Assembly: GCA_946479435.1 (NCBI GenBank)
Contig: CAMLFX010000003.1
Span: forward strand, 1 to 62,523
DNA length: 62,523 nucleotides
Reading direction: 5' to 3'
Source: an uncultured Sphingobacteriales bacterium
Lineage (GTDB): Bacteria > Bacteroidota > Bacteroidia > Chitinophagales > Chitinophagaceae
Both the position numbers and the translations under genes were made by a program. Under the pieces are notes generated by a model. It was given only the letters and a program-made list of their open reading frames with translations, had not been told where the DNA came from and did not search any database. How positions within the stretch are numbered: the first letter of the stretch is position 1; each line of letters starts with the position of its first letter. Shown here one piece after another: positions 1 to 62,523 of this stretch.

Positions 1-8
1 TTGGAGTG

Positions 9-16
9 CAAAGGTA
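9..16 (-). promoter_or_regulatory. Bacteroidota -7 box reading out of the window
   Basis: On the minus strand these bases read TACCTTTG, a full match to the TAnnTTTG -7 element of the Bacteroidota primary sigma factor. It points leftwards, so it would drive a gene lying outside the window. No convincing TTG -33 element is visible upstream, so the call rests on the -7 box and its position at a gene boundary. Confidence 0.5.
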
Positions 17-60
17 AGATAAAGTATCTATAATAGAAAAATATTTTTGAAAGAATATGT

Positions 61-858
61 CTACCTAAGCTCACCAATATTTCTAACGTGCCTGCGTACC
101 GACTGCCAATTACTATCAGGTATGCTATTGTAAGATCTCTTTAAGGTTATTCTTCTTATTTGTTTGGCCCTTTCTTTTGAGTCGGGATGGGTATTTAACC
201 ATTTAAGTGCCTGTGGGTTCTTACCTTCCCGTTTTGATAATTTTTCAAAAAAATCGGCTAACGGCAAAGGATTGATACCTGCATTTTGCAAATAGGTAAC
301 AGAGGCTATATCTGCATCTTCTTCCTGGCCCCTGTCAAAATGCTTGGAAGTAGCATTCTGCAAAATCCGCTTAATAAAAACAAAATTATCGCCTGTCATC
401 ATTACAACAGTTGAGATGGCCATTTCTTTTGCCATCCTTTTCGATATATGGCTTAGTTCTATGTGTGCTATTTCATGTGCCAGCACACCTGCCAGCATTT
501 CTTCGTTATCGCAGGCCCCTATCAAGGCCGTATTTACAAGTATTTGTTTGTAGGGCACCGAAAAAGCATTGATCTCCCCATCTTTAAAAATATGGAGTTT
601 TATAGAGCCTGTGTCGATCTTGTTGGCCAGGCATATCCTGTTCTTGATACGATTAATGGCCATCAATAAAGTGTCTGAATGCAACTGTTCTTTGTCTACA
701 CTATAAGAATGCAGTACCCAATTGCTTATTTGAACTTGCTTTTTTTTATTGAAGTTGTCTATTTGAAGCCATTTTTTCCATGGCATCATCCCAAAACCAC
801 TCCATACTATAATGAATGCCATTACTAAGCCTGCGAACTGCAATATCAACTTTTTCAT
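61..858 (-). CDS. M48-family zinc metallopeptidase, membrane anchored
   Basis: A 265-residue protein starting at an ATG that overlaps the stop codon of the preceding gene by one base (TAATG). An ATG 18 codons further upstream is also open but would lie inside that gene. Residues 5-25 form one hydrophobic signal or anchor segment. The zinc motif HEIAH is at residues 128-132, followed by a GQEEDAD segment that supplies the third ligand in M48 proteases. Family members such as HtpX/BepA/LoiP degrade misfolded envelope proteins; that the domain faces the periplasm is inferred from the N-terminal anchor. It is the last gene of a four-gene run of small membrane proteins. The substrate is unknown. 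Confidence 0.85.
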   Translation of the reverse strand: MKKLILQFAGLVMAFIIVWSGFGMMPWKKWLQIDNFNKKKQVQISNWVLHSYSVDKEQLHSDTLLMAINRIKNRICLANKIDTGSIKLHIFKDGEINAFSVPYKQILVNTALIGACDNEEMLAGVLAHEIAHIELSHISKRMAKEMAISTVVMMTGDNFVFIKRILQNATSKHFDRGQEEDADIASVTYLQNAGINPLPLADFFEKLSKREGKNPQALKWLNTHPDSKERAKQIRRITLKRSYNSIPDSNWQSVRRHVRNIGELR

Positions 859-1301
859 TACTGCTTTGTTTTGCTTAGTAAAATGGTTGTTAGCGGTCCC
901 CAGAACCACCATTCTGAAGGTTGCCCCTTACGCACTTTTATTGCTGTTGTTATATTAATGATAAATTCAAATATATTGAAGCAAATGATGGTAGCTATAT
1001 AAGCAAAGTACCTGTCATTGGCGGTGCTGTTACCCAATGATATTTTTAATGTCCAGCTTAGGCCAATAGAATTCATTATGAAAATAGTGAATTGCGATAC
1101 CATGGCCTGGGTACAATGCCATTTTACATAATAAGTAGACTTGCGGTTAGCAAAGTAAAAAATGATTGAGGCCAATAAATTGATGATAGGCAAAGGCATC
1201 CCTACCATTACTGCCATTACCGACATCAGGTACCCATTCGAGGCTTTTTCACATTCGTCTTCTCTTGGTTTATACGTGTTTATCGGGTTGTTCTCATTCA
1301 T
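858..1301 (-). CDS. DUF4870-like small membrane protein
   Basis: A 147-residue protein with three to four predicted membrane segments and the WHCTQAM segment that resembles the conserved WH-x-x-QA of DUF4870/Tic20-like proteins. The start at 1301 is chosen because its ATG overlaps the TGA of the upstream gene in an ATGA arrangement; an in-frame ATG seven codons earlier is less likely. No catalytic residues are evident. The function of this family is unknown. Tight overlaps on both sides show it is co-transcribed with the DUF2752 and M48 genes. Confidence 0.7.
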   Translation of the reverse strand: MNENNPINTYKPREDECEKASNGYLMSVMAVMVGMPLPIINLLASIIFYFANRKSTYYVKWHCTQAMVSQFTIFIMNSIGLSWTLKISLGNSTANDRYFAYIATIICFNIFEFIINITTAIKVRKGQPSEWWFWGPLTTILLSKTKQ

Positions 1302-1711
1302 AATGATTGGCATAATATCCATATCCAGTTAGCGCTTATTAAAAGCAAGGTAAGCACCAGCCATACGGGGTGTTTCCTTATCTTAACATCAAGGTTAATG
1401 TAGTATTTGAATAATGAATTCCGTTTTTTAATTGCATCATACATAAGCCATATAGGCAAAGCGGTCAATGCTATAAACGCAAAATACCCCAGGCTATTCA
1501 GTCTGAATGCATCTACAAATCTACCATCTAGTATAGCTTGTATTGCATGTGTTGTACCACATGCTGGGCAGGGTATTTTCAACACTCTTTTAAAAATGCA
1601 TACGTCATAATATACACCTTTTGTAAAGGCATTGATACCAACCCATACCCAACCCGCTATTACCAGCACTGTAACAAAACGATAAAATCTTTTTGTTGCA
1701 TTCAATAACAA
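1298..1711 (-). CDS. DUF2752 membrane protein
   Basis: A 137-residue protein with the DUF2752 signature CPACGTTHA near residue 48 and about three hydrophobic helices. The Cys-Pro-x-Cys-Gly motif may bind a metal or be redox active, but no function is established. No in-frame ATG exists near the N-terminus; the open frame begins with TTG codons at 1711 and 1705, so a TTG start is likely. It sits between a TM2 gene and a DUF4870-like gene, a combination I recall as common in Bacteroidota. Confidence 0.75.
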   Translation of the reverse strand: MLLNATKRFYRFVTVLVIAGWVWVGINAFTKGVYYDVCIFKRVLKIPCPACGTTHAIQAILDGRFVDAFRLNSLGYFAFIALTALPIWLMYDAIKKRNSLFKYYINLDVKIRKHPVWLVLTLLLISANWIWILCQSL

Positions 1712-1729
1712 TGCTATAAATATTGAGTA

Positions 1730-2071
1730 TTAGTAAGTGAGAGCCATTTGCACTTTCTGGATATTCATTTCTTTGGTCTTACCCATTATCAGGAACCAAT
1801 CGATAATGGTCCAGATGCCCAGGCCACCACAGGTAAGTAACTTAACAATGCCAAGCCCTGTTTCGCCAAGCATAAAGCGATCTACACCCAGGCTGCCAGC
1901 AAGAAGCGATACGATAAGCATAATAGTTGGGTCTTTCAAATTAGCTGATTGGAGAGCCAGAAATTTTGAATCATCGGCCTGATTCAACATTTCTTTTACC
2001 ATGCCTATTTGATAGCCTTCGAAAAATTTGCTGTGCGACATTAAATACATGTCAACTTTTTGACTGTCCAT
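1730..2071 (-). CDS. TM2 domain-containing protein
   Basis: A 113-residue protein. The C-terminal half is a TM2 domain: two membrane helices separated by a short turn, with the conserved GxxGxDRF-like segment (GSLGVDRFMLG) and the DWF motif (IIDWFLIMG). The N-terminal 45 residues are soluble. TM2 proteins are small membrane proteins of unknown function. It is the first gene of the minus-strand run with DUF2752, DUF4870-like and M48 genes, 18 bases ahead of the next. Confidence 0.85.
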   Translation of the reverse strand: MDSQKVDMYLMSHSKFFEGYQIGMVKEMLNQADDSKFLALQSANLKDPTIMLIVSLLAGSLGVDRFMLGETGLGIVKLLTCGGLGIWTIIDWFLIMGKTKEMNIQKVQMALTY

Positions 2072-2167
2072 AAGGAAGGGTTGTGTGATTTTAAGCCCGC
2101 AAAATATAATCTTTTTGGTGAAATGCTAGTACTAGGAAGGATTTTTTGCTACTTACTCAAGGTTATC

Positions 2168-2599
2168 TTACTTCCTCACCATCAAATAAATCCCTACACA
2201 AGACAAAGCAATACCAACCAGTTGCTTTGTACTAATCTGCTCTTTGAACAGCCAATAGCCGGTAACTACACTTATGGCTATGATGCCCACGTACATTAGA
2301 GGCATCACTTTCGAAAAATCGCCGCCACTGGCAAAAGCGTACATAAAGGTTATGGTAGCTAACCCCAGCGATGCACCGGCCCCGCACATCCATAGCAGGT
2401 CTTTACCTGTTGTAGCTTGCAACGAGGTTTTATTTTTCAAATACCCAAACCCGAGTATCGCCAACAATATAATAGCGGAGCTGAGGTTGATGATAAAGCC
2501 GCTCAATACCGCATTTGAAGAGGTGGATAGTTGTTTCAGTATAATATCGTGTATGCTGTACAGTATTATTGTGAATACAGATAATGTGATCCAGTTCAT
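2168..2599 (-). CDS. Small EamA/DMT-type transporter subunit
   Basis: A 143-residue protein with four predicted membrane helices, the length of a single EamA or SMR unit. The last part (GYWLFKEQIS, then a helix ending LMVRK) matches the end of an EamA repeat, where a Glu follows the LF or FF pair. Such half-size proteins work as dimers to export or import small metabolites. The substrate cannot be read from the sequence. It is monocistronic and flanked by non-coding gaps. Confidence 0.7.
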   Translation of the reverse strand: MNWITLSVFTIILYSIHDIILKQLSTSSNAVLSGFIINLSSAIILLAILGFGYLKNKTSLQATTGKDLLWMCGAGASLGLATITFMYAFASGGDFSKVMPLMYVGIIAISVVTGYWLFKEQISTKQLVGIALSCVGIYLMVRK

Positions 2600-2646
2600 A
2601 TAATTAGGTTGATATACCAGGTTTTTTTAATAACTGTGCCTTGGTC

Positions 2647-2662
2647 TGGCATCAATTTTAAG
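2647..2662 (+). promoter_or_regulatory. Possible sigma-54-like element
   Basis: TGGCAT, five bases, then TTAAG lies about 40 bases before the small membrane protein at 2689. The -24 half fits the sigma-54 consensus TGGCAC, but the -12 half lacks the expected TTGCA core. A comparable element precedes the small secreted protein ending at 32429. This is a weak call. Confidence 0.2.
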
Positions 2663-2688
2663 GGCATACTACAAAAAAACTGTATTAT

Positions 2689-2898
2689 ATGAGAGCATTC
2701 GGTATTATCCTGGTCATTGTAGGTATATTAATGATGGTGTTCAGCAGCATCAATTTTACAACAAAAGAAAAAGTGGTCGATCTGGGTCCTTTAGAGGTCA
2801 ATAAAGAAAAAGAGCACAGTGTAGGCTGGCCGGTATATGTAGGCGGTATTGTATTGCTGGGCGGTATTGGGCTTATTGTAGCCGGCAAAAAGAAATAA
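2689..2898 (+). CDS. Small two-helix membrane protein
   Basis: A 69-residue protein with an N-terminal hydrophobic helix (residues 3-20), a polar stretch of about 25 residues rich in Lys and Glu, and a second Gly-rich helix (residues 47-65) ending in KKK. It resembles the many short stress-associated or hypothetical membrane proteins of Bacteroidota, but I cannot assign a family. It is followed within 50 bases by a strong hairpin terminator, which supports a real monocistronic gene. Confidence 0.65.
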   Translation: MRAFGIILVIVGILMMVFSSINFTTKEKVVDLGPLEVNKEKEHSVGWPVYVGGIVLLGGIGLIVAGKKK

Positions 2899-2947
2899 TT
2901 GTATTATTTATTGTATATTTGTTATTGAATTGATGGCAACAAAAAAT

Positions 2948-2975
2948 GGTGCGGCTTTTGAACCGCACCTTTTAA
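2948..2975. terminator. Bidirectional hairpin terminator
   Basis: A 7-bp GC-rich stem (GGTGCGG with CCGCACC) around an 8-base loop, with a T-run on the plus-strand side and an A-run on the other. It can end both the small membrane protein gene on the plus strand and the fasciclin gene on the minus strand. Confidence 0.8.
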
Positions 2976-3001
2976 ACAATCTATCAAAAAGAAAAAGTTC
3001 T

Positions 3002-3586
3002 TTATTTTTTTGGCATCAGCACTTCATTGATAACATGCGTTACGCCATTGCTCGATATAACATCGGCAGTAGTTACTTCCGCATTGTTTATCATTACTTT
3101 ACCGTCTTTCACGGTTACTTTCAGTTCTTCGCCTTGTACTGTTTTCAGCATTTGGCCATCCTGAAGGTCGGCAGCTTTCAATGCGCCCGATACTACATGG
3201 TATGTAAGAACGTCTTTAAGTTTTGCCTTGTTTTCGTCTTTCATCAGGTTTTCAACAGCACCTGCGGGCAGTTTATCGAAAGCTGCATTCGTAGGGGCAA
3301 AAACGGTGAAGGGGCCGACCCCTTTCAGTGTTTCCACCAGGTCGGCTTGTTTTACAGCAGCTACAAGGGTAGTGTGTTCGTTCGAATTCATAGCGTTATC
3401 CACTATGTCTTTCGATGGAACCATCATAGCGCCGCCTACCATTACACCTTCTTCAGCAGGTGGTGCGGTTTCGGTCATCATGGTAGTATCAGTGGTAGTT
3501 TCAGTCGTGCTTTCTGAATTGCCGCAGGAAACCATAGCCAGTGTCATTGCTGCAACGACTGAAAGGCTTAAGATGTGTTTTTTCAT
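3002..3586 (-). CDS. Fasciclin (FAS1) domain lipoprotein
   Basis: A 194-residue protein starting at MKKHILSL; an upstream ATG 16 codons earlier would give no signal peptide at the start. Residues 1-20 form a lipoprotein signal with a lipobox ending at Cys20 (MVSC), so it is probably anchored in the outer membrane. After a Thr/Glu-rich linker comes one FAS1 domain (about residues 60-194) with the H1 motif ([14 protein letters not shown]) and the YH motif (LTYHVVSG), ending near [15 protein letters not shown]1 domains mediate adhesion or ligand binding at the cell surface; the partner is unknown. It is monocistronic with its own terminator. Confidence 0.9.
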
Positions 3587-3796
3587 AATTTGTTGTTGAG
3601 ATTTGTTCAGTTTGAGATATATACGAAACAACAATGATTATGGATTGGTGCTGCAATTTGTATCTCAATTCGCTTGAAATCAATCAATTAAGTGGATTGT
3701 TGATTTTACTGGCAGAAAAATAATTTTTTTTATTTTTTCATTTTTTCAACAAAATTGAACAATAAAGATGAAAATGATTAATGTGTGAATGGAAGG

Positions 3797-4690
3797 TTAC
3801 TTTTTACGGGCGCTGCGATAATCCTTATAACTGTTTGATTTTGTTTTGCCTGTGGTTGTTTTGCTATCAGGTTCTTTAGGCGGTGCTGATTGGGTAGCTG
3901 GTGTTTTAGGTTTGGCCTTAGGAATGTAGTTCTTATTAGTAGCAGGTTTTGTGCGGCCATCGGTATGTGTCTTGCTTGATGTGGAGACCATCTGCATCAT
4001 CTCATCTACTTCGGGCTGTGTAAAGTACCGCCAATGGCCAACAGGTAAGTTGCCCAGGCTTATATTCATAACCCGCACACGCGTAAGGCTGACCACCTTA
4101 TAACCAAAGTGCTCGCACATACGGCGTATCTGCCTGTTGAGGCCCTGCACCAGTATAATACGGAAGCGCCTTTTGCCTTCCTGGCGTACAAAGCACTTTT
4201 GAGTAATAGTGTCAAGTATAGGCACGCCATTACCCATCTGCTGTATGAAGTCCGGGGTTATCAGCTTGTCAACGGTTACAATGTACTCCTTCTCATGCTC
4301 GTTACCGGCGCGTAGTATCTTGTTCACTATATCGCCATCGTTAGTAAGGAATATGAGCCCGTCTGAATCCTTGTCCAGCCTGCCTATGGGAAAGATGCGC
4401 TTAGGGTGGTTCAGGGCACTGATGATGTTGGTCTTGTCCTTGGTATCGGTAGTGGAGGTAATGCCAACCGGTTTGTTGAAGGCAATGTATATGGGGCGTT
4501 GCTTCTTGGCCCCTTTGATAGGCTCGCCGTCAATCTCAACAGTGTCACCAGCATGTACACGGGCTGTTCCAAGTACCAGTTCGCCATTAATGCTTACACG
4601 TGCTTGTTCTATTAGCTTATCTGCCTCCCTGCGCGAGCAGAAGCCCGATGCACTAATGTATTTGTTGAGACTTACCCCTTCGTTTGCCAT
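3797..4690 (-). CDS. rluF: 23S rRNA pseudouridine synthase, RluF-like
   Basis: A 297-residue protein of the RsuA/RluB/RluE/RluF family. Residues 1-60 are an S4 RNA-binding domain (LNKYISASGFCSRREADKLI). The catalytic domain carries the family motif GRLDKDSDGL with the nucleophilic Asp, and the motif GLNRQIRRMCEHFGY typical of RluF, which isomerises uridine 2604 of 23S rRNA. The ATG at 4690 is preferred over one five codons upstream because the S4 domain starts directly after it. The last 70 residues are a Lys/Thr/Pro-rich tail without domain character, longer than in E. coli RluF and probably RNA binding. Assignment among RluF-type enzymes is good but not proven. Confidence 0.85.
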   Translation of the reverse strand: MANEGVSLNKYISASGFCSRREADKLIEQARVSINGELVLGTARVHAGDTVEIDGEPIKGAKKQRPIYIAFNKPVGITSTTDTKDKTNIISALNHPKRIFPIGRLDKDSDGLIFLTNDGDIVNKILRAGNEHEKEYIVTVDKLITPDFIQQMGNGVPILDTITQKCFVRQEGKRRFRIILVQGLNRQIRRMCEHFGYKVVSLTRVRVMNISLGNLPVGHWRYFTQPEVDEMMQMVSTSSKTHTDGRTKPATNKNYIPKAKPKTPATQSAPPKEPDSKTTTGKTKSNSYKDYRSARKK

Positions 4691-4803
4691 ATACTGATGG
4701 TACAAAAATAGCAGGTAAGAAGCTATAAAACCAATGTGTTATGCGCAATAAGTGTGAAAAGAACCGCAAAAGGCCCTTGCTGAAAGATTAGGAACAAGTA
4801 GGT

Positions 4804-4875
4804 ATGGAAAAGAAAACAGGTAAAAAAGCACCTAAATGTGTACCGGAGAAGAAAAGTTCAAAACAAAGTGATTAA
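4804..4875 (+). CDS. Possible Lys-rich 23-residue micro-ORF
   Basis: A 23-codon open frame beginning MEKKTGKKAP and ending with TAA ten bases before the glycosyltransferase start. Nearly 40 percent of the residues are Lys. It lies in the 194-base gap before that gene and could be a leader peptide or chance. There is no homology evidence, so this is a low-confidence entry. Confidence 0.15.
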   Translation: MEKKTGKKAPKCVPEKKSSKQSD

Positions 4876-4884
4876 GTTCGCCGC

Positions 4885-5931
4885 ATGAATGTATTGGAGC
4901 TGAATTTTGAGCGTGGATGGCGTGGAGGTGAAAGACAGACAATATACAATATGGAAGGGTTTACCACGGCAGGCATGAAAGTAACTTTGGTATGCCGTAG
5001 CGGTTACGAACTTGAAAGTAAGGCACTGGCGCATGGGTTTAATATTCGTTCGTTTAAAAATATATGGGGGGTATTGAGCTTCCTTCTTAGTGAGGGGAAA
5101 AAGTATGACATTATGCATGCGCAAACGGCACACATACTTACGTATTGCATATTGACTAAGCCATTCCACCGTAGTAAGGTGGTACTCAGCCGTAGAGTAG
5201 TGTTTAAACCAAAGGGGTTCTTTACAATATTAAAATACAGATTTACAGACAGGGTAGTAGGTGTAAGCACAGCAGTAAAAAGGGTATTGAAAACATCGGG
5301 TATTAAAGATGTAGCAGTAATATCGGATATGGTTGTGGAAAACCATGGCAGTAACAATATAGCTAAACAGGTGTTGCAACCATACATTCATCAAGGCAAA
5401 CGTATTGTTGCCACGGTATCTATGCTAACACCGGATAAAGATCCGCTGACGATGGTTGACACCATCAAAAAATTAACGGCAATGCGCAGCGACTTTGTGT
5501 TCCTTCATTTTGGTACAGGTGATTTGAAAGATGCCGTTGCCACGAAGATAGCGCAGGAAGGCTTACAGGATGTTTACATACTAATGGGTTTTCAAAAGGA
5601 AATAGAACCATTTTATTCCTTATTCGATGTGTTTGTAATGAGCTCCAGGCAAGAAGGCCTGGGTAGTAGTGTATTAGATGCATTTATGAACCGGGTACCG
5701 GTAGTTGCTACTAATGCCGGGGGGCTGAAAGAACTGCTAAGTGAGGGACGTGGTATATCATGTAGTGTAGGTGCTTCAGAACAATTGGCAAATGGCGTGA
5801 ATGCGTTGCTTGGCAATGCCGAGCTGCATCAGCAAACGGCGGGTCTTGCATATAATTATGCAAAAAAGAGGCATAGTATAAAAGCGGTTACAGAACAATA
5901 TCACGAGCTATTTAAAGATCTGCTGTCTTAG
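4885..5931 (+). CDS. Family 4 glycosyltransferase (GT-B fold)
   Basis: A 348-residue protein. The N-terminal Rossmann half opens with VLELNFERGWRGGERQ, resembling the Gly-rich acceptor loop of GT4 enzymes, and the C-terminal half has MSSRQEGLGSSVLDAF, the donor-binding ExxxxxxxE-like region with Asp in place of the second Glu, then VVATNAGGLKELL. Such enzymes move a sugar from a nucleotide sugar to lipopolysaccharide or another cell-surface glycan in the cytoplasm. Donor and acceptor are unknown. It is convergent with the GT2 gene, and the two stop codons overlap by four bases, so the pair may serve the same glycan although they are not co-transcribed. Confidence 0.85.
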   Translation: MNVLELNFERGWRGGERQTIYNMEGFTTAGMKVTLVCRSGYELESKALAHGFNIRSFKNIWGVLSFLLSEGKKYDIMHAQTAHILTYCILTKPFHRSKVVLSRRVVFKPKGFFTILKYRFTDRVVGVSTAVKRVLKTSGIKDVAVISDMVVENHGSNNIAKQVLQPYIHQGKRIVATVSMLTPDKDPLTMVDTIKKLTAMRSDFVFLHFGTGDLKDAVATKIAQEGLQDVYILMGFQKEIEPFYSLFDVFVMSSRQEGLGSSVLDAFMNRVPVVATNAGGLKELLSEGRGISCSVGASEQLANGVNALLGNAELHQQTAGLAYNYAKKRHSIKAVTEQYHELFKDLLS

Positions 5932-6692
5932 CTGCCAATACGTTTTTGGCGCGCATACTGGCGAATCTTAGTGTACTTTACAAAGCTTACATAGCTATCG
6001 AGCCGGGCTATTACGAAGCCATAATATCCGTCAAGAATACCCAGGCGTAAAAAGTAGGTTACAAAAAAGTTCCATTTAGGGACTACAAGTATTTTTAGCA
6101 GGTTGCAGTTTTTGCCTCGTGCCACTGCATCTCTCGCGCTGAGCTCTGTAAACTTATCTATTTTGCGAATATGATGTGAAAGGGTAGGATAGCTGTAATG
6201 TAACAGGTGCCCGTTAAGAAGGCCAACGTTAGCGGGTTTATTAAGCTCCCAATGTTCGTGTATGCTACCTCCGTGCCACTGGCCTTTGGTGCGGTCGAAA
6301 AGGCGAATAATACGATCAGGGTACCAGCCACTGTGCTTTATCCATTTGCCACAGTAGTTAGTGATACGGCCTATCTTATAGGCATCTAACCGGTGTCCGT
6401 TTTTTGTTTTCAATATGCTTTCTCCCAGTTCCGGGGTTACTACTTCATCAGCATCCAGCGTAAAGACCCAGTTGCAGGAAGCATAGTTGGTGGCTATTAT
6501 CTTTTGTTTTACATACCCCTCAAAAACGTGCTGGTAAACCTTAGCATTGTATTGTTCTGCTATCTCAACAGTTCTATCTGTTGACATACTATCTACTACA
6601 ATAATTTCATCGGCAATGCGCTGTATAGATTGTAAGCATCTTCCAAGATTCTCTTCTTCATTGTATGTAATGATGACAACGCTAAGCTGCAT
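5928..6692 (-). CDS. Family 2 glycosyltransferase, LPS core type
   Basis: A 254-residue protein starting at MQLSVVIITYNEEENL; an ATG ten codons upstream is also open but precedes the normal GT2 N-terminus. The GT-A fold shows the nucleotide-sugar motif VVDSMSTDRT and the metal-binding DADE motif (FTLDADEVV). The pattern WYPDRIIRLFDR and the W-H-G-G-S-I-H-E segment are typical of the LgtF/WaaE/KdtX group that adds glucose or heptose to the lipooligosaccharide inner core. The exact sugar is not known. Confidence 0.85.
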   Translation of the reverse strand: MQLSVVIITYNEEENLGRCLQSIQRIADEIIVVDSMSTDRTVEIAEQYNAKVYQHVFEGYVKQKIIATNYASCNWVFTLDADEVVTPELGESILKTKNGHRLDAYKIGRITNYCGKWIKHSGWYPDRIIRLFDRTKGQWHGGSIHEHWELNKPANVGLLNGHLLHYSYPTLSHHIRKIDKFTELSARDAVARGKNCNLLKILVVPKWNFFVTYFLRLGILDGYYGFVIARLDSYVSFVKYTKIRQYARQKRIGS

Positions 6693-6862
6693 ATATGATA
6701 GTAAAACGTAAAAATAGGCCAACTACCCTAATATGCAAGAATAGTAAAAGTATAATGTGTATGATTATTTTAACAAATAATGATCAACATCAACGCACTG
6801 GCAAACGTTATTTTTCTTAATTTAGTATATCACATTTATTTTTAAACCAGTTAGTTTTTTTG

Positions 6863-7498
6863 ATGACAAGAGTTATCGGGAAGGGAATAACTGCGTTATT
6901 ATTTACACTACTCTTTGGTAGCACCAGTCAGCAGGTGTTTGCTAATGACAGGCTGAATGTAGTAGTAGTGCAGAAGGATAATGCGCAGCAAATAAGGCAA
7001 CGGACAAGAGACATGTCGGTTTTCGGCTGGTCGCCGGAACGTAAATTGACATGGAACGATTTTCAAGGTAATATGCTTAATGATGTTACAGATGAAACTG
7101 CAGCATCTATATGTCATGGATTTGGGATACAGACGGATACCGAGGCAAGTGGTACTGACAAGGTAGTTGTTAACGTATTTAATGTATTTTATCCTGATAG
7201 ATCGTGGGTGCGAGATGGGCAGCAAAGCAACAGTGTATTGGGCCACGAACAAACACATTTTGATATTTGCGAGCTATACACACGCATTTTAAGGCAGCGG
7301 ATAGCTGATGCGTATTTAACAAAGAGCAACTTTAGCTGCCGTATAAAAGAGATATATGACCAGGTACAGGCCGAATATGTTTCAGAACAGGAACGCTATG
7401 AAAACGAAACAAATCATGGCTTGATAGCATTAGAACAACAGCGTTGGCAGCAAAATATATATGCTCAGCTTTCTACCGATAAATATGCATTACGATAG
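6863..7498 (+). CDS. DUF922 putative secreted zinc protease
   Basis: A 211-residue protein beginning at an ATG (a TTG codon just before is less likely). A signal peptide of about 28 residues ends near VFAND. The body matches DUF922: a WSPERKLTWNDFQG segment near residue 56 and an HEQTH motif (residues 128-132) followed by DICELYTR, consistent with an HExxH metalloprotease. The remaining 70 residues are helical and charged. Location is presumably periplasmic or extracellular; substrates are unknown. Its 3' end overlaps the convergent response-regulator gene by nine bases. Confidence 0.8.
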   Translation: MTRVIGKGITALLFTLLFGSTSQQVFANDRLNVVVVQKDNAQQIRQRTRDMSVFGWSPERKLTWNDFQGNMLNDVTDETAASICHGFGIQTDTEASGTDKVVVNVFNVFYPDRSWVRDGQQSNSVLGHEQTHFDICELYTRILRQRIADAYLTKSNFSCRIKEIYDQVQAEYVSEQERYENETNHGLIALEQQRWQQNIYAQLSTDKYALR

Positions 7499-7957
7499 CA
7501 GGCGCTGCCTGAGGAGGAACTCTAACTGCTCATTAGTAACACCAAGCTTTTTCGTTAGCTCTTTTTCATCCATTTTCAGGCGGTAAACGCCGTAAGCCCT
7601 TGTGATGGTAGCTTCAAGCTCAGCTTCGTTCCATGGTTTTGAGAGATAATGAAATATTTTCCCTTTATTTACAGCCTCAATAACCGCATTCATGTCAGCA
7701 TATCCCGTCAGTAATATCCGCATAGGATCGGGATATTCCTCCAGGATAGATTCCAAAAATTGCACGCCGGTCATGTTAGGCATACGTTGGTCGGTAATAA
7801 TAATATCGATTGGAGTGGTTCTGAGTACTTCTTTTGCTTCCTCGCCACTTATGGCTGTATATACATTGTATTTGATACGAAAAGTAGCCTTAAATGAAAA
7901 AAGGTTATTTTCTTCATCATCAATGTATAGAATATTAATTTTGTCGTTATCTAGCAT
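7490..7957 (-). CDS. Single-domain response regulator (RpfG-type receiver)
   Basis: A 155-residue protein made of one receiver domain (residues 7-125) and a 30-residue C-terminal helix. The acidic pair is in YIDDEENN, the phospho-acceptor is Asp56 (ITDQRMP), the switch residue Thr lies in LLTGYAD, and the conserved Lys is in LSKPW. The QRMPxMTG and TGYAD pattern groups it with receivers of the RpfG/HY family, but no HD-GYP or DNA-binding output is attached. The receiver is clearly paralogous to that of the hybrid kinase at 13285. It is divergent from the ThiF-nitroreductase gene and probably part of the same signalling cassette. Confidence 0.85.
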   Translation of the reverse strand: MLDNDKINILYIDDEENNLFSFKATFRIKYNVYTAISGEEAKEVLRTTPIDIIITDQRMPNMTGVQFLESILEEYPDPMRILLTGYADMNAVIEAVNKGKIFHYLSKPWNEAELEATITRAYGVYRLKMDEKELTKKLGVTNEQLEFLLRQRLLS

Positions 7958-7984
7958 CTCTCTTTATGCGTATAAGCCTTTTGG

Positions 7985-7992
7985 CAAAAGTA
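7985..7992 (-). promoter_or_regulatory. -7 box for the receiver gene
   Basis: On the minus strand this reads TACTTTTG, a full match to TAnnTTTG, placed 28 bases before the ATG of the response regulator. No clear TTG at the right distance was found. The divergent ThiF-nitroreductase gene starts about 100 bases away on the other strand, so the gap holds the control region for both. Confidence 0.45.
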
Positions 7993-8092
7993 ATCTCTTA
8001 CAAATTAAGTAATAATACTGATAAATAATATTCTGTTATTAAATATCATTTTCTTGAACTATTTTTCTGAACGGCTATCCAACACACTAACG

Positions 8093-10399
8093 ATGAACAA
8101 CGATTTTAATATCGCTATTAAAAAGACTAACGAGCTAAAAAACATTCACACCCCTGAAATCCTTGATCTTAAATCAACAAACGACAAACAACGATTTGAT
8201 GAATTAATTGCTTTAAATGGCCCGTATATACATGATGAAATAGAAGGCCAACTAAAAGAACTGATGAAGATCAGGAATCCCAAAATTAGAATAAAACCTG
8301 ATGAATACCCCGCTTTTATAAAAGAGCATCTTAAGGGGAATGACGTATTCAGTTATGGGTTGTGGGTATATTATCCCTGGTTGAATAAAATAGTACATAT
8401 TCTGCCCAAAGAGGAATTTATAGACTTAAGAACAGCGGCTAATCGCAATAAAATAACTACTGCGGAGCGTAATGTGCTGGCGAATAAAAAAGTGGGGGTT
8501 ATAGGGCTTTCCGTGGGCCAGTCGGTGGCGCTAACCATTGCTATGGAACGGAGCTGTGGTGAAATAAGGCTGGCTGATTTTGATACCCTGGAGCTTAATA
8601 ATCTTAACCGGATACGTACCGGTTTGCATAACCTTGGCATACGTAAAGTATATGCAGTAGCGCGCGAAATTGCAGAAATTGATCCCTTTATTAAAACTGT
8701 TTGCTATACTGAAGGTGTAACGGAAGAGAATATAAGCGACTTCTTTACAAAGGGTGGCAAACTGGATGCAGTAATAGACGAATGTGATGGTGTAGATGTA
8801 AAAATACTTTGCCGTATAAAAGCAAAAGAACTACATGTGCCCGTAATAATGGAGGCCAGCGACAGAGGAACATTAGATGTTGAACGCTTTGACCTGCATC
8901 CTGAAATGCCTATCATGCATGGTTGGCTGCAGCACCTGGAAATAGATTTTAATGTTTTAAAAAAACTGAAAACCAGCGAAGAAAAGCTGCCCTATATATT
9001 ACCTATTTCAGGCCTTGAAACGCTTTCGCCACGCATGAAGGCTTCTATGATGGAAATAGAGGAAACCATAACTACATGGCCTCAGCTTGCATCGGCCGTG
9101 GCCCTTGGGGGGGCCGTGACAGCAGATACCTGCAGACGCATCTTCCTGAACTATTTCACAGATTCAGGCCGGTATTTCATAGATCTTGAAAAACTGATAG
9201 AAGAAAAGCGGGAACCTGTAAAGCATGATATAGAATTGGAGCCAGCTATTAGCGAAAAAGAAATGGAGGAGGCCATCAGTAAGTTGTCGGTTACCAGTTC
9301 AGATGGATGTATCACTCTAAGTGAAGAAGAAATTAAGGAAATTGTAGCAGCTGCTATTACTGCCCCAACAGGTGGAAATTCACAGCCTTGGAAATGGAAA
9401 TACAGAGATAGTGTGCTTTATCTGTTTGCTAACCACGAATATGAAACGAAGCTGGTTGACTTCAACCATTCGGCCTCATACATTGGTTACGGCGCAGCAA
9501 CAGAAAATCTGATACTTAAAGCACATGAACTGGGATATGAAGTTGTATTGCAAAAACAGGAGGAGAATAATAAGCTAATAGCAGTTTACCAGTTTTACAA
9601 TCGCAATACAAGTGTAAATAATATTCAGCCACATATTGTTGATGATTTAAGCAGTGTAATATTCGACCGGGTTGCCAACCGTGCGCTGACACCAAGGAAA
9701 GTGATAGAAGGCACGCGCCTTGACGAGTTGGTAAAAGCAGCCCAAAGCATACCAGGCGCCAAACTAAACTTTGTTGATGATGAACAAGGGCTAAGGCAGA
9801 TAAGTGATATTATTGCTAAGGCTGACAGATTACGCATTATGCACGAAGGGGGCCACCTTGATTTTCTGGCTGAAATGGTATGGACAGAAGAAGAGGCAAA
9901 GAAAACCAGGAGAGGCATTGATATAAATACCCTTGATCTTACAGCCTCTGAAAAAATTGGTTTCAGGATGGTGAAAGACTTTGATGTAATAAAGCAGCTT
10001 AATAAATGGCAAGGCGGCAGAGGTTTAGAAAAAGTATCATACAAATCGGCTATAGCAGCATCGGCCATTGGGCTGATTACCATGCCTGAATTTAAACTGA
10101 ATACTTTTTTTGATGGTGGCCGTGCATTGGAGCGGGTATGGCTTACAGCTACCGCCAATAATATTGCTTTCCAGCCATTAAGTATATCTACGTTCTTATT
10201 CAACAGGTTGCGTTTTGAAGGCGATAAAGCCTTTCCACCGGAGATGGCGGAAGAACTGAAGCAAATGCGTACCGAATTTGAAAATGTTTTTACAATTAGT
10301 AAAAACCGGGTGGATATATTACTTTTCAGAGTTTTCCTAACAGATATAAAAGCAAAGCGGTCGGAGAAAATGCTGGTAGATGAAGTTTTATCTTTATAA
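8093..10399 (+). CDS. ThiF/E1-like adenylyltransferase fused to nitroreductase (Rv1355c family)
   Basis: A 768-residue cytoplasmic fusion. Residues 125-370 form an E1/ThiF Rossmann domain with the nucleotide loop GLSVGQS (138-144) and the DFDTLELNNLNR motif (162-173) that binds ATP in ThiF, MoeB and E1 enzymes. No CxxC zinc pair is seen. Residues 410-765 are a nitroreductase-type flavin domain with APTGGNSQPWKW (424-435), the usual FMN-contacting segment. The architecture matches the family named after M. tuberculosis Rv1355c, whose reaction is not established. An open TTG lies 13 codons upstream; the ATG is preferred. The GNAT gene follows 12 bases later, so the two are probably one operon. 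Adenylation of a carboxylate followed by flavin redox chemistry is inference. Confidence 0.85.
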   Translation: MNNDFNIAIKKTNELKNIHTPEILDLKSTNDKQRFDELIALNGPYIHDEIEGQLKELMKIRNPKIRIKPDEYPAFIKEHLKGNDVFSYGLWVYYPWLNKIVHILPKEEFIDLRTAANRNKITTAERNVLANKKVGVIGLSVGQSVALTIAMERSCGEIRLADFDTLELNNLNRIRTGLHNLGIRKVYAVAREIAEIDPFIKTVCYTEGVTEENISDFFTKGGKLDAVIDECDGVDVKILCRIKAKELHVPVIMEASDRGTLDVERFDLHPEMPIMHGWLQHLEIDFNVLKKLKTSEEKLPYILPISGLETLSPRMKASMMEIEETITTWPQLASAVALGGAVTADTCRRIFLNYFTDSGRYFIDLEKLIEEKREPVKHDIELEPAISEKEMEEAISKLSVTSSDGCITLSEEEIKEIVAAAITAPTGGNSQPWKWKYRDSVLYLFANHEYETKLVDFNHSASYIGYGAATENLILKAHELGYEVVLQKQEENNKLIAVYQFYNRNTSVNNIQPHIVDDLSSVIFDRVANRALTPRKVIEGTRLDELVKAAQSIPGAKLNFVDDEQGLRQISDIIAKADRLRIMHEGGHLDFLAEMVWTEEEAKKTRRGIDINTLDLTASEKIGFRMVKDFDVIKQLNKWQGGRGLEKVSYKSAIAASAIGLITMPEFKLNTFFDGGRALERVWLTATANNIAFQPLSISTFLFNRLRFEGDKAFPPEMAEELKQMRTEFENVFTISKNRVDILLFRVFLTDIKAKRSEKMLVDEVLSL

Positions 10400-10411
10400 G
10401 CGCTATTAGTA

Positions 10412-11104
10412 ATGATTAAGATCCGGGCATTTAGGGCTGTTGATGATAACGAGTCTTGCCAGAAATTTGTGGAGGGGCATATGAGGGTATTGAAGAATTT
10501 TGGCATTACAATGATCACTTCAGCCAATGTTGAATGGTTTACTGATCCTGATACTTATGTTATAGTAGCAGAATCAATGGACGATGGAAGGGTATTGGGT
10601 GGAGCCAGGGTTCAGGTTGCAAAAGGGAAAATTCCGCTACCAATAGAAAAAGCCGTAACAGAACTGGATGATAGTATACATGATGTGGTAAAAGATTACA
10701 TACCACAAGGTGTAGCAGAGCTTTGTGGCCTTTGGAATTCGAGGGAAATTGCAGGTATGGGTATAGGTAGCGTTTTTCTTACCCGCACTGCCGTAAGTCT
10801 TGCCCCCCAAATCGGTATCAAGTCGATGTTTGCGCTTTGTGCGGCATACACAGTGCAAATGGCACAAAATGCCGGTTTTCAAATAGCTACTTTTCTTGGT
10901 AACAATGGTACGTTTTATTATCCTAAAGATGACCTTATAGCATCGGCTATGTTGTTGCATGATATCAACGACCTGAGTTATGCAAGCGAGGCAGAGAGAA
11001 ATGAAATAAATTCGCTGAGAGAAAACCCTGTGCAAATTAAAACAGAAGAGGGAAGGAGAGGTGCATTTGATATTTTTTATGAATTGCAGCTTCCAATTTT
11101 GTAG
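10412..11104 (+). CDS. GNAT-fold acyltransferase, FeeM/LuxI-like
   Basis: A 230-residue protein with a GNAT-like layout: an N-terminal IRAFRAVDD strand and helix, a central strand pair (TYVIVAESMDDGRVLGGARVQ written in parts here: TYVIVAES, then VLGGARVQ), and the segment ELCGLWNSREIAGMGIGSVFL, where R/Q-x-x-G-x-G/A would bind the acyl-CoA pantetheine. The order and spacing resemble N-acyl amino acid synthases (FeeM) and LuxI-related exosortase-associated acyltransferases more than short ribosomal acetyltransferases, but this is a visual judgement. It lies between the ThiF-nitroreductase gene and the sensor kinase (8-base gap), suggesting it helps make the molecule the kinase senses. Substrates are unknown. 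Confidence 0.6.
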   Translation: MIKIRAFRAVDDNESCQKFVEGHMRVLKNFGITMITSANVEWFTDPDTYVIVAESMDDGRVLGGARVQVAKGKIPLPIEKAVTELDDSIHDVVKDYIPQGVAELCGLWNSREIAGMGIGSVFLTRTAVSLAPQIGIKSMFALCAAYTVQMAQNAGFQIATFLGNNGTFYYPKDDLIASAMLLHDINDLSYASEAERNEINSLRENPVQIKTEEGRRGAFDIFYELQLPIL

Positions 11105-11111
11105 TAAACTA

Positions 11112-13262
11112 ATGAGACATATAAAACTTATTGTTCTGGTTTTTATATGCATTTTATTTCAAAAAAATGCATTTGCCCAAAACCCTGTAGTGTACCGGAA
11201 TGCCGGTACTAATATGCCGTTTGGGAATACGGTATTGATACTTGAGGATAAACACAGCACACTTTCAGCACAGGAAGCAGTTAACGCAAACGGTTATATA
11301 CAAACAGCTCAACAGGTACCCAACCTGGAGATGAGCTCATCGGCATTTTGGGTGAAATTCGCTATTACTAATTTAAGTAATGAACCGGACCTGGCAATAG
11401 AATATCCGTACCCGACAATTGATAGTGTTTTGTTTGTAGAGGTACTCAATGCGGGCAGCATTAAAAGTATTGCAACGGGTGAATACCAGCCATACAACCA
11501 AAGGTTGGTAAAGCACCAGAATTATATATTCAACATACATATACCACAGGGTACTACAAAAACATTTCTGCTGCGGGTTAAATCGTCGGAGCAAATACAG
11601 TTGCCGTTGACTGTTGGTACACCGCAATCAATCTTAGAGTCCCTGACAGAAAAAGACCTGATATTCGGGTTATATGCAGGTATCATACTGGTTATGTTGT
11701 TCTATAACCTGTTTGTATATTTTACTGTACGCGATAATATTTATCTTAATTATGTATTGTATATACTTTTTGTGGGCCTAACGCAGGCATGTGTACAGGG
11801 TTATGCCCCAAGATTTTTGTATCCTAACTCACCTTATCTTGCCAACCTGATGATGGTAGTTGCCCCTGTATTTGTCGGGGTGACGGCTATAGCTTTCCTG
11901 AAGCGTTTTATGGCGGTAAAAGATTACACGCCGGTACTGAATAAAGTATTAAATATCTTTCTTGGTATATATGCAGTTATACTTGGGTTAGGTTTCCTGG
12001 GGTATTACCAGGTTTCGGCACAAATAGTGCAGATCAATGCCGGTGTCGCATCAATATTCGTGTTTAGCGTCAGTGTGATTATTGCAAGGAAAGGATATAA
12101 GCCTGCAAAATTTTTCCTGATAGCTTGGACTATTTTCCTTGCCAGTGTTATAGTGTTTGTGTTGCGCAATTTTAATGTATTGCCGTATAATAATTTCACA
12201 TACTACGCTTTGCAAATAGGTTCGGCACTGGAAGTAATACTACTATCATTCGCGCTTGCGGATAAGATAAACACCTTCAGGAAAGAGAAAGAAGAATCGC
12301 AGGCACAGGCTTTTTTAGCCCTGCAAGAAAATGCACGTATTGTTAGCGAACAGAACGTGATGCTGGAAACGAAAGTTAATGAACGTACCATCGAGTTAAG
12401 AGCATCGAACGACGAGCTGAATAAAACACTCAAAGACCTGAAAGAAGCGGAAATGCAACTGGTGGAATCGGAAAAAATGGCCTCGCTGGGTCAGCTAACC
12501 GCAGGTATCGCGCACGAGATCAATAACCCCATCAACTTTGTTACGTCGAACGTAAAACCTTTGCAAAGGGATATAGACATGATACTGGATGTTTTAGCCA
12601 AAGTAGAGGAACTTACATATTCGGATATAGGACAAGAGGAAAAAAGGGGGAAAATAGATGCGTTAAAGCAAGAATATGATTTCGACTACCTGAAAACAGA
12701 AATAGGCTATTTGCTGAAAGGTATCAGTGAAGGATCGAGCCGGACTGCGGAAATAGTAAAGGGGCTGAGAATATTTTCCCGCTTGGATGAAGATGACCTT
12801 AAAAAAGCAGATATTAATGAAGGGCTGGATTCTACCACCATTATTGTTAATAATTTATTAGATAATAAAATAGAGATCATAAAGGATTATGATAGTCTAC
12901 CTTTGGTGGATTGCTATCCCGGTAAACTGAATCAGGTATTTCTTAACATTATAACAAACGGTATCCATGCGCTTAAGTCGAAATTTCATGACCAAAAGGG
13001 TGGCGTAGTAACCATACAGACAAGAAGGGCAGATAATGACAAGGTACTTATCAGTATAAAGGACAATGGTACAGGGATGACCGAACAAACAAAAAAGAAG
13101 CTTTTTGAACCCTTTTTCACAACAAAAGATGTGGGGGAAGGCACCGGGCTTGGTCTGTCTATTGCCTATAATACAATCAAAAAACACAATGGTACAATCA
13201 GCGTAGAATCCGAGATTGGTAAAGGGACTGAGTTTGTAATAGAAATTCCTATAGCACAATAA
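11112..13262 (+). CDS. 7TMR-DISM sensor histidine kinase
   Basis: A 716-residue membrane kinase. A signal peptide (residues 1-23, ending AFAQ) is followed by a periplasmic 7TMR-DISM extracellular domain type 2 (about 30-170, with FWVKFAITN at 79-87), a seven-helix membrane module (about 182-385), a coiled coil (390-455), a HisKA-type dimerisation domain with phospho-acceptor His468 (TAGIAHEINNPINF), and a HATPase domain with DNGTGM and GEGTGLGLSI. The start at 11112 is chosen because it gives the signal peptide; the frame is open 17 codons further. DISMED2 domains have a jelly-roll fold and are thought to bind small ligands such as carbohydrates. It sits 8 bases after the acyltransferase and 22 bases before the hybrid kinase, so all are likely one transcript. 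Confidence 0.88.
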   Translation: MRHIKLIVLVFICILFQKNAFAQNPVVYRNAGTNMPFGNTVLILEDKHSTLSAQEAVNANGYIQTAQQVPNLEMSSSAFWVKFAITNLSNEPDLAIEYPYPTIDSVLFVEVLNAGSIKSIATGEYQPYNQRLVKHQNYIFNIHIPQGTTKTFLLRVKSSEQIQLPLTVGTPQSILESLTEKDLIFGLYAGIILVMLFYNLFVYFTVRDNIYLNYVLYILFVGLTQACVQGYAPRFLYPNSPYLANLMMVVAPVFVGVTAIAFLKRFMAVKDYTPVLNKVLNIFLGIYAVILGLGFLGYYQVSAQIVQINAGVASIFVFSVSVIIARKGYKPAKFFLIAWTIFLASVIVFVLRNFNVLPYNNFTYYALQIGSALEVILLSFALADKINTFRKEKEESQAQAFLALQENARIVSEQNVMLETKVNERTIELRASNDELNKTLKDLKEAEMQLVESEKMASLGQLTAGIAHEINNPINFVTSNVKPLQRDIDMILDVLAKVEELTYSDIGQEEKRGKIDALKQEYDFDYLKTEIGYLLKGISEGSSRTAEIVKGLRIFSRLDEDDLKKADINEGLDSTTIIVNNLLDNKIEIIKDYDSLPLVDCYPGKLNQVFLNIITNGIHALKSKFHDQKGGVVTIQTRRADNDKVLISIKDNGTGMTEQTKKKLFEPFFTTKDVGEGTGLGLSIAYNTIKKHNGTISVESEIGKGTEFVIEIPIAQ

Positions 13263-13284
13263 TTTTTTTGTATTTTAGTTACCA

Positions 13285-14379
13285 TTGAGCGACGTTAAAA
13301 AAATAAAACTACTATACGTAGATGATGAAGCTAATAACCTCATTAGCTTTAGGGCTTCTTTTAGGTTTGATTACAACATACAGATTGCCAATAGCACAGA
13401 TGAAGCGCTCAATATTTTAGAGCAACATAAAGATATCAGTGTAGTTTTATCGGATCAGCGTATGCCCGATAAAACAGGCGTTGAATTCTTTGAAGAAATA
13501 AGAAAAAAATATCCCAATCCTGTACGGATACTAATTACCGGTTACGCCGATATAGAATCAGTCATTGGAGCTATTAACAGGGGTAATATTTTCAGGTATA
13601 TTAAAAAGCCGTGGACTGATGTAGATATAAGATCGGCCGTTGATGAGGCCCAGAAATACTACATGGCCACTACCATGCTCACACAAAAAAATGAAGAACT
13701 ACAGAAAGCATACGCAGAGCTGGATAAATTTGCCTATAGCGCTACACACGATATCAGGGGGCCTATTTTGAGTATGTTAGGTATCATCAGTTTAGCAAAA
13801 GATACAGATGACAAAGATGATATAAAGGGAATGTTGGTAATGGTGGAAGATGCCATTACAAAACTTGATAATTATATTATCAGCCTGCACGATCACTATA
13901 ATGTGCGGCGTGGTGAACTGGAAATTTCAAATATTGATTTTGATGAGATAGTAAAAGATATGAATGCCATGTTTGAGGTGACGAGTAAAGTAGAAAATAT
14001 AAACTTTACAGTCACCCTATCACAGAATGAGCCTTTCAGATCTGACGCCACATCTATAAAAATAGTGCTTACCAATCTTTTATCTAATGCGTTCAAGTAT
14101 CAGAAAAAGGACGGTAGCCAGCACAAATTAGTACATCTTAATATTAAAATTAACAATAATGTACTTGAAGTTACTGTTGAAGATAATGGCATTGGTATAC
14201 CAACTGAAAGTATAAATCATATCTTTAGCATGTTTTATAGGGGAGCACACCAGGAGTTTGGTTCGGGTTTTGGCTTGTATAATGTAAAGGATGCATTGGC
14301 AAAGATCAACGGCACTATACAGGTTGAATCGGAAGAAGGTAAAGGCACTAATTTTAAAGTAATCATTCCGGGAAAATAA
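13285..14379 (+). CDS. Receiver-histidine kinase hybrid
   Basis: A 364-residue soluble protein: an N-terminal receiver (residues 6-125) with Asp57 (LSDQRMP), TGYAD and the Lys in IKKPW; a coiled coil (130-150); a HisKA domain with His155 (YSATHDIRGP); and a HATPase domain with DNGIGIP and GSGFGLYN. The start must be the TTG at 13285, because the next in-frame ATG falls inside the receiver. It likely takes phosphate from the upstream sensor kinase or is gated by it, then phosphorylates another receiver. It is followed directly, without a gap, by a stand-alone receiver, the most obvious target. Confidence 0.85.
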   Translation: MSDVKKIKLLYVDDEANNLISFRASFRFDYNIQIANSTDEALNILEQHKDISVVLSDQRMPDKTGVEFFEEIRKKYPNPVRILITGYADIESVIGAINRGNIFRYIKKPWTDVDIRSAVDEAQKYYMATTMLTQKNEELQKAYAELDKFAYSATHDIRGPILSMLGIISLAKDTDDKDDIKGMLVMVEDAITKLDNYIISLHDHYNVRRGELEISNIDFDEIVKDMNAMFEVTSKVENINFTVTLSQNEPFRSDATSIKIVLTNLLSNAFKYQKKDGSQHKLVHLNIKINNNVLEVTVEDNGIGIPTESINHIFSMFYRGAHQEFGSGFGLYNVKDALAKINGTIQVESEEGKGTNFKVIIPGK

Positions 14380-14778
14380 ATGAGCGACGAAAAACTACAC
14401 TTTATAGTAATTGACGATAGTAAACTTGACTGTTTTATAGCCGATAAAATAATTCAAAATACCGGCAGAAGTGCTAGTATATATACGTTTCAGCAACCTG
14501 CAGAGGCGCTAGAGCATATTATGAAGATCGACACAGCTAGTACAGGTAAAACCATTGTATTTGTAGATATACAAATGCCGGTAATGAATGGATTTGAGTT
14601 TGTGGAGGCTTTTGAGGCGTTAGATGAAGAGTTCAAAAAACCTTTTATTATATACATGCTTTCATCTTCCATAAATGAGAATGATATAACACGCGTGCGC
14701 AGGTACCCTTCAGTAAAGCAATTTTTAAATAAACCATTGAGCGCAAAAACAATGGCTACCGTATTGGAAGAATACTAG
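14380..14778 (+). CDS. Stand-alone response regulator receiver
   Basis: A 132-residue single receiver domain: acidic residues in VIDDSKLD, phospho-acceptor Asp63 (FVDIQMPVMNG), a Ser-rich switch in MLSSSIN and the conserved Lys in LNKPL. No output domain is attached. Its sequence is of the CheY/Rcp1 type and not a close paralogue of the receivers at 7490 and 13285. The ATG follows the TAA of the hybrid kinase with no spacer, so translation is probably coupled. A strong terminator follows, closing the operon that begins with the ThiF-nitroreductase gene. Confidence 0.85.
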   Translation: MSDEKLHFIVIDDSKLDCFIADKIIQNTGRSASIYTFQQPAEALEHIMKIDTASTGKTIVFVDIQMPVMNGFEFVEAFEALDEEFKKPFIIYMLSSSINENDITRVRRYPSVKQFLNKPLSAKTMATVLEEY

Positions 14779-14802
14779 ATACTTCAAAGGAACTTAAAAG
14801 AA

Positions 14803-14831
14803 AAGCCGGTTAATAAACCGGCTTCCTTTTT
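14803..14831. terminator. Hairpin terminator closing the signalling operon
   Basis: A perfect 9-bp stem (AAGCCGGTT with AACCGGCTT) around a 4-base loop, followed by a T-rich run. It lies between convergent genes and can serve both. Confidence 0.9.
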
Positions 14832-14836
14832 ATAAT

Positions 14837-16165
14837 TTATTCAACAGTTTCCTTGAAGTTGATGCCATGATGTGATAATTCTGTGAGTATAGGCCTGTAA
14901 ACAAGTGGCATATTGGGTATTAATACACCAGTAGGTGGCGTTAGTTTCTTGTTCAATACCAGCTTGGCCAGTATGCCCATTGGCAAACCAACTGTTTTTG
15001 CCATAGCCGAATACTCCCTGTTTTCACCTTTTATTACCATAGAACTGGTAAGGTTTATTTTACGGCCACGATGTATATATTCTACTTCATGTTGCATTAC
15101 CACCATGTCTTTTTCAACCGGGGCCATTTCCCATTTTTTCAGCAAAATCTGCAGTAAAAGTTCTGATGATGACAAGTTTCCTTGTTCCAATACATTATCA
15201 TTAAACAAACCTAGCCATTCCAGCATTGAAATTACTTTGTCATCAGCATTTACCTGTAGTTTGCGTGCAACGTGCTCTGCAAGTGTAACTCCATTGTTAT
15301 AGCCGGTTTTATTCTTCAGCCATGAAGAATAAGTATAACCAGTAGTGTCAAATTTATCAGTATCGCTGGTGAGACCCAGGTTTATTATGGCTTGCCAGCC
15401 TTTGCAAAAGTTAGGGTACCGCAATGTAGCACGTATAAATGTTTTTATATCCGGTACATCGTACAGGTCAAGATATCTTAGTGAATCGCGATTGGGATAA
15501 TATGCTAACGAACCAAGGGTATCAACCTTTATCTTTTTGTTGTTATCAAATATTTTTTCGTAGGGAACATCGATATGCTTGCCGTTTTGCAGGTATTTAG
15601 CACCACCAAGGCCGGCAGTAATAATATTTTTAGGATTCCAGCTAAATTTATAGTGCCAAGGGTTATCGTCAGATTCTGGTGCAACCAGCCCTCCACAATA
15701 GGATTTGAAAGATGTAAGGCTAGCGGCTACTCTTTGAATGCTGTGGATTATTTGGTTCGCGGTCATGTGGTCGATACCAGGGTCAAGGCCCATCTCGCAC
15801 ATGAACATCAAACCAGCAGCTTTTACAGCGGCATCCATTTCTTTCATCTCTGGCGAGATATAAGAAGAGGTGATCAGGTTTTTCTTATACTGCAAACAAT
15901 CTTTTGCCAGGTGAATATGCAAATGCGGTGGCATAAGGGACACAACAATGTCTGCCCTTTGTACTAACGGTTTGCGTTCTGCTTCATTAGTAATATCGAT
16001 AGTAGCCATTTCAGCGAAAGAATGGCCGTTTATCTTTTCCGCAATTGAATTGGCGTCACCGTCAGCCACTATAACTTTCCATTTATGCCTCGGGGCATGA
16101 GATAATAAGTAATGGATAAGATATATGGAAGATTTACCGGCACCCGCAACCAGTATCGTGTACAT
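14837..16165 (-). CDS. Saccharopine dehydrogenase-like oxidoreductase
   Basis: A 442-residue protein with an N-terminal NAD(P) Rossmann fold (ILVAGAGKSS at residues 4-13), the next strand ending in VADGD, and a conserved segment around GLDPGIDHMTANQII that is typical of saccharopine dehydrogenase/LYS9-like proteins (here near residue 145). In fungi these enzymes act in lysine metabolism; in Bacteroidota the family is widespread and the substrate is often not known. The gene stands alone with its own promoter upstream and a shared terminator downstream. Confidence 0.85.
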   Translation of the reverse strand: MYTILVAGAGKSSIYLIHYLLSHAPRHKWKVIVADGDANSIAEKINGHSFAEMATIDITNEAERKPLVQRADIVVSLMPPHLHIHLAKDCLQYKKNLITSSYISPEMKEMDAAVKAAGLMFMCEMGLDPGIDHMTANQIIHSIQRVAASLTSFKSYCGGLVAPESDDNPWHYKFSWNPKNIITAGLGGAKYLQNGKHIDVPYEKIFDNNKKIKVDTLGSLAYYPNRDSLRYLDLYDVPDIKTFIRATLRYPNFCKGWQAIINLGLTSDTDKFDTTGYTYSSWLKNKTGYNNGVTLAEHVARKLQVNADDKVISMLEWLGLFNDNVLEQGNLSSSELLLQILLKKWEMAPVEKDMVVMQHEVEYIHRGRKINLTSSMVIKGENREYSAMAKTVGLPMGILAKLVLNKKLTPPTGVLIPNMPLVYRPILTELSHHGINFKETVE

Positions 16166-16197
16166 TTTTCTTCTTACAAATGCTATCTAATCTTCAT

Positions 16198-16228
16198 CAA
16201 AAGTAATAGTATTGTTGATTTATTACAA
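16198..16228 (-). promoter_or_regulatory. Complete Bacteroidota-type promoter
   Basis: On the minus strand a TTG (16226-16228) is followed by 20 bases and then TACTTTTG (16198-16205). This is a near-ideal -33/-7 pair for the primary sigma factor and lies 33 bases before the saccharopine-dehydrogenase-like start at 16165. Confidence 0.7.
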
Positions 16229-16278
16229 AAATTCAATTATTTATCTTATTTACATATCTGCAAAATTATATACAAAAT

Positions 16279-16725
16279 ATGAGTATGATTTGGAACAATA
16301 GCTCAATAACAGTTAACGATCTTAATTTATTAAGTAAGAATACCATGAGTGAATTACTTAATATTAAGTTCATAGAAATTGGTGATGACTATCTGAAAGC
16401 TACTATGCCGGTTGATAAACACACACATCAGCCATATGGCCTTTTGCATGGCGGAGCTTCAGCTGCATTGGCCGAGACCCTTGGCAGCGTAGCCTCTATG
16501 CTTTGCATTAATACTGAAAAGCAAATTTGCGTAGGTATCGAGATCAATTGCAACCATATAAAAGGTAAAAAAGATGGTTTGGATACAGCAACCGCTAAGC
16601 CATTGCATACGGGTGCCAGCACGCATGTTTGGGATATACGCATTTGCGATGAGCAAAGTAAATTGATATGCATAAGCAGACTTACTGTTGCAGTATTGAA
16701 AAAGCCCGTCAATAAAGCAGTTTAA
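16279..16725 (+). CDS. PaaI-family hotdog thioesterase
   Basis: A 148-residue hotdog-fold protein with the hallmark loop and helix HQPYGLLHGGASAALAET (residues 50-67), in which HGG and the following Glu64/66 region form the active site of PaaI/MenI/YbgC-like acyl-CoA thioesterases. Members hydrolyse acyl-CoAs such as 1,4-dihydroxy-2-naphthoyl-CoA in menaquinone synthesis or phenylacetyl-CoA intermediates; which one applies here cannot be told. It lies just upstream of gyrA but has no obvious connection to it. Confidence 0.8.
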   Translation: MSMIWNNSSITVNDLNLLSKNTMSELLNIKFIEIGDDYLKATMPVDKHTHQPYGLLHGGASAALAETLGSVASMLCINTEKQICVGIEINCNHIKGKKDGLDTATAKPLHTGASTHVWDIRICDEQSKLICISRLTVAVLKKPVNKAV

Positions 16726-16773
16726 TACACATTTTGTGAATTACTTTTAAGTGGTATAACGACCTTATTTCGT

Positions 16774-16781
16774 TATATTTG
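16774..16781 (+). promoter_or_regulatory. -7 box upstream of gyrA
   Basis: TATATTTG matches TAnnTTTG and is placed 24 bases before the gyrA ATG. No TTG at the correct -33 distance is obvious, so this is a moderate call. Confidence 0.45.
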
Positions 16782-16804
16782 CGTGTATTTTTTTTACACC
16801 ATTT

Positions 16805-19447
16805 ATGGATCAAAATAACCAGGATATAAATCCGGAAGAAAGTTCGCGGGGTAGAGACAAAATAATTCAGGTTAATATAGAAGAGCAGATGAAAACCGCT
16901 TATATCGACTACTCAATGTCGGTAATAGTTGGTCGTGCCCTTCCAGATGTTCGCGATGGCCTGAAGCCTGTTCACCGCCGTGTATTGTATGCCATGCACG
17001 AACTGGGCGTTAATTTCAACAAACCACATAAAAAATCGGCCCGTATAGTAGGTGAAGTGTTGGGTAAGTACCATCCTCACGGTGATAGTTCGGTATATGA
17101 TGCTATGGTGCGTATGGCGCAGCCATGGAGCATGCGCTACACGCTGGTAGATGGCCAGGGTAACTTTGGTTCCCAAGATGGTGACGGCCCGGCGGCTATG
17201 CGTTATACTGAGGCCCGTCTTCAACGCCTTGCTGAAAGCATGATGGAAGACCTGGATAAGGAAACGGTTGATTTTTCTCTAAACTTTGACGACTCTCTGG
17301 AGGAACCGACTGTAATGCCTACACGCATACCGCAATTACTGCTGAATGGCTCATCGGGTATTGCGGTAGGTATGGCTACGAACATGATGCCACACAACCT
17401 TACAGAAGTAATAGACGGTTGTATTGCATTCATTGAGAATAAAGAGATAACTATTGACGAACTGATGAAGTTCGTAAAGGCGCCCGATTTTCCTACAGGT
17501 GGTATCATATTTGGTATAGAGGGTATAAAGGCAGGCATGCATACAGGCCGCGGCAGGGTAGTGTTGCGCGGTAAGGTGAATGTGGAAAATACTAAATCGG
17601 GCAAGGAACAGATAGTAATTACGGAAGTGCCGTACCAGGTAAGCCGCGATGCACTGGCTGAGAAGATTGGTATGCTGGTTAATAACAAGATCATTGATGG
17701 TATTACCCACGTAGCAAATGAATCGAATAAAGATGGTACCCGCCTTGTGGTTGAACTGCGCCGCGACGTTGTGGCACAGGTTGTCATCAACCAGCTATAT
17801 AAATACAGTGAATTACAAACATCTTATGGTATCAATAACGTGGCCTTGGTTAATGGCCGTCCACGCACACTGAACCTGAAAGATCTTATATCGGAATTTG
17901 TTTACTTCCGTCACGAAGTAGTAGTACGCCGTACGCAGTACGAGCTGCGCGAAGCTGAAAAGCGTGCACATATCCTGGAAGGGTATTTAATCGCGTTGGA
18001 TCATCTTGACGAAGTAATATCTCTAATAAGGAACTCAGTTAACCCTGATGAAGCGAAAACGGGATTAATTGAGAAATTCGGCATGAGCGAGGTACAGTCT
18101 AAAGCCGTATTGGAATTGCGGTTGCAGCGCCTTACCGGTATGGAACGCGATAAGATTCGCGATGAGCATGCCGAAATCATGAATCAGATAGCTTACTTCA
18201 AAGAAATACTAAGCAATGAAGGCTTGCGTTACCAGATAATTAAAGACGAATTGCTGGATGTGCAGAAGAGATTTGGTGATGAGCGTAAATCTGAAATTCA
18301 ATACCTGGCTAATGAAATGCGTATTGAAGACCTTATAGAGGAAGAAGACGTAGTGATAACAGTTTCACACTTAGGTTATGTAAAACGCACATCGGCAGTT
18401 GAATATCGTTCACAACGACGTGGTGGCCGTGGCGCTATGGGTGGCCGTACACGCGAAGAAGATTTTATTGAACATTTATTTGTCGCATCTACACACCACA
18501 CGCTTCTTTTCTTTACTGAAAAAGGACGTTGTTATTGGTTGAAGGTATATGAAATACCGGAAGCTGACCGTAACGCAAAAGGCAGGGCTATACAAAACCT
18601 GATACAGTTGCCGCCTGACGATAAGATAAGAACGATAATAGATATACCTAACCTGGAAGATAAAGACTACATCACAAGTCACTGTGTGGTGCTATGCACC
18701 AAGCAAGGTATTATAAAGAAAACATCGCTTGAAGATTTTAGCCGTCCGCGCCAAAATGGTATCAATGCTATAACTATACAGGAAGGTGACCAACTGTTGG
18801 ATGTATCACTGACTGATGGCAACAGCTACATTATGATGGCTGTAAAATCGGGCCGTGCAATTTCTTTTGAAGAAGATAAAGTACGTACTACAGGCCGTGG
18901 CGCCATTGGCGTATTTGGTATTGAGCTTGATGAGAACAACGACGAAGTCATTGGTATGCTATGTGTATCGAAAGATAATATGAGCAAACAGATACTTGTT
19001 GTTTCTGAACATGGTATGGGTAAACGTACTGCTTTCTTTGAAAAGCTGGATGATAATGCAACTGAAGAGGATAAAGCAAAAGCAGTAAAGCGTACAAACG
19101 AGGAGGGGATCGAAGAGCTATATCAACTTTCTTACCGCATTACCAATCGTGGTGGTAAAGGTGTAAAGACTATTAACGTGACTGATAAAACCGGTGGCCT
19201 TGTAGGTTTGCTTGCAGTTGAAGAAAAAGACGACCTGATGATAACCTGCCGCTCTGGTATCACTATTCGTATGAATGTAGCAAATATACGTGAGGCAGGC
19301 CGTGCTACACAAGGTGTTCGTCTTATTAACCTTGACGAAGGTGATTCAATAGCTGCAATTGCGCGCATTGAAGAACAGCAGGTAGAAGGAGAGGACGATA
19401 AAGAAGCGGCCGGTGTAATAGATATAAATCCTGTTCCTGAAGCATAA
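16805..19447 (+). CDS. gyrA: DNA gyrase subunit A
   Basis: An 880-residue protein with all GyrA parts in order: the winged-helix breakage-reunion domain, catalytic tyrosine Tyr134 ([10 protein letters not shown]), the tower and coiled coil, and the C-terminal beta-pinwheel with a GyrA box (QRRGGRG, near residue 540) that marks a true gyrase rather than topoisomerase IV ParC. The quinolone-resistance segment [15 protein letters not shown] keeps Ser95 and Asp99, equivalent to E. coli Ser83 and Asp87, the wild-type sensitive residues. Together with GyrB it introduces negative supercoils into DNA. The gene is followed by a strong terminator. The acidic C-terminal tail is typical. Confidence 0.98.
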
Positions 19448-19484
19448 CTAACAGATTGTTATGACATTGTAATAAATAGAAGTT

Positions 19485-19521
19485 AAATCTCCCATTTTAT
19501 AAAAATGGGAGATTTGTTTTT
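19485..19521 (+). terminator. gyrA terminator
   Basis: A 14-bp nearly perfect stem (AAATCTCCCATTTT and its complement) with a 3-base loop, followed by a T-run. It lies 38 bases after the gyrA stop and before the TPR gene. Confidence 0.9.
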
Positions 19522-19550
19522 AATATTTTCGCACTACGAACAAAAACAAA

Positions 19551-20822
19551 ATGATGAAAAAAATCACTTTGATTGCTGCTGGCATTAGCATTGCAGTCAG
19601 CAGTTTTGGCCAGAAAAAAAACATACAAAGCGCCATAAACGAGCTTAATACCGACAAAGATTACAACAAAGCCCTTGAGTATATCAATATGGCTGCAAAC
19701 GATGAGTCTACAAAAGACGATCCGAAGACTTATTTTGTAAAAGGCAATATTTATATGAATATGCAGGCTGATCCAAAATATAAGGATACTAATCCATACA
19801 GGGAAGCTACAAAAGCATATTTAACTGCAGCAAAGCTGAAACCCGGTTATGAAAAAGAAACAATAGATCAGGCATTACTGAATGCAGCATTCAATTATTA
19901 CAACGATGGTATCGTAGCATTCAATGATAAGAAGTATGATGACGCTATGGATTTTATGAAAACAACCATTGAAATTCATGATATGGAAGCGGGGAAAAGG
20001 TTTGCTAATAAAAGTTTTGATACTGTAGCCGCACAAGGTAAAATGATAGCAGCATATAGTGCTGTGTATTCAAATAAGAACGATGAAGCATTGCCATTAT
20101 TGATTGCAGCAAAGAACGATCCAATAGCGGTTAATGCCAACATATATGTTATGTTGTCTGATATTTATCGCCAACAAGGTAAAGATGCTGAATTCCTGGC
20201 TACACTTGATGAAGGTGCAGCTAAATATCCTGAGAATGATAATATTCGTGTTCAGCAATTAAATTACTATATCAAAACAGGTAAGCAGGATGTTATTATC
20301 GCTAAGCTGGAAGAAGCTATTGCGAAAAACCCCAGCAATGCCAGCTACCAAATGCAATTGGCCAATACCTATAATACAATGGCTAATCCTAAAGATGCAT
20401 CTGGTAATGATATGCCTAAACCTGCTAATAGCGGTGAGCTAATGGATAAAGCAGAAGGATATTACCTGGCAGCGCTTAAGATTGATCCTAATAACATTGG
20501 CTATTCATACAATACCGGTGCGTTGTATTTCAACAAGGCAACAGAAGTTAACAACCAGATGAATAAGGTTACAGGTACCAGTGCGGCAGAGGTGAAAAAG
20601 TATGATGAACTGAAAGTGCAAAGGGATAAATATTTTGAACAAGCAATACCATATCTTGACAAAACTTATCTAGCCCTTGACCCTAAAGTTTCCTCTTTAA
20701 ATGACGATGACAGGTTTTATTATCAATCATCATTAGTAGCACTACGCGAAATATATGCCCGCCAAAACAAGCTTGATAAAGCAAAAGAATTGAAGGATAA
20801 ACTGGATGCAAGCAGAAAGTAA
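19551..20822 (+). CDS. Secreted TPR-repeat protein
   Basis: A 423-residue protein. The signal peptide (about residues 1-20, ending SSFGQ) directs it to the periplasm or outer membrane. The rest is helical with repeated TPR-like units, for example DKDYNKALEYI, KYDDAMDFM and AEGYYLAALKIDPNN, consistent with a scaffold of five or more tetratricopeptide repeats. TPR proteins act in protein complexes; the partner is unknown. Two ATG codons are adjacent at the start and either could be used. The gene is monocistronic, bounded by hairpins on both sides. Confidence 0.8.
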   Translation: MMKKITLIAAGISIAVSSFGQKKNIQSAINELNTDKDYNKALEYINMAANDESTKDDPKTYFVKGNIYMNMQADPKYKDTNPYREATKAYLTAAKLKPGYEKETIDQALLNAAFNYYNDGIVAFNDKKYDDAMDFMKTTIEIHDMEAGKRFANKSFDTVAAQGKMIAAYSAVYSNKNDEALPLLIAAKNDPIAVNANIYVMLSDIYRQQGKDAEFLATLDEGAAKYPENDNIRVQQLNYYIKTGKQDVIIAKLEEAIAKNPSNASYQMQLANTYNTMANPKDASGNDMPKPANSGELMDKAEGYYLAALKIDPNNIGYSYNTGALYFNKATEVNNQMNKVTGTSAAEVKKYDELKVQRDKYFEQAIPYLDKTYLALDPKVSSLNDDDRFYYQSSLVALREIYARQNKLDKAKELKDKLDASRK

Positions 20823-20841
20823 TTCCTGTATAAAATAATAT

Positions 20842-20876
20842 AAAAAGGCGCCACAAATTTTGTGGCGCCTTTTTTG
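20842..20876. terminator. Bidirectional hairpin terminator
   Basis: A 10-bp GC-rich stem (GGCGCCACAA with its complement) and 3-base loop, flanked by an A-run on the left and a T-run on the right. It serves the TPR gene on the plus strand and the E1 gene on the minus strand. Confidence 0.92.
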
Positions 20877-20890
20877 TGACACTTCACTAT

Positions 20891-23290
20891 CTATTCAGCC
20901 ATCATTTCTTCAATCACAGCCGTAATATCTTCTGCATTTGGCTTGGAGAAATAGTCGCCATCGGTAGCATAAGCAGGGCGGTGAGCTTGTGCGGTAAGTG
21001 TGCGTGGTGCAACATCCAGCCAGCGGAAGCCACTTTGCTTTTCCATTACCTGCTGAAACATATATGCTGATGCACCACCTGGCACATCTTCATCAACAAA
21101 AAGAATACGGTTAGTTTTCTCCAGCGATTTAACTATCATGTGGTTGATATCAAATGGTAGTAAGGTACGCACATCAATCACCTCACAACTAATGCCCTGA
21201 GGTTCCAGGTAATTGGTAATAGCTTCTTCTATTACTCTAAGTGTTGAACCATAAGATACGATAGTTATATCTGCACCTTCGCGTACTATTTCAGGTACGC
21301 CAAATGGTACGGTAAAGCTATCGAGGTTGTCGGGCATTTTCTCTTTCAGCCTATACCCGTTCAGGCATTCTATAACTAAACCCGGTTCATCACTTTGTAG
21401 TAGCGTATTGTACATGCCTGCGGCCTGTACCATGTTTCTTGGTACGCACAAGTTCATACCCCGGATACTGTTTATGATCATACCTATTGGCGAGCCACTA
21501 TGCCATATACCTTCCAGCCTGTGGCCACGTGTACGTACTATTATCGGGCATTTCTGTCCGCCGCGTGTGCGGTATTGCATGGTGGCTACGTCATCGCTTA
21601 ATGGTTGCAGGCCATAAAGCAGGTAATCAAGATATTGTATCTCTGCTATCGGGCGAAGGCCACGCATAGCCATACCCAAACCTTGTCCAATTATGGTCGC
21701 TTCGCGTATGCCGGTATCGGAAATGCGTAATTCGCCATATTTTTCCTGTAAGCCTGCAAAGCCCTGGTTTACATCGCCTATTTTACCAAGGTCTTCGCCA
21801 AAAGCAAGTACTGCAGGGTTGTGCGCGAAAGTATGATCGAAGAATTTGTTCAAAATTTCATAGCCATTCAATACAGCAGAATCGGCTGAATATACGGGGG
21901 CTACTTCTTTTATATTGCTTACGCTGAATTTCGATTGTGAATGCAAATGCGAACTGAACTTTTCCCTGTTATCCTGGGATAGCGTATTATACAGATTACG
22001 CAGGTTTCTTACTGCATCGCTATTCTGTTTACACATACCCAATATGCGCCTCAGCGTCTGCATCACATCTTTGCGTATAGGTTCTTTTATTGCATTCAGT
22101 TGCTGAACTAACTGCGCTATTTGTGTGGCATGTTCGCCACCTTCATATACTACCTGGTTGCATGCAGTAGTAACTTGTTGTATTTGCTGGCGTATGGGTG
22201 TAACAAAATTATCCCAGGCACGTTGTTTAGCCGTTCGCGCTTCATTTTTTGCTTCTTCTTCTATTAGTTCAATTTCCTCTTGTGTAGTTATCTCATTATC
22301 CAGCAGAAAACTACGCATCTGTGTCAGGCAGTCCATCTCCTTTTCCCATTCCAGGCGCTCTTTACTTTTATAGCGCTCATGAGAGCCTGAAGTAGAGTGG
22401 CCTTGTGGCTGGGTGACCTCCTGTACGTGAAAAATAGCCGGAATATGTGTTTCGCGTATACGCTTTATTCCTTCCTGGAAGGTTTGTACAAGGCCGGCAT
22501 AATCCCATCCTTTTACTGTGTAGATATTAAGCCCGCCTTTACGGTCGTCCCACTGCATACCGGCAAGTGCTTCGGATATTGAGTTCTTTGTAGTTTGGTA
22601 TTTACGCGGTACTGATATGCCATAGCCATCATCCCAAATAAATATTGCCATTGGTACTTGTAAAACGCCTGCGGCATTCACTGTTTCCCAAAAAAGTCCT
22701 TCAGATGTTGAAGCATCGCCAATGGTGCAAAAAACCACCTCGTTACCATTGTTAGTAAACTTTTCGAAGCCCTTTTGTAGTTCTTTTACATTACGGTACA
22801 TTTTCGATGCATTGGCCAGGCCCAATGCACGAACCATTTGCCCCGCAGTTGGCGAGATATCGCTAGAAGACTGTGGTGCTTTGGTAAGATCTTTCCATTC
22901 GCCATTATCATCCAGCCAGCGTGTACCATAATGGCCATTCATCATCCGGCCGGCTGTTGAAGGTTCATTTTCCACATCCGGGTTAGCGTATAATTGTGAA
23001 AAGAATTTTTCAATATCGCTCATGCCGGTGGCAAACATGAGGCTTTGATCGCGGTAATAACCGGAACGAATATCGCCGGGTTGCATAAACTTGGCTGCAG
23101 CTATCTGTGCCAGCTCTTTACCATCGCCAAAGATGCCAAATTTGGCTTTCCCTGTCAGCACTTCGCGTCGGCCAATAAGGCTGGCTTCGCGGCTGGCAAT
23201 AGCAAGCCTGTAGTCGGCAAGTGCTTCTTGTTTAAAATCTTCGAACGATAATCTAGTTGAATTTCTAGTAGTTGTGGCTTCCTGCAGCAT
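20891..23290 (-). CDS. 2-oxoacid dehydrogenase E1, fused alpha and beta subunits
   Basis: A 799-residue protein. Residues 1-400 are the alpha part with the thiamine-diphosphate motif GDASTSEGLFWE followed about 25 residues later by DDGYGIS (an NN-to-DG variant). Residues 450-799 are the beta part, with GEDLGKIGDVNQGF and FVDEDVPGGASAYM. This is the E1 of a branched-chain 2-oxoacid or pyruvate dehydrogenase complex, which decarboxylates the oxoacid and passes the acyl group to the lipoyl domain of E2. In Bacteroidota the fused form is usually annotated as a branched-chain or generic alpha-ketoacid dehydrogenase subunit alpha/beta. No E2 or E3 gene is in the window. Which oxoacid is used cannot be told. 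Confidence 0.92.
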   Translation of the reverse strand: MLQEATTTRNSTRLSFEDFKQEALADYRLAIASREASLIGRREVLTGKAKFGIFGDGKELAQIAAAKFMQPGDIRSGYYRDQSLMFATGMSDIEKFFSQLYANPDVENEPSTAGRMMNGHYGTRWLDDNGEWKDLTKAPQSSSDISPTAGQMVRALGLANASKMYRNVKELQKGFEKFTNNGNEVVFCTIGDASTSEGLFWETVNAAGVLQVPMAIFIWDDGYGISVPRKYQTTKNSISEALAGMQWDDRKGGLNIYTVKGWDYAGLVQTFQEGIKRIRETHIPAIFHVQEVTQPQGHSTSGSHERYKSKERLEWEKEMDCLTQMRSFLLDNEITTQEEIELIEEEAKNEARTAKQRAWDNFVTPIRQQIQQVTTACNQVVYEGGEHATQIAQLVQQLNAIKEPIRKDVMQTLRRILGMCKQNSDAVRNLRNLYNTLSQDNREKFSSHLHSQSKFSVSNIKEVAPVYSADSAVLNGYEILNKFFDHTFAHNPAVLAFGEDLGKIGDVNQGFAGLQEKYGELRISDTGIREATIIGQGLGMAMRGLRPIAEIQYLDYLLYGLQPLSDDVATMQYRTRGGQKCPIIVRTRGHRLEGIWHSGSPIGMIINSIRGMNLCVPRNMVQAAGMYNTLLQSDEPGLVIECLNGYRLKEKMPDNLDSFTVPFGVPEIVREGADITIVSYGSTLRVIEEAITNYLEPQGISCEVIDVRTLLPFDINHMIVKSLEKTNRILFVDEDVPGGASAYMFQQVMEKQSGFRWLDVAPRTLTAQAHRPAYATDGDYFSKPNAEDITAVIEEMMAE

Positions 23291-23361
23291 ATCTTACAAA
23301 GGTAAAAGTCAATTCGCAAAAATGGAAAGTACAAAAATAAATAAAACTGCTGCCACAGTTG

Positions 23362-23688
23362 TTAGATATTGGGCGACATCCGTTTTTCTTCAATAGCCTT
23401 TTCCCATTTATCATAATCCAATACACTAAACTTCACTACGTCATATTGTAAATAATGTATTGCAAGAATATTAGCATCTGTATGCAACTGTTCGTTGGAA
23501 ATGCTATTAATAGTATCCAGGTCGATAGATGCAGCGGGTATCGTAGCGCCTTCTATTACAAAAACTAGATGTTTTGGGGTTAAAACTAATCTGCCATGTT
23601 GCATAACAGTAGCTGAATCTACCCAAATAGCTGGTTCGCTTATCACCACACCTTCACGCTTCAGCTTTTCTTCTACAGTCCTTTCCAT
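23362..23688 (-). CDS. GRAM/PH-like domain hypothetical protein
   Basis: A 108-residue protein starting at the ATG (a GTG codon just upstream is less likely). It has a short helical N-terminus and then alternating strands, including GRLVLTPKHLVFVIEG, the pattern of GRAM or bacterial PH-like domains (turn, strand, strand), and ends in a helix (YDKWEKAIEEKR). No active-site residues are visible and I do not recognise a precise family. It lies between the EamA transporter and the E1 gene with gaps of 34 and 71 bases, so the three could be co-transcribed. Confidence 0.65.
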   Translation of the reverse strand: MERTVEEKLKREGVVISEPAIWVDSATVMQHGRLVLTPKHLVFVIEGATIPAASIDLDTINSISNEQLHTDANILAIHYLQYDVVKFSVLDYDKWEKAIEEKRMSPNI

Positions 23689-23722
23689 CACGTATCGGTT
23701 TTGTTATACTAAGTTAAGCTAT

Positions 23723-24628
23723 CTAATCTATGCCACCACGTTCCTTAATGTATTGTTTGGTACGTAATGGCCTTAAAATGCGTATCATTTGCAGAATAAC
23801 TGAAAGACATATTAGCCCCATACCCATATAAAATCCCCAGTTTAGTTCTTTGTTTTCCCCAAAAAATAGAAAGGCTAACAAAATACCATACACAGGTTCA
23901 AGGTTTACACTAAGTGTGGCAGTAAAAGAACTGATATATTTTAAGGCATTTAAAGCAAGCGATTGCGCCCACACTGTGCAACAAAGGCTGAGTATAATTA
24001 GCCAGAGCCAATCATATCTTACTGGAAGGAGTACAGTGTCGGGGTAGTATATTAGTTGCAAAGGGAGTAATAATGTTATTAATATCCAGCCGCTCCCCAT
24101 TTCGTAAAACACCATTGTACGTGCAGGGTATTTATTGGCTATTCGTTTATTAAGTACAGTAAAAACAGAACTAAGTATAGCTGCAATAACCCCAAACAAT
24201 ATACCTAATCCATATAGTTGTTGAAAACGATAGATAAAATATACACCAATCAGTGCCAGTATACCAAGCATCAGCTCTATCTTGTCGTGTTTGCTTTTAT
24301 TTACATACGGATCGAGCATTGTAGTAAATACACTGGCGGTAGATAAGCAAACCAAGGCAATAGACGCATTGGCGAACTTAATGGCACCATAAAAAGCCAC
24401 CCAATGTATGCCCATAAGGCAACCAACAAGGGTTAATTGCAGCATATCGCGCCGCTGTATTTTTACCCATTGTTTGCGATAAAAAAGAATAGCAGCCATG
24501 AATAAAGCAGTTAGCAGCATACGGTACCAAACCAATATGGGTGCGCTAAGGCTTATGGCTCTACCCAATACCCCCGTAAAGCCCCAAAGTAAAACCGCCG
24601 TATGGATTTGTAATAAAGCTTTTTTCAT
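23723..24628 (-). CDS. EamA/DMT-family transporter
   Basis: A 301-residue membrane protein with ten predicted helices arranged as two EamA repeats; the second ends with FTATLSVNLEPVYGILLAFLFFGE in which the NLEPVY and GE positions are characteristic. RhaT/RarD/EamA proteins transport amino acids or other metabolites across the cytoplasmic membrane. The substrate is unknown. It begins with a short cytoplasmic N-terminus and ends in a Lys/Arg-rich tail, consistent with the positive-inside rule. Confidence 0.88.
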   Translation of the reverse strand: MKKALLQIHTAVLLWGFTGVLGRAISLSAPILVWYRMLLTALFMAAILFYRKQWVKIQRRDMLQLTLVGCLMGIHWVAFYGAIKFANASIALVCLSTASVFTTMLDPYVNKSKHDKIELMLGILALIGVYFIYRFQQLYGLGILFGVIAAILSSVFTVLNKRIANKYPARTMVFYEMGSGWILITLLLPLQLIYYPDTVLLPVRYDWLWLIILSLCCTVWAQSLALNALKYISSFTATLSVNLEPVYGILLAFLFFGENKELNWGFYMGMGLICLSVILQMIRILRPLRTKQYIKERGGID

Positions 24629-24726
24629 GTGTTTGTCTCAAAAAAATGCAAACTTATAATTAAAAATAGGCTAGTAATATTTTATTCTTCTTTAAGAAAA
24701 AATATACCTGCATCAAATCTTATAAC

Positions 24727-24734
24727 TACTTTTG
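24727..24734 (+). promoter_or_regulatory. -7 box for the decarboxylase gene
   Basis: TACTTTTG matches TAnnTTTG, about 53 bases before the ATG at 24787. The -33 region has no clear TTG. Confidence 0.45.
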
Positions 24735-24786
24735 TTCGCAATAGTTAAAACAAATTATCGTTTACCTTTCTCTGTTATAGGGTTTA

Positions 24787-26199
24787 ATGAATAATACATA
24801 TACCGATCTCGTACATCAGACCTTCGATTTTCCACAGGAAGGCTTTAGCGTTAAAGACAATTATCTTGAGTTTAACGGCGTTGACGTTAAAAAGCTCATT
24901 GATAAATATGGCACACCTTTCAAGTTGACCTATCTGCCTAAGATCGGGATGCAAATTGGCAAAGCCAAAAAGATGTTCAATGACGCTATTAAAAAGCATA
25001 AGTATGATGGGCAGTATTTCTATTGTTATTGTACTAAAAGCTCTCACTTTTCTTTTATAGTAGAAGAAACGCTGAAGCACGGCGTGCACCTGGAAACATC
25101 TTTTGCCTACGATCTTGAAATAGTAAAACAACTATACAAGCGCCGCAAGATCACGAAGGAAACCTATATTATATGTAATGGTTTCAAGACGAAACAATAC
25201 ACACGTAATATAGCCCGCCTGATAAACGACGGCTTTAAGAATGTAATACCTGTACTGGATAATAAAAACGAATTTGAGGACTATAAAAAATCAATTCGTT
25301 CAAAAGGACCTGTAAATATAGGTATCCGTATTGCCAGTGAAGAAGAACCTACTTTCGATTTTTATACTTCCCGCTTAGGTATCCGCAGCCGCGATGTACT
25401 GGAGTTTTATGTTGACAAGATAAAAGGCAACAACAAGTTTCAGCTGAAGATGCTCCACTTTTTTATGAATAAGGGTATCAAAGACGATATCTATTATTGG
25501 AGTGAGCTAAATAAGGTTGTAAATCTGTATTGTCAACTAAAGAAGATTTGTCCTGAATTGGACGGCTTAAATATTGGTGGCGGTTTCCCTATCAAGCATT
25601 CGCTTGGTTTCGATTACGATTACAACTATATGGTGAACGAGATTGTATCGAACATCAAAAAAGTATGTAAAAAGAATAAGGTTGATGTACCTAATATATA
25701 TACCGAATTTGGCTCTTTCACAGTAGGTGAGGCCGGTGCAGTTATTTATAGTATTCTGGACGATAAGATGCAGAACGACCGTGAGATATGGTATATGATC
25801 GATAGTTCTTTTATCACCACTTTGCCGGATACCTGGGGTATTGGGGAAAAATTCCTCTTGCTGCCTATTAACCGTTGGGATAAAGAATATCAGGAAGTGC
25901 ACTTAGGTGGGCTTACCTGCGATAGTCATGATTTTTATACATCTGAAGAACATATCAACGCCGTATTCTTACCTAAAATAGATAAAGAGAAAGGCTCAGA
26001 GCCTTTATACATAGGTTTCTTCCATACAGGTGCTTACCAGGATCAGCTAGCTGGTTATGGTGGTATCAAACACTGTATGATACCATCGCCCAAGCACGTG
26101 GTAGTAGAATATGATAAAAATGGTGAGTTGGAAGACTGGCTATATGCAAAAGAGCAGACAGCGCAAAGCATGCTGAAGATACTTGGTTACATAAGATAG
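24787..26199 (+). CDS. Arginine decarboxylase-like PLP enzyme (fold III)
   Basis: A 470-residue fold-type III PLP enzyme. The Schiff-base lysine is probably Lys84 (FYCYCTKSSH), the phosphate-binding loop is NIGGGFP, the EFGSFTVGEAG segment corresponds to the EPGR region, and CDSHDFY corresponds to the CDxxD substrate motif of the ornithine/diaminopimelate/arginine decarboxylase superfamily. Bacteroidota have a short, about 460-residue relative of SpeA annotated as arginine decarboxylase, and this protein fits that by length and content. It would make agmatine for spermidine synthesis. Carboxynorspermidine or diaminopimelate decarboxylase cannot be fully excluded. It is monocistronic, with a terminator. 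Confidence 0.8.
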   Translation: MNNTYTDLVHQTFDFPQEGFSVKDNYLEFNGVDVKKLIDKYGTPFKLTYLPKIGMQIGKAKKMFNDAIKKHKYDGQYFYCYCTKSSHFSFIVEETLKHGVHLETSFAYDLEIVKQLYKRRKITKETYIICNGFKTKQYTRNIARLINDGFKNVIPVLDNKNEFEDYKKSIRSKGPVNIGIRIASEEEPTFDFYTSRLGIRSRDVLEFYVDKIKGNNKFQLKMLHFFMNKGIKDDIYYWSELNKVVNLYCQLKKICPELDGLNIGGGFPIKHSLGFDYDYNYMVNEIVSNIKKVCKKNKVDVPNIYTEFGSFTVGEAGAVIYSILDDKMQNDREIWYMIDSSFITTLPDTWGIGEKFLLLPINRWDKEYQEVHLGGLTCDSHDFYTSEEHINAVFLPKIDKEKGSEPLYIGFFHTGAYQDQLAGYGGIKHCMIPSPKHVVVEYDKNGELEDWLYAKEQTAQSMLKILGYIR

Positions 26200-26210
26200 T
26201 TAAAATAGAA

Positions 26211-26241
26211 AAAGGCGAAGTAGATACTTCGCCTTTCTTTT
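26211..26241 (+). terminator. Hairpin terminator
   Basis: A stem of about 10 bp (AAAGGCGAAG with CTTCGCCTTT) closes on TAGATA and is followed by T-rich sequence, 12 bases after the decarboxylase stop. Confidence 0.85.
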
Positions 26242-26274
26242 GCTTTGTTGTGTCGTCTGTCAAACTATAAATTC

Positions 26275-26709
26275 TTAGTTAACTGTTATAACCTGCGATT
26301 GAGGTTCAGCTTGCTCGTTCTTTGGCAGGCTTACATTCAATATACCATCTTCATATTTAGCGGTGATGGCTGAGGTATTCACCTTATCGTTCATCTTAAA
26401 GCTTCTTTTGAAAGAACGGAAGCTGTATTCGTTACGCACCCATTTAGTTGCTTCTTCTTTGTTCTCTTCTTTTTGTTCAAAAGAAATAGTCAGAATGTTT
26501 TTCTCTACCTGGATCTTGAAATCATCTTTCTTCAAGCCTGGTGCTACTACATGCAGTTCGTATTCTTTCTCTGTGTCTTTGATGTTTACAGGTACATTCA
26601 TGTAGCCAGGCTCATCTGCTACACGGCTAAGGCCATTTTGAATGAAATCGTTCATTAAACCGCTAAAAGCGCGGGGGTGGATGTGGTAATTAGATTTTGC
26701 TTGAAACAT
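26275..26709 (-). CDS. Hsp20/alpha-crystallin small heat-shock protein
   Basis: A 144-residue protein. The alpha-crystallin domain covers about residues 38-134, with VNIKDTEKEYELHVVAPGLKKDDF split here as VNIKDTEKEY and VVAPGLKKDDF, the hallmark A-x-x-x-n-G-v-L-like segment near DGILNVSLPK, and a C-terminal QVITVN extension corresponding to the I/V-x-I/V anchor. It is an ATP-independent holdase that prevents aggregation of unfolded proteins in the cytoplasm. The upstream region (26710-26800) holds TTGG and TTTGAA elements on the minus strand that may be its promoter, but none is clear-cut. Confidence 0.95.
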   Translation of the reverse strand: MFQAKSNYHIHPRAFSGLMNDFIQNGLSRVADEPGYMNVPVNIKDTEKEYELHVVAPGLKKDDFKIQVEKNILTISFEQKEENKEEATKWVRNEYSFRSFKRSFKMNDKVNTSAITAKYEDGILNVSLPKNEQAEPQSQVITVN

Positions 26710-26889
26710 AGTTTTGAATTTTTAATTGTTGTGTTTTAATCTTTACAACTACTGTTCAAACCATAGACCAATCTAATTTTTAGGACATTTTGGCGGTTTA
26801 AATTGATTTTTAATGACAAAATGTCTAAATATATGTAATTATGGACATCATTTATGGCGTATTAAGGCGATATGCCATCAGTTAAACCA

Positions 26890-26994
26890 AAATTAATTTC
26901 CTTTTGCCAAACCTTTTTCTGATATTTGCTATGCTTACGATGGGTTAGTAAGTACAGTCCTATCCCGACATAGTATGTATGTCGGGATTTTTTT
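26890..26994 (+). ncRNA. Candidate orphan small RNA
   Basis: The 309-base gap from 26710 to 27018 has no plus-strand gene, yet it ends in a strong plus-strand terminator (26962-26994). A TATTTG-containing -7-like box lies near 26918-26926 (GATATTTG, seven of eight bases of TAnnTTTG), with a TTG 14 bases further upstream, shorter than usual. A transcript of about 60 bases would result. No known RNA family is recognised. The rest of the gap is AT-rich and holds only the control region of hsp20 and a possible 27-codon frame. Confidence 0.3.
26962..26994 (+). terminator. Orphan plus-strand terminator
   Basis: A perfect 10-bp stem (ATCCCGACAT with ATGTCGGGAT), 7-base loop and a run of seven T bases. 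The flanking genes are both on the minus strand, and on that strand the hairpin has no T-run, so it must end a plus-strand transcript that starts inside this gap. Confidence 0.8.
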
Positions 26995-27018
26995 ATGCCC
27001 TAATTTGAAGTGATTTAT

Positions 27019-27894
27019 TTACCTGATTCCAGCTACCCGGGCAACATAATCATCCACATTGCTGAATAGGAAATCAGGGTATTCACTACTGAATTTCATT
27101 TTTACAAAACCACCAAGTAGCGGTCTTGCTGCCGGTTGATTGAGGGATGCAGTATCAAGCGGAATTAATTCATATCCGGCATTGGGGAAATATTGCAATA
27201 CACGAAGCGCCAATTCAACTCGGTTCATGTAGTCAGTACCTCCAATATGGTAAATGCCACTCTTGCCGTCTTTCAACAGCAGGAACATTGCTCTTGCAAT
27301 ATCCATTGCATTAGTTGGACTTGCGTATTGATCGTAAGGAAGTTTAAGCGTAAGTTTTTGATTGTTCTTGCATTGGTCAATTATGCGTGCTACAAAATTT
27401 TTACCTCTTGCCTCATCACCATAAATATTAGTTACACGCAGCACTAATGTGTTTTCAATTTCCCTCAATGCCATCTGCTCTGCCTCCAGTTTATGGCGTG
27501 CATAAACGCTTAATGGATTCAATGGAGCGTCTTCGCGGTATGGGCCGTTCTTACCATCAAATACATAGTCGGTAGAAATATAAACAAAGGTGGCACCGCA
27601 TTGTTTAGCTACATCTACCAGGTTTTGTGTGCTTTGTACTGTTTGCTGATAGCTTTCATTTTCATGCGTTTCGCAATAGTCAACGTGAGTTAACGCACCG
27701 CAATGCACAATGATATCAGGATTATAATTTACTATGTCGAAATTATCGGGGTTGGGTTGTAATGTGTTGTAGAACACAAGTCCCGGCTGTTCGTAGGAGA
27801 AATAAGAGCCCACTACTTCCCATCCTTTTTCTGTAAAATGTTTTTGGCAATTGTTACCAACTAAACCCGACGCGCCTGCTATAAAAACTTTCAT
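27019..27894 (-). CDS. RmlD-like NAD(P)-dependent sugar reductase
   Basis: A 291-residue SDR protein. The Rossmann motif is GASGLVGN (7-14), the active-site Tyr-x-x-x-Lys is in YARHK, and the STDYVFDG and G-Y-R-E-D segments are typical of dTDP-4-dehydrorhamnose reductase (RmlD) and related 4-ketoreductases. It would reduce a nucleotide-linked keto sugar for surface polysaccharide. No rmlABC genes are in the window, so an RmlD-related reductase with another substrate is equally possible. It lies 75 bases downstream of the serine-palmitoyltransferase-like gene but a terminator separates the two. Confidence 0.82.
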   Translation of the reverse strand: MKVFIAGASGLVGNNCQKHFTEKGWEVVGSYFSYEQPGLVFYNTLQPNPDNFDIVNYNPDIIVHCGALTHVDYCETHENESYQQTVQSTQNLVDVAKQCGATFVYISTDYVFDGKNGPYREDAPLNPLSVYARHKLEAEQMALREIENTLVLRVTNIYGDEARGKNFVARIIDQCKNNQKLTLKLPYDQYASPTNAMDIARAMFLLLKDGKSGIYHIGGTDYMNRVELALRVLQYFPNAGYELIPLDTASLNQPAARPLLGGFVKMKFSSEYPDFLFSNVDDYVARVAGIR

Positions 27895-27918
27895 AAACTA
27901 TATAGTGCGATAAAAATA

Positions 27919-27950
27919 CAAAAGCCATCTTAATGATAAGATGGCTTTTG
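27919..27950 (-). terminator. Hairpin terminator of the acyltransferase gene
   Basis: A 14-bp stem (CAAAAGCCATCTTA and its complement) with a 4-base loop; on the minus strand a T-rich run follows. It lies between the stop at 27970 and the next minus-strand start at 27894. Confidence 0.85.
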
Positions 27951-27969
27951 AAAAGAATTATAATATTAT

Positions 27970-29229
27970 TTATACCGTTGCAGCATAAGCGCCAATGTTT
28001 GGCATTTCCTGCGGGTACATTTTCTTGTCAAGTTTTTCTTGCAATGCACTAAATGCTTTCAGTGTTATATCAATATCCTCATCGGTATGTGAAGCTGTAG
28101 GTATCAGGCGCAAAATGATCTGGCCTTTAGGAATAACCGGATAAACAACTACCGAACAGAAAATGTTATAGTTCTCACGCATATCGAATATAAGTTGCGT
28201 AGCATCGAACAACCCACCTTTCATGTGTACAGGGGTAACAGGTGTGTTAGTAGTGCCTATATCAAAACCACGATCGCGAAGGCCTTTTTGCAGCCTGTTT
28301 ACATTATGCCATAGTTTTTCTTTCAATTCAGGTCTTGTACGCAACAGTTCAAGCCGTTTCAGGTTGCCTTTTACTATTGCCATCGGCAAAGATTTGGCAA
28401 ACACCTGCGAACGCATGTTATAGCGAAGGAACGTCAATACTTTTTTATCGGCAGCCAGGAAACCACCAATACTTGCCATAGATTTGGCGAAGGTAGAAAA
28501 GTACACATCTATACCATCCATGCAGTTTTGCTCTTCACCTATGCCGGCACCTGTTTTGCCCATAGTGCCAAAACCATGTGCATCATCTACAAACAGGCGG
28601 AATTCGTATTTGTTTTTCAGGTCAGCTATCTCTTTCACTTTACCCTGGTTACCGCTCATGCCAAAAACACCTTCAGTTATCACTAAAATGCCACCACCTG
28701 TTGTAGCAGCCATTTCAGTAGCGCGTTGCAATTGCTTTTCGCAATCTTCAACATTGTTGTGTTTGTAAACATAACGGTGCCCCGGGTGCATACGCAAACC
28801 ATCTATTATACAGGCATGTGACTCAGCATCGTAAACTATTACGTCGCGGCGGCTGCAAAGACTGTCGATGGCTGATACCATACCCTGGTAACCGAAGTTG
28901 AATAACATTGCATCTTCTTTACCAACAAATTCAGCAAGGTTTTTCTCCAGTTGCTCGTGGTAGTTTGAGTTACCGCTCATCATACGCGCACCCATAGGGT
29001 AGGCAAGTCCAAATTCTTCAGCAGCATCTTTATCTGCTTTGCGCACTTCCGGATGATTTGCCAATCCTAAATAGTTATTCAGGCTCCAAACAATACGCTC
29101 TTTACCCTGAAACATCATTCTGTTGCCTATTTCGCCTTCCAGCTTAGGAAATGCAAAATATCCCGGCGCTTTTTCAGCATAATCACCTATCGGCCCCAAC
29201 CTGCTTTCAAACTTGGCAAATAAATCCAT
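27970..29229 (-). CDS. AONS/serine-palmitoyltransferase-family enzyme (SPT or cysteate acyltransferase)
   Basis: A 419-residue alpha-oxoamine synthase. Features are the conserved NNYLGLANHPEV segment, His138 that stacks on PLP (DAESHACIID), Asp215/His218 (VDDAHGF), and PLP-binding Lys249 (FAKSMASIGGF). The family condenses an amino acid with an acyl-CoA with loss of CO2. In Bacteroidota the relatives include serine palmitoyltransferase for sphingolipids and a cysteate acyltransferase (CapA-type) for sulfonolipids; glycine C-acetyltransferase and KAPA synthase are also in the family. The long, specific form resembles proteins seen in sulfonolipid-making lineages, so lipid synthesis is preferred, but the amino-acid substrate cannot be read by eye. 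Confidence 0.85.
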   Translation of the reverse strand: MDLFAKFESRLGPIGDYAEKAPGYFAFPKLEGEIGNRMMFQGKERIVWSLNNYLGLANHPEVRKADKDAAEEFGLAYPMGARMMSGNSNYHEQLEKNLAEFVGKEDAMLFNFGYQGMVSAIDSLCSRRDVIVYDAESHACIIDGLRMHPGHRYVYKHNNVEDCEKQLQRATEMAATTGGGILVITEGVFGMSGNQGKVKEIADLKNKYEFRLFVDDAHGFGTMGKTGAGIGEEQNCMDGIDVYFSTFAKSMASIGGFLAADKKVLTFLRYNMRSQVFAKSLPMAIVKGNLKRLELLRTRPELKEKLWHNVNRLQKGLRDRGFDIGTTNTPVTPVHMKGGLFDATQLIFDMRENYNIFCSVVVYPVIPKGQIILRLIPTASHTDEDIDITLKAFSALQEKLDKKMYPQEMPNIGAYAATV

Positions 29230-29355
29230 AATATGTTTATATATATTTTATATGAAGGATAAATTAAATAATCGGGGCGAAATTAACGAAAATATTGCTG
29301 AAAATGTAAGTTTTATAGTTTGCTTATACGCATTTTTGTAGCATAAAGCATACTC

Positions 29356-30990
29356 ATGAAGCGGCTTCTGTTACTTATCTTTTTCCTGTTATCATTACCA
29401 TTCTTGTCTGTTGCGAAGGAACCGGTTAAAAGGCCAAAGCTGGTAGTAGGAATTGTAATTGATCAAATGCGCTGGGACTATCTATACAGGTATTACGAAC
29501 GGTATCAGGAAGATGGTTTTAAGCGCCTGATGAATGACGGGTTTAACTGTCAGAATACATTTATTAATTACTTACCATCCTTCACAGCTCCGGGGCATTC
29601 AGCAGTGTACACAGGTTCTGTACCAGCTATACATGGTATTGCTGCTAACGATTGGCTGGATAATGCAACCGGGCGGGTATGGTATTGCACAGAAGATACT
29701 ACTGTAATACCTGTGGAGGGTAGCTATATTGCAGGTAGGATGAGTCCGCGTAATTTACTGGTAACCACTATAACTGATGAACTGAAACTTGCTACAAACG
29801 CACGTTCTAAAGTATTTGGAATTTCTATAAAAGACAGGGGGAGTATTTTGCCTGCAGGGCATATGGCAAACGGGGCCTTTTGGTTCGATGATAGCACGGG
29901 CAATTTTATTAGCAGCTCCTACTATTACAAGCAATTGCCGCAATGGATGCACGACTTTAACGCTAAGCGCCATGCCGACACTTTTATAAACCAGGCATGG
30001 AATACACTGTACCCGATAAATACATATTTACAAAGCACGGAAGATGATTCAAAATATGAAGGTGTATTAGCGGGAGAAAAAGAACCGGTATTTCCGCATA
30101 GTGTAAAAAAGGGCATTTATGGCTACTATAATTTACGGTTTGTGCCTGGTGGCAATACGCTTACATTCAATGCCGCAAAAGAATGTATAAGGGCCGAACA
30201 ACTGGGGCGAAATGGAACAACTGATTTTCTTTGCCTGAGTTTTTCTACAACAGATTATACCGGCCATAATTTTGCGCCTAATTCGATTGAAGTTGAAGAT
30301 ATGTACCTGCGCTTAGATAAGGAACTTGCTTCTTTTCTTCATTATTTAGATGATATGGCAGGTGCAGGTAACTATACAATATTTCTTACTGCCGATCATG
30401 GTGGGGCGCACAACGCCAGCTTTATGAAAGACAGAAATATACCTGCCGGTGCTGACGATCCAGCAATATCATCAACCAATTTGAGGAGTGCTATTCAAGA
30501 AAAATTTGGTACCGACCAACTAATAAGATCAATTACTAATTATCAGGTGTATCTAAACGATGAATTGATTGCCGAAAAGAAAATTAATAGGAGCGATGTA
30601 AAACGTGAGATAATAAATTGGTTGAATACTCAGCCCGCTGTGGCGTATGCTGCCGATATGGAAACACTTGAAAATACACCCATACCGCACCCTATTAAAA
30701 CTATGATGATAAATGGGTATAATCGTAAACGCAGCGGTGTTATACAAATAATACTTGAACCGGGCTGGTATAGCGGTGAGCATGGTGCCACAGGTACTAC
30801 GCATGGTTCGTGGAACCCATACGACACACATATACCACTGCTTTGGTATGGATGGGGCATACAAAAAGGGAAAACATACAGTACCACTTATATTACAGAT
30901 ATATCGGCTACACTGTCTGCTTTACTGCATATTCAAATGCCGGACGGCTGTATAGGAAGTGTAATACCCGGTATTATTAATAATAACTAA
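29356..30990 (+). CDS. PafA-like alkaline phosphatase
   Basis: A 544-residue protein with a signal peptide (residues 1-20) and an alkaline-phosphatase fold. The metal site is VVGIVIDQMRWD with Asp36, the nucleophilic Thr77 is in YLPSFTAPGH, and the second metal cluster is TADHGG and the final H-G-S region (TGTTHGSW). Residue order matches PafA, the phosphate-insensitive phosphatase of Flavobacteria and Bacteroidota, which releases phosphate from phosphomonoesters in the periplasm. The length is that of PafA. It is monocistronic. Confidence 0.88.
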   Translation: MKRLLLLIFFLLSLPFLSVAKEPVKRPKLVVGIVIDQMRWDYLYRYYERYQEDGFKRLMNDGFNCQNTFINYLPSFTAPGHSAVYTGSVPAIHGIAANDWLDNATGRVWYCTEDTTVIPVEGSYIAGRMSPRNLLVTTITDELKLATNARSKVFGISIKDRGSILPAGHMANGAFWFDDSTGNFISSSYYYKQLPQWMHDFNAKRHADTFINQAWNTLYPINTYLQSTEDDSKYEGVLAGEKEPVFPHSVKKGIYGYYNLRFVPGGNTLTFNAAKECIRAEQLGRNGTTDFLCLSFSTTDYTGHNFAPNSIEVEDMYLRLDKELASFLHYLDDMAGAGNYTIFLTADHGGAHNASFMKDRNIPAGADDPAISSTNLRSAIQEKFGTDQLIRSITNYQVYLNDELIAEKKINRSDVKREIINWLNTQPAVAYAADMETLENTPIPHPIKTMMINGYNRKRSGVIQIILEPGWYSGEHGATGTTHGSWNPYDTHIPLLWYGWGIQKGKTYSTTYITDISATLSALLHIQMPDGCIGSVIPGIINNN

Positions 30991-31012
30991 TGGCGCGCTA
31001 ACCTGCGAAATA

Positions 31013-31037
31013 AAAGAGGCTGCAATGCAACCTCTTT
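31013..31037 (-). terminator. Probable terminator of the NlpC/P60 gene
   Basis: AAAGAGG pairs with CCTCTTT around a mismatch and a TGC/GCA inner stem; the T-rich tail is on the minus-strand side. It lies between the convergent phosphatase and NlpC/P60 genes. Confidence 0.6.
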
Positions 31038-31063
31038 CGTAAATGTCATTAAATTTAATCTTA

Positions 31064-31720
31064 TTAGCTATGCTTTGGTATTTGCCCAGCACCTGCGTAG
31101 TAGCGAGCCCAATAGGTGTCATTCAGGTTGCTGATGGCAACACCACGGCTGCTGCTGGAGTGGACAAAATAGTTGTTCATAAGATATACGCCAACATGCG
31201 AAATACGTTTGCCCCGTGTACGGAAGAAAACAAGGTCACCTTCTTTTAGCTTGTCAGTATCCCACACCATACTGCAGTTGTTAAACTGTTCAAATGCTGT
31301 ACGTACAACATCAGTTCCAAAAACAGATTCGTATAGGCGCTGTACAAATGCTGAGCAGTCGATGCCATTTTTATCATTGCCGCCCAAGCGGTAACGTACG
31401 CCGTACCATTCGTCTATAAAATTGTATAAAGAAAGATTAGTAATTGCTTTTGCCGGAACACGCAGCATATCTGCATATTTCAGTTGCATACCCGTAACGC
31501 CAACAGGCGAAGTGCTTCTTTTTATGCGGGTTTCTATAGTTGCGGTACTTACCGTATTAGCGTTACCACCTTCTAAAGTGATATTTTCAATAAATTTTGG
31601 ATTATGTTTTGCGTTGTGAGATAGGGAAGGACTATTGATATTCTTGTTTGCGCTACAACCCACCAGCACCAGTGAGGCTGCAAGGCATACACTTTGACAT
31701 GTAGTCTTCAGATCGATCAT
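31064..31720 (-). CDS. NlpC/P60 (C40) cell-wall peptidase lipoprotein
   Basis: A 218-residue lipoprotein: the signal ends at the lipobox LVGC, lipidated Cys22. The C-terminal NlpC/P60 domain has catalytic Cys122 (GIDCSAFVQ), His175 (RISHVGVYL) and a third polar residue near His187. It hydrolyses peptide bonds of peptidoglycan, usually between D-iGlu and the third residue, in the periplasm. The N-terminal linker of 80 residues has no domain. Monocistronic, convergent with the PafA-like gene. Confidence 0.9.
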   Translation of the reverse strand: MIDLKTTCQSVCLAASLVLVGCSANKNINSPSLSHNAKHNPKFIENITLEGGNANTVSTATIETRIKRSTSPVGVTGMQLKYADMLRVPAKAITNLSLYNFIDEWYGVRYRLGGNDKNGIDCSAFVQRLYESVFGTDVVRTAFEQFNNCSMVWDTDKLKEGDLVFFRTRGKRISHVGVYLMNNYFVHSSSSRGVAISNLNDTYWARYYAGAGQIPKHS

Positions 31721-31830
31721 CAGTAAGAAATTTGGGTGTTGATTGCAAATATATAGTTATCGGGTTGTTAATGCAAGTTTTATTGGCTCGATTAACATTT
31801 TGTTGATATGACCGTAAATTTGAAGATAAC

Positions 31831-32055
31831 ATGATACCGTATAAAAATAGAAATAGTAATTCAGGTATTGTGGCCTACGAGGCAGGTGGCAATTTTATCA
31901 TTATTCGTTTTAAAGATGGCGGAACCTATTTGTATAATGATACAAAACCTGGGGCTAAACATGTAACTGCAATGTTGCGACTGGCTACAAATGGGAAAGG
32001 CCTGGCTACTTATATAAATAAGTATGTACGGGAAAATTATGATCGAAAAATATAA
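31831..32055 (+). CDS. KTSC-domain-like small protein
   Basis: A 74-residue protein with the KTSC pattern: VAYEAGGNFIIIRFKDGGTYLY (given in parts: VAYEAGGN, IIIRFKDGGTYLY), a turn, and a helical end containing GLATYINKYV, similar to the KTSC end motif. KTSC domains are small beta-rich modules of unknown function, often next to nucleases or lysyl-tRNA-synthetase-like proteins. A TAAATTTG -7 box lies just before the ATG at 31815-31822. It is monocistronic with a terminator. Confidence 0.6.
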   Translation: MIPYKNRNSNSGIVAYEAGGNFIIIRFKDGGTYLYNDTKPGAKHVTAMLRLATNGKGLATYINKYVRENYDRKI

Positions 32056-32060
32056 AATAA

Positions 32061-32094
32061 AAAAAAGGAACATCCGTTTTGATGTTCCTTTTTT
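32061..32094. terminator. Bidirectional hairpin terminator
   Basis: A stem of about 14 bp (AAAAAAGGAACATC with GATGTTCCTTTTTT) and 6-base loop between convergent genes. Confidence 0.88.
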
Positions 32095-32111
32095 GAGTAA
32101 ATGAAATGGGA

Positions 32112-32429
32112 CTACTTTTTATTTCTTATTGCTGACTTGGCAATGTAAACTTTATGCCCTTTATCATCTATCCAGTAGTATTTTGAATCATTGTCGATAT
32201 ATATGGTTTGACCTTTGGGGCCTTCTTTGCCATCATATACCTGGTCGGTAACATGAGCAGCACCTTTGGCAGCTACTTCAGCGGTTTTATTACCTACTTT
32301 TTTAGCACCTTCTTTTACTTCCTGCGCACCTTTCTTAGCGCCATCCTTTACTTCGTCTTTTACCTGTGCTTGTGAAGATATGTTGAAGCACAATGCACAG
32401 GCAGCCATCATAATGAGTATCTTTTTCAT
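32112..32429 (-). CDS. Secreted LEA-like hydrophilic protein
   Basis: A 105-residue protein with a signal peptide (residues 1-22, ending SSQAQ). Residues 23-60 are a repeated Lys/Glu/Ala pattern (KDEVKDGAKKGAQEVKEGAKK, split here as KDEVKDGAKK and GAQEVKEGAKK), like group-3 LEA/YtxH-type helices that protect against stress. The last 45 residues contain IYIDNDSKYYWIDDKGHKVYI, a repeated IYID/YYWID strand motif. The function is unknown. A GGCAT-(5)-TTACA element about 38 bases upstream is a weak sigma-54 candidate. Confidence 0.65.
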   Translation of the reverse strand: MKKILIMMAACALCFNISSQAQVKDEVKDGAKKGAQEVKEGAKKVGNKTAEVAAKGAAHVTDQVYDGKEGPKGQTIYIDNDSKYYWIDDKGHKVYIAKSAIRNKK

Positions 32430-32456
32430 AGTATTATTTTTTACTGGATTATATGT

Positions 32457-32472
32457 AAAAATTATGCCTTGA
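32457..32472 (-). promoter_or_regulatory. Possible sigma-54-like element
   Basis: On the minus strand AGGCAT, five bases, TTACA lies about 38 bases before the ATG at 32429. It shares the GGCAT core and spacing with the element before the small membrane gene at 2689. Both have imperfect -12 halves. Confidence 0.2.
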
Positions 32473-32543
32473 AACCAGATTTAGATACTGTAAAATGTTA
32501 AAAGCAAAAAGAGGAACGCCGTTATGACGTTCCTCTTTATTCG

Positions 32544-32615
<72 letters not shown>

Positions 32616-32709
32616 ATGTGGATGCAAATGTACGGGGTTGATATTGATTTACCAAACGCTTTTCTTTTTATTTCTTTTACGCGATGCATCGTGTTACTTT
32701 TACAATCTT

Positions 32710-33597
32710 ATGTCAGCAGAATTTCGTTCGGGTTTTGTAAATATTTTTGGTGCACCCAATGCAGGTAAATCTACTTTGCTCAATGCATTATTAGGTGAGC
32801 AATTGGTTATTACATCGCACAAGGTGCAAACCACCCGCCATCGTATATTAGGTATCCTCAACGAACCTAACTACCAGATCGTTTTTTCTGATACGCCGGG
32901 TATTATTGAGCCAAAATATAAATTGCACCAGAAAATGATGATGCAGGTAAAAAGTGCGCTGGAAGATGCAGATGTGGCTATATTAATGCATGATATATCG
33001 GCACCGGTAGAAGAATTTGAAGCTGTTATGGCACTGCTGAAACTGAACGCACCTGCTATATTATTGCTCAATAAAATTGATACGGTAAAAGACAAAGCTG
33101 AGATAGAGCAAAAGGTAAAATTCTTCTCAGAAAAATATCCTGCATGGAAAATACTACCTGTATCGGCACAAAAGAAAACGAATATAGATAAGATAGTCCC
33201 GCTGCTTTTGGCGCAATTGCCGGAAGCTCCTCCATATTATCCGGAAGACAGCATGTCGGATAGGCCGGTTCGTTTTTTTGTTAGCGAATTGATACGCCAG
33301 CAGATATTTAATATGTATCACGAAGAGATACCTTATCATACGGCGGTCATTATACAATCGTACGAAGAAAAAGCAACACTGAATGTTATAAAGGCTGAAA
33401 TAATTGTGAGCCGCGAAACACAAAAGATCATACTTATAGGAAAAGGTGGCAGCCTCATCAAACAGTTGGGTATTAAATCGCGTCAGGCAATTGAAGAATT
33501 TACCCAGGCCAAAGTGCATCTTGAGCTATTTGTAAAAGTGCGCCCTAAATGGCGCGATAATGAGAACTACTTGCGCGAGTATGGCTATAACACTTAA
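32710..33597 (+). CDS. era: GTPase Era
   Basis: A 295-residue protein with the Era layout: G1 GAPNAGKST, G3 DTPGI, G4 NKID and G5 near VSAQK, then a KH domain (about residues 210-295) ending in KVRPKWRDNENYLREYGY. Era binds the 3' end of 16S rRNA and is essential for 30S assembly. The frame is open far upstream but the protein begins at MSAEFRSGFV, where the G domain starts; the upstream part overlaps the tRNA. It overlaps the following PLP gene by 17 bases. Confidence 0.96.
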   Translation: MSAEFRSGFVNIFGAPNAGKSTLLNALLGEQLVITSHKVQTTRHRILGILNEPNYQIVFSDTPGIIEPKYKLHQKMMMQVKSALEDADVAILMHDISAPVEEFEAVMALLKLNAPAILLLNKIDTVKDKAEIEQKVKFFSEKYPAWKILPVSAQKKTNIDKIVPLLLAQLPEAPPYYPEDSMSDRPVRFFVSELIRQQIFNMYHEEIPYHTAVIIQSYEEKATLNVIKAEIIVSRETQKIILIGKGGSLIKQLGIKSRQAIEEFTQAKVHLELFVKVRPKWRDNENYLREYGYNT

Positions 33598-34468
33598 TGA
33601 GCCATATATACAAGAGTTGCAGGCTAATTGGTACAAACCCTATGTTCAGCAAGTAGATATACTCCGGCTCGATGTTTTACATCCTGTAGTATCGGGCAAT
33701 AAATGGTATAAACTAAAACGAAATATCATTTTTGCCAAAGAACATGGCTTCAAATCAATACTTACATTTGGTGGCGGATATTCTAATCATCTGGTAGCCA
33801 CAGCGGCAGCAGCACAATATCATGGATTAGGGGCTATTGGCATAGTTCGTGGTCAATACAGCCAACTTACACCCACATTGCAGGTTTGTCAACAATACGG
33901 TATGCAACTGGCATTTGTACCACAACAGGAATACAGGTTAAAGACTGATGAGGTATGGCTGAATGAATTGCTTGAAAAATATGATAACCCTTTCCTGATA
34001 CCTGAGGGTGGAGCTAATGTGCAGGGCAGGGAGGGTGCAGCGGAAATTGCTCAATACATTCTTCCTGATTATACGCATATATGTTTATCTGCCGGTACGG
34101 GTACCACGTTTATTGGTTTACGTAATGCGTTGTCTGAAGAACAGTATATGCTGGGCTACGTACCCATGAAAGGTGGTACCTACCTGAAATCTGAAATTAC
34201 ACCGTTTGTTACAGATAATAATTGGAAGCTTTTTGATGACTTTCATTTTGGTGGCTTTGGGAAATATACTGATCAGCTTATCAATTTCATGAATAAGTTT
34301 TATGAACAACACCGTATTCCGCTGGACATTGTATATACTTCTAAAATGATGTACGGTATAGAACACCAGTTAGCTGAAGGTATATTTCCCGCAAGTGCCA
34401 AAATATTATGTGTACACACTGGTGGTTTGCAAGGTAACGCGTCTGTATCACATAGGTTGGTGTACTAG
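33581..34468 (+). CDS. D-cysteine desulfhydrase/ACC-deaminase-like PLP enzyme
   Basis: A 295-residue fold-type II PLP enzyme of the PALP family. The Schiff-base lysine is probably in SGNKWYKL, with GGGYSNHLVA for phosphate binding and HTGGLQGNAS near the C-terminus. These motifs match the ACC deaminase/D-cysteine desulfhydrase group, which breaks down D-cysteine or 1-aminocyclopropane-1-carboxylate. The ATG at 33581 overlaps the end of era and is preferred over upstream codons. Substrate not assigned. Confidence 0.82.
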   Translation: MAITLNEPYIQELQANWYKPYVQQVDILRLDVLHPVVSGNKWYKLKRNIIFAKEHGFKSILTFGGGYSNHLVATAAAAQYHGLGAIGIVRGQYSQLTPTLQVCQQYGMQLAFVPQQEYRLKTDEVWLNELLEKYDNPFLIPEGGANVQGREGAAEIAQYILPDYTHICLSAGTGTTFIGLRNALSEEQYMLGYVPMKGGTYLKSEITPFVTDNNWKLFDDFHFGGFGKYTDQLINFMNKFYEQHRIPLDIVYTSKMMYGIEHQLAEGIFPASAKILCVHTGGLQGNASVSHRLVY

Positions 34469-34513
34469 TGTCCTGTGCATAATATATTATATTGCATACC
34501 TAAGCAGTAGCAT

Positions 34514-35908
34514 ATGTCAGAAATCCATACCGCTAAAAAGGGTAACAGGCTTACTTTATATATAATTATCGCACTGGTCGCGGGTATTGTTTTAGGTTTT
34601 GCATTCAACTCTGGTTATGTGCAAACTGAAAATACACAGTTAGCGCTTCTTGATAGCCAGAGCAATGCTTTGCAAACGCAGATAAAGGCTATAACGGATA
34701 CTGGCAGTTCGCGGTATAAAGATGTAGTTACCGCAAGGCTGCAACTAGCTAAGCAATCTGCCGCGATCATGGAAACGCGCGACCATAAATTGGAACCATT
34801 CTCATTAATGGCAGATATTTTCCTCCGGCTAATAAAAATGATAGTAGCACCCCTGGTCTTTTCAACACTTGTAGTAGGTGTAGCTAAACTGGGCGATATG
34901 AAAGCCGTAGGGCGCATTGGTGGTAAAACATTGCTTTGGTTTTTTAGTGCATCATTTGTCAGCCTGTTATTAGGTGCCATACTGGTCAATTTTTTCAAGC
35001 CTGGCATAGCTATGCATCTATCAGTGCCCGATGTAACACTGGATACCGGCATTAAAAGAACAGCGCTTACCCTAAAAGACTTTTTATATCATGTATTCCC
35101 TGCCAGCGTTTTTGAATCGATGGCTAAGAACGAGATATTGCAGATTGTTGTATTCGCATTATTTTTCGGTGTGGCTACGGCTGCAATTGGTGAAAAAGGT
35201 GAGATTGTAATAAAGGCTTTCGACGCTATATCGCACGTTATTCTTAAAGTAACCGGATATGTAATGAATTTTGCACCACTGGCTGTTTTTGGTGCAATGA
35301 CCGCAATTATCGCCAAACAAGGCCTGGGTATTTTAAAAACATATTCCATATTTATCGGCGAATTCTATTTTGCATTGTTGCTTTTATGGATATTGCTATT
35401 ACTGGCGGGTAGCCTGTTCGTAAAGCGACGAATATTTACTTTGATACAACGAATAAAAGAACCTACTATGCTGGCATTTAGTACCAGTAGTAGCGAAGCG
35501 GCTTTCCCTAAAACAATGATGGAGCTGGAACGTTTTGGTTGCGAAAACCGTATTGTAAGTTTTGTTTTGCCACTGGGTTATTCCTTCAATCTTGATGGCT
35601 CGATGATGTATATGACATTTGCCTCTTTATTTATTGCACAATCTTATGGTATTCATTTAGATATAGGCACACAAATGAGCATGCTTATGGTGTTGATGCT
35701 TACCAGTAAAGGTATTGCGGGTGTACCGCGTGCATCTCTGGTAGTTATTGCCGGTACGCTAGCTACTTTCAATATTCCTGAAGCTGGCCTGGCTCTTCTA
35801 TTAGGTATAGACCCCTTGCTGGATATGGGCCGTAGCGCTACCAATGTAATAGGCAATAGCGTGGCTACAGTTGCTGTAAGTAAATGGGAGCGCGCACTTG
35901 GTGACTGA
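34514..35908 (+). CDS. Dicarboxylate/amino acid:cation symporter (Glt family)
   Basis: A 464-residue membrane protein with eight helices and two re-entrant loops. The HP1 hairpin Ser-rich tip STSSSEAAFPKTM and the motif LDGSMMYMTFASLFIAQ are characteristic of the DAACS/GltP family, which couples uptake of glutamate, aspartate or succinate to Na+ or H+. A periplasmic coiled segment of about 70 residues follows the first helix, larger than in GltP. It is followed closely by a DedA gene on the same strand. Confidence 0.92.
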   Translation: MSEIHTAKKGNRLTLYIIIALVAGIVLGFAFNSGYVQTENTQLALLDSQSNALQTQIKAITDTGSSRYKDVVTARLQLAKQSAAIMETRDHKLEPFSLMADIFLRLIKMIVAPLVFSTLVVGVAKLGDMKAVGRIGGKTLLWFFSASFVSLLLGAILVNFFKPGIAMHLSVPDVTLDTGIKRTALTLKDFLYHVFPASVFESMAKNEILQIVVFALFFGVATAAIGEKGEIVIKAFDAISHVILKVTGYVMNFAPLAVFGAMTAIIAKQGLGILKTYSIFIGEFYFALLLLWILLLLAGSLFVKRRIFTLIQRIKEPTMLAFSTSSSEAAFPKTMMELERFGCENRIVSFVLPLGYSFNLDGSMMYMTFASLFIAQSYGIHLDIGTQMSMLMVLMLTSKGIAGVPRASLVVIAGTLATFNIPEAGLALLLGIDPLLDMGRSATNVIGNSVATVAVSKWERALGD

Positions 35909-35954
35909 AATATGGGTTAAATTCTTTATTTTCACCCCTTTAAGAAAAATCTTC

Positions 35955-36674
35955 ATGCACGATTTTATTGAGCTTTTGAAAGAGCTGATGAATGCTGAGA
36001 AATTAGCAGCGCTTGTTACCCTATATGGCGGCCTGTATCTGGTAGCTTTTATCATATTTGCTGAAACAGGTTTATTCGTTGGTTTTTTTCTTCCCGGCGA
36101 TTCATTACTATTTGTTACAGGCCTTATGATAGCCAATTCATTGAACCCTACTGATAGCCATTTATTGAACCTTGTTTACTGGATATCGCTTATTAGCGTT
36201 GCAGGTATTTTTGGTAATATGGTTGGCTACTGGTTTGGTAAAAAGACAGGGCCTTTACTTTTTGAGCGTAAGGATACACTATTATTCAAACGTAAGCATA
36301 TTATACAGGCAAAGGAGTTTTACGATCAGCGTGGTGGTAGTGCTATTATTTTAGCCCGCTTTCTGCCTATTGTACGCACTTTTGCGCCTATAGTAGCGGG
36401 GGTGGTGAAAATGGATAAAAAGAAATTTTTTCTGTTCAATATAATAGGCAGCGTAGCATGGGTATCTAGCATGACCTTAGCCGGATTTTTCCTGGGTGAA
36501 AATGATTGGGTGAAGCATAATTTCGAAAAAATAGTTATTGGTCTTATTGTCGTAACTACCGCACCTGTGCTTTTTAAAATGTTCTTTGGTAAGAAAAAAT
36601 CGCCTATACAGGAAGTGAGTGAAGATGTAGTAGAGGAAGCGTTTACTTCTGAAAAAGAAGAAAATACACTTTAG
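35955..36674 (+). CDS. DedA-family membrane protein
   Basis: A 239-residue protein with about five helices and the DedA core motifs: FAETGLFVGFFLPGDSLL (split: FAETGLFVGFF, LPGDSLL), GYWFGKKTG, and the R-x-x-P segment ILARFLPIVRTFAPI. DedA proteins act as proton-dependent lipid carriers or flippases (undecaprenyl phosphate and phospholipid). The start at MHDFIELL is chosen; the frame is open 19 codons further but overlaps the symporter. The C-terminal 25 residues are acidic. Confidence 0.9.
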   Translation: MHDFIELLKELMNAEKLAALVTLYGGLYLVAFIIFAETGLFVGFFLPGDSLLFVTGLMIANSLNPTDSHLLNLVYWISLISVAGIFGNMVGYWFGKKTGPLLFERKDTLLFKRKHIIQAKEFYDQRGGSAIILARFLPIVRTFAPIVAGVVKMDKKKFFLFNIIGSVAWVSSMTLAGFFLGENDWVKHNFEKIVIGLIVVTTAPVLFKMFFGKKKSPIQEVSEDVVEEAFTSEKEENTL

Positions 36675-36678
36675 CTAC

Positions 36679-37902
36679 ATGCAAGACAATAAAAAAGTAA
36701 TTTCTTTATTAAGTATCCCAGTGTTGGTAGCAGCACTGGGATATTTTGTTGATATATACGATCTGCTATTATTCAGCATAGTACGTATAAAAAGCTTAAA
36801 GAGCCTGGGCCTGACTGATGAGTTGGTTAGCAGCGAAGGTATGTCCATCATCGGGCATCAAATGTTTGGCCTTCTTTTGGGTGGTATATTATGGGGTGTG
36901 ATGGGTGATAAGAAGGGGCGGCTCAGTGTACTTTTCGGTTCTATTCTATTATACTCGGTGGCTAATATTGCAAATGGTTTTGTGCAAACTGTAGAACAGT
37001 ATAGTATCTGCCGGTTTATTGCAGGTATTGGGCTGGCTGGCGAATTGGGGGCGGGGATTACACTGGTAAGCGAATTAATACCTAAGGAAAAACGAGGCAT
37101 TGCAACTTCCCTTGTTGCAGGTATTGGTCTTACAGGTGCAGTGGCAGCTTATTTTATTGCACAAAGTTTCGATTGGCGCGTGTGCTATTACATAGGCGGC
37201 GGTCTGGGCCTGGCGCTGCTTTTATTACGTGTTACTGTGTTTGAATCGGGAATGTTCAAAAATATTCAGCATGAAAAAATAAGCAAGGGCAATTTTTTAA
37301 TGTTTTTCAATAATCGAGAACGTTTCAGGAAGTATTTGCTGAGCATACTTATAGGTCTGCCCACATGGTATGTTATAGGAATTCTGGTGTCTTTTTCCAG
37401 AGAGTTTGGTAAAGCTTTTAATATAGAAGAAGAAATAAACCCCGGTAAAGCTGTCATGTTTGCTTATGTAGCAATTTCAATAGGGGATATATTAGTTGGG
37501 TTAGTAAGTCAATGGCTGCAAAGCCGTAAGAAAGCGTTGTATATTTTTTATGCACTTACTATTATTTCAATAGTCATGTATTTCAACCAATACAATGGTA
37601 CTGCCAGCGGTATGTATGCTATCTGTGCTTTCATGGGTTTTGCCACAGGTTTCTGGGCCATATTTGTTACCATGGCAGCCGAGCATTTTGGTACAAACTT
37701 ACGTGCTACTGCAGCTACTACAGTACCTAATATGGTGCGTGGTGCTTTGCCTTTAATAACTATGCTGTATACATCCCTAATGAGTTATGGCGCTATTAAA
37801 GCGGCTGCAATAACAGGTGCAATAGTAATGAGCATAAGTGTAGTTGCTGCACTAATGACCGAAGAGACTTTTGGTAAAGACCTGGATTTCCTGGAGCAAT
37901 AA
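36679..37902 (+). CDS. Major facilitator superfamily transporter
   Basis: A 407-residue protein with twelve predicted helices. The loop 2-3 signature is GDKKGRL, a form of GxxxDR/KxGRR, and the GLAGELGAGITLVSELIPKEKRG region (split: GLAGELGAG, SELIPKEKRG) matches the sugar-porter/metabolite-proton-symporter group of MFS. The substrate is not known. It begins 5 bases after the DedA stop, so they are co-transcribed. Confidence 0.88.
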   Translation: MQDNKKVISLLSIPVLVAALGYFVDIYDLLLFSIVRIKSLKSLGLTDELVSSEGMSIIGHQMFGLLLGGILWGVMGDKKGRLSVLFGSILLYSVANIANGFVQTVEQYSICRFIAGIGLAGELGAGITLVSELIPKEKRGIATSLVAGIGLTGAVAAYFIAQSFDWRVCYYIGGGLGLALLLLRVTVFESGMFKNIQHEKISKGNFLMFFNNRERFRKYLLSILIGLPTWYVIGILVSFSREFGKAFNIEEEINPGKAVMFAYVAISIGDILVGLVSQWLQSRKKALYIFYALTIISIVMYFNQYNGTASGMYAICAFMGFATGFWAIFVTMAAEHFGTNLRATAATTVPNMVRGALPLITMLYTSLMSYGAIKAAAITGAIVMSISVVAALMTEETFGKDLDFLEQ

Positions 37903-38020
37903 GGCGCAAGTATGCCACTCCAAACAATAATATCTATGATTATAAGTAAAGAATTATAGGCTTATCAATAAATATATAATTGGCATAGCAGTTGTTATAT
38001 GTTGTAAAATCACATGCTAT

Positions 38021-38452
38021 ATGAAACCTTCCATAACTCATGCCTTGTTAGTTTTTGTTCTTATAACTTCTTGTAAAAAGAAAAACGAACTGACTAAAAC
38101 AAATAATAGTCCTCTTTATAAAGAAAGGACTTGGGAAATCGCTAAGCGAACCTCAACGAGTACACTTGATACAACATATTATTTGCCAGATGAGCAGTTC
38201 GCAGTGAGCTATATAGATGAATCATCGGTAGGTATTCCTGCATTTGCTTCGGTTGGGGCTGACACTTTAATACTAAATGCTGATGGGAGTAATGATACTG
38301 TGAGAGTCTTTAACAGTCAGCATCTTCTTATAAATAATTACATGGCATATTACCCTGCTAAAGATTCGATTGCCATTACTTCTGAAGAAGTCACCTCTTT
38401 TGGCGCTCAACAAAATATTGAGCGGGCTTATATATATGCGCGCTCAAAATAG
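38021..38452 (+). CDS. Hypothetical lipoprotein
   Basis: A 143-residue protein. The lipoprotein signal ends at the lipobox LITSC, lipidated Cys18, followed by a Lys-rich linker. The rest is beta-rich with alternating hydrophobic residues (for example VSYIDESSVG) and no recognisable motif. It is probably an outer-membrane-anchored protein restricted to related genomes. No co-transcribed neighbour is evident. Confidence 0.6.
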   Translation: MKPSITHALLVFVLITSCKKKNELTKTNNSPLYKERTWEIAKRTSTSTLDTTYYLPDEQFAVSYIDESSVGIPAFASVGADTLILNADGSNDTVRVFNSQHLLINNYMAYYPAKDSIAITSEEVTSFGAQQNIERAYIYARSK

Positions 38453-38494
38453 CTGGCACATTTTTAATATGGTATACTGAAAAGAATTTATACC

Positions 38495-39010
38495 ATGGAT
38501 ACACCAAGTAAAGAGAACTTAAGTGGGGCAGAAGCAGCTAAAAAGATAAAGGAATTGGCCGAGGCTGCTCGTACCTGCCTTATGATAACCAACCTGCACC
38601 AGGTCCCGTTAAGTATGCGCCCTATGGCTACACAAAAAGTTGATGAGCAGGGATATATTTATTTTTTGAGCGTAAAAGATTCTGATGCAGTAATGCATAT
38701 TAATGCATCACCTGAAATGCAGTTGACGTATTCTAACCAGGATAAATCTGAATACATGGGTTTATATGGTAAAGGTGAAACTTATCGCAACCAGAAGGAA
38801 ATAGATGAGATGTGGAACGCATTTATCAAAACATGGTTTCCTGAAGGAAAAGAAGATCCAAATCTTATCATTATCCGTTTTAAACCTGAACAAGGCTATT
38901 ATTGGGATACTCAACACGGTAAAGTAGTGCAGCTACTGGGTATGATGTATGGGGCAATAACCGGAAAAGAAACAGACGATAGCTTAGAGGGAAAAATAAA
39001 CCTGAAGTAA
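38495..39010 (+). CDS. Pyridoxamine 5'-phosphate oxidase-fold protein (general stress protein 26 type)
   Basis: A 171-residue split-barrel flavin-binding protein. The N-terminal helix is followed by AARTCLMITNLHQVPLSMRPM (split: AARTCLMITNL, PLSMRPM), the region that binds FMN in general stress protein 26, and LIIIRFKPEQGYYWDT near the C-terminus, characteristic of that group. Members bind FMN or FAD; the role in stress is not defined. It is followed by a long bidirectional terminator. Confidence 0.82.
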   Translation: MDTPSKENLSGAEAAKKIKELAEAARTCLMITNLHQVPLSMRPMATQKVDEQGYIYFLSVKDSDAVMHINASPEMQLTYSNQDKSEYMGLYGKGETYRNQKEIDEMWNAFIKTWFPEGKEDPNLIIIRFKPEQGYYWDTQHGKVVQLLGMMYGAITGKETDDSLEGKINLK

Positions 39011-39030
39011 ATTGTAAGCACTTCTGTAAA

Positions 39031-39061
39031 TATTAAAACCTGCCTTAAGCAGGTTTTAATA
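39031..39061. terminator. Bidirectional hairpin terminator
   Basis: A 13-bp stem (TATTAAAACCTGC and its complement) with a 5-base loop, between convergent genes. Confidence 0.88.
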
Positions 39062-39070
39062 TTTATACAG

Positions 39071-40048
39071 TTAAGAGTTTTTGTCCTGTTGCTTCTCTTC
39101 TTTTTTTATCTCTTTATCGTTCTGCTGCACAGTATCGTTTTCGGTTTCCACTTCTACTTGTTTTGTTGTTACAGCATATTCATTAGGGTGTATCTGCGAA
39201 CCATACGCAATAGCGTAGGTTTTTGTAAACTCTGCACCCAGGTAAAGAATGATTGCTGAATAATATACCCACACTAACAATACAACCAGCGATCCAGCTG
39301 CGCCATAAGTACTGCCAACTTGCGTTTTAGAGATATATAATGAAATTCCAAACTTACCAATCATAAATAGTATGGCTGTTACTAACGCGCCGGCCAGTAC
39401 ATCTTTCCATTTTATTTCAGCATCTGGCAAAACTTTAAAAATTACGGCAAATATCAATATGCAACTGCCAAGTGTAAGGCAAAGGTTTATTATATAGAAC
39501 ACTACAACAGCAACATCAGGAAAACGTTCTTGTAGCCCCTTACTAATACCTTCGATAATGCCTGATATAGCTAAGGATACAAGGAGTAAAAACCCAAGGC
39601 TAATAATTACTGAAAATGATAAAAATCTATTCTTCAACATTTTCACCCAACCTCTCTTAGGTTTTGGTTTTAACTTCCATATAGTATTGATAGAGTCTTG
39701 TATCTCGCTAAAAACAGTAGTGGCGCCTATTAACAATGTTATGACACCAATAATTATTGCGAGCGAACCCTTATCAGATATAGAAGCGTTTCTGATGACC
39801 TGCTGAAGCTGTAATGCGGTATTATCGCCAAGAAAATCTCTCAATACGCCATATACTTTTCCTTCTGCTGCCTCTCTTCCTAAAAATATTCCGCACATGG
39901 AAATAATAATGACTAGTAAAGGCGCCATAGAGAATACCATATAATAAGCAAGGGATCCACTAAGTTTAGTAATCTTATCGTTCGAAAAACCACTAAATGT
40001 GTCTTTTAATACACACCAAATACCTTTAAATGTAAGTTTCTTATTCAT
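39071..40048 (-). CDS. YihY/BrkB-family membrane protein
   Basis: A 325-residue protein with six predicted helices. The N-terminal LAYYMVFSMAPLLVIII and the later FKVLPDAEIKWKDVLAGAL segment are the usual YihY/BrkB motifs. The last 50 residues are a charged Glu/Gln/Lys tail facing the cytoplasm. The function is not established (earlier called ribonuclease BN in error). It is followed downstream by no co-directed gene within the window's terminator. Confidence 0.9.
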   Translation of the reverse strand: MNKKLTFKGIWCVLKDTFSGFSNDKITKLSGSLAYYMVFSMAPLLVIIISMCGIFLGREAAEGKVYGVLRDFLGDNTALQLQQVIRNASISDKGSLAIIIGVITLLIGATTVFSEIQDSINTIWKLKPKPKRGWVKMLKNRFLSFSVIISLGFLLLVSLAISGIIEGISKGLQERFPDVAVVVFYIINLCLTLGSCILIFAVIFKVLPDAEIKWKDVLAGALVTAILFMIGKFGISLYISKTQVGSTYGAAGSLVVLLVWVYYSAIILYLGAEFTKTYAIAYGSQIHPNEYAVTTKQVEVETENDTVQQNDKEIKKEEKQQDKNS

Positions 40049-40088
40049 AGTGCTGTTGCTAAATATTCAACAAAGTTGTGCCATAGCA

Positions 40089-40805
40089 TTATACGTTCAT
40101 TATCTTCTTCAGAAGTAAAGCATTTTCGTAGCCTGCCTCGTATGTGGTGTTGTTGAAATAAATAAATGTTTGCTTGTTTTTAGGTATGGAGGAAGCAAGA
40201 TTTTGTAACTCATCTCTGTTATAAGCCGATTTGAATAATTGTGGTACTCCGTGCATACGTTTATAAAATACATCTGAGGTTGCAATGTTATTATCGGGTA
40301 AGTTGGGATAGCTGACGCTGCAAAAGCTGATCTTACTTTTCTTAAGCATTTCAAATACTTCTTTTGTCCACCACGATACATGCCTGAACTCTATTGCGCT
40401 ATACATATTGTGAGGGATATTAGCTATAATATCTTCCATGCGTTCTTCGCTATAAGAGTAGGAGGGTGGTAACTGGAAAAGCATGCAAGAAAGCTTTTCT
40501 TTCAAACCTTCATGCACAATATCAGTAAACTCTTTTATTTTCTCTTTCGCATTGCGAAGGCGCATAGTATGTGTAATGATTTTGTGTGCCTTCACCGTAA
40601 ATCTAAAATCATCTGGTGTTTGGGACGCTGCTTTTTGTAGGTTTTTTACTGTCGGGAAACGGTAAAAGCTGTTATTCAATTCAAGCGTGTTGAACTGCGT
40701 TGCATAGTATTGAAGCCATTTGGATGTTGCTAGTTTTTCTGGGTAAAATCTGTTCTTCCAATAGGAATAACTATAGCCCGATGTACCAATATAAACTTTA
40801 CTCAT
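40089..40805 (-). CDS. DUF72 protein
   Basis: A 238-residue TIM-barrel protein of the DUF72 (YecE) family. Family motifs are IGTSGYSYSYWKNRFYP at residues 6-22, the helix around YATQFNTLELNNSFYR, and FRFTVKAHKIITH. The function is unknown. It starts 4 bases after the Fpg/Nei stop, so the two are co-transcribed, a pairing that hints at a DNA-related role without proving it. Confidence 0.92.
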   Translation of the reverse strand: MSKVYIGTSGYSYSYWKNRFYPEKLATSKWLQYYATQFNTLELNNSFYRFPTVKNLQKAASQTPDDFRFTVKAHKIITHTMRLRNAKEKIKEFTDIVHEGLKEKLSCMLFQLPPSYSYSEERMEDIIANIPHNMYSAIEFRHVSWWTKEVFEMLKKSKISFCSVSYPNLPDNNIATSDVFYKRMHGVPQLFKSAYNRDELQNLASSIPKNKQTFIYFNNTTYEAGYENALLLKKIMNV

Positions 40806-40809
40806 GCTT

Positions 40810-41544
40810 TTAACTTGTATGTAGTACCTGGCAATTAGTACAGTAAAATGTTCGTCGGTTTGTCTTACCCAAGTAGTCTTTTATCAAGGGTATTTTGCAC
40901 CTTGGGCATGTTTTCTTGGTATGTGCCAGCCAATGTTTTTTAAGAGTGAACTCTTTTTTCCATTTCAGAAAATCAAAACTATAATTGCGCACTTCCTTAA
41001 TTAGCTCGCCAAGCTTTTTTGCTGGTATGTTACCAATCTCATTTAACGGGTGCAGCTTGGTACGAAATAATACTTCGTTTTTAATAATATTACCTGAACC
41101 TGAAAATATATTTTGATCCAATAATGCGTCGCAGGCCAGCATTTCAGGTTTTACCTTCAACTTCTTTTTAGCTGCATTTGCATCCCATTTGTCCGACATA
41201 ACATCTGCACTCCAATCATAAACCTCATCAAGTGGTTCGTCAATTATTTTGACTGAACATGCATAAAAATTTAAACTGCCATTAGTGAATTTTAAGCTAA
41301 GTCTTGCGGGTGTATCCTTTTCTTCATTGATCCTGTAAGAACCGAATAGCATGAAATGTATGCGAATTGTGAAAGTTTTAAAGCAGATTAGAAAATGTTT
41401 GCCCCAGCTTTTAATGGCTATAATTTTTTGGTTTAATGCACGTTCTATATCAACTTTTGAGTTGCCGGAAACAGCAAGCACTTTCCTGCCTTCAAACTGA
41501 GTAGTGAGTTCTTTTAAAATGACTATTGACGGGCCTTCTGGCAT
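40810..41544 (-). CDS. Fpg/Nei-family DNA glycosylase (endonuclease VIII-like)
   Basis: A 244-residue protein. The mature N-terminus has Pro2-Glu3 (MPEGPS), the catalytic pair for Schiff-base formation. The helix-two-turn-helix part is around LLDQNIFSGSGNIIKNE, and the C-terminal zinc finger has CPRC then CTNC. Fpg and Nei excise oxidised bases and cut the DNA. The N-terminal sequence and spacing are closer to Nei than to MutM. The gene starts the two-gene operon with DUF72. Confidence 0.9.
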   Translation of the reverse strand: MPEGPSIVILKELTTQFEGRKVLAVSGNSKVDIERALNQKIIAIKSWGKHFLICFKTFTIRIHFMLFGSYRINEEKDTPARLSLKFTNGSLNFYACSVKIIDEPLDEVYDWSADVMSDKWDANAAKKKLKVKPEMLACDALLDQNIFSGSGNIIKNEVLFRTKLHPLNEIGNIPAKKLGELIKEVRNYSFDFLKWKKEFTLKKHWLAHTKKTCPRCKIPLIKDYLGKTNRRTFYCTNCQVLHTS

Positions 41545-41678
41545 TAGTTCTTTTTATACTGTCAATCGGATAAAAATCATACCCTTAATAACTCTGTATA
41601 TGCTAATGCTTCTCTGGCGTTATATTATGCTGTATTCATTTGTCAGGATGCGGCATTAATTATTACAATTCAGCTAGC

Positions 41679-41724
41679 AATATTGACCTTCTTGAATAAT
41701 ATTACCTCCTCTTGAACAATATTA
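41679..41724 (+). repeat. Phased AATATT repeats upstream of the thioredoxin-ApbE operon
   Basis: Three AATATT palindromes start at 41679, 41698 and 41718, 19 and 20 bases apart, two helical turns. The last two sit in an almost identical 14-base unit (CTTGAATAATATTA and CTTGAACAATATTA). They lie about 50 bases before the ATG at 41772, where a dimeric regulator could bind. This looks like an operator array, but the regulator is unknown. Confidence 0.5.
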
Positions 41725-41771
41725 ACTATTGCTTAAGAATATAGAAGATTACAATGCGTTAAATTTAGTGT

Positions 41772-42245
41772 ATGAAAAAGTTAGGGTATAAAACTAGAAT
41801 AAGGCGAATGCTGATAATTGCTCCTATAACAGTTCTGTTAATGTCCTTTGGTTTCGTAGATACCGATTTCGAAAGCGCAAAACAAAGGGCTATAGAAAAG
41901 CATGAGTTGATATTACTTAATTTCTCAGGTTCCGATTGGTGTATACCATGTATACGAATGCGCAAAGATATTTTTGAGAATGAAGCATTCATCAAAATGG
42001 CTGATACTTCACTTATACTATTTAATGCTGACTTTCCACGAAATAAAAAGAACCTACCCGATGCCCAAACCCAAAAGCAAAACGACGAATTAGCAGAAAA
42101 GTATAATACGCAAGGTATGTTCCCGTATACACTGTTGATGGATGGGAATGGCAATGTATTAAAAACCTGGTCAGGCTTACCGAAAGAAAGCGCTCAACAA
42201 TTTGCACAAGAAATAAAAGACATCTCTGATGAGCACGGACACTGA
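41772..42245 (+). CDS. Membrane-anchored thioredoxin-fold protein
   Basis: A 157-residue protein. An N-terminal signal anchor (about residues 10-30) is followed by a thioredoxin domain with the active site WCIPC and the cis-proline in MFPYTLL. It is short relative to DsbE but has the same core. Probably a periplasmic disulfide reductase or oxidase. It begins an operon with apbE, overlapping it by 17 bases. Confidence 0.85.
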   Translation: MKKLGYKTRIRRMLIIAPITVLLMSFGFVDTDFESAKQRAIEKHELILLNFSGSDWCIPCIRMRKDIFENEAFIKMADTSLILFNADFPRNKKNLPDAQTQKQNDELAEKYNTQGMFPYTLLMDGNGNVLKTWSGLPKESAQQFAQEIKDISDEHGH

Positions 42246-43176
42246 AATTGACCTGAAAGAATACAAGCAGAGTGTTCGGCTCATGGGCAATATTTTTGAG
42301 ATAACAATTGTTACTGATAATGAATTATGGGCCCAGGAGAAAACTGCTATTGCAATTAACGAAATCAGGCGAATTGAAAAGCTTTTAACCACTTTTGATG
42401 AAAGCAGTCAAACAAATCACATCAATCGCCAGGCAGGTATATCCCCCGTACATGTAGATAAGGAAGTGTACGATCTTATCAAACGTTCAATAAAAATTTC
42501 ATCGCTCACTGATGGCGCTTTCGATATTACTTATGGTTCTATAGACCGTAGCTTATGGAATTTTGATGTTCACATGGAAAATCTGCCCGATGAAGCGACT
42601 GCAAAATCTTTGATTCGTCTTATTGATTACCGAAATATTATTTTAAATGATTCGGAACAAACTGTAATGCTTAAAGAGAAAGGTATGCGTATGGGTTTTG
42701 GTGGTATAGGGAAAGGTTACGCTGCAGAAATGGCTAAGGCACTGCTTTTAAAGGAGGACGTACAGAGTGGTATAGTAAATGCATCTGGCGATCTCACAGC
42801 ATGGGGTACACAGGCCAACGGCCAACCCTGGACAATCGGCATAGCCAATCCTGATAATGCACATTTGCCATTCTCTTACATGAATATCACAAATATGGCA
42901 GTTGCTACATCAGGTAATTATGAAAAGTATGTGGTTATAAAAGGAAAGAAATATTCGCATACTATTAATCCTAAAACAGGCTTACCTGTTACCGGTATAA
43001 AAAGTGTTACTATTATTAGCCCTAATGCTGAGATAGCTGATGCTATGGCTACCCCTGTAACTATTATGGGTATCAAGGCAGGGCTTAATCTGATAAACCA
43101 GATCCGCCATCTTGGTTGTATTATTATCGATGATAATAATAGGGTACATACTTCTAAAAATATAAGGTTATCATGA
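42229..43176 (+). CDS. apbE: FAD:protein FMN transferase
   Basis: A 315-residue ApbE protein. Family motifs are the Ala/Gly-rich loop GGIGKGYAAEMA, the Ser-rich VNASGDLTAWG and the MATSGNYEKY and HTINPKTGLPV segments; the DAMATP stretch holds the magnesium-binding Asp-Ala. ApbE attaches FMN to a Thr or Ser of target proteins outside the cytoplasm. No classical lipobox or signal is visible at the N-terminus, which is odd, so export may rely on an unseen start or it works in the cytoplasm. Likely target: a protein of this operon. Confidence 0.92.
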   Translation: MSTDTEIDLKEYKQSVRLMGNIFEITIVTDNELWAQEKTAIAINEIRRIEKLLTTFDESSQTNHINRQAGISPVHVDKEVYDLIKRSIKISSLTDGAFDITYGSIDRSLWNFDVHMENLPDEATAKSLIRLIDYRNIILNDSEQTVMLKEKGMRMGFGGIGKGYAAEMAKALLLKEDVQSGIVNASGDLTAWGTQANGQPWTIGIANPDNAHLPFSYMNITNMAVATSGNYEKYVVIKGKKYSHTINPKTGLPVTGIKSVTIISPNAEIADAMATPVTIMGIKAGLNLINQIRHLGCIIIDDNNRVHTSKNIRLS

Positions 43177-43403
43177 GCTGCAAAACAAAATATTCTGGAT
43201 TAGGAGTAGTACCAGTTGTGCTCATATTGTTCTTATCGTCTTGCCAAACGGTTAAGCCGTATCAGAAAAATAAACTGAACGATGCTGAAATGACGCTTAG
43301 CAATAGAAAGATTGAAAAAACAGAACTCAGCTTTCAATCATATCGGGAAGGGGCATCTGGCGCCAATGCAGGCAAAAGTGGTGGGGGCTGCGGTTGCAAC
43401 TAA
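43173..43403 (+). CDS. DUF4266 small lipoprotein
   Basis: A 76-residue lipoprotein with lipidated Cys24 (LSSC). The mature part is only 53 residues and ends in the typical DUF4266 tail YREGASGANAG then GGGCGCN. The tail may be a metal site or the FMN attachment site: EGASGAN resembles the D-G-x-S-G-A-T motif that ApbE modifies, but with Asn where Thr is expected. The start ATG overlaps the apbE stop (ATGA). Function unknown. Confidence 0.82.
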   Translation: MSCKTKYSGLGVVPVVLILFLSSCQTVKPYQKNKLNDAEMTLSNRKIEKTELSFQSYREGASGANAGKSGGGCGCN

Positions 43404-43430
43404 ACTTACGCAACTGTAAAACATAGCATA

Positions 43431-44618
43431 ATGAAAAGATTGTTTTTAACTATTGCCGGTATGGTTGCGTTCATGAAAATGCATGCGCAAGTTGCCGATA
43501 CCGGTTTTGAAAGCCGGAAGCTTAAAATAGAAGAAGTAAACCTTGTATCCAGCTATTACATGCAAGATGGGAATAATGCGGCTGTGACAGGTGGTATTGG
43601 GAGCGAAAAGCTAAATGATATTGCCAATGTACTGGATGTAAAGCTTACCCGTTATGATAAGAAGTTTCGTAAGCACAGTTTCGATCTTGAAGCCGGTATA
43701 GATCATTATACTTCTGCCTCGTCAGATAAGATCGATCTACGGGCTAATTCATCAGCATCACACGCCGATACACGCATTTATCCATCTTTAGGTTGGAGTA
43801 TGGAAAACGAGCAGAAAGGTACTACTATCGCCGCTGGTTTATCTGCATCTTCAGAGTTTGATTATAAATCTTTCGGGGCCAATGTAAGTTTCTCGGCGAA
43901 GACTAAAAATAGAAATGGTGAGTTGACTATAAAATTGCAAACATATCTCGATCAGGTAACATTAGTGGCTCCTATAGAATTAAGGGGCTACAACAGCTAC
44001 AACCGAGAAAACGATTATGCCACAACTGCTCGTAATACATACGTTGCCTCTATTTCCTATTCGCAAATAATTAATCAGCGTTTGCAGATAGCGTTGATAG
44101 CAGATGTAGTACAACAGCAAGGTTATCTAAGCTTGCCCTTTCACAGAGTATATTTTAATGATGCTGGCGTTCATCAGGAACATCTACCTGATACCCGGTT
44201 AAAGCTTCCATTTGGAATACGTGCCAATTATTTCTTTGGCGATAGGCTTATCATTAAGTCTTATTACCGGTACTATACCGATACCTGGGGTATTAATGCT
44301 AATACGTTTAATGTTGAATTGCCAGTAAAGATCAATCCTTTCTTCTCTGTCAGTCCATTTTACAGATTTTATAATCAAACTGCGGCGAAGTATTTTGCGC
44401 CGTATCAGCAACATACTTTACAAGATGAATATTATACAAGCAATTATGATGTATCTGAATTTAATAGTCACTTCTTTGGTGCCGGTGTACGTATATCTCC
44501 ACCCAAAGGCGTATTTGGGCTACAGTATTTCAGCACGTTTGAATTAAGATATGGCCACTATATACGCAGTACAGGCCTGCACTCCGATATAATTTCAATG
44601 AATCTGAAGTTTAAGTAA
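43431..44618 (+). CDS. DUF3570 outer-membrane beta-barrel protein
   Basis: A 395-residue protein with a signal peptide (residues 1-20) and a beta-rich body of amphipathic strands ending with an aromatic-rich C-terminus (ISMNLKFK). DUF3570 proteins are predicted outer-membrane proteins that always occur with DUF4266, ApbE and thioredoxin genes in many Bacteroidota and Proteobacteria. This is the last gene of the four-gene operon. The role is unknown. Confidence 0.82.
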   Translation: MKRLFLTIAGMVAFMKMHAQVADTGFESRKLKIEEVNLVSSYYMQDGNNAAVTGGIGSEKLNDIANVLDVKLTRYDKKFRKHSFDLEAGIDHYTSASSDKIDLRANSSASHADTRIYPSLGWSMENEQKGTTIAAGLSASSEFDYKSFGANVSFSAKTKNRNGELTIKLQTYLDQVTLVAPIELRGYNSYNRENDYATTARNTYVASISYSQIINQRLQIALIADVVQQQGYLSLPFHRVYFNDAGVHQEHLPDTRLKLPFGIRANYFFGDRLIIKSYYRYYTDTWGINANTFNVELPVKINPFFSVSPFYRFYNQTAAKYFAPYQQHTLQDEYYTSNYDVSEFNSHFFGAGVRISPPKGVFGLQYFSTFELRYGHYIRSTGLHSDIISMNLKFK

Positions 44619-44695
44619 GTAAGGCTTTGATGCAGTTTTGTAAAATTTTATATCGTTGATATTCTACTGTGCCTTACTGGTAAGACTATTTAGAT

Positions 44696-47293
44696 TTATT
44701 GTATTACTTCTACATACCCATCCGTACCGTTCACTCTAATCCTTTGTCCGTCTTTTATCAATTTAGTGGCATCTTCTGCTCCCACAACTGCGGGCAGGCC
44801 ATATTCCCGTGCTATAACAGCTCCATGAGTCATCAGTCCGCCAACTTCGGTAACAAGTCCTTTTATAGATACAAATAAGGGTGTCCAGCTAGGATCTGTA
44901 AACGTGGTGACCAATATATCTCCATCCTCTATATCCGCGTCTTCCATATTTAATATAACACGTGCACGCCCTTCTACAACTCCTGAAGAAACAGCCAGAC
45001 CTGCAATAGCTCCTGTCGGTATATCCTCTGTTTTATATTTACCAGTAATAACCTCACCGTTTGAAGTGATAACCCGTGGGGGAGTTAGTTTTTCATATAA
45101 TTTATATGCTTCTTTGCGTTCATCTATAATATTATAGTCGAGCTTATGAGTGCGCACCACTTCGCGCAACTCTTCAAAACTCAGATAATAAATTTCTTCT
45201 TTATCGTGAAGCACATTTGCCTGCACAAGTTCTCCCGCTTCTTTCAGTAAAGCCTGTTTGTAAATAAAGTACCGGTTAACGATGCCATATTTAGGGTATT
45301 CGCGGTACCCGCTGTAGTTCCTGATGAGATTGAACATACGTTTTGCTTCATCGGCTTTCTGTGCCCCATCAGGTAGCTCTTTTAATCGTTCCAGTAATTC
45401 ATGTTGTTTATTTAGTGCTTCCTGCAAGCCTTGCTCAAACCGGCGTACGCCTGCTCCTTCCTCAAATTTTTTGATATTATTCAGTATGACAGGTATAAGC
45501 ATTGAGGGCTTTTCGCTCCACCTTGTGCGTGTAATATCTATTTCTCCTGCGCAGCGCATTCCATATTTGTTGAGATAGACATAGATAGCATTCCTTGCTT
45601 CTTTCCCACCTTTAAATCTGACCAACTCATCTAAAAAGCTATCGTCTTTTGAATGCTGTAAATACTCAATCACTTCCGGGTAAGGACGTATCACATCTGC
45701 AACATCCATAAGTGCCAGGCCCATTTCTGAAGTGATATTATCGGGTACAGATTTAGCAATTATATCTGCTGCATCCTTATCACCCAGCCATTCATTCATT
45801 TTTTCTTTTACCCAGGTGTAAGCATTCATACCCGTCATGATCACAGAAAAACTTTGTGGGTTAGAGTAGTTCTTTTGTATGTTATCACTGATAAAATCAA
45901 ATAGTTCCACACCGGTCTTCGTTTGGATATTTTGCTTCAATTCTTCAATAGCTACTTTGTTGGCCTTAATCAGGCCCGGTACAATGGCCGGCTCATATTC
46001 TATGCTTGCATTATAATCTACAGATGGTACAGCCTTGCCATTTACTGGTGGCAGATTGTTAGCTACACTTTTTATAAAACCTTCACGCTCCAGCACATTT
46101 ATAAGGGCACCTTTTATCAACGGGTCCGACTTCCCTAGTACGTTTACCATGATATTTCTTTGAGCGGGTGAAGCTAATTCTGTAGTGATATCAACGAACA
46201 ATCTTCCGCCGGCTACAGGCATATGACGCCGGGCTGTCATCTTAAAAAAGGATAACCCCAATGGCCTTATTGGGTCGGTCATCATCTGCTGGTGGCCTAC
46301 AGACACATAAACATGGTTTTCTTCATCGTTTGTTTCAGGTATTGGATATAAAGTAGTGATGGGTCTGCTTTGTACAATATAAAATGCCCCATCAACCAAA
46401 CACCATTCTATATCCTGCGGGTCACCAAAATGCGTCTCTATTTTTCTGCCTATGCGTTCCAGTTGTACTATCTCTTCATCTGTCAGTACCTGGTTGTTTT
46501 GTATTTCCGGCTCAATTTCCTGTTCTTTCGTGCCACCATATTTTAAACCATAAATAGCCAATTTCTTGGTGAATATTTTCTTATCGATAAGGTTGCCATT
46601 ACAAACTTTATAATTATCGGCATTCACCAGGCCTGCAACCAAAGCTTCACCAAGCCCGAAGCTAGCATCGATAGACAACACCTTTCTGTTGGAGGTAACA
46701 GGATCGGCTGTAAACATAATTCCCGCAGCTTGAGGGAAGATCATCTTCTGAACAACTACAGACAAATGTACTTTACGATGGTTAAATCCATTTTGTATTC
46801 GGTAGATAACTGCACGTTCTGAAAATAGCGATGCCCAACATTTACTGATATGTTTTAAGATCGATTGCTTTCCGAGAATGTTCAAATATGTATCCTGCTG
46901 CCCTGCGAAGGAAGCTGTTGGTAGATCTTCTGCCGTAGCGCTCGATCGTACCGCGTAGGCATCTTCCTCACCAAACTTAGTAACATAGTCTGCTACCTCA
47001 CTGGCAATATCATTTGCAATTGGTATGCTTTCAATAGCTGCGCGGATCTTCGCACTAACCTCGCCGATGCTTTTGCGCTCGTCTGCATAAAGATGGGCTA
47101 ATTCATCCAATAAGCTATTAAGCTCCTGGTTGTCTTTAGTTACTTTTTTATACGCTTCGGTAGTAATGCAAAAACCTTCAGGTACCTGTATTTCTTTTAT
47201 TTTAGATAGCTCACCCAGATTAGTGCCCTTGCCTCCCGCAAGCATGAATTTTGACCTGTCTATGTCTTGAAATTCCAGTATGTAAATGCTCAT
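44696..47293 (-). CDS. rph: Rifamycin-inactivating phosphotransferase
   Basis: An 865-residue protein with three parts: an ATP-grasp domain (about residues 1-315, opening IYILEFQDID and containing EDAYAVRSSATAEDLP), a rifamycin-binding middle domain (about 320-750), and a C-terminal swivelling phosphohistidine domain with catalytic His823 (GGLMTHGAVIARE). The length and sequence recall Listeria RPH. PEP synthase has the domains in a similar order but lacks this middle part, and the PEP-binding barrel is absent. It phosphorylates rifampicin at O21 using ATP. The start at 47293 is chosen (the frame opens 15 codons earlier). Confidence 0.9.
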   Translation of the reverse strand: MSIYILEFQDIDRSKFMLAGGKGTNLGELSKIKEIQVPEGFCITTEAYKKVTKDNQELNSLLDELAHLYADERKSIGEVSAKIRAAIESIPIANDIASEVADYVTKFGEEDAYAVRSSATAEDLPTASFAGQQDTYLNILGKQSILKHISKCWASLFSERAVIYRIQNGFNHRKVHLSVVVQKMIFPQAAGIMFTADPVTSNRKVLSIDASFGLGEALVAGLVNADNYKVCNGNLIDKKIFTKKLAIYGLKYGGTKEQEIEPEIQNNQVLTDEEIVQLERIGRKIETHFGDPQDIEWCLVDGAFYIVQSRPITTLYPIPETNDEENHVYVSVGHQQMMTDPIRPLGLSFFKMTARRHMPVAGGRLFVDITTELASPAQRNIMVNVLGKSDPLIKGALINVLEREGFIKSVANNLPPVNGKAVPSVDYNASIEYEPAIVPGLIKANKVAIEELKQNIQTKTGVELFDFISDNIQKNYSNPQSFSVIMTGMNAYTWVKEKMNEWLGDKDAADIIAKSVPDNITSEMGLALMDVADVIRPYPEVIEYLQHSKDDSFLDELVRFKGGKEARNAIYVYLNKYGMRCAGEIDITRTRWSEKPSMLIPVILNNIKKFEEGAGVRRFEQGLQEALNKQHELLERLKELPDGAQKADEAKRMFNLIRNYSGYREYPKYGIVNRYFIYKQALLKEAGELVQANVLHDKEEIYYLSFEELREVVRTHKLDYNIIDERKEAYKLYEKLTPPRVITSNGEVITGKYKTEDIPTGAIAGLAVSSGVVEGRARVILNMEDADIEDGDILVTTFTDPSWTPLFVSIKGLVTEVGGLMTHGAVIAREYGLPAVVGAEDATKLIKDGQRIRVNGTDGYVEVIQ

Positions 47294-47534
47294 GTTCTCC
47301 CTAATTATGATGACTTTTAAAAGACGTGAAAAAGCCAAAAATAAAGGGCCTGCTGTATCGAAAGGCAGTTTTATAACTATATTTTTTTGTGCACAATAAT
47401 GCTGGACGCAGTAACGTTATCTTACAAAATACCGGAGTGGGGACGTGTTATTCATAGTCAACGGACTGGCAAAAAAGCGACACTGAGCAGCTTTACTAAG
47501 GGCGTGATCCGGCAATGAACCTATCTAACAGAAA

Positions 47535-49199
47535 CTAACGGATAAATCCCGGCAGCTCATCGAAATATTTAGCCTCGTCACCGGTAAGCTGTAAGTCTTT
47601 TAATGCGAAGACAAGCGACTTAAAAGCACTATAAATTTCCCGGTTAAAATTGATAATGGTAGAAACTTCTATATCCGAAAGTTGGGACAAAGGACCTTTA
47701 TTATATAATTCCTGGAGCCGGCCATCATATCCTGTACTGATCATCCGGTAAATCTCCACAAGTTCCGCATACTGTTTTTGCCCGTCGGCAACAGGCTGAA
47801 GCTGGAGTGCAAACTTGTCTAGTAATGAAGAGGTTGTTACTCTTGCCTGTAGGTAAAACTCATACTTGGTATCGTTCCCCGAATTGCGGAGTTGGGCGAT
47901 ATCGGCTTCTGCGTCCCTTACACTTTTGGCTGCATACATGCCGTTACGCGCCGATGCGATCAGCCGGCTTAACTGCACTGTCTGTTCCTGGTTGATAGTA
48001 GCATTTTGCAATGCGATGGCATAAGCATAGATATCGCCATGCAGCTGCTTGATGAACCGATACCGGTCAGCGCTTCCAAATGCTGAAAAGGCCTCAGGTA
48101 TCTCCCCATTAAAGCGTTCCAGGTCATCTTTGTCAAAAACACTTAGGCAATATTGTATAATTGTTTTCAGGAAATAGGAAGTTTCTCGCTCTAGCGTGGT
48201 GATGGCTAATTCTTCATTTTCCACAGGTACTTTCCCGATGTATAGTGTTTGTTGGCTGGAATCTTTAAATCGTTCATTAAGAAATCGGGCCATCCGTCCC
48301 AATACAGGAAAGAACAGAATTACTGCAGTCACGTTGGTTAAGGTCTGGAAGAAAGCAAGCGCCAGCAGCGGATCGTGGATGCCGACAACTAACGTAATAA
48401 AATAATTAACAGGCTTCAGGAAACAGAAAATTACGATGATAGTAATTACGTTAAACACCAGGTTCCCCAACGCCACTCTTTTCATCGAAGCTTCCTTTCC
48501 TGCAGCTGCTATAACAAGCTTCAGTGTAGTGCCAACCTCGGACCCGAGGACAATGGCCGTGGCCATGGCCAAGTCAATAGCCTTAGCGTTTAGCGCGCTT
48601 AATACGATTGCAACCGTGGCAGCACTGGATTGTGTCAGGGCAGTGATCACCAGCCCGATGACCGGGTAAATAAAAACGGGCAAGTTGCGAAAGGATGCAA
48701 GATCCAGCCCTTGTATCGAATGCTCCATGCCCAGGCGCATCATGTCCAATCCGTAAAATAGAAATCCAAGTCCTAGCAGGCAATCGAGCCAGTAATATAT
48801 CCGGCTTTTTTCCCGGAACATAACGCGCATGATACCGGCTACCGCAATTACGGGCAGCGCCAAGGTTTCAATTTTCAGCCCGAATCCAATTGAGGCTATG
48901 ATCCAGGTATTTAATGTAGATCCAATATTGGTACCTAGTGTTACAGCCAGTGCATTTGCCATGGGGATCGTTCCCGCGCCCACAAGCCCCAGTACAATCA
49001 GGTTCACTATTGAACTACTTTGCACGAGTCCTGTAACAAGGGCTCCGCCCGCTATGGCAGTCCAGGGACGGACTGTTTGTTTTCTTAAAAACAATTTGGC
49101 TTCCCGGCCAGTCAAGGCGCGCAACGCCTGGGCCAGGAACTGCATGCCGAGGCTAAATATAGCCACACCAGCTAGTAACTTCCATATCTCATAGAACAT
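47535..49199 (-). CDS. Na/Pi cotransporter family protein
   Basis: A 554-residue protein with two Na/Pi repeats in residues 1-310: the QSSS signatures GLVQSSSIVNLIVLG and ALTQSSAATVAIVLSAL, each with the paired helices. The C-terminal 240 residues are a PhoU-like helical domain. It likely moves phosphate with sodium, or a related anion. The ATG at 49199 is preferred to one 15 codons upstream. Just upstream lies a run of small membrane proteins and the Mla genes. Confidence 0.9.
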   Translation of the reverse strand: MFYEIWKLLAGVAIFSLGMQFLAQALRALTGREAKLFLRKQTVRPWTAIAGGALVTGLVQSSSIVNLIVLGLVGAGTIPMANALAVTLGTNIGSTLNTWIIASIGFGLKIETLALPVIAVAGIMRVMFREKSRIYYWLDCLLGLGFLFYGLDMMRLGMEHSIQGLDLASFRNLPVFIYPVIGLVITALTQSSAATVAIVLSALNAKAIDLAMATAIVLGSEVGTTLKLVIAAAGKEASMKRVALGNLVFNVITIIVIFCFLKPVNYFITLVVGIHDPLLALAFFQTLTNVTAVILFFPVLGRMARFLNERFKDSSQQTLYIGKVPVENEELAITTLERETSYFLKTIIQYCLSVFDKDDLERFNGEIPEAFSAFGSADRYRFIKQLHGDIYAYAIALQNATINQEQTVQLSRLIASARNGMYAAKSVRDAEADIAQLRNSGNDTKYEFYLQARVTTSSLLDKFALQLQPVADGQKQYAELVEIYRMISTGYDGRLQELYNKGPLSQLSDIEVSTIINFNREIYSAFKSLVFALKDLQLTGDEAKYFDELPGFIR

Positions 49200-49419
49200 C
49201 AGCGGCAAATTAGATAGCTTGCAAAATTGGAATTCAAACCACACTATGGGAGAACCACGATCATTTCAATGACTGCGGTCAGAAGAGTATGATGGCGATT
49301 CTATTGCCTCGCTAAGAAACAAAATTTTCTCGTTGTTTTATTTAATCTTTGCCAGTGCTGGCTAGCATCGCTGATTGGTCCTTGAAATGTTTCCTGTAAT
49401 GCTACTGCTTTGGTTGTTT

Positions 49420-49635
49420 TTAATATTTATTGTTTACGGTTTCTTCTGGTAGAAAGGCCAAACAATGCATATAAAGGACAGTAGCTGAGCACACTGGTAT
49501 TAGAAGAATAGCGGCGGCGGCTATGAGTATTATGGCCAGCGTTCCAGAGACCAGCTCAAAGAATAAAAGCATCAGGATAATAAAGGCTGCAATGACCCGC
49601 ATCCTGGTATCTGTTTTCCCCATGTTCTTTTTCAT
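49420..49635 (-). CDS. DUF2892 small membrane protein
   Basis: A 71-residue protein with the DUF2892 start NMGKTDTRMRVIAAFIILML and two hydrophobic helices; the second segment has CSATVLYMHC, a variant of the Cys pair found in the YgaP C-terminal membrane domain. The function is unknown. It lies in the membrane-protein run upstream of the Na/Pi gene. Confidence 0.72.
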   Translation of the reverse strand: MKKNMGKTDTRMRVIAAFIILMLLFFELVSGTLAIILIAAAAILLIPVCSATVLYMHCLAFLPEETVNNKY

Positions 49636-49650
49636 AGTTTAGATTTTTAT

Positions 49651-49836
49651 TTAGTTCAGGAAACGAAACAGTTTATATACCAGCACTGCAGGCCATACCA
49701 GCGCTTTGAGTACACCCAATACACCGGCCCAGAAACTCCCTGCCTGCTGGATGAAAAAGATTAAAGCACCAATGAAGCCCAGCCCGTACACAGCTTGCGA
49801 TTGCACGGGGGCTTTTCTTTTATTTTTTTCTATCAT
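49651..49836 (-). CDS. Small membrane protein
   Basis: A 61-residue protein with one or two hydrophobic helices (GFIGALIFFIQQ and GVLKALVWPAVLVYKLF) after a Lys-rich N-terminus (KNKRKAP). It resembles short proteins found next to Mla and stress genes in Bacteroidota. No function assigned. Confidence 0.6.
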   Translation of the reverse strand: MIEKNKRKAPVQSQAVYGLGFIGALIFFIQQAGSFWAGVLGVLKALVWPAVLVYKLFRFLN

Positions 49837-49931
49837 ATACTAGTATTTGTGTAAAAAAATTGTATTTGTGTTGTTGAGCTAATGACTATCATTACAATAA
49901 TATCTGATTAGTGTCAACCGACGTGTGTCAA

Positions 49932-50909
49932 TTATCGTTTTTTCTTCTGTTCCTGTTTTCTGAAATATCCCCTTAGCAGAAAATTATGTTTGAGTGCTTC
50001 CATATCTTCATTGAAGGCTTTAGTTCCTTGTTCTATATTTTCTAAGCTGTTATGCAGGCGGGTTGTTGTTGAGGTGTCTTTAAGCAACAGATAGGCTGCG
50101 CCCTTACCACGGTCCATATCGGTACGGAAGCCGGCAACTAGGCTGTCCAGGCCACCAATTAGCCCATCTGCTTTGCTGGCCGCGCTATTAAGACGGCTGA
50201 TCGCTTCAGTGACCTGTGTCGCAGCTTGCTGGTTTGTTAGCAAAACACCTGCGACACCTTTCCCTTCCTGTGTCTCCCTGATCATTTGTTTTACAGCGAC
50301 CGCAGCACTTTTAATGTCTCCGGATGCATCACGGAAATTTCGCAGGGTGCTGCTCAAATCACGGGCTATTGTTGTATCAGCTAACAACTCCCGCATCAGA
50401 ATGCTGTTGTTAATTCTCTCTGTGGTTTCTTTCAGATTGGCAGAAATAATCTGTGCATTATCCCCGGCAACACCTAAGGTTCCTAACATATCGTCGATTC
50501 CTTTTTCACCGCTTGTATATAGCAGGCCACCTGCTGGCATAACCGGTGCAGTGGTGGTACCGGGCACTATATTGATCACTTTGTTGCCCATCAGCCCTTC
50601 TGTGCCAATTGACGCGCTTGCATTGCTGCGGATGTAAGAACTGGTCTTACTGCTAATCAGCATACTTACCTCAATAGTTGTATCATTGATGATCTCGATA
50701 TCCTTAACCGTACCGCATTGGATACCCGAGAACCGGACATTGTTGCCGGGCATCAGCCCTGCGACATTACGGAACCTGGCTTTCAATGAATAATTAGAGC
50801 CGAAAAAATGTTGGTTCTGGCCTATCAGGTATAAGGAGACTACCAGGATGAGCATTCCTGCTATCATGAAGATCCCGAGCCTGATATTGTTTACCGTGTT
50901 CTTTTTCAT
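49932..50909 (-). CDS. mlaD: MlaD-type MCE-domain protein
   Basis: A 325-residue protein with an N-terminal membrane helix (residues 10-28) and an MCE domain (about 35-120; LKARFRNVAGLMPGNNVRFSG split as ARFRNVAGLMP, GNNVRFSGI). The following region is a long helical stretch with Ala-, Ser- and Gln-rich repeats. MlaD forms hexamers that carry phospholipids between the membranes. Two bases separate it from mlaF. Confidence 0.88.
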   Translation of the reverse strand: MKKNTVNNIRLGIFMIAGMLILVVSLYLIGQNQHFFGSNYSLKARFRNVAGLMPGNNVRFSGIQCGTVKDIEIINDTTIEVSMLISSKTSSYIRSNASASIGTEGLMGNKVINIVPGTTTAPVMPAGGLLYTSGEKGIDDMLGTLGVAGDNAQIISANLKETTERINNSILMRELLADTTIARDLSSTLRNFRDASGDIKSAAVAVKQMIRETQEGKGVAGVLLTNQQAATQVTEAISRLNSAASKADGLIGGLDSLVAGFRTDMDRGKGAAYLLLKDTSTTTRLHNSLENIEQGTKAFNEDMEALKHNFLLRGYFRKQEQKKKR

Positions 50910-50911
50910 AC

Positions 50912-51664
50912 TTACTCAAAAAAATGTTGGATGTAAGGATCATTCGATGCCTGAAAGGATCCGTAGTTACCTTCTTTATAGTTTTTTCCGTTCATCAGCA
51001 ATATGATCTTATCAGCAGTGGCCTTAACACATTTCATATCGTGAGAGATGATGATTGCTGCCGTGTTGTATTTCCGTTTGATATCCATAATGAGTGTTGT
51101 TATTTCCTTACCTGTTACGGGATCCAGTCCTGCCGTAGGTTCATCGTAGAGTATGATGTCAGGTTTGAGTATCATGGTGCGTGCAAGTGCAATCCTTTTC
51201 ATCATACCGCCGGAAAGTTCAGAAGGCATCATGTCTATGGTGTGCAGCAGCCCGACGTTATCCAATACCTCTTCTATCCTCTGCCTGGCTGCGTCTTCGC
51301 TCAGATCTATTGAATGACGCCGCATCGGGAACTCCAGGTTTTCACGCACCGTCATTGAATCGTACAGGGCATTGCTCTGAAAAAGGAAACCTATCCTGAT
51401 ACGCATCTTATCCAGGGCTTCATGGTCTAGTGATAATATGTCTTTGCCAAACACTTCTATACGGCCCTCATCGGGCGCCAGCAAGCCTATAATGCATTTG
51501 ATCAGTACTGACTTGCCTGAACCCGAACGTCCCAGCACAACCAGGTTTTCGTTTTTACCTAAGTCCAGATCTAAGTCATCCAGCACTTTGTTGGTCCCAA
51601 AATACTTTTTGAGTCCACGTATAGATATAACGTTCTCCTGCCTATGTATTGCTTGCTGTTCCAT
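50912..51664 (-). CDS. mlaF: MlaF-type ABC ATPase
   Basis: A 250-residue ABC ATPase: Walker A GRSGSGKSVLIK, the signature SELSGGMMKRIALARTM and Walker B IILYDEPTAGLD, followed by the H-loop ISHDM. This is the pattern of MlaF and Ttg2A. It couples ATP hydrolysis to phospholipid movement with MlaE and MlaD. The start ATG shares one base with the mlaE stop. Confidence 0.93.
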   Translation of the reverse strand: MEQQAIHRQENVISIRGLKKYFGTNKVLDDLDLDLGKNENLVVLGRSGSGKSVLIKCIIGLLAPDEGRIEVFGKDILSLDHEALDKMRIRIGFLFQSNALYDSMTVRENLEFPMRRHSIDLSEDAARQRIEEVLDNVGLLHTIDMMPSELSGGMMKRIALARTMILKPDIILYDEPTAGLDPVTGKEITTLIMDIKRKYNTAAIIISHDMKCVKATADKIILLMNGKNYKEGNYGSFQASNDPYIQHFFE

Positions 51665-52434
51665 CAGTTGAATCCAAGGATGTCGGTTACTTGCACAACG
51701 AGCAGGTCAATAATAAAGATGATCACGGAAGAAAGCACTACGGCCGAATTAGCAGATCGTCCAACACCTTCGGTCCCTTTCTTGGAATAGTATCCTTTAT
51801 AACAGCCTACCATACCGATGGCAAATCCGAACAAAAAGGTTTTGACGATCGCAGGCAGGATGTCGCTGAACTGCAGTGTGTTAAATACCTGGTTAATGTA
51901 TAGATTCCAGCTGGTCACCGCTTTTATGTTAACCCCCATATAACCGCCGTATAAAGAGATGGCATCGGAGAGTACTACCAGAATGGGTAGCATTAGCGTG
52001 GTAGCGGCTACCCGTGTAACTACTAAATATTTATAAGGATTGGTGCCCGAGACTTCCATCGCATCTATCTGCTCGGTCACTTTCATAGATCCTAGCTCCG
52101 CGCCAATGCCGGAAGCTACTTTACCAGCAAAGATCAGCGCCGTGATCACTGGTCCTATCTCCCGGACTACCGACAGGCTGACAATATCGGGTAGTTTAGC
52201 TTCAACGCCATATTCCAGCATAGTGGGGCGCAGTTGCATGGTCAGTACTAAGCCCATTATGAAACCAGTCAGGGCAATCAGCGGTAAAGACTTATAGCCG
52301 ATCTCGTAACATTGCCGGATGAACTCTTTCCATTCATATCGTGGCCGGAAAGCCTCATGAAAGAACCAGGCGGTAAATCTGGAGATCGCACCAGTCTCAT
52401 CAAAAAAACGTTTACCTGAATCGGGTAGCTGCAT
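51664..52434 (-). CDS. mlaE: MlaE-type ABC permease
   Basis: A 256-residue permease with five to six helices and the MlaE motif MKVTEQIDAMEVSGTNPYKYL, shown in parts as MKVTEQIDAME and SGTNPYKYL, the EQ-loop that contacts MlaF. Together with MlaF and MlaD it makes a minimal lipid transporter. No mlaB or mlaC gene is seen, which is usual in Bacteroidota. It starts the operon. Confidence 0.92.
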   Translation of the reverse strand: MQLPDSGKRFFDETGAISRFTAWFFHEAFRPRYEWKEFIRQCYEIGYKSLPLIALTGFIMGLVLTMQLRPTMLEYGVEAKLPDIVSLSVVREIGPVITALIFAGKVASGIGAELGSMKVTEQIDAMEVSGTNPYKYLVVTRVAATTLMLPILVVLSDAISLYGGYMGVNIKAVTSWNLYINQVFNTLQFSDILPAIVKTFLFGFAIGMVGCYKGYYSKKGTEGVGRSANSAVVLSSVIIFIIDLLVVQVTDILGFN

Positions 52435-52614
52435 GTAATAAAAGTAGCATCCATGTTAAAACAGGTATATGATCCCTGTCATCAGGAGCTTTGATTCATG
52501 TCATTGTAGCAGTTCATTGTGGAAGTATTCTTCGCGGTGAAGAAGCTGTGGTAGAGCTGTACTACTTTATTCGGCCCTTGATTGCATATAATTAAGTGGC
52601 AACTATGTGTTATA

Positions 52615-52854
52615 CTAGCCTGCTATCATTTTAAGGCTGTGTATTATGGCTTCAAAGAGATTATTGTCAGCAAGCTTATCATCAAATTGTTTACCTATAA
52701 CTCTATAGTTACTTTCATCGTCCTTTTCGAAGCGGAATATCTTAGTACCAACTGTAACTTCGAAGTGGTGCACATAACCCGTAGATACCAATTTAGCACT
52801 TAGCTCAAGCTCTTCTCCCTCTAATATTATGGGCAATATAAACGCTCCATCCAT
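52615..52854 (-). CDS. Conserved hypothetical small protein
   Basis: A 79-residue soluble protein with alternating beta strands (ILEGEELELSAKLVS, YVHHFEVTVGTKIFRFE) and a C-terminal helix. The pattern suggests a single beta-sandwich or barrel, and I recall similar short proteins in Bacteroidota. No function assigned. It is isolated on both sides, in reverse to the copper genes. Confidence 0.55.
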   Translation of the reverse strand: MDGAFILPIILEGEELELSAKLVSTGYVHHFEVTVGTKIFRFEKDDESNYRVIGKQFDDKLADNNLFEAIIHSLKMIAG

Positions 52855-52987
52855 CTGGCAAAGATATGTCTGTTTGTTATTAGCTAATTCTGGTTAAAGT
52901 GCAACGGAGACCCTTAACAAACTAAGTTCCCAATAAATTGGGCTTAAGCTCATTGGTCGCACTGAGGTATCGTTGTAGTATCTGATA

Positions 52988-53017
52988 TTGTGATTTTAAC
53001 GATAGTTCGTATCTTCA
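52988..53017 (+). promoter_or_regulatory. Likely promoter of the copper-region gene
   Basis: A TTG (52988-52990), 19 bases, and TATCTTCA (53010-53017) form a good -33/-7 pair, with the last -7 bases off consensus. It lies 16 bases before the ATG at 53034. A 6-bp inverted repeat (CCCAAT/ATTGGG at 52929-52942) further upstream may be a regulator site. Confidence 0.5.
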
Positions 53018-53033
53018 CAACCACCATAGTTTA

Positions 53034-53429
53034 ATGAGAAGGATTGTCGCTATATTACTTATGCTGCTTTTTACCGCTAATATTAGTGGTGCAGAGATTA
53101 CACATCATCTGTGTGGCAAGGTTTTTCAATATCTTTCTCTCAACGGCCATAAGAAAGACAGCAAGTGTTGCTGTAAAGGTGGAAAGGTTGATAAAGGCTG
53201 CTGTAAAACAACCTATTTTAAAGTAAAAATTGACGACAAGCAGACGCTTGCCAAAACTTATTCCCTTGGTGAATCCTTTTTTACAGATGCGTTGATCCCC
53301 AGGGGTTATACGGGCGTTTCTAATATAGATACTTTCAACGTTGTCCTGTCTTCCGGCATTTGCATACCGCAGAAAGTCCGATGGCGGCGAGACAATATTT
53401 ACATTTTTCATTGCGTTTACAGAATTTGA
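53034..53429 (+). CDS. Cys-rich secreted protein (HYC_CC_PP-like)
   Basis: A 131-residue protein with a signal peptide (about residues 1-20). The mature part holds the pattern HHLC, KCCCKGG, GCCKT and GICIP, which matches, in order and spacing, the HYC_CC_PP-type small Cys-rich secreted proteins found near metal-resistance genes. It probably binds copper or another thiophilic metal in the periplasm. It is the first gene of the copper block. Confidence 0.65.
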   Translation: MRRIVAILLMLLFTANISGAEITHHLCGKVFQYLSLNGHKKDSKCCCKGGKVDKGCCKTTYFKVKIDDKQTLAKTYSLGESFFTDALIPRGYTGVSNIDTFNVVLSSGICIPQKVRWRRDNIYIFHCVYRI

Positions 53430-53527
53430 TTTAGTATCCTTCTATGGCTTACCCATAGAATAAGCATTTTGCATCTTTGGCATTTCGCCTGATGTGTTAC
53501 TATTTATCAATTTCAAAAACTAAAACA

Positions 53528-54280
53528 ATGAAAAAATTATTTTTTACACTTGCTGCATTGTGCGGCATTACTGCATCACAAGCACAAACTGCCCCTGATT
53601 TTACTGCTACCGACTGCAACAGCGTTTCGCACTCACTTTACACCGAGCTCAACGCCGGAAAAACAGTTGTGATCATTTGGGTTATGCCATGTGGTTCATG
53701 TGTTAATGGTGGCAAAGCAGCACAAAATGCAGTTCAGAGCTTCAATACTACCGATCCTGGTAAAGTTGTGTATTGGATGATCGACGATCTGGGTGACACT
53801 CCTTGCCCTAATTTAAGCTCCTGGGCTAGTACCAATGGCATTACAACGCCAACTTTATTTGGTAATGCTGGTAATGCTGCTGACGAGAACGATTTTGGTG
53901 GCACAGGTATGCCTCATGTTATTGTGGTTGCTACTGACAAAACCATTTTGTACAATAAAAAGAATAGCGCGACGAATGATGAAGCTGGAATAAAAGCGGC
54001 AATCTCTCAGTCTATAGCGTTGAGTGTTGCCGAGATCGACGCGAAACAAATCTCAATCGCGCCTAATCCTGCTTTCACCATAGTGCGTGTATCTTATAAC
54101 AAAGCAATTAGTACGATTAAAGTAGTAACCACTATGGGCCAAACTGTAGCAGAGTATAGTTACACAAATCGTACTATGAACCCGTCAATTGACATTAGCG
54201 GCCTGGCAACCGGCATCTATAAAGTGCTTATCACTGATATAGATGGCAAACATGGTGTTACGCAAATCGTAAAGCAATAA
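53528..54280 (+). CDS. T9SS-exported thioredoxin-like protein
   Basis: A 250-residue protein: a signal peptide (residues 1-20), a thioredoxin/TlpA-like domain (22-170) with redox pair CGSC (residues 55-58) and a GMPHVIV cis-Pro loop, and a C-terminal type A T9SS sorting domain (about 180-250; ISIAPNPAFT, DISGLATGIYKV). It is therefore secreted or bound to the cell surface. The redox partner is unknown. The start is at MKKLFF; the frame opens 17 codons earlier. The di-heme peroxidase gene follows 10 bases later. Confidence 0.88.
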   Translation: MKKLFFTLAALCGITASQAQTAPDFTATDCNSVSHSLYTELNAGKTVVIIWVMPCGSCVNGGKAAQNAVQSFNTTDPGKVVYWMIDDLGDTPCPNLSSWASTNGITTPTLFGNAGNAADENDFGGTGMPHVIVVATDKTILYNKKNSATNDEAGIKAAISQSIALSVAEIDAKQISIAPNPAFTIVRVSYNKAISTIKVVTTMGQTVAEYSYTNRTMNPSIDISGLATGIYKVLITDIDGKHGVTQIVKQ

Positions 54281-54290
54281 TTGTTTAACG

Positions 54291-55367
54291 ATGAAAAAGG
54301 CGTGGATATTAGCGGGCATAGCTGCCGGGATGGTAGGTCTGCATGCCTGCAAGAAGGAAGATAAAACTCCCCAACCGGAAGAGGTCTACAATCCGACGGC
54401 TAAATACATCACGGTTCCGGACTATGTGATCAATTATGTTGGGGAAATGCAGCACCCGTCAGATAACAAGCTGACGGAAGAAGGTGTAGCTCTGGGTCGT
54501 AAGCTTTTTTACGATAAAAGGCTTAGTAATGATGGCACGATGGCATGCGCTACCTGCCACAAACAGGAAAACGGCTTTGATGATTTCCGTCAATTCAGCC
54601 AGGGCACGAACGGTGCTTTTGGTAACCGCAATGCCATGCCGATTATCAATCTTGGCTGGGCCAAAGCTTTTTTCTGGGATGGAAGAAGGGAAACGATGGA
54701 GGCCCAGGCCCATGATCCCGTGACTAATCCTATAGAGATGGCCAATAATTGGCCGGAAGTGGTAACGCGTCTGCAAGCCGATGCAACTTACCCCTCACTG
54801 TTCTTTAAAGCCTTTGGTACGCGAACTATTGATAGCAATATGGTGGTTAAAGCTATTGCTCAATTCGAACGTACTATGGTATCATTCAATACCAAATTTG
54901 ATAAGTATTTCTATCTGAATGATGCCACGGCCTTGAACGATGCCGAGCAACGTGGATTGATGCTCTTTACCGGCGATGCTTTGTGTAATACCTGCCATAC
55001 GATGAATACGCTCTTTACCGACTATCAATTCAGGAATAATGGCTTGGATATTAATCCGGTTGATGATGGATTGATGAAGTTCTCGGGCAAAGCGGACGAT
55101 CGCGGCAAATTCAAAATGCCGGGTTTGCGCAATATCGCGCAGACCGCACCCTATATGCATGATGGCAGATTTGCAACGCTTGAGGATGTGGTCAATTTCT
55201 ATAGCAGCGGTGTAAAACAAAATAGCCCCAATATTGATGAGCATATGGTGCCGTTTGGAAATGGACTTAATTTAACGGCTCAGCAAAAATCCGATTTGAT
55301 CGCATTTTTGGAAACCCTGTCCGATCAGGAGTTTTTAACACGGCAGGACTTAAGTGAGCCCAAATAA
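54291..55367 (+). CDS. Di-heme cytochrome-c peroxidase (MauG/CcpA family) lipoprotein
   Basis: A 358-residue lipoprotein (lipidated Cys20 in GLHAC) with two c-type heme sites: CATCH at 86-90 and CNTCH at 232-236. Other family motifs are LGRKLFYDKRLSNDGTMAC around the first heme, and MHDGRFATLEDVVNFY near the end. The family reduces H2O2 or oxidises protein substrates in the periplasm. It lies next to the exported thioredoxin-like protein, suggesting a linked redox function. It is followed by a 12-bp hairpin. Confidence 0.92.
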   Translation: MKKAWILAGIAAGMVGLHACKKEDKTPQPEEVYNPTAKYITVPDYVINYVGEMQHPSDNKLTEEGVALGRKLFYDKRLSNDGTMACATCHKQENGFDDFRQFSQGTNGAFGNRNAMPIINLGWAKAFFWDGRRETMEAQAHDPVTNPIEMANNWPEVVTRLQADATYPSLFFKAFGTRTIDSNMVVKAIAQFERTMVSFNTKFDKYFYLNDATALNDAEQRGLMLFTGDALCNTCHTMNTLFTDYQFRNNGLDINPVDDGLMKFSGKADDRGKFKMPGLRNIAQTAPYMHDGRFATLEDVVNFYSSGVKQNSPNIDEHMVPFGNGLNLTAQQKSDLIAFLETLSDQEFLTRQDLSEPK

Positions 55368-55391
55368 TTGATATGTATAATTGAAGATTGT

Positions 55392-55432
55392 GCTGCTGGT
55401 TGGCTGAAGTATCACCAACCAGCAGCTTTCTG
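55392..55432 (+). terminator. Hairpin after the peroxidase gene
   Basis: A perfect 12-bp stem (GCTGCTGGTTGG and CCAACCAGCAGC) with an 11-base loop and a short T-rich tail. It may be a terminator or a processing site between the peroxidase and the regulator. Confidence 0.7.
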
Positions 55433-55446
55433 TAAAAAAATAGCAA

Positions 55447-56031
55447 TTGGGTAAGAAACTGTTTATCAAGAATATGGTGTGCGACCGCTGCAAGATGGTG
55501 GTTAAAACACGATTGGAAGAACTCAACCTGCACCCGCTTATGGTTGATTTAGGTGTTATAGAATTACAGGAAAGCGAGTTAAACCAGGATCAACTAACTG
55601 CCGCAAAGCAAAGCTTGGAAAATGTAGGCTTTGAATTATTGGAAGACCGCAAGGGCCAGATTGTTGAAGCAATTAAAACCACTATTATTGATTTGGTGCA
55701 TAAACCTAATGATGATGCCAAACTAAAATTAAGCGAACACCTCAGCAGGCAATTGAATTACGACTACCATTATTTGAGCACGTTATTCTCCGAAACCGAA
55801 AATATTACCATCGAACAATTTGCTATACGGCAAAAAATTGAACGCGTTAAAGAATTGCTGACCTATGGCGAATTGACTTTAAGTGAAATCGCTTATGAAA
55901 TAGGCTATAGCAGTGTGGCGGCATTAAGCGGACAGTTTAAAAAAGTTGTGAAACTCACGCCTTCAGATTGGAAAGCCGGTAATAGTACCCGAAAGCCATT
56001 AGACAAGGTTGGGAATAAAACAAAAATATAA
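55447..56031 (+). CDS. HMA-like/AraC-type transcriptional regulator
   Basis: A 194-residue protein. Residues 1-70 resemble a heavy-metal-associated domain with MVCDRCK (Cys12, Cys15) after a beta strand; the last 100 residues are an AraC-type helix-turn-helix pair (TIEQFAIRQKIERVKELL, then LSEIAYEIGYSSVAALSGQFKK). An in-frame stop lies just upstream, so translation must start at the TTG at 55447. It is the obvious candidate regulator of the downstream copper ATPase, with metal sensing by the Cys pair; that is inference. Confidence 0.82.
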   Translation: MGKKLFIKNMVCDRCKMVVKTRLEELNLHPLMVDLGVIELQESELNQDQLTAAKQSLENVGFELLEDRKGQIVEAIKTTIIDLVHKPNDDAKLKLSEHLSRQLNYDYHYLSTLFSETENITIEQFAIRQKIERVKELLTYGELTLSEIAYEIGYSSVAALSGQFKKVVKLTPSDWKAGNSTRKPLDKVGNKTKI

Positions 56032-56115
56032 AGGAACTAATCTTATAATTCTTTATCAAAATCATATAACAACCGTCATTTAGTATCGTCCGAGCTTTGC
56101 ATTAAATGTAAGGCT

Positions 56116-58536
56116 ATGAGCGATCCAATTATTCTACCTCTTGTCGATGTCGAAAGCGAGCATTGCGCACTGATTGTTGACAAGGGTTTAAGTAAAATTC
56201 CCGGTATAAAAAGCCATAAGGTCGAGTTGAATAATCACCGTGCGATATTGGAAGCGGAAGATCCTGCCGGGGTCATTCCCCAGGCCGTTGCGGCCATCCG
56301 CGATCTTGGTTATGGCGTGGATACATTAAAGAAAATATTTCCGGTGACGGGTATGAGTTGCGCCTCCTGTGCGGGAAGCGTTGAAAGCATGTTGAAAGCG
56401 CAGTCAGGAGTATTAAATGCCGGTGTCAACTATGCCAACAGTACTGCAAGCGTGGAATATGTCCCAACAATCATTCATGCAGAAGATTTAAAAAAAACCA
56501 TTCAGTCCATTGGGTACGATCTGGTCATTGATGAAAGTGACGAGGCAGCGGAAAGTCTGGAAAATCTTCAAGCCGCACACGCGAAAGCTTTGCGAAACCG
56601 AACTATTCTTTCACTTGTTTTCTCAGTGCCGCTGGTTATCATCGGTATGCTTTTTATGAACATGCCCTACGCCAATTATATTATGTGGGGCTTGGCAACG
56701 CCTGTGGTATTGGTGTTTGGTCGGCAGTTTTTTGTCAGTGCATGGAAGCAGGCGAAACACCGTTCTGCAAATATGGATACGCTGGTAGCAATGAGTACGG
56801 GAATTGCTTATCTGTTTTCAGTCTTCAATACCCTCTATCCGCAGTTCTGGCATAAGCGCGGCCTGCATGCCCATGTGTACTTTGAAGCCGCTGCGGTGGT
56901 GATTGCGTTTATCCTGCTTGGCAAGATGCTTGAGGAACGAGCTAAAAGCAACACATCCTCTGCTATAAAAAAACTTATTGGCTTGCAGCCTAAAACAGTA
57001 ATCATAATTCATCATGGCGGGCACCAGATGGAAATTCCCGTATCGCAGGTTAAGATTGGCGATATGCTACTGGCGAAACCGGGAGAAAAAATTGCGGTAG
57101 ATGGGGTGGTGGGTTCTGGTAGTTCTTTTGTTGACGAAAGCATGTTGACGGGTGAACCGATTGCTGTAAGAAAAGAAGCAGGTGCCAAAGTGTTTTCCGG
57201 CACAATCAATCAAAAAGGTAGTTTGCAGTTCAAGGCAGAAAAAGTTGGCAGCGATACGGTGCTGGCGCATATCATCAAGGCAGTTCAGGAGGCCCAGGGC
57301 AGCAAGGCGCCGGTGCAAAAACTGGTCGATAAAATCGCCGGAATTTTTGTGCCGGTTGTGATTGGAATTTCAATTCTTAGTTTGATTGTCTGGGCAGTTT
57401 TTGGTGGCGCTAATGGTTTTACTCAAGGACTGCTTGCGATGGTAACAGTTCTTGTAATAGCTTGCCCTTGTGCTTTGGGGCTGGCAACACCTACCGCGAT
57501 TATGGTAGGTGTAGGCAAGGGTGCCGAAAATGGTATTTTGATTAAAGATGCTGAAAGCTTAGAGCGCGCTTATAAGCTCGACAGTATTATTCTGGATAAG
57601 ACCGGTACTATTACCGAAGGCAAGCCCCAGGTAACAGGCATCGCATGGAAGGAAGGTTCGGAGGCCAATACACTATCAGCTATCCTTTATAGTCTGGAAG
57701 CGCAATCTGAACATCCTTTAGCAGAAGCTGTGACACACTATTTTGAAAACAATAATATCTCAAAAGTCGAGATCGATCATTTTGACAGTATGACCGGCAA
57801 AGGCGTATCGGGAATCCATCGCGGCAATCATTATCTTGTTGGTACCCAAAAGGCCATGGAGGAACAAGGCGTCACTATCAGTGCCGCCTTGCAACAAAAA
57901 GCCGATGCCTGGCTCAAGGATGCTGCAACGGTAATATGGTTTACAGACCATACCCAGGCGTTGGCTGCCATAGCAATAGCGGACAAGATCAAGGACAGTT
58001 CAGCAGAAGCGATAAGGCGTTTGCAAGCCATCGGCATTACACCTTATATGCTCACCGGCGATAACCCGCAAACCGCCCAGGCAGTCGCGGCAAAAGTTGG
58101 CATTGCGCAATACAAAGCCGAAACGCTGCCTGAAGACAAAGCCGCTTTCATTAAAACACTGCAAAGCCAGGGTCATGTTGTTGCCATGGTTGGCGACGGC
58201 ATTAATGACAGCCAGGCATTGGCGCAAGCTGATATCAGCATTGCCATGGGTAAAGGCACTGATATTGCCATGGATGTTGCCAGGATGACCCTGATCTCTT
58301 CAGATCTGATGAGTATACCCAAAGCAATCTCGTTATCACGTCAAACTGTGCGGGTCATTAAACAAAACCTGTTCTGGGCGTTCATTTACAATGTGATAGG
58401 CATTCCGATCGCCGCCGGCTTGCTTTATCCTGTGAACGGTTTTTTGCTTAACCCAATGCTTGCAGGAGCAGCAATGGCTCTTAGCTCAGTAAGTGTGGTA
58501 ACTAATAGCTTACGCCTCAAATGGGGTAAACTATAA
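56116..58536 (+). CDS. copA: Copper-exporting P1B-type ATPase
   Basis: An 806-residue pump. Residues 1-70 are a degenerate first HMA domain with Ser14 and Cys17 where a Cys pair is expected; residues 75-140 are a second, intact HMA (GMSCASC, Cys82 and Cys85). Then eight membrane helices, the actuator TGEP loop (LTGEPIAV), the metal-binding CPC (IACPCALG), phosphorylation site DKTGT and the GDGIND hinge. The SVVTNSLRL end is typical of CopA. It exports Cu(I) from the cytoplasm. Only one functional N-terminal metal site. Confidence 0.96.
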
Positions 58537-58596
58537 CACCGTAAATATCTGTTGAAATTTTATGGCAATAAATAATCAAATTAACAAATTTTAAAA

Positions 58597-58809
58597 ATGA
58601 AAAAACTGAAATTTAAAACCAATATCAATTGTAGCGGATGCGTGAAAGCAGTAACACCGCATTTGGATAAAGAACAAGGGATAAAAAATTGGCAGGTCGA
58701 TACGGACGATCCGGCAAAAACCCTCACAGTAGAGACGGAAGGACTTGATGCCGATGCCGTGATTGACATGGTAGAAAAAGCCGGGTTTAAAGCCGAAGAA
58801 ATACATTGA
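58597..58809 (+). CDS. CopZ-like copper chaperone
   Basis: A 70-residue single HMA domain with the Cys pair in NCSGC (Cys12, Cys15), the ferredoxin-like beta-alpha-beta fold and a final KAGFKAEEI segment. Such proteins carry Cu(I) to CopA. The Met that usually precedes the Cys pair is replaced by Ile, as INCSGC. It lies 60 bases after copA. Confidence 0.85.
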   Translation: MKKLKFKTNINCSGCVKAVTPHLDKEQGIKNWQVDTDDPAKTLTVETEGLDADAVIDMVEKAGFKAEEIH

Positions 58810-58992
58810 ACATTTACATCAATTTATTTCAACCCAAACCCACTTTGATATAGGATATCGTCGCCAGCTTTACAATCAGAGAATCCGCCCGCACTGATGG
58901 TTTTTTAATTCAATTTGAGCATGTTCTCTTAATGCTATTAAGTAATTCCTCAACCGCTTGCCTTATTGAGAATGATTTTGGTAAGAAATGAT

Positions 58993-61704
58993 ATGAAAAG
59001 AAATACAATGAAAATCTATTTACGGCTTATATCCTTGGTTTTTGTGCTAATGCCCGTTATCGCAATGGCACAGGGCAGCAAAACTATTTATACTTGCCCC
59101 ATGCACCCTGAAGTGCAACAAGCCTCGCCGGGGAAATGCCCAAAATGCGACATGGACCTGGTAAAAAAAACTGTAAAAGTGAAAGCGCCGGCAACTGCAC
59201 CGAAACTGAAAACTAATGCTCAGCCAAAGCCGGTAACCAAACCTAAAGCAATAATGCCGGCCGATCCGCATGCGGGCCATAAGATGATACCGGCAACCAA
59301 AGAGGATAATGCAGGAAAGCAGACTGCCACAGATGAAAATCGTGTACATTACCTGCCTGCGCCTGAAGCCGTTGGTGTCATCAAGGCTCCATCTCCGCGC
59401 GTTGTCCGTTATGATCTCTACGTCCGCGATACCATGGTGCCCAAGATCAGTGGCAAAGGCATGCGACATTCTATTGCCATCAATGGCTCTATTCCGGCTC
59501 CAACGCTGTTTTTTAATGAAGGCGATACGGCAGAGATTTGGGTGCATAATGAGATGCACCATGAAACCTCCATTCACTGGCATGGATTGCTTTTGCCGAA
59601 TACCGAGGACGGTGTTCCCTATCTGACAACAGCGCCGATAAAACCTCATATGTCACATCGGTTTCACTTTCCAATCGTACAAAGCGGCACATTCTGGTAT
59701 CATTCTCATACTATGAACCAGGAGCAAGATGGGATGTATGGCATTTTTATCATCAATAAACGTGAGGAACCGGCTTATAAGCAGTTACCTATTATCCTTA
59801 CTGATTGGTCTGATTATCAAGGCGATGAGATTGAACGCAGCTTGCACAACCAGACGGATTGGTTCGCGATTAAAAAAGGGTCGGTGCAAAGCTACGCCGA
59901 GGCGGTAGCTGCCGGGCATTTCAAAACCAAAATACAGAATGAATGGAAACGAATGCTGGCAATGGATGTTAGCGATGTATATTACGACCGCTTTTATGTA
60001 AATGGGAAAGCAGGCAACGAACAACCGCAGTATAATGCTGGCGACCAAATCAGGTTACGGGTCGTCAACGGCAGTTCGTCAACCTATTTTTGGTTGACCT
60101 GGGCCGGCGGTAAAATGACGGTAGTGGCTAATGATGGTGCGGATGTAGAACCCATAGAAGTTGACCGCTTGATAGTAGGCGTTGCTGAAACCTATGATGT
60201 GCTGGTCACCATTCCTGATAACGGGCACAGTTATGAGTTGCTTGCCACCTCTGAAGACCGCACCAAGAGCGCTTCCCTCTGGCTGGGTAGTGGTACAAAA
60301 GTAGTGGCACCCCACCTGCCCAGGTTAAAATATTTTGAGGGTATGAAGATGATGAATGCCATGATGAACATGAATGGCAATATGAAGGCTATGGGAGGTA
60401 TGAAAATGACCAATCAGGTCATGGATATGAATACGGTGATGTATCCGGAGATCACAGGTGGTGGCGATGATAGATACAGCAATATAGTCGGCCAAAGTGA
60501 TAGCACAGAGGAAGAAAACGAAACTGAAAGATTCGATCCGCATTCAGGGCATTCAGGGCACAACATGCAAAATATGGCTATGAATGAAGATACCGGTAGC
60601 GTAGGGCACGCAGCAATGGAACATGGGAAATATGCCGGCGGCAAGTGGCAGGATATGAATAGCGGGCCCGATGGCATCAAGACGCTTAACTATGGTATGT
60701 TGAAAGCTCCTGAAAAGACAACTTTGCCGAACTGGCCGACAAGGACTATCCATTTTGAATTGACTGGCAATATGAACCGCTATGTGTGGACTGTGGATGG
60801 TAAAACAGTTTCTGAAACCGATTTCATCAAGATACGCAAAGGTGAAAATATCCGCATGGTCATCATCAACAATACCATGATGCGCCACCCGATGCACTTG
60901 CACGGGCATTATTTCCGCGTGCTTAATGAGAATGGCGAATACTCACCGTTAAAGAATGTACTTGATATAATGCCAATGGAAACCGATACAATCGAGTTTG
61001 CCGCAACCGAGAGCGGCGACTGGTTTTTCCACTGCCATATTCTCTATCACATGATGAGCGGCATGGGCCGCATATTCTCGTATATGGATTCACCGCCAAA
61101 TCCACAGCTCCCCGATCCTAAATATGCGCTTCGGAAGCTGTTTCATGATGATCGTAAATTTTACCTGAAAGCGAATATTGGCCTTGAAACCAACGGTAGT
61201 GACGGTGAAATTCAGTATGCCAACACAAGATGGATTGCAGCAACCGAGTGGCGATTAGGCATTAAACCTGAATATGGTTATGAAAGCGAAACTTATGTTG
61301 GCCGTTACTTAGGCAAAATGCAATGGTGGCTGCCTTTTGTTGGTTTTGATTACCACTATAACAGCAGGGCTAAGAAGCCCGGTGATACCGGCTATAAGGA
61401 AGAAGACAATTTGTTGGGGCAGGAAAGCAATCAGGCCAACCGCAAAACAGTAATGGCTGGTATTCGTTATACTATGCCCATGCTTGTAATAGCTGAGGCC
61501 CGTATAGATGGGTTGGGGAAACTCCGTTTTCAATTACAGCGAGAGGATATTCCCGTAACCAGCCGCCTGCGTCTTAATCTCATGGCAAACACTGACAAGG
61601 AGTATATGGTTGGCTTTCGTTATGTAGTTGGCAAATACTGGTCTCTGTCAACGCACTATGATAGCGATATGGGGATAGGTGCTGGCTTGACAATAACTTA
61701 TTAG
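58993..61704 (+). CDS. Multicopper oxidase with HMBD and CopB-like barrel segment
   Basis: About 903 residues (start at 58993; an ATG at 59008 is equally possible and starts directly at the signal peptide). Order: signal peptide; a YTCPMHPEV/GKCPKCDMDL heavy-metal-binding domain; a multicopper oxidase with HWHGLLLPN, WYHSH, HPMHLHGHYF and HCHILYHMMSGM, which bind the T1, T2 and T3 copper atoms; a Met-rich insert (for example MMNAMMNMNG) and a His/Met-rich loop; then a 190-residue beta-rich C-terminus ending TITY, similar to the CopB/PcoB outer-membrane protein. It is a CopA-CopB style fusion that oxidises and binds copper in the envelope. Confidence 0.9.
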   Translation: MKRNTMKIYLRLISLVFVLMPVIAMAQGSKTIYTCPMHPEVQQASPGKCPKCDMDLVKKTVKVKAPATAPKLKTNAQPKPVTKPKAIMPADPHAGHKMIPATKEDNAGKQTATDENRVHYLPAPEAVGVIKAPSPRVVRYDLYVRDTMVPKISGKGMRHSIAINGSIPAPTLFFNEGDTAEIWVHNEMHHETSIHWHGLLLPNTEDGVPYLTTAPIKPHMSHRFHFPIVQSGTFWYHSHTMNQEQDGMYGIFIINKREEPAYKQLPIILTDWSDYQGDEIERSLHNQTDWFAIKKGSVQSYAEAVAAGHFKTKIQNEWKRMLAMDVSDVYYDRFYVNGKAGNEQPQYNAGDQIRLRVVNGSSSTYFWLTWAGGKMTVVANDGADVEPIEVDRLIVGVAETYDVLVTIPDNGHSYELLATSEDRTKSASLWLGSGTKVVAPHLPRLKYFEGMKMMNAMMNMNGNMKAMGGMKMTNQVMDMNTVMYPEITGGGDDRYSNIVGQSDSTEEENETERFDPHSGHSGHNMQNMAMNEDTGSVGHAAMEHGKYAGGKWQDMNSGPDGIKTLNYGMLKAPEKTTLPNWPTRTIHFELTGNMNRYVWTVDGKTVSETDFIKIRKGENIRMVIINNTMMRHPMHLHGHYFRVLNENGEYSPLKNVLDIMPMETDTIEFAATESGDWFFHCHILYHMMSGMGRIFSYMDSPPNPQLPDPKYALRKLFHDDRKFYLKANIGLETNGSDGEIQYANTRWIAATEWRLGIKPEYGYESETYVGRYLGKMQWWLPFVGFDYHYNSRAKKPGDTGYKEEDNLLGQESNQANRKTVMAGIRYTMPMLVIAEARIDGLGKLRFQLQREDIPVTSRLRLNLMANTDKEYMVGFRYVVGKYWSLSTHYDSDMGIGAGLTITY

Positions 61705-61901
61705 CAATAAGTTTGTTTTTGTCACTGCAAAAGTGGGAGTTAATAGCCAGTAGCCAATTTGTATTCGATTCTCGCTTTGTTGCTTATCTCATAAATGGAA
61801 AATGGAAACTGTTATGGTATAAATTCACAAAACTGTATCTGTTGTGTTAGTCTAATTTATCACATTTTTGTCGTAAGAATTAAACCTGTAATGCGCAGTT
61901 T

Positions 61902-62432
61902 ATGACAAGAGATGAATTGATCCATATGCTTATCGCAAACCACAACCTTTGCACGGAATTTATTTGTTGTTTGCAGGATGAGCAATTCATGTATACTAAA
62001 AATGGTAAATGGTCTGCAGGGCAACAACTGGCACACCTTATCCTTTGCCTTAAGCCTATCAGCCAGGCACTAAGCTCACCAGCCTTCATACAGGAAAAGT
62101 TCGGGGTAATAAACCGCCCATCTATGAGTTATGATCAGGTGATAATCTTCTACAAGGAAGGGTTGCAAATGGGTGGCAAGGCTCCTGATAAGTTCTTACC
62201 GGCAATTACTGAAACAAGTCAGCGTCAAACGCTTAGGCACGAATTGAGCGAAACATTGTCAATGATACAGGCTCAGCTGCATAATTATAGCGATGATGAA
62301 TTGGATTCATTAGCATTACCGCATCCGTTTTTAGGTTTACTTTCTATTCGTGAACTTTTATACCTGATGTCATACCATCCACTTCATCATTTGGATCAGG
62401 TAAAGGCAAATGTAAACGGTGCTATTAATTAA
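61902..62432 (+). CDS. DinB-family protein
   Basis: A 176-residue four-helix bundle of the DinB/YfiT family. The metal ligands probably include His46 (QLAHLIL) and the paired His residues near the end (SYHPLHHLDQV). DinB-like proteins are putative metal-dependent hydrolases or thiol transferases; the activity is unknown. It is followed 18 bases later by the start of another DinB-like gene. Confidence 0.85.
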   Translation: MTRDELIHMLIANHNLCTEFICCLQDEQFMYTKNGKWSAGQQLAHLILCLKPISQALSSPAFIQEKFGVINRPSMSYDQVIIFYKEGLQMGGKAPDKFLPAITETSQRQTLRHELSETLSMIQAQLHNYSDDELDSLALPHPFLGLLSIRELLYLMSYHPLHHLDQVKANVNGAIN

Positions 62433-62450
62433 TGTAATTCCCAATTTATT

Positions 62451-62523
62451 ATGGAAACAATAAAGTGGTTCGATCGTCAATTTTCTTTCAACCATACACC
62501 TGATGAATATCCTGAAATATTGG
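62451..62523 (+). CDS. Start of a second DinB-like gene (cut by window end)
   Basis: An ATG followed by an open frame of 24 codons to the window end, METIKWFDRQFSFN and onward, which recalls the N-terminus of DinB-superfamily proteins of Bacteroidota. Its spacing of 18 bases after the first DinB gene suggests an operon. The remainder is outside the window. Confidence 0.5.
   Translation, partial: METIKWFDRQFSFNHTPDEYPEIL

Follow-up and report, generated by a model that had tools for sequence, protein, structure and literature searches.

OxzAB, reportedly described by de Rond in 2021, is said to form acyl oxazolones by means of an N-acyltransferase, a ThiF protein and a flavin oxidase. The tyrazolones, which are also acyl oxazolones, arise from the same kinds of enzyme in TyzACB (PMC10404671). 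The mycobacterial proteins TrzA and TrzS make N-acyl oxazolones whose biological role is described as unknown (PMC12856293); they are encoded by Rv1356c-Rv1355c, and their products, the tryptazolones, are reported from mycobacteria and Rhodococcus. Oxazolones absorb near 360-400 nm. They do not survive acid or alcohols, unlike extraction with acetonitrile or BUME (PMC12856293). By sequence OxzAB and TyzACB belong to a ThiF subcluster other than that of TrzS (PMC12856293), and a linked receptor is absent from the available text of their published descriptions. The locus described here combines an enzyme pair of the TrzAS kind with a linked receptor kinase. While the chemistry of such enzymes is known in outline, the link of oxazolone-type synthesis to sensing is the new part. 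AHL systems of the LuxM/LuxN type include a membrane kinase. Like these and LuxI systems, the present locus contains a GNAT-fold protein, a putative synthase whose predicted signal would be neutral and derived from an acyl amino acid, and here the gene of a membrane kinase adjoins; it differs in that its GNAT has no match to the AHL-synthase families, a separate second enzyme would close the ring, and the sensor is a 7TMR-DISM protein.

The locus lies in a window of 62,523 nucleotides, which is the whole stretch of DNA analysed, from an uncultured Sphingobacteriales bacterium (contig CAMLFX010000003.1). The predicted block of six genes, encoding a ThiF-nitroreductase, a GNAT-fold protein, a 7TM kinase, a REC-HK and two single-domain receivers, was confirmed in the window:

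7490..7957, minus strand: REC1, a single-domain receiver in divergent orientation to the other five genes (Pfam Response_reg, 74.4 bits)
8093..10399, plus strand: gene 1, a fusion of ThiF and flavin oxidase (nitroreductase) (NF005901, 766 bits; Pfam ThiF and Nitroreductase over cut-off)
10412..11104, plus strand: putative GNAT-fold N-acyltransferase of 230 aa in the TrzA/OxzA position (structure model)
11112..13262, plus strand: 7TM kinase, a sensor half of DISMED2 and 7TMR-DISM followed by a kinase half (PF07696, PF07695, HATPase_c)
13285..14379, plus strand: REC-HK, a receiver followed by a histidine kinase, with a TTG start (Response_reg, 61 bits; HATPase_c, 87.6 bits)
14380..14778, plus strand: REC2, a single-domain receiver (Response_reg, 40.2 bits)
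14803..14824, plus strand: terminator-like hairpin, usable from both strands (pattern scan, consensus match only)

The start of gene 1 was placed at the ATG at 8093, with an alternative in-frame TTG at 8054. The divergent receiver, expected about 100 bases upstream, is accordingly 135 bases away from the ATG or 96 from the TTG. Three of the claimed intergenic gaps (12, 22 and 0 bases) are exact, and the second one is 7 instead of 8 bases. The hairpin consists of 9 pairs, 5 of them GC, and has T-rich tails on both strands. Because the terminator scan yields no excess over shuffled sequence (8 vs 7.7), its function as a terminator is only plausible. No output gene is found inside the cassette.

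Gene 1 encodes a ThiF-flavin oxidase (FDO) fusion of the Rv1355c/TrzS type, which matches NF005901 over residues 12-767 with 766.2 bits (cut-off 476). TrzAS contains the same NCBIfam fusion beside an N-acyltransferase gene, and the ECD motif and the arginine of the FDO part are conserved between both systems. In our alignments the ECD motif (residues 230-232) and Arg579 are invariant. The Asp of this motif and the Arg 323 residues later (counted in a Mycolicibacterium relative) are invariant in four sequences, and their spacing in that relative equals that of D217 and R540 in TrzS; the comparison with the M. smegmatis sequence runs through this relative, and the placement of Gln651 is unsure. 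The features of a TrzS/OxzB-type oxazolone synthetase, i.e. a domain fusion over the cut-off, the conserved Asp and Arg, and an adjoining N-acyltransferase gene (12-base gap), are all found, and by analogy the product of gene 1 would make an N-acyl oxazolone. Identity between the Bacteroidota and actinobacterial ThiF-FDO examples is only about 32-34%.

The product of the second gene has no match in Pfam or NCBIfam at E 0.001, the AHL-synthase families included. Its structure model (pLDDT 88.9) finds its closest solved folds in AHL synthases and FeeM, and according to the model it shares the FeeM fold over most of its length. A profile of the GNAT compared with the PDB sequences gave just two matches, both at chance level (E 0.6 and above), and FeeM was not among them. 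An identity as LuxI-type AHL synthase was considered and rejected, since family matches are lacking in Pfam and NCBIfam and the fold alone is common to both. At one locus (L018) the GNAT is fused to TrzS.

The third protein is, by its 7TM and DISMED2 domains over cut-off, assigned to the 7TMR-DISM receptors (PF07696, 94.5 bits, cut-off 22; PF07695, 176.4 bits, cut-off 29; HATPase_c, 87 bits). The sensor half comprises about residues 1-404 (DNA 11112-12323). In the model (pLDDT 90.2) it contains a beta-sandwich which resembles the periplasmic domain of RetS in Foldseek, while a sequence search of the PDB revealed no relative of this half.

ThiF-bearing genomes were found in 10/395 genomes drawn from the phylum Bacteroidota, in 130/300 of one order and in 23/298 of a second order, which indicates a patchy distribution of the cassettes. 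The original prediction had named as contrary evidence relatives that carry the ThiF-nitroreductase gene mostly without the GNAT and kinase genes. The opposite was found: the GNAT accompanies the ThiF gene in all 130 ThiF-bearing genomes of the 300-genome draw, and all three genes occur together in 10/10 genomes of the phylum draw, 103 of the 104 examined in the one order and 21/23 in the second. Compared with a background of 57 7TMR-DISM domains in 20 genomes (about 96 Mb in total), which were selected among cassette carriers, the counts in relatives place the gene arrangement far beyond chance.

Two sets of loci were compared gene by gene. Set A contains the best 80 of 480 loci. The draws from the two orders gave 153 ThiF-bearing genomes, of which 120 make up set B, 4 belong to set A, and the other 27 and 2 were judged only from short stretches or listed coordinates. 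There is overlap between the sets (for 13 of 75 set A loci the GNAT is letter-identical to one in the other sets), and the counts ignore relatedness. Carriers of the cassette include Pedobacter caeni and P. steynii (loci L053 and L057). Among the 80 loci of set A we found 75 GNATs, 73 7TM kinases, 60 REC-HKs and 58 same-strand receivers. Contig ends leave unexplained the misses of three GNATs and three 7TM kinases (both at L031, L036 of a Cohnella, and L059), nine REC-HKs and ten same-strand receivers; in the genome of L031 a GNAT lies on a different small contig, and L072 carries its REC-HK upstream. In set B the GNAT adjoins the ThiF gene in 120/120 loci, with a 7TM kinase in 117, a REC-HK in 113 and a downstream same-strand receiver in 87. 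Both kinases are truly absent from this set only at L224 and L258, the latter having genes for SpoIIE, STAS and HATPase_c_2 in their place. A receiver on the opposite strand near the ThiF gene was seen in 68/80 loci of set A and 105/120 of set B. Outside the Bacteroidota the GNAT-ThiF pair occurs without these kinases: the available text of PMC12856293 mentions no histidine kinase with TrzAS, and none is annotated within 5 kb of the loci L288 and L289.

The GNAT and the 7TM kinase were also found together with other middle enzymes, namely ThiF alone, a SAM methyltransferase or an ICMT-type carboxyl methyltransferase, each of which would act on an N-acyl amino acid by masking its carboxylate. 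A same-strand receiver is present in only 11/30 of the ThiF-only loci. The chances seem about even that these loci represent a family of communication systems in the Bacteroidota. Its members would share one FeeM-like acyltransferase and one phosphorelay chassis, to which interchangeable enzymes that mask the carboxylate (a SAM methyltransferase, an ICMT-type methyltransferase, or an oxazolone cyclase that may or may not have a desaturase) would be fitted together with sensor halves to match. From cassettes with a SAM or ICMT-type methyltransferase one would expect published compounds that are called structural analogues of AHLs; these come from a different phylum, and the available text names no receptor for them and states that the genes for their synthesis were not found.

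For the trees we started from 216 loci with GNAT and middle enzyme, of which 196 have GNAT, sensor, kinase half and REC-HK, 192 are within the length limits, and 156 were left after removing sensors more than 85% identical. The sensor tree requires 7 changes of enzyme type, the tree of the kinase half 16. The methyltransferase type forms one clade by sensor, whereas a single clade is rejected by kinase half, REC-HK and GNAT in AU tests; these tests and the IQ-TREE trees, made with the "quick" method and with long-branch warnings, are based on 66 of the 156 loci (all 11 methyltransferase, 20 ThiF-only and 35 ThiF-FDO loci). Within the 7TM kinase, the type of the middle enzyme is tracked by the sensor half and to a far lesser degree by the kinase half. 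It is known from comQXPA of Bacillus that a synthesis gene and the N-terminal sensor part co-vary while the kinase/regulator side is conserved; there the signal is a modified peptide, here a predicted small molecule, and the enzyme may be of another fold (PMC4008528, PMC4408185, as far as the available text goes).

Among 78 distinct pairs with REC-HKs at least 92% alike, sensor identity is bimodal and the identities of GNAT and ThiF run in parallel, with a correlation of r 0.98 between sensor and GNAT. The pairs come from 51 loci and divide into 31 low and 47 high ones; eight of the low pairs share no locus. In two of these eight (L202-L204 and L196-L211) GNAT and sensor have changed and ThiF, 87 and 93% alike, has not. 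The step in identity between closely related loci is located inside the 7TM kinase gene. Closely related loci carry exchanged enzyme-plus-sensor blocks, which resemble the pherotypes of quorum sensing. The hallmark of quorum-sensing systems, signal-synthesis genes linked to a co-varying receptor, is found here for the candidate synthesis genes.

Sensors evolve fast, and adjoining enzyme and sensor genes give some co-exchange by linkage alone, which speaks against a signal with a matched receptor. The loci of both sets that lack the 7TM kinase and the missing output gene count against it as well.

We consider it probable that the product of the cassette is a signal, a derivative of an N-acyl amino acid, for which the cassette also encodes the matching receptor. 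This reading is favoured because of the membership in the TrzS family, the published activity of TrzAS, the GNAT fold, the linkage, the replacement of enzymes and the co-variation of sensor and enzyme. Judging from characterised relatives, conserved residues and the fold, the GNAT would acylate an amino acid, the ThiF domain would adenylate the carboxylate and close the oxazolone ring, and desaturation by the flavin oxidase would lead to an N-acyl oxazolone that is neutral and permeates membranes. The linkage, the co-variation of enzyme and sensor and the exchange in blocks suggest that this product, of the own cell or of neighbours, would act on the 7TM kinase through its DISMED2/7TM half as the sensor; by their domains, the REC-HK and the two receivers may pass the phosphate on to an output outside the cassette. 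The predicted product of the first two genes, acylated and formed by way of adenylation, fits what has been published on the enzymes of TrzAS and TyzACB (PMC12856293, PMC10404671). Its detection by the remaining genes is supported by a sensor half which tracks the enzyme type and by blocks in which enzymes and sensor were exchanged together. The tryptazolones were found in higher amounts inside cells than outside (PMC12856293), which disfavours a freely diffusing signal.

The same linkage and co-variation would be expected if the product were a secondary metabolite (an antimicrobial, a surfactant or a membrane-active lipid) sensed by its producer, with the 7TM kinase controlling production or tolerance and not communication. 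Lantibiotic operons, whose product is sensed to control its production or tolerance, are of that kind. N-acyl tyrosine derivatives of Stieleria are antimicrobial, and in Proteobacteria sub-inhibitory antibiotics induce the oxazolones (PMC12856293). However, the conserved genes showed neither a transporter nor an immunity gene, and both the single cassette copy per genome and the pherotype-like exchange suit a signal better, which makes this explanation rather unlikely.

Regulators often adjoin the genes under their control, and the fold family of the RetS-like domain has carbohydrate-binding relatives in the Foldseek list; the kinases might therefore sense another cue, e.g. envelope stress or a nutrient, and switch on oxazolone synthesis without binding the product. 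A generic cue fails to explain why the enzyme type is tracked by the sensor half but not by the kinase half or the REC-HK, nor does it fit the parallel variation of sensor and GNAT, and we regard it as improbable. That the genes are neighbours by descent and move in blocks through adjacency alone, as their contiguity and the relatedness of the sampled genomes might suggest, is very unlikely, since the patchy cassettes keep their adjacency despite swapped enzyme order (54/145 loci), fusion and replacement of the middle enzyme, the identity step falls within a gene, and the FDO is a better predictor of the sensor than is the GNAT lying between the two (0.47 vs 0.29, 83 loci). In the 33 GNAT-first loci the GNAT has no predictive value for the sensor after allowing for the other enzymes (-0.12).

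The synthesis half is known from TrzAS and TyzACB and is therefore not new; a connection between the genes of oxazolone synthesis and a Bacteroidota sensor kinase, and likewise a communication-system family as outlined above, is absent from the open-licence literature searched (titles and starts of abstracts, with subscription journals and bioRxiv outside its scope). The locus makes it testable what 7TMR-DISM receptors bind and whether a part of the Bacteroidota, for which we know of no acyl-signal system, has one. The purpose of bacterial N-acyl oxazolones, called a major unresolved question (PMC12856293), becomes testable as well, and receptor specificity can be studied directly on related loci whose main difference is the enzyme-sensor block.

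A spread of the cassette on plasmids is unsupported, as none of the 16 plasmid records with TrzS relatives comes from Bacteroidota. Thirteen are actinobacterial and three haloarchaeal, and among the matches listed two of the haloarchaeal records match the nitroreductase part only. A gene beside TrzS on a Rhodococcus plasmid is only weakly GNAT-like (hhalign probability 22%), and the one Mycolicibacterium neighbour of TrzS that was compared with the GNAT shows no likeness to it.

Linkage was counted in two partly overlapping collections: set A, which takes the best 80 of 480 public-genome loci, and set B, 120 loci from genome draws, 100 of them from the Pedobacter order (300 genomes, 130 ThiF-bearing) and 20 from the Flavipsychrobacter order (298 genomes, 23 ThiF-bearing). 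The GNAT gene adjoins the ThiF gene in all 120 set B loci, the 7TM kinase follows in 117 (two real misses, one contig end) and the receiver-histidine kinase (REC-HK) is found in 113 (two misses, five contig ends). Among the best 80 of 480 loci the GNAT is found in 75 and the 7TM kinase in 73, with three real misses each. Counted per draw, where set A members and short stretches are also taken in, a 7TM sensor follows in 103 of 104 ThiF-bearing genomes examined in the Pedobacter order, in 21 of 23 in the Flavipsychrobacter order (one miss, one contig end) and in 10 of 10 in a phylum draw of 395 genomes. For 27 Pedobacter-order genomes not fetched at length, coordinates of the listed matches, compared by eye, place the GNAT within 150 bases of ThiF on the same strand in every case. 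The 130 ThiF genomes of the 300 all lie within the 162 that encode a GNAT, with one match each (Fisher p 1.6e-54, relatedness not corrected), and all 10 ThiF genomes of the phylum draw are among its 13 GNAT genomes. Twenty carrier genomes (~96 Mb) contain 57 7TMR-DISM domains as background; such a domain lies beside ThiF in 20/20. Of 145 loci, 54 show the two enzymes in swapped order, and in one locus (L018) TrzS and GNAT are fused into a single protein of 1006 residues. Two loci, L034 and L226, have a receiver gene between GNAT and ThiF-FDO (ThiF fused to a flavin oxidase domain). In the window, the divergent receiver gene is overlapped at its end, by a few bases, by the gene listed here:

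Window 6860-7498, plus strand: 212-aa protein, marginal DUF922 match (28.0 bits, cut-off 27)

The middle enzyme, which is paired with the GNAT, is exchangeable. No FDO domain, fused or nearby, was found in 30 of the 120 loci of set B; these ThiF-only loci all have GNAT, 7TM kinase and REC-HK (30/30). GNAT without ThiF was observed in 32 genomes, of which 20 were fetched; a protein that matches one class I SAM methyltransferase (~254 aa) accompanies GNAT and 7TM kinase in 20/20 (Pfam was run on three of these loci), and REC-HK is found in 18/20. In the phylum draw three genomes contain GNAT without ThiF, and both of the two fetched encode an ICMT-family membrane carboxyl methyltransferase in the place of ThiF (E 9e-15 to the ICMT structure 4a2n), a fourth cassette form:

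L290, 1856-6590, and L291, 1477-6222: GNAT, ICMT-family carboxyl methyltransferase, 7TM kinase and REC-HK in a row

ICMT enzymes are established to esterify a lipidated cysteine at its free carboxylate, and ThiF closes a ring on the carboxylate. In the simplest account common to all, each middle enzyme would mask the carboxylate of an N-acyl amino acid made by the GNAT; the soluble methyltransferase might act at another site of the molecule.

Of the four parts compared, the sensor half follows the enzyme type most closely. For 156 loci (117 ThiF-FDO, 28 ThiF, 11 methyltransferase) the sensor-half tree needs 7 changes of enzyme type, the GNAT tree 12, the REC-HK tree 14 and the tree of the kinase half, which belongs to the same protein as the sensor, 16. 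With 190 columns each (12 samples) the numbers are 7.2, 13.2, 14.4 and 16.3, and shuffled enzyme labels require 36.7 changes on the sensor tree. The methyltransferase type forms one clade on the sensor tree (support 99, 66 loci), an arrangement that the AU test rejects on the same loci for the kinase half (p 0.0012), REC-HK (7e-6) and GNAT (3e-32). Within the 117 ThiF-FDO loci, sensor distances are predicted by FDO (0.58), ThiF (0.51) and GNAT (0.40) when kinase-half and REC-HK distances are allowed for; kinase-half distances are predicted less (0.06, 0.19 and 0.19). Even with the GNAT positioned between them (83 loci), FDO is the best predictor of the sensor (0.47; GNAT 0.29, ThiF 0.03); the 33 GNAT-first loci give 0.79 for FDO, 0.08 for ThiF and -0.12 for GNAT.

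Comparison of closely related loci indicates exchange of a block. L168 and L170 have flanking genes 86-100% identical and REC-HK 98% identical; in 50-residue windows the kinase half reaches 72-94% and the sensor 8-48%, with GNAT at 40% and ThiF-FDO at 43%. For L053 (Pedobacter caeni) against L057 (P. steynii), identity is 67-99% in the flanking genes, 98% in REC-HK, 76-98% in the kinase windows, 16-42% in the sensor windows, 42% in GNAT and 45% in ThiF-FDO. In both pairs the step falls within the 7TM kinase gene, at residues ~350 to ~450. Among 78 distinct pairs (51 loci) whose REC-HK identity is 92% or more (98 pairs, 41 low and 57 high, before duplicate removal), sensors are less than 60% alike in 31 (mean 36; GNAT 46, ThiF 63) and at least 70% alike in 47 (mean 88; GNAT 97, ThiF 95). 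The sensor-GNAT correlation over the 78 pairs is 0.98, and eight low-sensor-identity pairs have no locus in common. The GNAT can stay across enzyme types, as between L242 (ThiF) and L274 (methyltransferase), with GNAT 89%, kinase half 82% and sensor 28% identical. This exchange pattern is that of pherotype loci such as comQXPA, in which it is the synthesis genes and the kinase's N-terminal region that vary (PMC4008528).

The sequences show to which families and fold class the proteins belong, that the genes are closely linked, that the middle enzyme is replaced, and that co-variation and block exchange occur; the account best supported is that the cassette makes a signal and carries its own receptor. 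The enzymes' predicted product would be the ligand of the 7TM kinase and may reach other cells, and a phosphorelay would lead to a target. The cassette contains no DNA-binding output; one ThiF-only cassette differs as follows:

L292, 1367-3408: REC-HK replaced by a receiver-PAS-HisKA_3 kinase, then a LuxR-family response regulator

This regulator hints at transcription control as output. That the product is a self-sensed antimicrobial is a live alternative. The published intracellular abundance of tryptazolones (PMC12856293) disfavours easy diffusion. The enzyme-sensor co-variation could be overstated through linkage and rapid evolution of the sensor; alone, these predict neither the step within the kinase gene nor the bimodality of the pairs.

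The chemistry of the cassette is known in outline. As described in PMC12856293, tryptophan is acylated by TrzA (Rv1356c), and TrzS (Rv1355c) then cyclises (ATP) and desaturates (O2) to N-acyl tryptazolone; tyrazolones are the product of TyzACB (PMC10404671), and tyrazolones and phenazolones those of OxzAB, as cited in PMC12856293. Alignment to two actinobacterial relatives shows an invariant ECD motif and one invariant FDO arginine, with the spacing of D217/R540 of TrzS. Since the pathway of these enzymes has been described, the enzyme half is not new. For the authors of PMC12856293 the role of oxazolones is a "major unresolved question", and cyclic-di-GMP genes adjoining trzAS are taken as a signalling hint; from its main text the terms 'histidine kinase', 'two-component' and 'sensor' are absent. 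The titles and abstract openings that searches of an open-licence library listed do not name the enzyme-receptor family, the exchangeable enzymes or the pherotype-like exchange.

The loci that pair GNAT with a SAM methyltransferase (L268-L287) are candidates for the gene arrangement that makes N-acyl amino acid methyl esters; in Roseovarius the genes for this synthesis were reportedly not found (PMC11580390). On a Rhodococcus plasmid (L288:2853-7001), TrzS has a GGDEF gene nearby, which agrees with what PMC12856293 notes on cyclic-di-GMP; a divergent 252-aa protein with weak likeness to GNAT is also near TrzS. At L258:5682-14857, SpoIIE-phosphatase, STAS and HATPase_c_2 genes precede the ThiF-FDO and GNAT pair; this partner-switching set stands in place of the 7TM kinase and may receive the same chemistry in a different way. 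In the Cohnella genome that contains L036, a second frame resembling Rv1355c (668 aa, G005:C1:2983467-2985155) has its FDO match ahead of the ThiF match, so that the domain order looks reversed.
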